Of a stretch of 27,915 bases of DNA, positions 1 through 27,915 are shown piece by piece. This stretch comes from a virus, in the IMG/VR virus record IMGVR_UViG_3300003885_000041, positions 1-27,915 of that record; one strand, written 5' to 3'. A model generated the notes under the pieces. That model had not been told where the DNA came from. It saw only the letters and a program-made list of their open reading frames with translations, and did no database searches. The translations under genes were made by a program, and so were the position numbers. Positions within the stretch are counted from its first letter, which is position 1. Each line of letters begins with the position of its first letter.

Positions 1-2070
1 ATCGTAGTCCTTGATGCAGAGACATCCCTACACAATGAAGGAGAGCAGGCCGTAGGTGAGCTCAAAGCCGCGCCCTTCCACCCATGCAATTGGGTCGTTT
101 GGATAGGGCTACAGGACCTGAGCGACGAGCTCATCGTAAAGAGCGCTGTGATTACCAAGAAGTTCCCGACGTTCCCTGCAACGATACCTGTACCCACGAC
201 GACGGAAGGGCAACAGCTTATGGTTGTCGGGCACGGTATCAAGTTCGATCTTGAGTTTCTGTGCTCACCCGGTAACACTGAGTGCGAGGCCTGGCGTGAG
301 GCTATCGCCAGCCCAGACTTCTTCATATGGGACACCATGCAAGCTGAGTTCAGGTTATGTGGACAGTCGCGGACCCAGCCATCGCTCGAATGGGTATGCA
401 AGGTGCGGGGCTGGGAGGTGAAGCCGGGGCGCGTGAAGGAATACCAGAGCGCGGGTGTTAGTACCGAGGGCATTCCAGATGAAGAGGTCCAGCCGCACCT
501 AGAGCACGGCATCACTATGACGGTACGACTATTTCAGCACCAAGTACGGGAGTCAGGCAGCAAGGGTATGATGCCTTTAATGCGTGTGGAGATGGATGCA
601 ATCACAGCCACCTGTTGTATGGAAGTAAACGGCATGTACTTCAACAAGGCAGCTGCACGAACACACTTGGTGGATGTGTTACAGCCCAACTGTGATACCC
701 TTCGGGAGGAACTGGCCCAGTTACTAGCAGCTGAGGTAGGGGCACCCGTCGCTATGGTCAATCCGCTGAGCAACCCTTTCCTCACCTCGTACTTCTATGG
801 CGGTGCCTGGAAGTGGCAGCAGCACGAGCTAATGTACCTTGAAGACGGCACACCAGTGCTGTTCAAGACGGGCAAGCATGCGGGGGAGCACAAAGCAAAG
901 ATACAAAAGTACAACTTGGTACTACCGCGGCGCGTCACAGTCACAGACAAGGAGCTAGAGAAAACGTACACCGGGGTGGATGAGGGGCTACTAAATAAGC
1001 TGGTTGCTTGTGGCAAGACCACGCAGACGGATACGGAAATTATACGTAGGTTGCTGGAGCTGCGAGAGCTTAAGAAGCTAGCTAGCACATACTTCGACGG
1101 GTACTCTAAGCTGGTCTGGCCTGACGGTATGATACGTACATCGCTCAACCATGCGATTGCTGCTACCGCACGGCTGACATCGTCAGCGCCTAATCTACAG
1201 AATGCAGGGCACAATGAGGTACGGTCCTACTTCCAGTCACGGTATGAAGGAGGGCACCTACTGGAGGTCGATCTGGTCCAGATTGAAATCGTAGCACAAG
1301 CATTCCTGTCCCAAGACCCGAACATGATGCGGGATATAGAGGAGGGCATTGACTTCCACTGCAAACGTGCGGCACTAACCCAGCACATGACATACGATGA
1401 AATGTACAAGCTTGCCAAGGTAGACGAGGTACCTAAGTATGTAAAGATACGCCAGGGGGCGAAGGAATTCTCATTCCAACGGGCATATGGGGCGGGGGTT
1501 AATACTATTTCGGATAAGACCGGCCTATCTCGTGCGGAGGTTAAGGCGTTTATCTCCGCGGAAGAAGCGGAGTACCCCGAGATTACTGTAATGCAAGACA
1601 AGTGGATTGCAGCCGTCGCGGCGGCGACTAAGCCTAGGCACGGGGTAGTTTGTGGAGAGCTGGTATCTTGCACGGGGGCACGCTACCGCTTTGCGCGGGA
1701 GCTCTTTCGCGGGGACTGGACGTATAAGCCCACTATGATCAAGAACTACCCCATACAAGGACTAGCCGGGGAGATAATGAAGATAATCCTTAGTGAAGTA
1801 CGCAAGTACCTATGGAAGTACAACCACAAGCTTAGGGACCTTGCTCAAGATGCACCGGTACTAATGGCTAACACCGTGCACGACTCTGTGGTATTCGATT
1901 TGCCCGCCTGGGTTAACCCGCCAGAGATTGCCGGGGAGTTGATCGAAGTATTCACGACGGCACGGCAAATAATGAGTCAGCGCTTCGGCCTGGACTTCAA
2001 CTTACCTATACGTGCCGATGCGAAAGTCGGTGTGGACTGGTTTAATATGGAAACTGTAAAAGGAGTATAA
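1..2070 (+). CDS. Family A DNA polymerase with 3'-5' exonuclease domain (5' partial)
   Basis: This is the replicative DNA polymerase of the phage. The reading frame is open from the first base of the window, so the true start lies upstream; a GTG at 148 would cut away motif Exo I and is rejected. Numbering from base 1, Exo I is D5-A-E7 and Exo II is GHGIKFD ending at D83. Exo III is degenerate: the expected Y-x3-D reads H166-LEH-G170. The polymerase domain is complete: ARLTSSAPNLQN near 1165-1200, motif A with D424 followed by QIE, motif B R484-x3-K488-x3-F492-x3-YG, and motif C H627-D628-S. F492 rather than Tyr predicts normal discrimination against dideoxynucleotides. It is first in the visible rightward replication operon. 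Family assignment is very secure; loss of proofreading is inferred. Confidence 0.96.
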   Translation: MVVLDAETSLHNEGEQAVGELKAAPFHPCNWVVWIGLQDLSDELIVKSAVITKKFPTFPATIPVPTTTEGQQLMVVGHGIKFDLEFLCSPGNTECEAWREAIASPDFFIWDTMQAEFRLCGQSRTQPSLEWVCKVRGWEVKPGRVKEYQSAGVSTEGIPDEEVQPHLEHGITMTVRLFQHQVRESGSKGMMPLMRVEMDAITATCCMEVNGMYFNKAAARTHLVDVLQPNCDTLREELAQLLAAEVGAPVAMVNPLSNPFLTSYFYGGAWKWQQHELMYLEDGTPVLFKTGKHAGEHKAKIQKYNLVLPRRVTVTDKELEKTYTGVDEGLLNKLVACGKTTQTDTEIIRRLLELRELKKLASTYFDGYSKLVWPDGMIRTSLNHAIAATARLTSSAPNLQNAGHNEVRSYFQSRYEGGHLLEVDLVQIEIVAQAFLSQDPNMMRDIEEGIDFHCKRAALTQHMTYDEMYKLAKVDEVPKYVKIRQGAKEFSFQRAYGAGVNTISDKTGLSRAEVKAFISAEEAEYPEITVMQDKWIAAVAAATKPRHGVVCGELVSCTGARYRFARELFRGDWTYKPTMIKNYPIQGLAGEIMKIILSEVRKYLWKYNHKLRDLAQDAPVLMANTVHDSVVFDLPAWVNPPEIAGELIEVFTTARQIMSQRFGLDFNLPIRADAKVGVDWFNMETVKGV

Positions 2071-2074
2071 GACA

Positions 2075-2632
2075 TTGGAAAGCATTAAAGGTAAAGTAAA
2101 AGCGTTATCCAAGTTTGGTAATGGCTTCGCCCTCGAAGGTATTAACGGATGGTTCACCACGTATACAGCAGAAGATGTAGCGGGCGCTGTCGTTGGGGCT
2201 ACTGTGGAGTTTAAATACGACACAAAGCCTAACCCGAAGGGGGGCCACTATCTAAACATACAAGGCGCGGTAACCGTAGTGGCTGCTACAGCGGCTGTGA
2301 CCGGTACAGGTAGCGTTGGCTGTGGTACGGACAAGCAATTCCGTACTGTTGAGGAGCTTAATCGCATCGACGCACTGAAGATTGTTGCCGGGCTAGTGGC
2401 CGGGGGGGGCGTGCAACTACCCACCGCTCCAAAGGATGTAGTAATCGCAACTGCGCTAATGGCGGGCGGCTTTGTGGCATGGATCGATGGGCGCTTCGCA
2501 CCTGAGGCACCAGCCGTGGTCACGCTGCCCCTCGAGCCAGTACCAGAGCCTGTACCAGAGCCCGCACTAGAGACGACACCCGAACCTGCCCAGGAACCGA
2601 GCGGTTCGCTCGATGACTTCATGGCAGGGTAA
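2075..2632 (+). CDS. Putative OB-fold ssDNA-binding protein with acidic Pro-rich tail
   Basis: Probably coats single-stranded DNA during replication. It starts at a TTG five bases after the polymerase stop, with a good AGGAG (2061-2065) nine bases upstream; no ATG fits better. Residues 1-65 (GKVKALSKFGNGFAL, then WFTTY, VEFKYDTKPN) look like the small beta-barrel found in many phage ssDNA-binding proteins. The C-terminal third is a flexible Pro-Glu tract (EPVPEPVPEP) ending in SLDDFMAG, an acidic tip like those SSB proteins use to recruit partners. The location between polymerase and exonuclease supports the role. It is not similar enough to T7 gp2.5 for a gene symbol. What is seen: beta-rich N-terminus, acidic tail, neighbours. 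The function is inferred. Confidence 0.7.
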   Translation: MESIKGKVKALSKFGNGFALEGINGWFTTYTAEDVAGAVVGATVEFKYDTKPNPKGGHYLNIQGAVTVVAATAAVTGTGSVGCGTDKQFRTVEELNRIDALKIVAGLVAGGGVQLPTAPKDVVIATALMAGGFVAWIDGRFAPEAPAVVTLPLEPVPEPVPEPALETTPEPAQEPSGSLDDFMAG

Positions 2633-2640
2633 CTGACACA

Positions 2641-2658
2641 AGGCACATGGACGTGCCT
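2641..2658 (+). promoter_or_regulatory. Intergenic hairpin upstream of the exonuclease gene
   Basis: AGGCAC and GTGCCT form a perfect 6-bp stem with a 6-base loop in the short gap before the exonuclease start. No T-run follows, so it is not a classical terminator. It might affect mRNA processing or translation of the next gene, or be chance. Confidence 0.3.
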
Positions 2659-2674
2659 ACTTGAGGACATGCGA

Positions 2675-3568
2675 ATGAGAACAGCTCTTATTGATTTGGA
2701 TGGGCTCGTGTATGCGGCGGCATGCGTGGTCGAGACTGTGTACTATGAGCTTGACGGCATACGCTTTGACTACAAGACACAGGCCAAAGAGTACGCCGAG
2801 GAGAACGGACTTGACGTACGCGACATAGAACAGAAGGTGGATGCGCAACCAGTACAGAATGCCCTCAGTATCCTTAAGGATATGATACCTGCTAACGTGG
2901 TGAAGAGTGGGGCTGACCGGTGCGAACTGTTCCTAACCCCGGGCAAAGGTGGTGAAGATCGCCCGTTCCGGTTTGACATCTATCCCGAGTACAAGGCCAA
3001 CCGCGTTGGCAAGCACAAGCCCGTATATCTGAAGGCGTGCCGAGCATATGCCGTGAAGCACTTCGGCGCTATTATCACCTCACACATGGAGGCTGATGAC
3101 ATGATCGCCATACGTGCAGCAGAGTTACGCGCCCAGGGCGAGGACTTCGTCATCATCACGCGGGATAAGGACTTGCAACAGATTGCTGGTGACTTCTACA
3201 ACCATGAGAAGCATACAGGTATGACGGTTACAATCTCCCAAGCGCGGTTCAACCTGTTCTACCAAGTACTGATCGGGGACTCCGTGGACAATATTAAGGG
3301 ATGCCCCAACGTAGGACCAGCCAAGGCCCGGAAGGCACTGAAGCACTGCGAGACTGAGGAGGACTACCTAGGGGTATGCCAGTGGTTGTACATGCAAGCC
3401 TGCGTACGGCTCGATGAGAAGGCGTCCCAGGAGGAAGCTAAAGACCTTGGCCTTGACACGCCGGTACCGACGAACTACGCTGAGGTGCAAGCTATAGCAG
3501 ACAGGGAGTTGCGATTGAACTTCAGGCTTGTCCGCATGATCACTAACCGGCAGGACGCGAAGAGATGA
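2675..3568 (+). CDS. 5'-3' exonuclease (T7 gp6 / FEN-like family)
   Basis: Removes RNA primers and trims 5' ends during replication and recombination. The metal-binding acidic motifs of the FEN/5'-exonuclease fold are present: LIDLDG at the N-terminus, YPEYKANR, the MEADDMIA cluster, RDKDLQQI, then IGDSVDNIKGCPNVGPAKA, the helix-3-turn-helix with its conserved Asp residues. Length (297 residues) is right for a stand-alone phage enzyme. Two in-frame ATGs occur at 2669 and 2675; the second is preferred because GAGGA (2663-2667) lies seven bases before it but only one or two before the first. The stop overlaps the endonuclease I start by 4 bases (ATGA), indicating translational coupling. Family identity is secure. 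Confidence 0.95.
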   Translation: MRTALIDLDGLVYAAACVVETVYYELDGIRFDYKTQAKEYAEENGLDVRDIEQKVDAQPVQNALSILKDMIPANVVKSGADRCELFLTPGKGGEDRPFRFDIYPEYKANRVGKHKPVYLKACRAYAVKHFGAIITSHMEADDMIAIRAAELRAQGEDFVIITRDKDLQQIAGDFYNHEKHTGMTVTISQARFNLFYQVLIGDSVDNIKGCPNVGPAKARKALKHCETEEDYLGVCQWLYMQACVRLDEKASQEEAKDLGLDTPVPTNYAEVQAIADRELRLNFRLVRMITNRQDAKR

Positions 3569-3960
3569 GGTCGGGCTATGAATTCCAGATACGAGATGAC
3601 CTACGGAGACGCAGTGTTGACTTCGAGTACGAATCAGAAGTCCTTGAGTATGTGTCAACCGTACGGGGTGGGAAGTGTTGTGACTGCGGAGGCACAAAGG
3701 TAGGGAAAGGGCGTAAGTACACACCAGACTTCGTTATTGTACGGGGGGATTACAGCAAGTTATATATCGAGGCAAAAGGGCGGCTTACAAGTACAGACCG
3801 CTCTAAGATGCGCGACGTAAAGAAAGCACATCCCCATCTAGACATACGCCTACTGTTCCAGGCACGCTACGGCAAAGCCAAGGCCGACGTTAGTCAGTGG
3901 GCAGAGAAGTTCGGGTTTGATTATGCATTTGGCATTGAGGTACCACAGACATGGCTCTAA
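3565..3960 (+). CDS. Endonuclease I, Holliday-junction resolvase (T7 gp3-like)
   Basis: Resolves branched DNA before packaging and, by analogy with T7, helps degrade host DNA. The T7 endonuclease I pattern is followed closely: MRSGYE (E6 matching the T7 catalytic Glu20), DFEYESE, YTPDF with D55, YIEAKG with E69 and K71, then DRSKMRDVKKAHPHLDIRLLF. D55, E69 and K71 complete the PD-(D/E)xK-type site. Length (131 residues) is close to the T7 enzyme. An oddity is the Cys cluster C38-C39-x-C41 followed by GG between the first Glu and the PD motif, where T7 has a Cys-free loop; it might bind a metal. The start overlaps the exonuclease stop by 4 bases. Confidence 0.93.
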   Translation: MRSGYEFQIRDDLRRRSVDFEYESEVLEYVSTVRGGKCCDCGGTKVGKGRKYTPDFVIVRGDYSKLYIEAKGRLTSTDRSKMRDVKKAHPHLDIRLLFQARYGKAKADVSQWAEKFGFDYAFGIEVPQTWL

Positions 3961-4415
3961 ACAGACAAGATAAAGAAGCACCTATCATTGGTACCGAGCC
4001 TCAGCCCCAGCACCAGCGCCTGCGCCTGCAAGTAGGACAGGTGTGCTCCGCTATGCTGGTCGACCTAGACTTTGCCGACCCGGTAGTACACAGTGAGACC
4101 ATGTACGTAGACTACATCGCCGCCCACCATAGCCGGGTACTACAAGAGTACTGGGAAGAGATAGGGGAGCCCAAGTACGTACGCTATCCCGAGACCTGGT
4201 GGGATCATCTGAAGCTGACTGTACTAGAGGGTAAAGGCGACTTCCTTCGGGGGGTGGTGGGTCGCATGAGGCCTGTTGCCTACACGGTGGAAACCCTTGA
4301 GCCCCGAGCGGTCTTCAAACATATGGACTTACCTCCGGGTGTGCGCAACAGCATTCAGTACTATACAGTACCTATGAAAGGTAGGCGCCCGCTGGAGGAT
4401 TACGCACATGGGTAA
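3951..4415 (+). CDS. Hypothetical protein in replication operon
   Basis: I do not recognise this 154-residue protein. It is soluble, without membrane segments, Cys clusters or low complexity. Its centre is rich in aromatic residues and His (YVDYIAAHHSRVLQEYWEEIGEPKYVRYPETWWDHLKL), and it ends in a basic stretch (PMKGRRPLEDYAHG). The start is supported by a GAGG about nine bases upstream. It overlaps endonuclease I by 10 bases and the next gene by 8 bases, so it is part of the coupled operon and very probably translated. Its position suggests a DNA-metabolism or host-takeover role, but nothing in the sequence shows one. Confidence 0.8.
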   Translation: MALNRQDKEAPIIGTEPQPQHQRLRLQVGQVCSAMLVDLDFADPVVHSETMYVDYIAAHHSRVLQEYWEEIGEPKYVRYPETWWDHLKLTVLEGKGDFLRGVVGRMRPVAYTVETLEPRAVFKHMDLPPGVRNSIQYYTVPMKGRRPLEDYAHG

Positions 4416-4926
4416 GACTGTAGGACTAGTGACGCCCGAGGGCCGGGAATGCACCAGCTGTGCTATCTTCAAGCTCTGGTCGGAGTACTGCATTGGTAGT
4501 TCAGCAAGGGGGCATGCGGCTATGTGCCGAGAGTGCCGCAATACCCAGCAGCAAGCGTACCGCACTAAAGTAGGACGGGCAAAGGACCGCCGCTACGAGA
4601 AAACCAAAAAGGGTTTCTTGATGCGGCTGTACAGGAATATGCAATCCCGGGTTACCGGGGTACAGCGCGCAAAGTGGCATCTGTACGCTGGGATCAAGCT
4701 ACTGCCTCGGGAAATGTTCTATAAGTGGGCAGAGAACTCAATAGAGTTTCATAGGCTATTCGCTCTGTGGGAGGTGCAGGGGCACCCAATGAAGCAGACC
4801 CCCTCTGTGGACAGGGTAGACTCGTTCTACGGGTACGAGATATGGAACATGGAGTGGGTTACTCATTCCGAGAACAGTAGGCGGGCGACAACCCGCAGCA
4901 TACGGGGGTGCAGTTATGCAGCTTAA
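4408..4926 (+). CDS. Zinc-finger / HNH-like endonuclease-family protein
   Basis: Probable DNA-binding or nuclease protein of 172 residues. The N-terminus has a CxxC pair (C15, C18) and a second pair (C40, C43), consistent with a zinc ribbon. The middle is strongly basic. The C-terminal third carries PSVDRVDSFYGYEIWNMEW followed by VTHSENSRR, which resembles the second half of phage HNH domains (DR-D...GY..N..WVT..EN). Arg takes the place of the first His of a canonical HNH motif, so nuclease activity is uncertain. It could be a free-standing homing-type endonuclease, but both ends overlap neighbouring genes (8 and 11 bases), arguing for a long-established operon member. An AGGAG-type ribosome site precedes the ATG. 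Confidence 0.8.
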   Translation: MGKTVGLVTPEGRECTSCAIFKLWSEYCIGSSARGHAAMCRECRNTQQQAYRTKVGRAKDRRYEKTKKGFLMRLYRNMQSRVTGVQRAKWHLYAGIKLLPREMFYKWAENSIEFHRLFALWEVQGHPMKQTPSVDRVDSFYGYEIWNMEWVTHSENSRRATTRSIRGCSYAA

Positions 4927-5635
4927 CACCAAAGGCAAGGAACGAGTACTTGTGATACCAGACATACAGGCCCCGTTTGAGCACAAGGACACTGTGCCGT
5001 TCCTGAAGGCGGTACACGAGGCTATAGACGCCACGAGTGTAGTGTGTATAGGGGACTCCATGGACGCCTGTGCACTCTCTCGTTGGGCCACAGACCCAGA
5101 CGGGCACAGTGCTGGGTCTGAGTACAGGCATGCTATCGCGCATCTACAGCCCCTGTACGAGGCGTTCCCCATTGCGAAGGAGGTTATGTCAAACCACAAT
5201 GAACGTATAGCGAAGCGCGCCTTTGACGGGGGCATACCACGTGCCTTTATGCGGTCGTACGAAGAGATTATGGCGTACCCACCAGGCTGGTCTATTCACC
5301 CCTGGATAGAGGTCGACGGGGTAATGTATGAGCACGGGCATGCCCATGGGGGGATGTATGCAGCCCGCAATGCTGCTGCTGCCAACGGGCAGAGCACAGT
5401 GATCGGCCACCACCACTCACATGGCTCCGTGTTTTACATCGCGAACAGGAGAAACATGATCTTTGGGATGAACGTAGGCTGTCTCATTGATGTTGAGGCC
5501 TACGCCTTTGCTTATGCAGCGGACTCTAAGTTTAAGCCCACCTTGGGAACGGGTATAGTTTTGCACGGGGTACCGTACTTCGTGCCTATGCCGATTGATG
5601 AACGCAAACGCTGGACAGGAGATCTTATACTATGA
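4916..5635 (+). CDS. Calcineurin-like metallophosphoesterase
   Basis: Dinuclear-metal phosphoesterase of 239 residues. The family motifs appear in order: PDIQ (D16, with Gln18 where the usual DxH has His), IGDSMD (D47), SNHNER (N93-H94), a His-rich EHGHAHGG from H140, and GHHHSHG (164-170). Such enzymes are common in replication operons of T7-like and SIO1-like podoviruses; the substrate is unknown and may be a nucleotide or a nucleic-acid end. It overlaps the upstream gene by 11 bases and the downstream gene by 4, so it is translationally coupled. The fold assignment is secure; the substrate cannot be told from sequence. Confidence 0.9.
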   Translation: MQLNTKGKERVLVIPDIQAPFEHKDTVPFLKAVHEAIDATSVVCIGDSMDACALSRWATDPDGHSAGSEYRHAIAHLQPLYEAFPIAKEVMSNHNERIAKRAFDGGIPRAFMRSYEEIMAYPPGWSIHPWIEVDGVMYEHGHAHGGMYAARNAAAANGQSTVIGHHHSHGSVFYIANRRNMIFGMNVGCLIDVEAYAFAYAADSKFKPTLGTGIVLHGVPYFVPMPIDERKRWTGDLIL

Positions 5636-6048
5636 CAGACCAAGTAACCTTTATCACAAAGGAAACCGTAAACCACACCACCGAGGACGACGACGGCAAT
5701 ATCGTTGTGTCAACAACCAAGCACCCCTGGAGCGACGAGGAGCTACTCGACAGGCTGATGCAGCACTCCACGGATATCTTTAGTGTGCCCGTAGAGCATG
5801 CAAAGGCAGTGCTGCGCCCCCAGGGCAACTACCAGGAGATACCAATGGGACTGATCGAGGAGGCAGCGGAGCAGGAGATCCAGAACGCAGCCATTCCCCA
5901 CACTAACCCTGTTGAAGAGGTGGACCACGTAGCCCAGTCCCCTGCGGAGAAGGAAGAAGGGAAGGCCCCAACCGAGGCAGTAGGGAAAGGGCCACAGACT
6001 GGTCGTGACGCACGTCCCGCACGAAAGAACAATGCTAAGTCCAAATAG
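5632..6048 (+). CDS. Hypothetical acidic protein with basic, disordered C-terminus
   Basis: A 138-residue protein I do not recognise. The N-terminal half is acidic (TEDDDGN, WSDEELLDRLMQ) with short predicted helices. From about residue 90 it is low-complexity and probably disordered, rich in Glu, Pro and Ala. The last 25 residues are strongly basic (GRDARPARKNNAKSK), suggesting nucleic-acid contact. The start is supported by AGGAG about ten bases upstream and a 4-base ATGA overlap with the phosphoesterase stop. No function can be assigned. Confidence 0.78.
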   Translation: MTDQVTFITKETVNHTTEDDDGNIVVSTTKHPWSDEELLDRLMQHSTDIFSVPVEHAKAVLRPQGNYQEIPMGLIEEAAEQEIQNAAIPHTNPVEEVDHVAQSPAEKEEGKAPTEAVGKGPQTGRDARPARKNNAKSK

Positions 6049-6340
6049 GGACAGCCTGCTACAATACGTACTGGAAGAGGCGGCCCACATACGGCGGGCC
6101 GCCGACCAGTTACTTGACCTTGTAAGTGAGGAACTATATCATGGTAACAAGCAATGCGGCTGTGTCGGTCATGCCCTACGAGATCTGCCCGGGGGTGGAG
6201 TCAATGGAGGCGATCAAACTAGTGCTGGAGGGATTACATCTACCTCCGCACCAGTCCTTCCTATTAGGGAATCTCCTAGAGTGCCGCCTGCAAGCGGGGG
6301 ACCAAGGTGGCAGGTCTCAGGATATCGCAGAAGCAAATGA
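6032..6340 (+). CDS. Possible small overlapping protein
   Basis: A candidate of 102 residues beginning inside the end of the preceding gene. Its first 35-40 residues (SLLQYVLEEAAHIRRAAD, then QLLDLVSEEL) form a convincing amphipathic helix with codon choice like its neighbours (cta, gta, tac, ata), and it is the only frame that fills 6049-6140. The remainder overlaps the DUF3310-like gene in another frame, turns Gly/Pro/Ser-rich and looks like a shadow. The ribosome-binding site is weak. It may be a genuine overlapping gene, a leader peptide coupling translation to the next gene, or an older gene whose end was lost. Confidence is low. Confidence 0.38.
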   Translation: MLSPNRDSLLQYVLEEAAHIRRAADQLLDLVSEELYHGNKQCGCVGHALRDLPGGGVNGGDQTSAGGITSTSAPVLPIRESPRVPPASGGPRWQVSGYRRSK

Positions 6341-6479
6341 GTACAAACGGCTCCTGTATAAGTACGGCGCTGGGCATCTGCCCCTACGGCCAATCGGCTC
6401 TGCGTTGTGGCCTGCTAGTTTTAATGTTGAGTCTGGCCTCATGCGGCTTCGTGACGACGGGAGGACCCCTAACAAATGA
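6141..6479 (+). CDS. DUF3310-like protein
   Basis: A 112-residue protein with the signature of the DUF3310 family, which includes the C-terminal part of T7 gp1.7 (reported as a nucleotide kinase in T7). The visible pattern is PGVESMEAIKLVLEGL, then SFLLGN (G43-N44) followed by an Arg-containing helix, then SQDIAEANEYKRLLY. It matches the family scheme of pG-E-ida, GN--KY-R and DL-KA--Y. The ATG at 6141 is preferred over the upstream GTG at 6126 because GAGGA (6128-6132) is eight bases before it. The Lys of the usual GNxxKYxxR segment is Glu here (GNLLECR), so activity may differ. The stop overlaps the holin-like start by 4 bases. Confidence 0.68.
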   Translation: MVTSNAAVSVMPYEICPGVESMEAIKLVLEGLHLPPHQSFLLGNLLECRLQAGDQGGRSQDIAEANEYKRLLYKYGAGHLPLRPIGSALWPASFNVESGLMRLRDDGRTPNK

Positions 6480-6877
6480 TACCTCTCGAACTATTGACGA
6501 TGGGCGCGAGTGCTGTGGTGGGTGGAGTACTGAAGATCATGGACAGGAAGGCGGACAGGGAAGACCGCCTGCTAGACAAGGTGCAGGGGGAGCGCAAAGC
6601 GATCCGCAGTACAGTGAACCCCCAGTTGCAGTGGACACGGCGGACAATAGCCCTGACCGTAGTGTTCGCTGTGATGGTGCTACCAAAGCTAGCTGCCCTG
6701 GCAGGCTATCCCGTGTACTTTGGTATTCAGCAGCAGTCATCTTTCTTATGGGGCTTATTCCAGTCTGGGGCAGGTATAGAGCTGTATCGCGTAGGCGGAA
6801 TGCCAATACTTCCACTTGACACACACACACTAGCCGCTGTGATCGGGCTCTATTTTGGCGGAGGGAGATCAAGATGA
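6476..6877 (+). CDS. Holin-like membrane protein (GTA holin 3TM type)
   Basis: A 133-residue membrane protein, likely the phage holin that opens the inner membrane at lysis. It has a short hydrophobic N-terminus (about 6-20), a charged stretch (KIMDRKADREDRLLDKVQ), a strong transmembrane helix near 57-75 (TIALTVVFAVMVLPKLAAL), and a C-terminal hydrophobic segment (118-129) ending YFGGGRSR. The PLDTHTLAAVIGLYFG ending and three-segment plan resemble holins of the gene-transfer-agent 3TM family. A GGGAGG ribosome site precedes the ATG. It overlaps both neighbours by 4 bases. No endolysin is next to it; the only lysozyme domain in the window is on the ejection protein. The function is inferred from topology and family resemblance. 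Confidence 0.65.
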   Translation: MIPLELLTMGASAVVGGVLKIMDRKADREDRLLDKVQGERKAIRSTVNPQLQWTRRTIALTVVFAVMVLPKLAALAGYPVYFGIQQQSSFLWGLFQSGAGIELYRVGGMPILPLDTHTLAAVIGLYFGGGRSR

Positions 6878-7212
6878 TGAACGAATTCTTACTACTGGGT
6901 ATAGGTGTGTTCACACTTATCTTAGCACCTGTCATGTGGTTTGTGAGCTACTACGGCAACAGGTACCAAGCAGAAATGGACGCGTCCCTGGAGGGTCTCA
7001 CCGGCCCGGTGTCTGACGAGTTCCTGTTTGTTACTGCACTGTATGCACTACACCAAAGTATGGTGGAGGCCGCAACGAACTTCTACCCGGTGCCAACGGA
7101 AACGGACGCAGCCCTAACTAAGCACGCCACCAGACTACGGGCAGTGATCGAGGACCACAGGCGCAGGTGCGCTGATACAAGGCGCAGGAAGTACAATCTA
7201 GGGGAAACGTGA
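6874..7212 (+). CDS. Small membrane-anchored hypothetical protein
   Basis: A 112-residue protein starting with a clear transmembrane helix (residues 4-27, LLLGIGVFTLILAPVMWFV) followed by a soluble, mainly helical domain and a very basic C-terminus (EDHRRRCADTRRRKYN). The N-terminal anchor plus a helical tail directly after a holin-like gene would fit an inner-membrane spanin subunit, but no strong coiled coil is visible and no credible outer-membrane partner exists, so this is only a suggestion. It is coupled to the holin gene (ATGA overlap) and to the next gene (TGATG). ATG 6874 and ATG 6877 are both possible starts. Confidence 0.72.
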   Translation: MMNEFLLLGIGVFTLILAPVMWFVSYYGNRYQAEMDASLEGLTGPVSDEFLFVTALYALHQSMVEAATNFYPVPTETDAALTKHATRLRAVIEDHRRRCADTRRRKYNLGET

Positions 7213-7535
7213 TGGATAAGGACAACGAACACAGGGCCACAGAAAGTGGCGTACGCGAGGCATTGCAGCTGTCGGGGGAGCTGGGGTGTGCAGTTAACTT
7301 TATAGTACAAAGCAGGTCGTGTGCTGGTTACATAAGGTCAGTAGTTAGTGAGCTCCGGGCTGCCAGGGACTACCCGCTATGGGCAGAACTACGTGTGCTT
7401 AGCCACGAGCAGTACGCTATGGACCCGACCCGGTATCCTGAGCCCTGTGTGTATGACCACGCGATTACCGGTCATATGTGCACAGACCCTAGGGTATTGA
7501 GGGGGTACTCCCCTTTTCCCAGCGTTAAGGCATAA
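7212..7535 (+). CDS. Hypothetical small protein
   Basis: A 107-residue soluble protein of unknown function. The ATG at 7212 is preferred over a GTG at 7209 because AGGGG (7200-7204) is seven bases before it and the ATG overlaps the preceding stop by one base (TGATG). The first 70 residues look helical (VREALQLSGELGCAVNFIVQ, YIRSVVSELRAARDYPLWAE); the end is rich in Tyr, Pro and Cys (RYPEPCVYDHAITGHMC). No family is recognised. Composition (about 56% GC over 7261-7440 by hand count) matches the operon and supports it being an ordinary member. Confidence 0.68.
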   Translation: MDKDNEHRATESGVREALQLSGELGCAVNFIVQSRSCAGYIRSVVSELRAARDYPLWAELRVLSHEQYAMDPTRYPEPCVYDHAITGHMCTDPRVLRGYSPFPSVKA

Positions 7536-7557
7536 ACTAAGTAGGGATGGGACTGAA

Positions 7558-7866
7558 ATGGACTATTGGGAAGAATGTATTGCTGAAGCGTTTGAAGATG
7601 CGGGGATAAAAGCAACCGATGAGCAGGTATCCAGTGTTTCTAGATGGGTAGAAGGGGCACACGAAAACTATGGAATGGCTTTCGGATACGATTGTATTCC
7701 TAACCCGCTTGTTCTAGAGAACAAAAAGTTACTTAAAGAAATAAGGGAAGACAGAAATAAAGTGAAGTGTGAAACATGCAACGGGACTGGGGAGATTGTT
7801 ACTCATGGGCCATGCCATTCGGCATATAGCCAGTGCTACAAGTGTCGTGGCGCTGGTAGGTTATAA
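7558..7866 (+). CDS. Small protein with C-terminal DnaJ-type zinc-binding motif
   Basis: A 102-residue protein with an acidic helical N-terminal region (EECIAEAFEDAGIKATDEQV) and a C-terminal zinc module: C71-x2-C74 in CETCNGTGEI and C93-x2-C96 in CYKCRGAG. These CxxCxGxG knuckles are the hallmark of the DnaJ central domain, here reduced to one pair. Phages often carry such proteins, and their function is usually unknown. It is the last rightward gene, just before the terminator region. Unlike its neighbours it does not overlap the preceding gene, it is poorer in GC (about 45% against 56%), and it contains no GTAC. It may be a later acquisition (moron). Confidence 0.72.
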   Translation: MDYWEECIAEAFEDAGIKATDEQVSSVSRWVEGAHENYGMAFGYDCIPNPLVLENKKLLKEIREDRNKVKCETCNGTGEIVTHGPCHSAYSQCYKCRGAGRL

Positions 7867-7886
7867 ATAGTGTATTGATGCACTAT
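7867..7886. terminator. Hairpin between convergent operons
   Basis: ATAGTG and CACTAT form a 6-bp stem around an 8-base loop just after the last rightward stop. It precedes a stronger GC-rich hairpin. The pair may form a compound, bidirectional end of transcription. No long T-run is present, so termination here is inferred from position. Confidence 0.4.
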
Positions 7887-7898
7887 GTTAGGAAGGAC

Positions 7899-7923
7899 GG
7901 AGGGGGGCTTAGTTGCCCCCTCC
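7899..7923. terminator. GC-rich bidirectional terminator candidate between convergent operons
   Basis: GGAGGGGG (7899-7906) pairs with CCCCCTCC (7916-7923), giving an 8-bp, nearly all-GC stem with a 9-base loop. It lies exactly where the rightward replication operon (ending 7866) meets the leftward virion operon (ending 7930). Short T-rich sequence follows on the plus strand (TTAGCCTT). Bidirectional action is inferred from symmetry and place. Confidence 0.65.
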
Positions 7924-7929
7924 TTAGCC

Positions 7930-10900
7930 TTACAGATTACGTAGTACTTTCTGGAAGTCCTCAACCCGAACTGGCGTCTGCCTGTTCCACTTCGAGTTAG
8001 CTGCTTCTGTTGCAGCCTTGTCCCACTCTCCCGCCTTTAACAACTTCCACGTTTTCTTGTGTTCCTTGAACCAACTTGTACCAAGCTGAAAGTTAACAGA
8101 TATGAGCGCAGGTATAAGCCGGGGCTCGCCCAGCACCTTAGCTTGTAGCTCAGATGCACGCAGGGCTACGGCCGCGTCCTTCTCGAACCAGGCGTCCCGT
8201 ACCTCCTGGGGCACCATGGTACCGAACGGGTACTTAATCTGCTCGGCCTTAGTTAATGTGTGCCCAATGCCCGCTGCTAGGGAACCCGTGCTATCCTTGT
8301 ACGTCTCCGAGCGGTTACCCTCGCGTAGTGCTAGCTGGTCCTGTGTAGCTTTGTCCAGCCCGGCGACCAACTCAGCCTCCTCCGGGGACTGGGTAAAGGC
8401 TTCCAGCCCTTTGGCATCAGCCTTTGCGACCTTGTCCGTGCTGGCTTCAGCCGCACTGATGAGGTTCACGCCTGACATCAGATCGAACAGGTTCCTACCC
8501 ATGGTAGTCGCTTTCATTAGCTGCTCGGGCTCACCGGTGGTCAAGAACTTCGTAATCCCCCGCAGAGCCTGTTCACCTAAACCAGCAGCAGGAATGGCAC
8601 TAAGGACAGAACCACGGCCTTGTAGCAGCCCCTCGATAGCGAACTTACCTGTCATGCCGAAAGGCACAGCTCCCGCTATGGCACCCTTCTCAAAAGACTC
8701 CACGGGATCGAATGGCTCACCACTGAGCGTGGTGCGTATCAGGTCCTTGCCTGTGCTGGACACCCCTCCGCCTGCGGCGAACAGTGCCGTCATAAGTGCA
8801 AGTGTCTTTGCGCCCTTTGCTATCATCTTTGTACTCCCCGTTTTAGCACCTTGCTCCATTATATTCAGTGCGTTGTTACGTACGAAGTTCAGCTGGTTGA
8901 TTGACCAGCTCAGTAGGGAGAATGCTAGCCGTCCGTTAGGGAACTTGCTGTATGATACAGGTAGGTCCAGGTTGCTCAACGGCCGCACGTCTGCTACGTC
9001 GTTCGCTACCAGCGAAGCAATGTCGTCGCTCATGCGGTTCGCCCGAATGTCGTCAGTCAGACGTGCTGCGTCCTGTGCCCCGAACAGCTCAGTCATATCC
9101 TTCTCGAACTTCTCTGGATTCTTGTTCGCTTGCTTCTGTCGTCTACTGAACGCTGCTTTGGTTCCCTGCTTCGAGAACTTACGGTCAAGCTGCTCGAACC
9201 CTGCGGCCTTGAGCCCGCGGCGCACTACTCGCGCCAGTCCTTCTGGCGTACGTGCTTCGGACGACAGCTCCCGCACGCCTGCGTTGTACGCGTCAGCGGC
9301 GAACTGCCCGCCCTTACCGGGTATGAACTGCTTCAGAGAGTCTGAACCAAACCGGGCTACATTGATGAAGGGGTCGCCCAGCTGCGTGATTGATGCGAAC
9401 GGGTTGAAGCCCAGAGTAGACAGAGTGATCGCGTTCTTCGCCGTACGAACTACGCCGCTCGGACCTTGGCGCCCAACACCAAAAGCGATAGACACAAGTC
9501 GTGCCGCTTCCTGTATGTCGTCCGCAGATAAGTCCCCCGATTCCATAGAGCGGGCCAGTACCCTACCCACTTGGCCATTAGGCAGGACACCGCGCAGCGC
9601 TACGTCTTCCCCCAGGGTCTGCTTAAAGAACTGCTGGGTCTGGATGTCTCTTTCAAAGCTGCTGACATTATCAATCAAGGCAGAGCGCGGGTTTACGTAG
9701 AACCGTTCGCTCGCCTCAGTGACCTCCTTAATACGCCGCGTGCGGTCCTGCTTAATAGGACGACCTCCGATGAACCGGCCTATGACGGCTGCAATCTCGT
9801 CCTCCTTCAAGTCCTGTCCGCCCTTGTCCGACTTGGCCTTAGCCAGTGCGAGGGTTAGCTCACCACGCTGCTCACGTCCGAGGGCTTTACGTACTTTGGC
9901 TATATCCCGCACCTCGCGCGGGTGGAAGTCTTCCAGGGTTTCGATTCCCTGTGTACGTAAGGCCTGCCCCTGTGCCATGAGTCTTGGGGCTACAACCCGA
10001 TCATAGATCTCCGCACTGCCTGGTACAACCCGGTCCATTTTCACCCGGTCCAGGTTCATAACAGCCGTACGAAACGTGGGGCTTTTCTCGAATGCCCTGG
10101 TTATGGCCGGGTTCTCCAGCCAGTCACCCATATCCTGGATAGCCGCGTTGGTTCTCCGGGAGGCTACAACGTCAACCTTACGCATAGCTACTGCTAGACG
10201 GGGGCTGATCTGATCTACGCGCTTGATGAGCTTGTTCCCAAACGTCTGTGTGGCCCGCACCTTACCCTCTGCATTGCGTACGGTACGGGGATTTGCCCCC
10301 AGGGTGTCAATCTCTGCGTTCTGCTTGGCGTTACGTTCCGCTGAGTTCTCCCGCAGGGCGGCAGTCTGCGGGTTCTCCGCGTCAATCGCCTTCTGCTCCA
10401 GGCGTGCGAGCATAGCATCCTGCCGGGCAGCCAGCTGCTCCTGCCGTACTGTGTCGATGGAGGAGGGTGCCGGGGTAATTGGATCCCGTCTCTGTAGGGC
10501 TTCTCTTGCCCGTACCCTCTCGATCCCCTCCGTACGTATAGCCTCTGCTCGGATCGACCTGTCCGCGTCCCGCTCTGCCGCGGTGCGCGCCATGAAGTCC
10601 GCCATGTCCCCGTCCTCGGCAAACGCCTTTCGGATCTCCCGTCGTATCTCTTTCTCTTCCCCAGTAAGTACGCGCTTCTTACCGTTCGCACCATCTGTGA
10701 TAGACATTGCTGTCTTTGGGTTGTGGATCAAATCAATAGTAGCTGCTTCCACCTTGCTGGCCGCACTAAGGCCATTGACAGCCTCCGCCAGCTGCTCGAG
10801 CTGGGCGGGCTCTAGGTCTACACCCCCGGCTTTGTTCACCTCAGCGAGCTCTCGTGTGGTCACCGGTGCTCCGGTTTCCATACGCTTGTCAAAGAAGTTC

Positions 10901-11568
10901 CCGTACTTAGCGATGGAGCGGTCTGCCGAGATAGCCCCGCCTACACCTCCCACGAGGCCGATGACGAGCTGGCCCCATGGACCCACCCCTTGCTCTTGGG
11001 CAGTACCAACAGCGCCACCAGCAGCCACACCGCCAGCCACCTGGGCTGCTGCGTTCTCCTGGAGCTTGGCCGCCAGGCGTGCTGGCAGGGCAGTTGCGCC
11101 ACCAATACCACTTATGGCGCCTGCGCCGAACTCTACTACAGAGCCCGCCACGCGCTCCCCCGCGGTATCTGGGGTGGCTACACCCAGCTTAGTCAGCTGC
11201 TCGTCCACCACCTGGGAGGGCAGGGCAAGGTTCACGCCAGGGATCACGTTCAGTGCCTGGTTCACGGCGTCGCCGATCACGCCTACGGCACCACGAGCTA
11301 CGGCGCGCACGCCAAGCTCCTGTTGGCGCATGAAGCGTTCGCCCAGGGTTGGTGCGGCTGGTACATCTTGTTCAGGAGGAGGAGCTTGAGCAGGAACGTC
11401 GCCCGCCCCCTGAGCGGGGGGCGGTTCTGGTGCAGCTTCTGGCTCGAACAAGCCAGCGGCTACGGCACGCTGTTGGATTTCTGCGTCGGACAGATCACTC
11501 GGGACGTCGAAGTCCACGATCTCTCCAGAGGGAAGTTGCAGTTCTACAATTTCACGGTTACGTGCCAT
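7930..11568 (-). CDS. Internal virion/ejection protein with C-terminal T4-type lysozyme domain
   Basis: A 1212-residue virion protein, functionally like T7 gp16: packed in the capsid, ejected with the DNA, and forming the channel across the envelope while digesting peptidoglycan. The N-terminus has an acidic/Pro-rich linker (about 42-75), then long Ala/Gly-rich, possibly membrane-active stretches (about 140-225). The centre is a charged helical region with Arg/Glu-rich segments. Hydrophobic segments reappear around LAFSLLSWSINQLNF and TLALMTALFAAGGG. Residues about 1070-1212 form a GH24 lysozyme-like domain: REGNRSETYKD (E1083, D1092) and GIGH (H1103). The residue equivalent to T4 Thr26 is Ala1098. 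T7 gp16 carries a different (N-terminal) transglycosylase, so the arrangement is distinct. It is the last gene of the leftward operon. An AAGG lies about nine bases before the ATG. Confidence 0.88.
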   Translation of the reverse strand: MARNREIVELQLPSGEIVDFDVPSDLSDAEIQQRAVAAGLFEPEAAPEPPPAQGAGDVPAQAPPPEQDVPAAPTLGERFMRQQELGVRAVARGAVGVIGDAVNQALNVIPGVNLALPSQVVDEQLTKLGVATPDTAGERVAGSVVEFGAGAISGIGGATALPARLAAKLQENAAAQVAGGVAAGGAVGTAQEQGVGPWGQLVIGLVGGVGGAISADRSIAKYGNFFDKRMETGAPVTTRELAEVNKAGGVDLEPAQLEQLAEAVNGLSAASKVEAATIDLIHNPKTAMSITDGANGKKRVLTGEEKEIRREIRKAFAEDGDMADFMARTAAERDADRSIRAEAIRTEGIERVRAREALQRRDPITPAPSSIDTVRQEQLAARQDAMLARLEQKAIDAENPQTAALRENSAERNAKQNAEIDTLGANPRTVRNAEGKVRATQTFGNKLIKRVDQISPRLAVAMRKVDVVASRRTNAAIQDMGDWLENPAITRAFEKSPTFRTAVMNLDRVKMDRVVPGSAEIYDRVVAPRLMAQGQALRTQGIETLEDFHPREVRDIAKVRKALGREQRGELTLALAKAKSDKGGQDLKEDEIAAVIGRFIGGRPIKQDRTRRIKEVTEASERFYVNPRSALIDNVSSFERDIQTQQFFKQTLGEDVALRGVLPNGQVGRVLARSMESGDLSADDIQEAARLVSIAFGVGRQGPSGVVRTAKNAITLSTLGFNPFASITQLGDPFINVARFGSDSLKQFIPGKGGQFAADAYNAGVRELSSEARTPEGLARVVRRGLKAAGFEQLDRKFSKQGTKAAFSRRQKQANKNPEKFEKDMTELFGAQDAARLTDDIRANRMSDDIASLVANDVADVRPLSNLDLPVSYSKFPNGRLAFSLLSWSINQLNFVRNNALNIMEQGAKTGSTKMIAKGAKTLALMTALFAAGGGVSSTGKDLIRTTLSGEPFDPVESFEKGAIAGAVPFGMTGKFAIEGLLQGRGSVLSAIPAAGLGEQALRGITKFLTTGEPEQLMKATTMGRNLFDLMSGVNLISAAEASTDKVAKADAKGLEAFTQSPEEAELVAGLDKATQDQLALREGNRSETYKDSTGSLAAGIGHTLTKAEQIKYPFGTMVPQEVRDAWFEKDAAVALRASELQAKVLGEPRLIPALISVNFQLGTSWFKEHKKTWKLLKAGEWDKAATEAANSKWNRQTPVRVEDFQKVLRNL

Positions 11569-11583
11569 GTCTTATTACCTTTT

Positions 11584-12618
11584 TTAGGGTGAGACTACAA
11601 CGCGCCGCCTTGGCTTCGCTGTGTCGGGTATGTTTGCTGCTGGAGCATCCTGGCTCCTGGCTGTAAATACTTCTTGCAACTTGGACAGGTCAATACCTGA
11701 TACGTCCTCCGTGTTGAATCCTTCAATACCACCAAGGCTATTAAGCTCCGAGAGAATCTCGTCGTACACTTGGTTCTTTGTGATACGGTCACCGCGCCGA
11801 GCCGCCGCGTCAAGCTCCGCTGTAGCCTGCTGGTCCATTAAGGCGGCAAAGTCCTCCAGGCGTTGCGGGTCATCCTTGCCGAAGTTCCCTTCAAATGAGA
11901 ACCCACCAATGCCTCTGTTCGCAAGTAGCCCTATTGTCTGCACTATGTCTTCCGGGGAGGACTTGGTCACACGGACTGCCTTCAGCTCATCGAGAGCCTT
12001 CTGGTTCTTGAGCTGGAGGGTCTTGAGCGTGGCCTGCGCGTCAATTGACACCTGCTTGGCCTGCTCTGGAGTGAGGTCAAGGAGCTGTGCCACGCGATCC
12101 GGATCATTGGCACTCACGGATAACTGCACTGAGTTCGGTAGGCCATTGAATGATGCCTGTTCAGATGCCCTCTGGTCCTTTGCGAACTTAGCTGCGGCGG
12201 TTGCCTCCCCCTTGCGCAGCCCGGCGGACTGGCTTGCGAACTGTAGAGCGAGGTCCGTACGGCCGGCGTCCTGTGCGGCCCGTCCGGCGGCAGCTGCGAA
12301 CTCAGAGGTACCAGGCTGAAGTGCTGAGTCCCCCTGTGTCAGTCCTTGTATGGTCCGGAGCAACATCGCGTTGTTACGCGCTGCCACCACCTCCTGGGAC
12401 TCGTCTATGGCCGTGGCGTCCGCCCCACTGATCTTGTTCACAACCTGCCCAGCCAGCTCTCCCGCGGCTATCCCGCGGCCTAGTGCTGACTCCCGGCCCA
12501 CGAGCTGGGAGATGCCCCGGACCCGCTCAGTGCGTTCCTTCAGGAGGCGTGCCTGCGCGGCTCGCCGTGCCTTTGTCTCAGGGTCTGCACCCAGGGCCTG
12601 TAGAATGTGCTTAGACAT
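11584..12618 (-). CDS. Internal virion protein (gp15-position, helical)
   Basis: A 344-residue soluble, almost wholly helical protein, rich in Ala, Gln, Glu and Arg. It starts MSKHILQALGADPETKARRA and contains long stretches such as QALDELKAVRV-type helices, ending in basic, disordered PRRRVVVSP. It lies directly before the large ejection protein and after the gp14-like protein, the position of T7 gp15 (internal core protein). Low sequence conservation is normal for this class, so the assignment depends mainly on gene order and composition. It starts 11 bases after the preceding stop. No enzymatic motif is visible. Confidence 0.65.
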   Translation of the reverse strand: MSKHILQALGADPETKARRAAQARLLKERTERVRGISQLVGRESALGRGIAAGELAGQVVNKISGADATAIDESQEVVAARNNAMLLRTIQGLTQGDSALQPGTSEFAAAAGRAAQDAGRTDLALQFASQSAGLRKGEATAAAKFAKDQRASEQASFNGLPNSVQLSVSANDPDRVAQLLDLTPEQAKQVSIDAQATLKTLQLKNQKALDELKAVRVTKSSPEDIVQTIGLLANRGIGGFSFEGNFGKDDPQRLEDFAALMDQQATAELDAAARRGDRITKNQVYDEILSELNSLGGIEGFNTEDVSGIDLSKLQEVFTARSQDAPAANIPDTAKPRRRVVVSP

Positions 12619-12629
12619 ACTGCCTCCGA

Positions 12630-13484
12630 TTAGCTTGCATTGAGCCCACCAAGTATACCACCCCCAACGATACCTGCGGGGTTACCTGTGGACAGGAACC
12701 CACTGATACCACCACCGATAACGCCTTTGGCTATATTAGCAAAGCCTCCCCCTTGGCCCCCAGTCACTGCATTGGACTGGTTGGCTCCCTGTATGGCACC
12801 AACTCTGGCGAGCTGCCCACTTAGGCGGGCATTCTCTATATCCACACTGGAGCCCAACAGCCCTAGTACGTTCTGGCTGAGCTGCTGCTGGCCCTGCTGG
12901 GCTACGCCTAGCCGCCCTACAAGTCCTGCGGAGACATCCTGCCCCGCCGCGCCTGCGGATAGGGCATCAGACAAGCGCCCACGCCTCTGATCCTCGGCGC
13001 TGGTTACAAGCTGATCCAGTAAGGTTGCGTCAGCACGTGAGAATCCCTCCTCCAAGCCCTCTAACTGCCGGGCACCACCCTCGCCCCCGAGGCGGCCCTG
13101 GGCCAAGAGGCGCGACTCTGCGCTGTCCCTCTGCCGGGAGCGTCCCCGGTCCAATATACCACGTAGGCGGTTAAACCGCACTTCGGCTTGGTCCAAGGGG
13201 TCAATGGCCGCGGCGCTGGTGAATAAATCCTGGCCTTGGCCTAGCGCCTGCTGCCCGAACTCTACTTGCCCGGGGGTTAGCTGCTCTACACCGGCGCCCG
13301 CCCCTCTGAACAGGTTACCCAAGGTGAAGCGCTGCTGCCGGGCTTCTGGTGCTAGCGTCGTACTAAGTCTGCCGTCCGGCAATACCTGAGCAGAGCCTAC
13401 CCCCTCCAGCGCAAGTTCTTGCGGGTTGAAGGAGACACGCCCAGCCTCGCGCTGTAGCTGTCGTCTGTTTATACTGTCACTCAT
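12630..13484 (-). CDS. Internal virion protein (gp14-position, glycine-rich C-terminus)
   Basis: A 284-residue protein resembling the first internal/ejection protein of podoviruses (T7 gp14, P22 gp7 class). The middle has the Arg/Gln/Gly-rich pattern FNRLRGILDRGRSRQRD followed by SRLLAQGRLGGEGGARQLEG, which I know from phage proteins at this locus. The C-terminus is a Gly-rich, weakly hydrophobic stretch (NIAKGVIGGGISGFLSTG, GIVGGGILGG), typical of membrane-inserting ejection proteins. The start codon overlaps the previous stop by one base (TAATG), so translation is coupled. Gene order (tail proteins before, two larger internal proteins after) fits the role. Sequence-level similarity to a named family is modest. 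Confidence 0.68.
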   Translation of the reverse strand: MSDSINRRQLQREAGRVSFNPQELALEGVGSAQVLPDGRLSTTLAPEARQQRFTLGNLFRGAGAGVEQLTPGQVEFGQQALGQGQDLFTSAAAIDPLDQAEVRFNRLRGILDRGRSRQRDSAESRLLAQGRLGGEGGARQLEGLEEGFSRADATLLDQLVTSAEDQRRGRLSDALSAGAAGQDVSAGLVGRLGVAQQGQQQLSQNVLGLLGSSVDIENARLSGQLARVGAIQGANQSNAVTGGQGGGFANIAKGVIGGGISGFLSTGNPAGIVGGGILGGLNAS

Positions 13485-14107
13485 TAGAAGTTAACTCCCG
13501 TCAGGTTGCTCGCCATGTATATGTGCAGGGTTGGCACTGTTATACCTGCTATCATCTGGTCAGCATCATTGTTGGCGAAGGCCGGGGCGTCTACACTGGC
13601 TCCTGCGTTGACTGCTACTGCAAAGGTACCTCCCGTGCGGATAGCGGACATCAGTGCTACTATCGCTGCCCCGTTCAGGGACACATTGCGATCTGCTGCC
13701 AGGGTTGTCAGATCGGAGATACGCCCGTACTCTGTGGCCGTTGTTGGATTAAGCCACTGGGTAGGGTCTGTGTCGGATATCGCCCAGTTAGCTTCGCCCA
13801 CTACTACCGTGCTGCTGGCCGCTGAGCCACCAGTCCTGAAACTGCCGGACAGCTCCAGCCGCGCTATGGTGCCCCGGGCGCTTAGGCCGGATAAGTCGAA
13901 CCGCCACTGTGTCTGAAGTAGCCGCCAACCTCCACTTGAGTCTACGCGCTGGTGCTGTGGTATCTCTGTGGTACTTCCAGATATAAAGGCGGGTGTAGTG
14001 CCACCAGCCTGTGCTTGGCCTTGCGTGGGCAGCCACTGGGCGTCTGTGCCATTGTTACTTGCAAACGCCTGGCCCCGGCGATTAGCGGCAACTGTTATGT
14101 CCTGCAT
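13484..14107 (-). CDS. Probable virion-associated beta-rich protein
   Basis: A 207-residue protein of unknown function. It is rich in Ser, Thr, Gly and Ala and lacks charged helical stretches, as expected of a beta-sandwich virion or tail-appendage protein. Segments such as WRLLQTQWRFDLSGLSARGT and IARLELSGSF look like strands of a jelly-roll. It sits between a tail/fibre-type beta-protein and the internal proteins and overlaps both genes by one base (TAATG junctions), so it is certainly part of the virion operon. It could decorate the tail or take part in adsorption. No family is recognised. Confidence 0.68.
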   Translation of the reverse strand: MQDITVAANRRGQAFASNNGTDAQWLPTQGQAQAGGTTPAFISGSTTEIPQHQRVDSSGGWRLLQTQWRFDLSGLSARGTIARLELSGSFRTGGSAASSTVVVGEANWAISDTDPTQWLNPTTATEYGRISDLTTLAADRNVSLNGAAIVALMSAIRTGGTFAVAVNAGASVDAPAFANNDADQMIAGITVPTLHIYMASNLTGVNF

Positions 14108-14658
14108 TAGTAGTCGCCTATGCCCGTGCCAAAGTAGGTGGTACCGTCGTAAAAGAATGAATATAGGTCTCGCTTGCCAGAGCCACTTGGTGTGGGGACA
14201 GAGCTACTCGGCCACTTGACTGACCCCGGCCACGTGATCGTACGTGCCGCCCCCGAGTTCGTGACAAGCAACACTAGGTTGCAGGGTCCGCCAGGTGCGG
14301 CGAAGGTAGCCGTGCCATTTCCGGACATGGTCACCTTTTGCTTGTTGCCGTTGCCCCACGTGGCAGTAAAGTTCGTACCTGTGCCTATATCCGTTACAGT
14401 ATTGAACACCACGTCCTGCTCGAAGGTGACTGTTGCGTCGGTCTGGGGTGTCTTAGCGGTCTTCAGGCCAGAGTTCTTGGCGTCACCCGTATTGGTCTGG
14501 GCTATGATGTTATCTAGCACGGGGGAGCCCACCTTGTTGCCCTTGGTGGAGGAAGCGTTCGCTACTGCATCAAACTCGAGGGTGAAGTCCGCGCCCAGTA
14601 CGAAGTCGTTATTCGTGTCCTTGGCGTCAAAGTCCGTGGTCTTTACGTAGTCAACCAT
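14107..14658 (-). CDS. Tail/virion beta-protein with WP-rich C-terminal module
   Basis: A 183-residue protein. The N-terminal part (TTDFDAKDTNNDFVLGADFT) resembles short fibre-attachment modules, and the C-terminal part shows the pattern ATWGNGNKQKVTMSGNGTATF, LVLLVTNSGAARTITWPGSV, KWPSSSVPTPSGSGKRDLYS, FFYDGTTYFGTG. This module, with alternating aromatic and Gly residues, recurs in many phage tail and appendage proteins and is probably a beta-sandwich. AGGAG lies eight bases before the ATG. It follows tail tubular protein B and is coupled to the next gene. Role: virion appendage or tail-tip component, inferred from module and position. Confidence 0.7.
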   Translation of the reverse strand: MVDYVKTTDFDAKDTNNDFVLGADFTLEFDAVANASSTKGNKVGSPVLDNIIAQTNTGDAKNSGLKTAKTPQTDATVTFEQDVVFNTVTDIGTGTNFTATWGNGNKQKVTMSGNGTATFAAPGGPCNLVLLVTNSGAARTITWPGSVKWPSSSVPTPSGSGKRDLYSFFYDGTTYFGTGIGDY

Positions 14659-14676
14659 CTGTACATCTCCTGTATC

Positions 14677-16191
14677 TTATAGGGATAGCTTGCCGACCTT
14701 GGCGAACAAGTCCATGCGATTAACTGAAAAGGCACTCTCTGAGTTGAGCACCTTAAACCCGACTTTAACTACCCTACCGCTACGCGATGTGTTCTGCGTC
14801 CTGCTTATAATAGAGATGGCCGCGCCGTATGTGCCAACACCGTACTGATCAATGCCGTACTGTGCCGTAGTCTGGGGGTTCGGCATAGTCACGGTAGCAG
14901 AGTTGAATAGGGTGCCGTAGTCGACGGCCCACTTGTATTGCACGGTGGCCCCATTACCTCCCACGAAGGTCATATGTAGTTTCTTGAGGTACTTAGTCAG
15001 GGGTCCAGCCCCTTTTGCTACCTGCTCGAAGTCCAACCAGCCAGATTCAAAGTCCCCCACTACTGAGGTACCTCCAGTCCCATTCAGTGCCACATTGTCC
15101 TTTATGCCCGTGTACGAATATACTACTGCGCCCCTTGCCAATAGCATGCCATTGTTATTGTTGTACGCTGGCGCATTCAGAGCCACGTCCCATTCAGTCA
15201 CGCGAAGCGCCCCGTTCGATAGGGGGCGGCGGGTGTCAATAGCTAGGGTGGTGTCCGCCAAGGTCAGAATGTACAGCCCCAGCTTTGGACTGAACGCCGA
15301 CTTGACCCGTACGTCCGTGGAGGCTATGACCTGCTGTAAGATGTAGTCCCTGACTTGGGGTGCTGCATCTGTCACGGGGTTACTCTTTTCTTGAATCACT
15401 CGGGACAGAGTGCGCATCCCTTTACCAGAAAGATACAGTAAGTCCTTGCCCACGTTCTGTACAGTGTCCCTGTGCAGGCAACCAACACCGGCGATAGACT
15501 CGACCTTTGCGAAGTTGCTACTGCCCCCGAGCGGGTCTTCCGGGGACTGGTAAATGACAGTCTGGCTCTTGCCAAAGATCACCAAGTTACCATTGAACTC
15601 GGCTAGGGTTACAGCTTCATCCGTGCCTTTCTCCCAGGCAAAACGGAGGTCTATTGCTGTGCTGTACGCCGATGTGGGGTCAAGCACAGTTGCGTGGGTC
15701 TCGACTGTGGTGTCTGTGAGCATCCATAGGCGGCCGTACATGGACAGTATAGCCTTCGCATCAGGCGCACCGCCAACTGGGGCAAATGCGTCGCCTGAGT
15801 TGGGCTGCCTAAGCAGTACTGCCGAGTCCTTATGTATGACGTACACCTGATCGTTCACGGCTGCGAACTGTACGTTACCATCAGGCAGACCCGAGGAACG
15901 TACGTTCCACACACCCGCCACGAGCTCGTATATGTCTCCTGAAGCCACTGCGCAGTACTGCCGAATAGCACCGCCGCCCGTGATCATTGTCCAAGTAACT
16001 TCCGGGTCTGCCGGCAGCACTGTGTTTGATACTGAGCGGGTTCCCTTGCGTGTGGCAAGCCTCCCCTCCTCATCTATCACAAGATCCTGTACCTTAGTTG
16101 CCCACTCTGGGCCTAGCACCGTGTTCCGTCCCTCCCGGTTCAAGCCTGCGACGCCAGGCTGGTGGAACGGGAATGCTACTAGGGCCGCCAT
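14677..16191 (-). CDS. Tail tubular protein B / nozzle (T7 gp12, P22 gp10-like)
   Basis: A 504-residue beta-rich protein with the hallmarks of the podoviral tail nozzle/stabilisation protein: the N-terminal FPFHQPGVAGLNREG region, the early VQDLVIDEEGRLATRKGTR strand pair, and repeated propeller-like blades (YVIHKDSAVLLRQPN, AILSMYGRLWMLTDTTVE, LAEFNGNLVIFGKSQTVIYQ, GKDLLYLSGKGMRTLSR). The C-terminus has IDQYGVGTYG and FKVLNSESAFSVNRMDLFAK strands. It lies one base after tail tubular A, the conserved gp11-gp12 order of T7-like phages. It forms the hexameric tail tube below the adaptor. Family assignment is strong from order and architecture. Confidence 0.88.
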   Translation of the reverse strand: MAALVAFPFHQPGVAGLNREGRNTVLGPEWATKVQDLVIDEEGRLATRKGTRSVSNTVLPADPEVTWTMITGGGAIRQYCAVASGDIYELVAGVWNVRSSGLPDGNVQFAAVNDQVYVIHKDSAVLLRQPNSGDAFAPVGGAPDAKAILSMYGRLWMLTDTTVETHATVLDPTSAYSTAIDLRFAWEKGTDEAVTLAEFNGNLVIFGKSQTVIYQSPEDPLGGSSNFAKVESIAGVGCLHRDTVQNVGKDLLYLSGKGMRTLSRVIQEKSNPVTDAAPQVRDYILQQVIASTDVRVKSAFSPKLGLYILTLADTTLAIDTRRPLSNGALRVTEWDVALNAPAYNNNNGMLLARGAVVYSYTGIKDNVALNGTGGTSVVGDFESGWLDFEQVAKGAGPLTKYLKKLHMTFVGGNGATVQYKWAVDYGTLFNSATVTMPNPQTTAQYGIDQYGVGTYGAAISIISRTQNTSRSGRVVKVGFKVLNSESAFSVNRMDLFAKVGKLSL

Positions 16192-16192
16192 G

Positions 16193-16843
16193 TCACACTA
16201 CCTCCCAGATGTTCTCATCCGGGTAGTTGGTACGGTCATAGGCAATAGCGTCGGACAGGGCATTAGCGAAGGCTGTCTCCAGGACATTGAGACTTGCACC
16301 TTGATCATCGCCGCGTTCGTCGACGGCCAGTACCACGGCACGAAGCACGACGGGAAGCTCCGGCACAGGGCTCGTATCACCATCTGCTGAGAACACAGAC
16401 TTGATCTTCATGTTGAAGTTCACGTTGTACACGCCGTCCGGAACGGGGTAGAAGTTCACTACTGGGTCGCCGTTCTGGTCCTGCCCGTTGACGTCGTACC
16501 AGAGGGGATGCCCCGCGTTTACATCATTATTGAGGAGCTGGTGATTCATCCAGTTGTACGACGGTGCTCTCCGCAAGTCATAGTCCTCAGTGTCCTCGTG
16601 GACGCCTAAGATGTTAAATGACTCCCCGGCGCCTGTGAGGGTGTAGCTGAAGTTGCCAGCAGTTGTTGGTACCTGTATGGTGGTGCGTAGCTGTATCCAG
16701 TCTGTAGCGTTCTCGACCTCACTCAGTGCCTGCTGTACGAACTCCCCTATTAGCAGGGCGTACGGGGACTGGGCGACGGAGAGTACTGTCTCTTCCCGGA
16801 GGCGAATGAGGACTTTATTTACTAATTGTAGGTACGTGGTCAT
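16193..16843 (-). CDS. Tail tubular protein A / head-tail adaptor (T7 gp11-like)
   Basis: A 216-residue adaptor that joins the portal to the nozzle. Typical features are the N-terminal helices (YLQLVNKVLIRLREE, IGEFVQQALSEVENATDW), the WIQLRTTIQVPTTAG beta-strand, the PSYNWMNHQLLNN region, VNFYPVPDGVYNVNF strands and a C-terminal helix (LNVLETAFANALSDAIAYDR). Length and order match gp11-type adaptors. A GGGAGAG ribosome site precedes the ATG. It sits directly before tail tubular B. Confidence is high on context and pattern. Confidence 0.88.
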   Translation of the reverse strand: MTTYLQLVNKVLIRLREETVLSVAQSPYALLIGEFVQQALSEVENATDWIQLRTTIQVPTTAGNFSYTLTGAGESFNILGVHEDTEDYDLRRAPSYNWMNHQLLNNDVNAGHPLWYDVNGQDQNGDPVVNFYPVPDGVYNVNFNMKIKSVFSADGDTSPVPELPVVLRAVVLAVDERGDDQGASLNVLETAFANALSDAIAYDRTNYPDENIWEVV

Positions 16844-16857
16844 ATACTCTCCCTGGA

Positions 16858-17619
16858 TTAACTAGTGGCCGTGAAGAAAACTACGGAGTATATCCCCACA
16901 CCGGCCCCGTCACACACGCCTATATCAATTGTGTTGGAGAATACCTCGGCTTGCGTGAATCTGTTAGGTACAAAGCCGGTGGACTTAATTTCAACTGCCA
17001 CGGCAAAAGTACTACCAATGCCTAAATTGTGTGTTATCCGTACTCGTCCCGTACTGATAGGCGCGGCCGTCCATCCCGGGGGCAGGAAGAATACACTACC
17101 GCTAGTATCCACCGCTCCGGCGAACGAGTCATGGCTAAGGAGTATGCCTCCCCAGGTGGAGCCGTCATAGACACGCATTTCAGGTATTGCTGTGTTGAAA
17201 TATAGTGCCCCAGTCTGTAGGGCATTCCCGTCGTTATCTAGGGTAGGGTCACTGGCTTTGGCCCCGAGATACAAGTCTGTGAACTCATCTAGGGCTGCCT
17301 CAGCAGCCAGCTGCGCCACGCTTGCCGCGCTGGCGGAATTACCTGCATTCGTCTCGCTCGTCGCAGCATTGGATGCCGACGTAGCTGCTGCACCGTCCGA
17401 GGCTGCGGCGTTGGTTTCAGACGTTGCCGCATTACCGGCACTCGTCGCTGCGTTAGTCTCCGACGTGGCCGCATTGGCCTCGGAGGTGGAGGCCGCCAGT
17501 TCTGACGCTTGCGCGCCCACCTCCGCTAGCTCTGCCCCGGCAACGGCTTGGGCAAGGTTCTCCACTGATGGGAAGTTGTCCCCCGCGCTAGGCGTGCCTG
17601 CTCCTCTAAATGTTCCCAT
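16858..17619 (-). CDS. Tail-fibre-like protein with heptad Ala/Ser/Thr/Asn repeats
   Basis: A 253-residue fibre-like protein. Residues 43-98 consist of eight seven-residue repeats, mostly AATSETN variants, of the kind that form a triple-stranded coiled stalk in phage fibres. Next comes a motif widespread in phage tail-fibre N-terminal regions: DLYLGAKASDPTLDNDGNAL, QTGALYFNTA, MRVYDGSTWGG. The C-terminal 100 residues are beta-rich (RVRITHNLGIGSTFAVAVEI) and probably form the head. It may be a short fibre or an adaptor carrying another fibre. TAGGAG lies six bases before the ATG. The assignment as fibre-type is secure; receptor specificity is unknown. Confidence 0.82.
   Translation of the reverse strand: MGTFRGAGTPSAGDNFPSVENLAQAVAGAELAEVGAQASELAASTSEANAATSETNAATSAGNAATSETNAAASDGAAATSASNAATSETNAGNSASAASVAQLAAEAALDEFTDLYLGAKASDPTLDNDGNALQTGALYFNTAIPEMRVYDGSTWGGILLSHDSFAGAVDTSGSVFFLPPGWTAAPISTGRVRITHNLGIGSTFAVAVEIKSTGFVPNRFTQAEVFSNTIDIGVCDGAGVGIYSVVFFTATS
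17326..17493 (-). repeat. 21-base-period coding repeat (eight heptads)
   Basis: Eight imperfect heptad units encoding residues 43-98 of the fibre-like protein. The units are ASTSEAN, AATSETN, AATSAGN, AATSETN, AAASDGA, AATSASN, AATSETN and AGNSASA. Such arrays can lengthen or shorten by recombination. Confidence 0.85.
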
Positions 17620-17639
17620 TGTGCACTCCTACTGTCTAA

Positions 17640-17828
17640 TTACTTAAAGTGACTAAGCGCAAGTTTAATGCCCACGCCCGTAGCGGCCACGACCATTACT
17701 ATACCGCCCCACATACCACGATACTTGGTTAATGACTCGTTCATTTCTTTGACAGTCAATGTCAGTTCCTGTATGTCGCCACGCACGTGGCCCATTTCGT
17801 TCTCCAGTACTGCTATGCGCTGCTCCAT
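17640..17828 (-). CDS. Small coiled-coil protein with C-terminal transmembrane helix (XhlA-like)
   Basis: A 62-residue protein. Residues 1-36 form a heptad-like coiled coil (QRIAVLENEMGHVRGDIQEL, TLTVKEMNESL), followed by a linker (TKYRGMWGG) and one transmembrane helix (about 44-60, IVMVVAATGVGIKLALS). This plan is that of XhlA/hemolysin-type phage proteins, some of which help holins. It is the first gene after the strong terminator that follows the capsid gene, so its expression depends on read-through or another promoter. Its position between capsid and tail genes is unusual for a lysis gene. The function is inferred from topology. Confidence 0.7.
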   Translation of the reverse strand: MEQRIAVLENEMGHVRGDIQELTLTVKEMNESLTKYRGMWGGIVMVVAATGVGIKLALSHFK

Positions 17829-17847
17829 CTTCCTTTTCCCTCATGCA

Positions 17848-17877
17848 TAAAAAGGAGGCAGCCCCCGAAGGGGCCGC
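17848..17877 (-). terminator. Rho-independent terminator after the major capsid gene
   Basis: On the minus strand GCGGCCCC pairs with GGGGCTGC (one G-U pair) around a TTCG tetraloop, followed by CCTCC and a run of five T (17849-17853). It lies 26 bases past the capsid stop. T7 has its major terminator (T-phi) at the same place. Partial read-through would make capsid protein more abundant than tail and ejection proteins. Confidence 0.85.
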
Positions 17878-17902
17878 ACTCAAAGGACGTAAGGGACTAG
17901 TC

Positions 17903-18853
17903 TTACGCCGGAACGATGATAGCTACGCCCGCCTCGTCTCGGTACTCCTTCACACCATAGATGGTATCAGCAGTGAACAGGTCACCCAGATACTCTTGCT
18001 GGTACTGGGACTGCGAGCGAATGCCCATCTGCTCGGCGTGAACCAGAGCGTCGCGGTGCATCAACATGCAAGGCTTGTAGCTGGTGGTGGTGTCCGTGGC
18101 GACCACAGTATCGAGGTTGGTAGTTACGTGGGTGGCTACACCATAAACTTCCCCGAATTGGCCGGTACGTACGCCAGCCTTCATCCCGTAGTCGGAACTA
18201 ACGAACCGATCAATACCCAGAAGGCTGTTCTTTTCCGAGGGCGGGATTGCCAGGATGCGCATATCCAGGGGCACGTCGTTGTCATCCAGAATCTGAATGG
18301 CACGGCGAAGGCCCAGGTCCGTAATGTTGGAGCCGTTGCCCGAGTTACCGTTCGCGGTTGGGTCCCAGACAGTGTTGCCATCAGAACCTACCACGGCGGT
18401 ACTATATGCGGTCGAGCCCTGAAAACCAGCAGCCAGTACAGCAAGAGAGGTATCCACACGCCTTGACAATGCGTAGCCCGCGTCGTCCGTGTAGAATGCC
18501 CGCTGCGAAGCCATACCCTGAATCTCGGTAATGTCTTCAATTAAGCGCGAGTACTCAAAGTGCTGGTCTACCAGAATGAGCAGCTCAGACACGGCGGGAG
18601 CATTCAGTGTAACCTGAGCCTGCGCCACCTTGAAGTTCGCTACGCCCCGAGAAGGCATAGGGATACGCAAGGTATCACCCTTCTTGCCCTTAAAGGAAAT
18701 CTTCTTGACGAGGTTTGCAAGTACTAAAGAGTTCTTGTACACTGCCTTTACTTCATCTGACCACAGCTCGGGGATAAAACCCGCAGTACCGAGGCCACCC
18801 TGGGTACCGGCTGCTACACCGGAACCCGTTTGGTGATTAACACCTAAAGTCAT
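17903..18853 (-). CDS. Major capsid protein (HK97 fold)
   Basis: A 316-residue capsid protein. Signs of the fold are the N-arm (VNHQTGSGVAAGTQGG, FIPELWSDEVKAVYKNSLVL), the E-loop region (KKGDTLRIPMPSRGVANFKV), the long spine-helix region (DAGYALSRRVDTSLAVLAAG), the P-domain strand MRILAIPPSEKNSLL and the A-domain (FGEVYGVATHVTTNL, GVKEYRDEAGVAIIVPA). It directly follows the scaffold gene. TAGGAG lies seven bases before the ATG, a strong ribosome site as expected for the most abundant virion protein. A strong terminator follows. No separate capsid protease with a recognisable Ser/His/Asp motif is evident nearby. Confidence 0.93.
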   Translation of the reverse strand: MTLGVNHQTGSGVAAGTQGGLGTAGFIPELWSDEVKAVYKNSLVLANLVKKISFKGKKGDTLRIPMPSRGVANFKVAQAQVTLNAPAVSELLILVDQHFEYSRLIEDITEIQGMASQRAFYTDDAGYALSRRVDTSLAVLAAGFQGSTAYSTAVVGSDGNTVWDPTANGNSGNGSNITDLGLRRAIQILDDNDVPLDMRILAIPPSEKNSLLGIDRFVSSDYGMKAGVRTGQFGEVYGVATHVTTNLDTVVATDTTTSYKPCMLMHRDALVHAEQMGIRSQSQYQQEYLGDLFTADTIYGVKEYRDEAGVAIIVPA

Positions 18854-18890
18854 AACAATCTCCTAAATCAATGATTACATAAATGTGGTA

Positions 18891-19754
18891 TTACTTGACC
18901 CGTCCCTCCCGGTATGCCAAGAGGATCTGCGGTTGCAGTCTCTCATATCTGTCAGGGTCGGTCATCTTGAGTTTCATCAGCTCACTTCGTAGGAGGTACT
19001 TCGTGCTTGTGCCCCCCGCGGTACTCGCCCCAGATGCCGGGGCTGCTACCCCATCAAGCGCCTTCTGGCGCTCGCCATTAGTGGCAGTGTTCTCCTCCGG
19101 GGTGCTCACTGGATGTACCTCCTTGAACGTACTGATGATCTCGCTAGCGGTGTCAAAGTCGTAGCCTGTGTCGGCCTTGTCCCATCGTGCCGCCCGCGTC
19201 GGGTGCGCTAAAATCCACTGTTGGAAGCGAGGGTCTGCAATAACCTTTTCCGCGTCGTCGTGTGTGGTTTTGAAGCGAGCTACCGCAGCGTCCATTGCAT
19301 CCTTCGCCCGGCCATCCCGCAGTTCCTTCATCTCAGGACTGTTTGCTACTGCATCGGCAATAACCTTGTCGGGATTCTCTAACAGATCATCTGAAGTGAT
19401 CTGGTCAGTAGATTGGGCGTTGTCTGCGCTGGTATTGTTCGAGAGTTGCGACTGCAGGATATCGTCTGTAATCCTACGGAGCTCTCCCAGTTCATTACCC
19501 CGGCGCCCGTGTTCCTTTTCGAGTTCCAGGTAAATGGCTGTGATTTCAGCTCGGTTCTTGTCCTTGAACTTCTGGGGAATTGTCGGATCGTCTCGGGCAG
19601 CAGTCCCGCTGCCCTCCGTATCCGTGCCCTCAGATGCACCCGCTTCAGCCGGTGCTGGTTCATCAGTTATCAGTGCATCAGCACCGTCTGCAAACAAGTC
19701 GATTACTTCTTCGTTCTCTTCGGTCGGCTCTACGCCTTCATTGATGTCGGTCAT
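18891..19754 (-). CDS. Scaffolding protein
   Basis: A 287-residue, highly acidic, helical protein acting as the internal scaffold for procapsid assembly. The first 60 residues are acidic (EGVEPTEENEEVIDLFADGA), the centre contains helices with RAEITAIYLELEKEHGRRGN and QQWILAHPTRAARWDKAD, and the C-terminus is short, basic and helical (MLKMTDPDRYERLQ-like, LLAYREGRVK), as needed to contact the capsid protein. The start at 19754 (MTDINEG) is chosen over an upstream in-frame ATG at 19913, whose extra 53 residues are Cys/basic-rich and overlap the zinc-ribbon gene. It lies directly before the capsid gene, the canonical order. Confidence 0.87.
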   Translation of the reverse strand: MTDINEGVEPTEENEEVIDLFADGADALITDEPAPAEAGASEGTDTEGSGTAARDDPTIPQKFKDKNRAEITAIYLELEKEHGRRGNELGELRRITDDILQSQLSNNTSADNAQSTDQITSDDLLENPDKVIADAVANSPEMKELRDGRAKDAMDAAVARFKTTHDDAEKVIADPRFQQWILAHPTRAARWDKADTGYDFDTASEIISTFKEVHPVSTPEENTATNGERQKALDGVAAPASGASTAGGTSTKYLLRSELMKLKMTDPDRYERLQPQILLAYREGRVK

Positions 19755-19785
19755 GTTACTATTCCCGCCTTTCGGTTGTAGGATT

Positions 19786-20034
19786 TCATTCGTTGTACCC
19801 TTCGTTCTTTTTGGCTGCCAGCTTAGCGCCACGCTCGTGGTCCTTGCCCCACTTGTCGTAAGCGGTAGGGAACCCAGCGGGATCATCACCCGGCAGTCTG
19901 AACATTGGGGCACATATTAAACGCTTTGCGTCGTGCGCACACCCTCGGCATTTCACCGTACGTGTGTTCGGCCCTAAGACAAAGCGCTCTTGCACGAGTG
20001 CACAGTGTGTACACTCGTAGTCGTACACTCGCAT
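19786..20034 (-). CDS. FmdB-like zinc-ribbon protein
   Basis: An 82-residue protein starting MRVYDYEC, with C8-x2-C11 and C29-x2-C32 making a zinc ribbon, then RLICAPMFRLPGDDPAG. This matches the FmdB/CxxC-CxxC family in outline (Y-Y-C--C start, two Cys pairs, a hydrophobic strand). The C-terminal half is basic and disordered (KDHERGAKLAAKKNEGYNE). Such small zinc proteins are found between portal and scaffold in several podoviruses; their function is unknown. The start overlaps the preceding stop by one base (TGATG), so it is translationally coupled. Confidence 0.78.
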   Translation of the reverse strand: MRVYDYECTHCALVQERFVLGPNTRTVKCRGCAHDAKRLICAPMFRLPGDDPAGFPTAYDKWGKDHERGAKLAAKKNEGYNE

Positions 20035-20315
20035 CAGGCCTCAAGCGGGTTCTGACTTTCATCATCATCCGGGCTTAGCAACTGATCGAGTGCCGATATA
20101 ACAGACGTTTCGGTACCAAGTACATAGTCATACACGGCGAGCTCCCCCTGGCACTTATACCAAGCGTCGCTCGTTGTGCATGTGTACGGGGCGTCCGTGA
20201 GTGTGGTGGTACGCATACCTTGCCACTCCTCCACGAGTAACTTAAACCCTGGTGTCCGGACCGTCTCCAGTATCTGTTCCAATTCCTGCTGTAACTGCTT
20301 GTCTGACTGCTGCAT
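20034..20315 (-). CDS. Hypothetical protein overlapping the portal C-terminus
   Basis: A 93-residue protein with an N-terminal helix (QLQQELEQILETVRTPGFKL), a middle with conserved-looking aromatics (EEWQGMRTTTLTDAPYTCTT, DAWYKCQGELAVYDYVLG) and an acidic C-terminus (SPDDDESQN). It starts 74 bases before the portal stop in another frame, preceded by a good GAGGA eight bases upstream, and is coupled to the zinc-ribbon gene. The overlap is unusually long for this tightly packed genome, but the ribosome site and coupling favour a real gene. It could be an assembly factor acting with the portal. No family is recognised. Confidence 0.7.
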   Translation of the reverse strand: MQQSDKQLQQELEQILETVRTPGFKLLVEEWQGMRTTTLTDAPYTCTTSDAWYKCQGELAVYDYVLGTETSVISALDQLLSPDDDESQNPLEA

Positions 20316-22308
20316 TCGCTAGTCCTCGTTCTGCATTAGTGTCCTGTTCCAGTTGCTCCAGCCATTGCGTGAGTTCATCTTTCTGCGAACCTATCGCCTG
20401 TGCTTCTGCCTTTGCCAGATTGAGAATTGCCTGACTCTCGTTCTTCGCCTCCTCCGACTCTGCGGTACGGGCGTCGTTCGCGGCCCGTGCAATCTCTGCT
20501 TGTGCCCGGATGTACTCTACCTGAATACGTGACTTCTCTGCCGTGATCTTCGCAACGACTTCCATGCGCTTGATCTCAATCAGTGGATCTTGTGGGGGTG
20601 GCGGTGGGTTGAGTACCTTCTCTAGTTCGATGTCTATGAACTCAAGCAACTGCTCTCTGTTCTTTAGGTCACTAGCCTCATATATGCTTCGCATGATCAG
20701 CCAGTACGCGGGTGAGCTCGGGTCCGTGGTCTGTAACATCATAGTGAACTGTTGCTGTTCAAGCTCGCGGGCCATTGTGCCTAGTACGCTTACGGCGCGG
20801 AATGTAGCGTCGTTCGCGGGGTACCGCATGGGGTCGAACTGCATATACAGGTTTGCAACCATCTTGACCATTGGGACGATAAACTCAGACTCAATGTTCC
20901 GGATAGTACGCTTACTGCGCTTCACGAAGGAACCAAGCTGGATGGACATTCCGCCCAGGGTCTCGTTCCTGTTGTTGGACTTCGTGGGTGCAGAGTTGTC
21001 TATACCGCCCGTGGACATCACCACCATACGCTCTAGTTCTGCGTTGTCCGTAAAGATGTTTGGGTCAATGTTGCCAAACTTAACGGGGCGGATTATCTCA
21101 TCTGGGTTACCATTCGTGATGACATTCCTACCGGGCGACACCGTGAAGCGGAAGCCCCGTGGCATACGTGACCCGTCAATCGCGGTCATCGGGTGCACGG
21201 TCAGAGCAAGGCCGTCCATGCGGGCACGGAGAGAGCCGTCCAGCGCCTTCTGGGAGTTGTACCCCTTCTCACAGACGCCGCGACCCCAGAACTGGTCGGG
21301 CACGATCTCATGCCGGTACGCTATAAATAGACGTTCCTTCAGTAGTGTAGTGTTCTCGTTGGCCTTGAGTAGAGTACCGCCATTACCGATCAATATGAAG
21401 GCTTCGACCAGTGTGTCATCGTCACTGTCTTCAGGAACGTCAAACAAGCTTTCAATCTCTTCCTCGGGAACCCCCGCGTTCTCTACGTCGAGTGCCCGCA
21501 GCAGCTTGGCTGGTACCTTGCCCCGGTAGTCGATTATATTAACATTGGCCGCATTGCTGTCGGGTGCTATATCCGACTCAATATCGTCCCGGGGGGCCTC
21601 ACTTCCAATCTCTCCTGGGAGGTACTTGCCAGTTGCCTGCATTTCCTTTATTAGATGAATGGGGGACGTGTACAAGTGGGCAGCACCAAGTCCTTCATTG
21701 AGCGTCTTTGCCGCGGTATCAATTACGAACGACTGGGGCTGTATGACACTGATACCAACGCGTACCTTCTGCTCCGTGTTGAGTGATGCCTGGCCCCCAG
21801 CGTCGGCCACAATCGACATTAGCTCCACGTCATTCACATCGAGCTTGCCAATACCCGTACCGTAGATGGAGCCATTAAGGAATATCTGGTTTAGGGTGTG
21901 CTCGAACTTCGCCTCGGCCATGTCCTCGCGCAGGTTAGAGCGCAGGAGTACCATGTCTTTGTCCTGCCCCTGGCGGGTGTCCTTTCCGTCATCAACTATA
22001 TCGAACAATGCTGACTGGTCCAGCACCGCGCTTTCAATCTCGCTGGTGACCGCCTCAACAGCCTGCTGAAGTGCTGGGGCAATGAGCCTAGACCGCTCGG
22101 ACTTGCGCTGCTTATCTGCCGCATCCCAGATCCCACGCCACAGCCTATAGTACTCTTCCCAGCGTTTGTCGTAGTTTGCTTTGCGGAAGTCTTCCCAGAC
22201 GCGTACTTTTCCTGTGACATACGTTACGATGTCCTTGCGCGCGTCTTCGCGCTGCCCCTCCGCCTCGGCAAGTGCCTTGTCTTCGGTTGCTTCTACGATG
22301 TGTGCCAT
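20242..22308 (-). CDS. Portal protein (P22/T7-like head-tail connector)
   Basis: A 688-residue portal that forms the dodecameric packaging and ejection channel. The N-terminal helical region (VWEDFRKANYDKRWEEYYRL, RSRLIAPALQQAVEAVTSEI) precedes the beta-rich wing (LNQIFLNGSIYGTGIGKLDV, VRVGISVIQPQSFVIDT). The stem/crown region follows (FIAYRHEIVPDQFWGRGVCE, GLALTVHPMTAIDGSRMPRG). A long C-terminal coiled coil is rich in Ala, Glu and Arg (EVVAKITAEKSRIQVEYIRA, AEIARAANDART), as in P22-type barrels. It lies one base after the terminase stop, so it is probably translated by coupling. Family assignment is secure. Confidence 0.92.
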   Translation of the reverse strand: MAHIVEATEDKALAEAEGQREDARKDIVTYVTGKVRVWEDFRKANYDKRWEEYYRLWRGIWDAADKQRKSERSRLIAPALQQAVEAVTSEIESAVLDQSALFDIVDDGKDTRQGQDKDMVLLRSNLREDMAEAKFEHTLNQIFLNGSIYGTGIGKLDVNDVELMSIVADAGGQASLNTEQKVRVGISVIQPQSFVIDTAAKTLNEGLGAAHLYTSPIHLIKEMQATGKYLPGEIGSEAPRDDIESDIAPDSNAANVNIIDYRGKVPAKLLRALDVENAGVPEEEIESLFDVPEDSDDDTLVEAFILIGNGGTLLKANENTTLLKERLFIAYRHEIVPDQFWGRGVCEKGYNSQKALDGSLRARMDGLALTVHPMTAIDGSRMPRGFRFTVSPGRNVITNGNPDEIIRPVKFGNIDPNIFTDNAELERMVVMSTGGIDNSAPTKSNNRNETLGGMSIQLGSFVKRSKRTIRNIESEFIVPMVKMVANLYMQFDPMRYPANDATFRAVSVLGTMARELEQQQFTMMLQTTDPSSPAYWLIMRSIYEASDLKNREQLLEFIDIELEKVLNPPPPPQDPLIEIKRMEVVAKITAEKSRIQVEYIRAQAEIARAANDARTAESEEAKNESQAILNLAKAEAQAIGSQKDELTQWLEQLEQDTNAERGLANAAVRQAVTAGIGTDTGDGPDTRV

Positions 22309-22309
22309 A

Positions 22310-23590
22310 TTATATACCCGAGATTTCGTCTAGTGGCTCCCACTCGTCTTGCTCTTCGTACTGCTCATAGACAGTATTGCCGAGCTGGTCGATGTACGCT
22401 AATGCGTCGGGGAGGTCGTCGTGTGCTAGGGGTGATGGGAAGTCAAGAAGCTGTTCTACTAAGTGTTTGTTCCAGTCACCCTTAAGGAACTTGATACGAC
22501 CGTTCTCGAACCTGCCCTGAAGTGCCCATATGATCCTGTCAGTCTTTTTCTGCCCCCCGTGCTTGAGGGGCACGAGGTTCGGGTAGATGCTCAGGCGTCG
22601 CATCTGGTCTTCTAGGTACGGTTTGATTGTGTCTAAGTTCTCTACGCCTAGGGATGCTGGTCGGTACCTCTGACAAGCTTTGATAATGCGTATCGAGGTT
22701 TCCCGTGTGTCCCAGCGCCCGTGGATCATGTCCTTAACCCACCACCCGTCGGGCCGTAGCTCAACAACTGCTATTGCTGTTTCGTCTAACTTCTGTAGCT
22801 TGGAGCCAGTAAGCTTCTTTGTGTCCTTGAACCCATTCGGGTCAACGGCGATGTACGTCGTTCCCAGGGGTTTCGGTGGTAGCGTCTCGTGTATCTGAAA
22901 CCACTCACGCTTGAATTTTGTACCCCCTCCCGCTGTGAAGCTAGCCTCGTACTCTTGTGAGAATGCCGCGTCTGTCATTCGGCGTCTCGCATTCTCTATT
23001 TCCGAACGATGGATCATCGGGTTGTCTATTGAGCAGAAGTGGAAGCCTTCCCAGTCATCCCAGTCGTCACTCTGTGCTGACACCCAGACGTCGTAGAAGT
23101 GGTTCTTACCCCGTGGCGTTCCGATGAACAGTGCCCCACCCAGGCAGTCAGACAGTGCCGGGCTGAGTATCAGGTCGAATACATGGGGCTTCATGTCCGC
23201 GTACTCGTCAAGTACCAAGTATGACAGCGAGATGCCACGTAGTGTCTCCTCCCGGTCTGAGCCCTTAAGCACGATCATACGCCCATTGGGCATAGTGATT
23301 GTCAGCTCTTTCTCTTTGGGCTTTCCCCCCAGGGGTAGTGCCAGCTCTTTGAGCTGTGCCCACATGATGTCTTTTGCCTGAGAGTAGGTTGGAGCGACGT
23401 ACCACACAGCGTTCGCCGCGGTCAGCGACCGCCCGTAACTGGTCTCTGCCCGCAGGGCCTCTAGGATAAGGATCACGGCAGCGAGGTACGTCTTACCGCC
23501 ACGACGCCCCGCAGCACAAACCTTGAATCGCGCCTCACTGAAGAAGACGTCTTGTTGCTTCTTATGGAGTTTGAAATCAAAGTCTGGCAT
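22310..23590 (-). CDS. Terminase large subunit
   Basis: The packaging motor ATPase and nuclease, 426 residues. Walker A is GRRGGKT (28-34), Walker B is LVLDEYADM with D128-E129, and the coupling motif is GTPRG. The C-terminal nuclease shows AVDPNG, VENLD and the HDDLPDALAY acidic cluster, so the RNase-H-like nuclease is complete. The start is supported by AAGG about ten bases upstream. It precedes the portal gene as expected. In this phage it is preceded by fibre-type genes rather than directly by a small terminase gene; the DUF5681-like protein several genes upstream is the candidate partner. Confidence 0.96.
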   Translation of the reverse strand: MPDFDFKLHKKQQDVFFSEARFKVCAAGRRGGKTYLAAVILILEALRAETSYGRSLTAANAVWYVAPTYSQAKDIMWAQLKELALPLGGKPKEKELTITMPNGRMIVLKGSDREETLRGISLSYLVLDEYADMKPHVFDLILSPALSDCLGGALFIGTPRGKNHFYDVWVSAQSDDWDDWEGFHFCSIDNPMIHRSEIENARRRMTDAAFSQEYEASFTAGGGTKFKREWFQIHETLPPKPLGTTYIAVDPNGFKDTKKLTGSKLQKLDETAIAVVELRPDGWWVKDMIHGRWDTRETSIRIIKACQRYRPASLGVENLDTIKPYLEDQMRRLSIYPNLVPLKHGGQKKTDRIIWALQGRFENGRIKFLKGDWNKHLVEQLLDFPSPLAHDDLPDALAYIDQLGNTVYEQYEEQDEWEPLDEISGI

Positions 23591-23663
23591 ACATTTTACA
23601 CCTTCGTAGGTTCCCCGTGGTTGTTAACATTTGCGCCCTGAGCCAGCACTTCTCAATGTAGTA

Positions 23664-25006
23664 TTACGGGACTCCAAAAAACTCCTGTAACGACATTGTG
23701 TCAAAATACCCGGCCGCTTCTCGCGACAATATCCAGTCAATAAATTCCTGAAATGAATCCCTGTTGATGCTGGGACTTCCGCCGCCGGAGGCTAAAATCC
23801 GATGCATCAGGATGAAGATAGATGCACCTTGGCGGGCCGCCTCAAGGATCAATGCTTTATCATTCGCACCGTTCCCGGCTCCTGCCTGATAGGAATTTTC
23901 CGTCACTGAAGTGACTAAGGGAAAGTTTATAGAATCGAACGCCTTAATTGCGGGGTTGTCCGGGTGACCAATGTACTGCGGGAAGTTTGTCGCGCTCTTC
24001 GCAGCAATGCGACCCAGCTTGTACCCGGCAGCCTGTAGTCCATCATTCAACGCGGAGTTCGTTGCATTGAACGGGAACGCCATATAGCTTGACATTGTCG
24101 GCATGCCGTTCGCGTTTAGATAGTCACGTCCCACATCGACATTTTGCACAGCTACCGGCACACTTGTCAGCGTTAAATTCGTATGGTCCTTTCCGTGCGG
24201 CCCAATAGTCCAGCCACTCCCGAACATCTGCTGTGCTTGCGGCAGCGTGAGCGAAGTCCCGGCAATCATGGTATCCGAGTTGATGAAACTGGTGCCTTGC
24301 ATGCCGTTCTGGGTATACATGTAATCGTAGGCTTCGGTAAAATCACTAAATCACTGTCCGAGCCATCATCGAACATCAACACCAATTTACTTTTTGTCGT
24401 CTGATCTAAATAAATAGAGTCGATGTACACCTCAACATCAAAAGCCCCAAAATTATCGATCTCAATCATCCACCACTGAATCTGAGCCAAAGTCGAACTG
24501 TCGGCAGGAACAACAATTGGGCTGTCCACCCTAAAACGGACGCACTTCCACTTACCGCCAAAGGTTGGAGAATCCGGCCAAGCCGCATTCGTGTTGGCCC
24601 ATTTGAATTTATTGGTAGTCGTAGCAAAGGAGTCTGTTTGACCAAAAAAGTTAACCCGTAGATCGGACCCGGCATCATTCGTAAAATTACCAGACTCGTC
24701 ATATATCCAAACAGAGATAAAGTTCACACTCGACAGATCGAGCGGCTCATTAAACCGAGCTTGTCCTAAGTTGTCGGTAGCGTCTACTAATTTCATATGC
24801 CAGGATTGTGTACCGCTGACGAACTGCGCGCTTGATGCCTCGTTAATCGTCATGGTCCCTTCCGTAGTTGTCGGAAGTTTCGACGTGAAGTCTGTTAGTA
24901 AGACGCCTGGACCCACCGGAGGAACCGGACTGAACACCGTACTCACCGCGGCAGGCAGGTTGTCTACTGCCAGTGGTATTCCAGAGTTTGTTCTAATTAT
25001 TGACAT
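23664..25006 (-). pseudogene. Tail polysaccharide deacetylase, frameshifted by an 8-bp duplication
   Basis: Intended product: a virion enzyme that binds and deacetylates surface sugars. Residues 1-205 form a beta-sandwich, carbohydrate-binding-like domain (WHMKLVDATDNLGQARFNEP, VNFISVWIYDESG, VEVYIDSIYLDQTT). The NodB domain then starts with VLMFDDG (D213-D214). At 24340-24355 the octamer AAATCACT occurs twice in tandem; this shifts the frame right after FDDGSDSD, and translation would stop 27 residues later (product of 246 residues). In the other frame the rest of the domain continues to 23664: GMQGTSFINSDTMIAGTSLT, WTIGPHGKDHTN (the HxxxH metal site), AFPFN and ILMHR. Deleting one octamer gives FDDGSDSDFTEAYDYMYTQN and a 444-residue protein. 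The start is coupled to the fibre gene (TGATG). Confidence 0.85.
24340..24355. repeat. Perfect 8-bp tandem duplication (AAATCACT x2)
   Basis: Two exact, adjacent copies of AAATCACT (24340-24347 and 24348-24355) sit within the deacetylase coding sequence, directly after the FDDG metal motif. Eight bases are not a multiple of three, so the duplication shifts the frame. Loss of one copy by slipped-strand pairing would restore the gene. Confidence 0.95.
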
Positions 25007-26160
25007 CAGGACTCCACGATACTTACGTTGTCATAGGTTGAGAAATCCCCGTCTGTCGGGCTGATTACTGTCACGAAGAAATAGGTAGTAGCGTTTGTAG
25101 CCACCACAGAAACACTCAGAGGTCCGGGGTCACTTCGGTTTGCCGTTGCCGTTGGGGAGTTCCCACTGTAAAAGTTTCCTATTGCTATAAGGGCTAAGGG
25201 GCTAGCCGCTAGAACATCTGCTGTAAGGGTGTAGGTAGAGCCGATACTGGTAACGACTGGGTAAATCGCCCGTGCATCACCAATTGTGCCTACTACATTG
25301 GTAATGTCTAACGCCTGTAGTGACGCATTCCAGGTGGGAGATCCTCTGGTTGCCTCTGCAAAGGTCCAAGTACCGATACCCGCATCAAAGGTTCGACTAT
25401 CCCCTATCGGGATCAAGTTCATGTCGTTCACACACGTAATCGTTACCCCGGCAATGGTTAGTGAAACCGAGTCGCCAGGATCAACAAGCCCGGTGAAGGT
25501 GTAATCAATTATCTTACTGCCGCTACCTGTGTCGCTTATAATCGGCAGGTCCGCGTCGTCCGTACAATTATATAGCTTCTCGCCTAATGCAGCCACCGGG
25601 AAATAAATCCCGTCCGAGTCCACGGCAACATCATAAATAACTCGCAAGGTGTTGAGCTCGATGATGCTGGCAGAAACGACGGTAGGCGCATTGTATAGAT
25701 TCTCAACCGGGGTTATCGGTATAATGTTTGCTATGGCGTCACTTGCGTCAATGTTTGCAAAAACGCAGTCCGGGCGCACTCGCATACTGGTCGCGTTACC
25801 GCTGCGCAACTCAACAGTTAGCACATCCCCCTCCTCCCAAACATCCGTACCAGTGCCACGTGCAGCTGCAATAGTCCCTGCATCAAAAATAATCGTCCAG
25901 CGTTGGCTGATCGGGTTGTTGATGCTAGGGATAGGGATGGCATTAGTTTTAGATATTGCGACGCCATTTAGCTCATATCGGAACTTACTGGAAAGCTCGT
26001 TGTCGTTTGGAAATACCCAGTACAGGCAATTTGACAAGTCGAACGAAATGGAATTAGGGGATGCGACGCCGTTAAAGTCTTCAGTGGCCGCGTTGAGTAT
26101 GCGAACCCCCCGTGGTCCAGTTCTGTAGGCAGTTGCCCCGATTATGGCGAGGGAGCCCAT
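25006..26160 (-). CDS. Fibre-like virion protein with carbohydrate-binding-type C-terminus
   Basis: A 384-residue beta-rich protein. The N-terminal 130 residues (MGSLAIIGATAYRTGPRGVR, ISFDLSNCLYWVFPND) may attach it to the virion. The middle (APTVVSASIIELNTLRVIYD, DYTFTGLVDPGDSVSLTIAG) resembles Ig-like beta-sandwiches of phage appendages. The last 120 residues (FDAGIGTWTFAEATRG, NASLQALDITNVVG, GSTYTLTADVLAASPLALIA) look like a carbohydrate-binding jelly-roll. It ends with a TGATG overlap with the deacetylase gene, so the two are co-translated and probably form one adsorption module. GC and GTAC content are lower than in the housekeeping genes. It is the best receptor-binding candidate. Confidence 0.78.
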   Translation of the reverse strand: MGSLAIIGATAYRTGPRGVRILNAATEDFNGVASPNSISFDLSNCLYWVFPNDNELSSKFRYELNGVAISKTNAIPIPSINNPISQRWTIIFDAGTIAAARGTGTDVWEEGDVLTVELRSGNATSMRVRPDCVFANIDASDAIANIIPITPVENLYNAPTVVSASIIELNTLRVIYDVAVDSDGIYFPVAALGEKLYNCTDDADLPIISDTGSGSKIIDYTFTGLVDPGDSVSLTIAGVTITCVNDMNLIPIGDSRTFDAGIGTWTFAEATRGSPTWNASLQALDITNVVGTIGDARAIYPVVTSIGSTYTLTADVLAASPLALIAIGNFYSGNSPTATANRSDPGPLSVSVVATNATTYFFVTVISPTDGDFSTYDNVSIVES

Positions 26161-26161
26161 C

Positions 26162-26416
26162 TTACCAGTTCATCCAGACTATATTTGTAGCCGTGGTATT
26201 GGTAGGTAGTACTCGTTTGCCTGACACAGGAAGTATAGATCCCCCAGGTACTCCCACGTACACAGTTATGGCCCGCCCCGCTATGTGCTCAATCTCTACA
26301 TCCCCAGTAGTACCAATATACAAGGCATTAAAGGTCAGGGGAGTTGTTGAGCTAGGGGTCACAGCTCCTGATTCTGTGGCGGACGCAAAAGAGTCGCCAT
26401 TCTTTGTGTTTGACAT
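26162..26416 (-). CDS. Spike-base-like small virion protein
   Basis: An 84-residue beta-rich protein with the pattern AVTPSSTTPLTFNALYIGTT, GDVEIEH, ITVYVGVPGGSILPVSGKRV and TNTTATNIVW. This matches the small spike-base family known from phages and the Rhodobacter gene-transfer agent (P-s--L--LYvGt-GdV, v-aG-ilPv-v-rV---gTtA--iv). It probably forms a base or collar on which the neighbouring fibre-like protein sits; its gene lies one base upstream of the fibre gene. A GGAAGG ribosome site precedes the ATG. The family match is good in pattern but made by eye. Confidence 0.75.
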   Translation of the reverse strand: MSNTKNGDSFASATESGAVTPSSTTPLTFNALYIGTTGDVEIEHIAGRAITVYVGVPGGSILPVSGKRVLPTNTTATNIVWMNW

Positions 26417-26467
26417 ACTAACCTTCCTTCCTGTTTGTGTTTGTGAGGGGCGGAACCTGCCACTACA

Positions 26468-26647
26468 TTACTTTCGATGCACGTGGTTTTCCTCGGCGTG
26501 CTTGACCTCCATCTCTGCACGGGTCATGCCCGACACGGCTGCGTCTATCTGGGCCTGCCGTCCGCGTAGTGCGCGGGAAGCAATACCTAGTAGGCCACCA
26601 CCCTCTTTGTCCTTGTGGCTAGTGTCGTCAGCTTTATGCTTGCTCAT
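26468..26647 (-). CDS. Small charged hypothetical protein
   Basis: A 59-residue protein, rich in Lys, His, Glu and Ala (MSKHKADDTSHKDKEGGG, GRQAQIDAAVSGMTRAEMEV, HAEENHVHRK). The start at 26647 is preferred over an in-frame ATG at 26659 because GGAG lies about seven bases before it. It overlaps the end of the DUF5681-like gene by 14 bases. No family is recognised. The charge pattern suggests a small helical, perhaps DNA- or terminase-associated protein. Confidence 0.6.
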   Translation of the reverse strand: MSKHKADDTSHKDKEGGGLLGIASRALRGRQAQIDAAVSGMTRAEMEVKHAEENHVHRK

Positions 26648-27002
26648 GGGACTCTCCATTGATCGTAATGCCCGAGTGGTCTTCCTCGTGCGGACTAGTT
26701 AAGTTCTGTATGGTGATCTTCACAATGTTGTTGCCGGTGCTGTCACCTTCAGTAGCTTTGTGTACTGGCACTGCCCTGTCCAATATCATCTTGGCTGCTG
26801 ACATATCGCCCCTAATGGCGGCCTCTATCACAACTCGCAAGACCTTGGGGACGTGCGCACTGAGCAGCCGGTCAGCCCTCGACTGCATGGCCTCACGGAG
26901 CACAGTTGATTTGTTCTTGCTGCCCTTGGGGCGGCCTAGCTTATTGCCTGACTGGCCCGGTGGGAACTGCCCTTTGTTTGGCATAAGTTCTTTGTCTGTC
27001 AT
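26634..27002 (-). CDS. DUF5681-like protein, possible small terminase subunit
   Basis: A 122-residue protein with the DUF5681 signature: GQFPPGQSGNKLGRPKGSKN near the N-terminus, an Arg/Pro/Lys-rich, AT-hook-like DNA-contact segment, then helices VPKVLRVVIEAAIRGDMSAA and KMILDRAVP. Such proteins often lie upstream of large terminase genes and have been suggested to be small terminase subunits, though this is not proven. Here it lies four genes upstream of the large terminase, near the start of the virion operon. The C-terminal third is acidic and flexible. An AGGTG site lies seven bases before the ATG. No other small-terminase candidate is visible in the window. Confidence 0.7.
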   Translation of the reverse strand: MTDKELMPNKGQFPPGQSGNKLGRPKGSKNKSTVLREAMQSRADRLLSAHVPKVLRVVIEAAIRGDMSAAKMILDRAVPVHKATEGDSTGNNIVKITIQNLTSPHEEDHSGITINGESHEQA

Positions 27003-27005
27003 AGT

Positions 27006-27536
27006 TTAGCACCTGAATACTTTCCGGCCGTACACCATGAACTCTAGGCTGACCATGTTAGAGAAGTCGTCATTAAGCGTCACCCTTATTGCCTCTGTGT
27101 GGATACCACATAAGTGTACGGGAGTGCTGAAGTACTTTGTAAAGTCCCAGGTCGCTACTAGGGCGCTGGCCCCATTGCCCTTCGCTTCCACTACCCCGTA
27201 CGTGTTCGCTAAGTGAATGATTCCGCCATTAGTCCGGAGGGGCTGTCCTAAGACCGTGGTTAGGCTGGCTTGTGGCTGGCCAGGCGCACCTATCTCAATC
27301 TCGATGCCCTGTACCAGGGCAGGTTGGCCCCCGAACTCCTCGGCATCAAAGTTCCCAGTGTCCACCATGTAGAGGCGGAATTCTGTTATCTCCCAGTCCT
27401 CTGCTTTGGGTGGGCCAGCGAACGGTATAGCTGTCCCATTACCACCACTGCTAAAGTCATCAGCGAACTCAAAGAGGCCAGTGCCATCACCAGCCTCTGT
27501 AAGGTGCCGTATAACAAGGCTCCTGTTGTTAGCCAT
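27006..27536 (-). CDS. Hypothetical beta-rich protein (virion operon)
   Basis: A 176-residue protein of unknown family. It is rich in beta-type segments (WEITEFRLYMVDTGNF, IIHLANTYGVVEAKG, HTEAIRVTLNDDFSNMVSLE), with Gly-rich loops, suggesting a jelly-roll or beta-sandwich. It could be a head or tail decoration protein, as similar small beta-proteins are common in such operons. GGAGG lies nine bases before the ATG, and the start lies within the end of the metallopeptidase gene (8-base overlap), so expression is coupled. Confidence 0.7.
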   Translation of the reverse strand: MANNRSLVIRHLTEAGDGTGLFEFADDFSSGGNGTAIPFAGPPKAEDWEITEFRLYMVDTGNFDAEEFGGQPALVQGIEIEIGAPGQPQASLTTVLGQPLRTNGGIIHLANTYGVVEAKGNGASALVATWDFTKYFSTPVHLCGIHTEAIRVTLNDDFSNMVSLEFMVYGRKVFRC

Positions 27537-27849
27537 GCAACAGTTCCTCCAGATACGGCAGGACGTTCGGGTTCTGTGCGAAGATGGAGGTCATCGCGTA
27601 CCCCAGGGCTGTCACTGTGTACTCTTCCCCGCGCTTGGCGCTGATATGCCACTCTCGGTAGGCCACATGTAGCAGCTCGTGCAGAAAGGTATTTGCCAGG
27701 TCGCTCTTTGGGCGGTCCATGACCATATCAATTTCCAGGTCATCAAATCTTACCTGCCCATCACATTCGGCGTACACACGCCAGAGATGGTCACGTTTGA
27801 TGGTCCTGTATTTGGTAGCACCGCAGTAGATTGTTTCCGGTATATTCAT
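27529..27849 (-). CDS. Small HExxH zinc metallopeptidase-like protein
   Basis: A 106-residue protein carrying H57-E-L-L-H61, the zincin active-site motif, followed after a short loop by G74-E75-E76 that could give the third zinc ligand, and a helix (YTVTALGYAMTSIFAQN). The N-terminal half is beta-rich (YRTIKRDHLWRVYAECDGQV). The size and motif spacing resemble phage-encoded SprT/ImmA-like metallopeptidase folds. Being the first complete gene of the leftward operon, it might process a structural or host protein, or be a DNA-repair-type protease. The ATG has an AGAGG ribosome site and overlaps the end of an upstream frame (ATGA). Fold likely; substrate unknown. Confidence 0.72.
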   Translation of the reverse strand: MNIPETIYCGATKYRTIKRDHLWRVYAECDGQVRFDDLEIDMVMDRPKSDLANTFLHELLHVAYREWHISAKRGEEYTVTALGYAMTSIFAQNPNVLPYLEELLHG

Positions 27850-27915
27850 TGTTCCCTCTCTCGGTGCATTAAAAAGTACCCCAGACCGCGCTGGTGCGCT
27901 CTGTCTTTCTGCGTT
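27846..27915 (-). CDS. C-terminal end of an upstream gene (partial)
   Basis: From the right edge a minus-strand frame is open to a TGA that overlaps the metallopeptidase ATG (ATGA), the usual junction in this genome. About 22 residues are visible (KDRAHQRGLGYFLMHREREQ near the end), charged and without a known motif. It is probably the end of the previous gene in the operon, but the piece is too short to be sure. Confidence 0.42.
   Translation of the reverse strand, partial: TQKDRAHQRGLGYFLMHREREQ

Follow-up and report, generated by a model that had tools for sequence, protein, structure and literature searches.

A phage family A DNA polymerase with a probably inactive proofreading site and an apparently intact polymerase site

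The family A DNA polymerase (polA) of an uncultivated tailed phage probably carries a DEDDy 3'-5' exonuclease site that is inactive or nearly so, next to a polymerase site that appears intact; judged from its sequence, the enzyme probably copies DNA without correcting its own errors. The window, i.e., the whole stretch of DNA analysed, is a complete IMG/VR record of 27,915 bases, and it is a fragment, since polA is cut by the record's edge. The gene is open at the first base, with about 2 N-terminal residues fewer than in the relative L015, and residues are numbered here from the first base of the window. The exonuclease domain occupies approximately residues 1–185 and the polymerase domain approximately residues 346–689. 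The gene and its motifs are as follows:

1..2070, plus strand: polA, family A DNA polymerase (PF00476, 147.7 bits against a cut-off of 34.3; phrog_17, E 3.2e-74)
13..21, plus strand: Exo I, D5-A-E7, intact
235..249, plus strand: Exo II, G79-I-K-F-D83, Asp retained and Asn (Klenow N420) replaced by Gly, as read from aligned relatives
496..510, plus strand: Exo III, H166-L-E-H-G170 where Y-x3-D (Klenow Y497, D501) is expected; codons CAC CTA GAG CAC GGC
1270..1272, plus strand: motif A Asp, D424 (invariant in alignment A3; 58/58 relatives selected by polymerase motif)
1450..1488, plus strand: motif B, R484, K488, F492 and Y496 (invariant in alignment A3; 58/58 each, with F492 and Y496 fixed by the fetching pattern itself)
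1879..1884, plus strand: motif C, H627-D628 (invariant in alignment A3; D628 in 53/58, a gap in 5/58)

Membership in family A follows from the PF00476 score above cut-off together with the retained D424, R484, K488, F492, Y496 and D628, and the best reading of the sequence is an intact polymerase site in an otherwise normal replicase. In the exonuclease domain, three of the six motif residues are replaced (N79G, Y166H and D170G), and D5, E7 and D83 are retained. Compared with a competent DEDDy exonuclease, the D-x-E of Exo I is present, the Asn–Asp pair of Exo II is broken by Gly79, and the Y-x3-D of Exo III is missing. The codons at 496–498 (CAC, His166) and 508–510 (GGC, Gly170) lie in the open frame 1–2070, and both residues fill the Exo III Tyr and Asp columns without gaps in alignments to named phage polymerases and to IMG/VR relatives. 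When a 43-sequence profile was aligned to sequences of the Klenow fragment, an alignment that stops short of Exo I, the H166 and G170 columns fell on Y497 and D501, and those of the Exo II Asn and Asp on N420 and D424; the Klenow numbers are set by the chain offset. Family PF01612 was discarded as evidence: 32 of the 43 aligned members match it (E up to 0.1), but the window does not, and neither does the intact L015.

Comparison with relatives confirmed most of what an earlier note had read from this DNA and widened the damage. The Exo I Asp and Glu, described there as intact, occur in the same columns in 154 of 154 aligned relatives. The Tyr and Asp reported as absent from Exo III are present in all 154, as well as in 24 of 24 further relatives outside that combined alignment, and the alignment with phage family A polymerases places no other Tyr/Asp pair in Exo III. 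The His/Gly pair, which the note proposed looking for in relatives, was found in none of them. Exo II had also been called intact; this holds for D83, but not for the residue four positions earlier, where the window has Gly79, 153 of the 154 relatives have Asn and one has His. A probable loss of exonuclease function beside complete polymerase motifs is thus well supported at the sequence level, with N79G as an additional lesion. The error-prone replicase that the note suggested is a more tentative reading, since a separate proofreader may lie outside the fragment. The Exo II Asp column itself is slightly variable, with Asp in 147 and Glu in 7 of the 154 relatives, and Glu in 2 of the 22 readable sequences of the later set. 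The Asp-to-Glu variants (NAKFE or NAKYE; L139, L140, L156, L167, L174, L189, L199, L230 and L242) have an intact Exo III Tyr and Asp. The His at the Asn column belongs to L191 (VGFHIKFDL), the sole other deviation there among the 154.

In the first alignment, D, E, N, D, Y and D occupied the six motif positions in 100 of 100 relatives, a count biased towards intact Exo II because many of the loci were retrieved through a pattern for that motif. To avoid this bias, a second sample was drawn by a polymerase-domain motif alone, blind to the exonuclease. The scan returned at least 119 stretches, corresponding to 117 new loci plus L113 and L084; 35 of the 117 were dropped for having fewer than 430 residues before the motif (20 + 15), leaving 82. 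Exo III Tyr and Asp were present in all 82 of these usable sequences (58 + 24), among the matches listed. Four of the first 58 had truncated N-termini and were left out of the 154-row alignment, so that 78 of all 178 relatives (154 + 24) were chosen by the polymerase-domain motif. Nine split or partial sequences had been left out of the first alignment (L002–L005, L009, L010, L027, L076 and L101), and all nine keep the Asn, Tyr and Asp. The 154 rows form 132 groups at 99% identity and are not all independent; pattern scans also overlook some relatives, as L146 and L218 were absent from the earlier lists. The uniqueness of the window's losses holds among the relatives examined, and nearer kin could share them. 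An apparent loss of the Asp in L012, L013, L084, L087 and L091 on a tblastn map proved spurious, caused by an insertion that separates YL from GD, and all five have the Asp; a scan with the window's own motif (PHLEH-G-[IV]-T) returned only L095 and L096, both chance matches that are not polymerases.

A side observation concerns the integrity of polA in this group. The gene is split into two frames in ten relatives (L016, L017, L097, L098 and the named phages L002–L005, L009 and L010), at a site 3–17 residues after the conserved PNLQN motif (window N401), through an in-frame stop (9126–9128 in L016) followed by a new frame. Several split genes carry a small gene between the halves, which in phage ICP2 is an HNH endonuclease. 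The position after PNLQN looks like a recurrent site of insertion or splitting; polA of the window, L015 and L146 is unsplit.

The closest relatives found, L015 (43% identity), L146 (44%) and L218 (43.5%), all retain the Asn of Exo II and the Tyr and Asp of Exo III, with Exo III reading PYLEHDVTVT (Tyr and Asp codons TAC and GAC), PYLKHDVRST and PYLAHDVEST, respectively; L015 and L146 share 74% identity. The window, L015 and L146 have the polymerase, the 5'-3' exonuclease, endonuclease I and a 133-residue gene in the same order, and the window polymerase belongs to the replication module of its phage, which includes two further genes:

2669..3568, plus strand: 5'-3' exonuclease, downstream of polA and not a 3'-5' proofreader (phrog_107, PF02739; 46% identity to L015, 42% to L146)
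3565..3960, plus strand: phage endonuclease I (PF05367; 55% identical in L015 and L146)

The plus strand downstream of polA also carries an endonuclease VII-like gene and a metallophosphoesterase gene, and the tail, capsid, portal and terminase genes are on the opposite strand. Directly 3' of polA, positions 2075–2632 (TTG start) encode 185 residues with no PHROG or Pfam match; L015 has a counterpart of 186 residues in the same place, and, judged by position alone, its product might be a single-strand DNA-binding protein. Elsewhere in the window, a polysaccharide deacetylase-like domain (PF01522, above cut-off; 23664–24320) adjoins the large terminase gene, and a tail-associated protein of 1212 residues (7930–11568, minus strand) ends in a C-terminal phage lysozyme domain, PF00959. 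This large tail protein is also common to the window and L015, with 38% identity.

Because the closest relatives are intact and the gene order is common to L015 and L146, the window enzyme is most likely an orthologue of their module polymerase that was altered on its own branch. When the capsid protein, endonuclease I and a DFHCKRAA motif were used to look for closer relatives, no further polymerase emerged (L114–L122 and L125 contain none; L113 and L124 duplicate the L015 record), and a scan of bacterial genomes returned one distant polymerase, L123, without an exonuclease part. The window gene could instead be a decaying or accessory copy, with another polymerase replicating the genome. The genome is incomplete, and in the 14 phages described in excerpts of PMC11348598, the phage PolA called divPolA1, whose exonuclease is apparently dead, accompanies a regular polymerase. 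However, the window polA retains its polymerase residues and heads the same replication module as the L015 and L146 enzymes; no second polymerase was found among ten further L015 proteins scanned or among the proteins scanned in the window, itself a fragment. We consider an accessory role improbable.

The position of the altered sites raises the question of sequence quality. They come from a single metagenomic record, all within 510 bases of its edge, and each Exo III change lies one transition away from the corresponding L015 codon (TAC or GAC), in agreement with the transitions proposed in the earlier note; sequencing or assembly errors near a contig end could in principle have produced them in a phage that is really intact. 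We regard such an error as very improbable, because, compared with L015, N79G takes a minimum of two base changes, the reading frame remains open, and other conserved exonuclease columns (Q113M, Y117F) differ together with the motif residues. The extent of these differences was assessed on 81 representatives under 80% identity, with a column taken as conserved when at least 95% of the others agree. In the exonuclease domain 23 columns are conserved on this criterion; the window departs from 7 of them (N79G, Q113M, Y117F, Y136R, Y166H, D170G and N173M), and each of the other 80 representatives from at most 3; columns 136 and 173 deviate in L015 and L146 too. Of the 45 columns conserved in the remainder of the protein, 4 are broken in the window and up to 9 in other representatives, so the excess of broken columns (7/23 versus 4/45) lies in the exonuclease domain.

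This excess did not translate into a significant acceleration of the whole domain by branch lengths. On a fixed tree, the branch of the window measured 1.22 against 0.80 for its sisters in the exonuclease domain and 0.62 against 0.54 in the polymerase domain, i.e., ratios of 1.52 and 1.14 (bootstrap medians 1.55 and 1.16), the exonuclease ratio being the larger in 76% of 100 bootstraps. With L015 alone the ratios were 1.48 and 1.32, and the exonuclease ratio was larger in 54% of 100 bootstraps; neither comparison was significant. Cruder tallies point rather to a quicker pace in the exonuclease domain: the window falls below L015 in identity to 38 of 40 outgroups in that domain and to 13 of 40 in the polymerase domain, and it departs from the outgroup majority at 12 exonuclease sites against 4 in L015 (p 0.08), with 21 sites each in the polymerase domain. 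Wholesale decay is nonetheless disfavoured, because 34 of 45 pairs of similar polymerase identity are less alike in the exonuclease than the window and L015. The domain as a whole seems still constrained, and the lack of a significant acceleration speaks against a long decay. Such constraint would fit a role of the exonuclease domain as a structural part of the polymerase, or a fairly recent inactivation.

Structure modelling agrees with a persisting domain. The AlphaFold2 model (mean pLDDT 88.4, pTM 0.87) has as its top structural match a Bst fragment (Z 31.4, rmsd 3.0, 546 aligned), ahead of Taq (29.8) and Klenow 1kfd (28.2); these matches indicate fold, not activity, and the exonuclease domain persists and is predicted to fold. 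Exo III lies on a helix:

478..561, plus strand: predicted helix, residues 160–187, bearing Exo III (DSSP on the AlphaFold2 model; pLDDT 93–96 in blocks 151–190)

The acidic residues of this helix are D160, E161, E162, E168 and E184. By sequence and modelled helix, none of them occupies the place of the Exo III Asp or lies a turn away from it; the residue where a DEDDh enzyme would have its Asp is I171, and the helix has no acid between there and E184. The Exo III spacing of DEDDh exonucleases is H-x4-D, and conversion of the site to that type through the Tyr-to-His change was rejected, as residue 171 is Ile where Asp is required. A further reading is that the site is altered rather than dead, with His166, His169 or Glu168 partly substituting and giving a weaker or different nuclease activity. 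The retained D5, E7 and D83, the lack of significant domain-wide acceleration and the tolerance of Glu for the Exo II Asp in some relatives are consistent with it; yet G170 has no side chain to bind metal, E168 and H169 would point to other faces of the helix in the model, and the His-x4-Asp spacing is absent. Partial substitution therefore appears unlikely.

An inactive or nearly inactive editing site is what the chemistry would predict. In family A exonucleases the metals are held by four carboxylates, and the Tyr contacts a phosphate oxygen. In excerpts of PMC9324360 on the Tt72 phage polymerase, exonuclease activity fell to 4% when the equivalent Tyr was changed to Ala and to 3% when the equivalent Asp was; because the window lacks both residues and the Exo II Asn as well, little or no editing is expected of it. 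With the carboxylate of Exo III gone, nothing would hold the pair of catalytic metals in place, the scissile phosphate would be deprived of its Tyr contact, and mismatched 3' ends would be left in place. The exonuclease domain would then persist as a scaffold, and fidelity would rely on base selection and possibly host mismatch repair. Some residual activity is possible, since three of the four acidic ligands (D5, E7 and D83) remain, and a ligand from elsewhere in the protein may complete the metal site. A side effect that would be expected is synthesis through hairpins, as an excerpt of PMC3997047 describes exonuclease-minus T7 polymerase as able to synthesise through a hairpin region.

Even with an inactive exonuclease in this enzyme, the phage might proofread with the help of another 3'-5' exonuclease, supplied either by the host or by a gene in the part of the phage genome that the record lacks. 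The record ends inside polA, and a DnaB-like helicase and other genes lie upstream of the polymerase in L015, so part of the genome is missing. RNase_T (PF00929) had no match in the window or in the 20,179-base L015 record, which is weak counter-evidence as both may be fragments. We judge proofreading in trans to be rather unlikely. Proofreading is thought to hold the mutation rates of dsDNA phages low. If the inactive site belonged to the lineage's only replicative polymerase, the phage would be a naturally occurring wild mutator, an idea put forward tentatively from the sequence; it would survive by base selection, by host repair, or because frequent mutation or strand displacement is of benefit to it. 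Such a natural polymerase and its intact sisters, at 43–44% identity, would offer a ready pair for testing how far a phage depends on proofreading, and the window enzyme might be naturally suited to strand-displacing synthesis.

Loss of the proofreading site looks rare in phage polymerases of the window's kind; among the titles listed in the literature searches, none described a phage module polymerase lacking Exo III in this way, and one may be published elsewhere. The polymerases of phages ICP2 and VP41s3 (Zobellviridae) and phiKT and Cd1 (Autographiviridae) have the same architecture and polymerase motifs at 26–31% identity to the window, but they retain the Exo II Asn and the Exo III Tyr and Asp, and the window enzyme does not. 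The divPolA1 of large Flavobacterium and related phages resembles it as a phage PolA with an apparently inactivated 3'-5' exonuclease; in the excerpts of PMC11348598, all three catalytic Asp are replaced and the thumb is truncated, beside a regular polymerase. In the window, by contrast, two of the three Asp remain (D5 and D83), and the fragment revealed no second polymerase. Inactive exonuclease domains are well known in family A, and Bst and Taq Pol I are not known to proofread. According to excerpts of PMC12926913, the DEDDy motif is substituted in about half of bacterial PolA1, and the exonuclease of PolA2/APEX has been inactivated. In these cases a folded but inactive exonuclease domain accompanies a working family A polymerase, the arrangement predicted for the window. 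PolA1, PolA2/APEX, Bst and Taq Pol I are cellular polymerases, whereas the polymerase of the window is part of a phage replication module.
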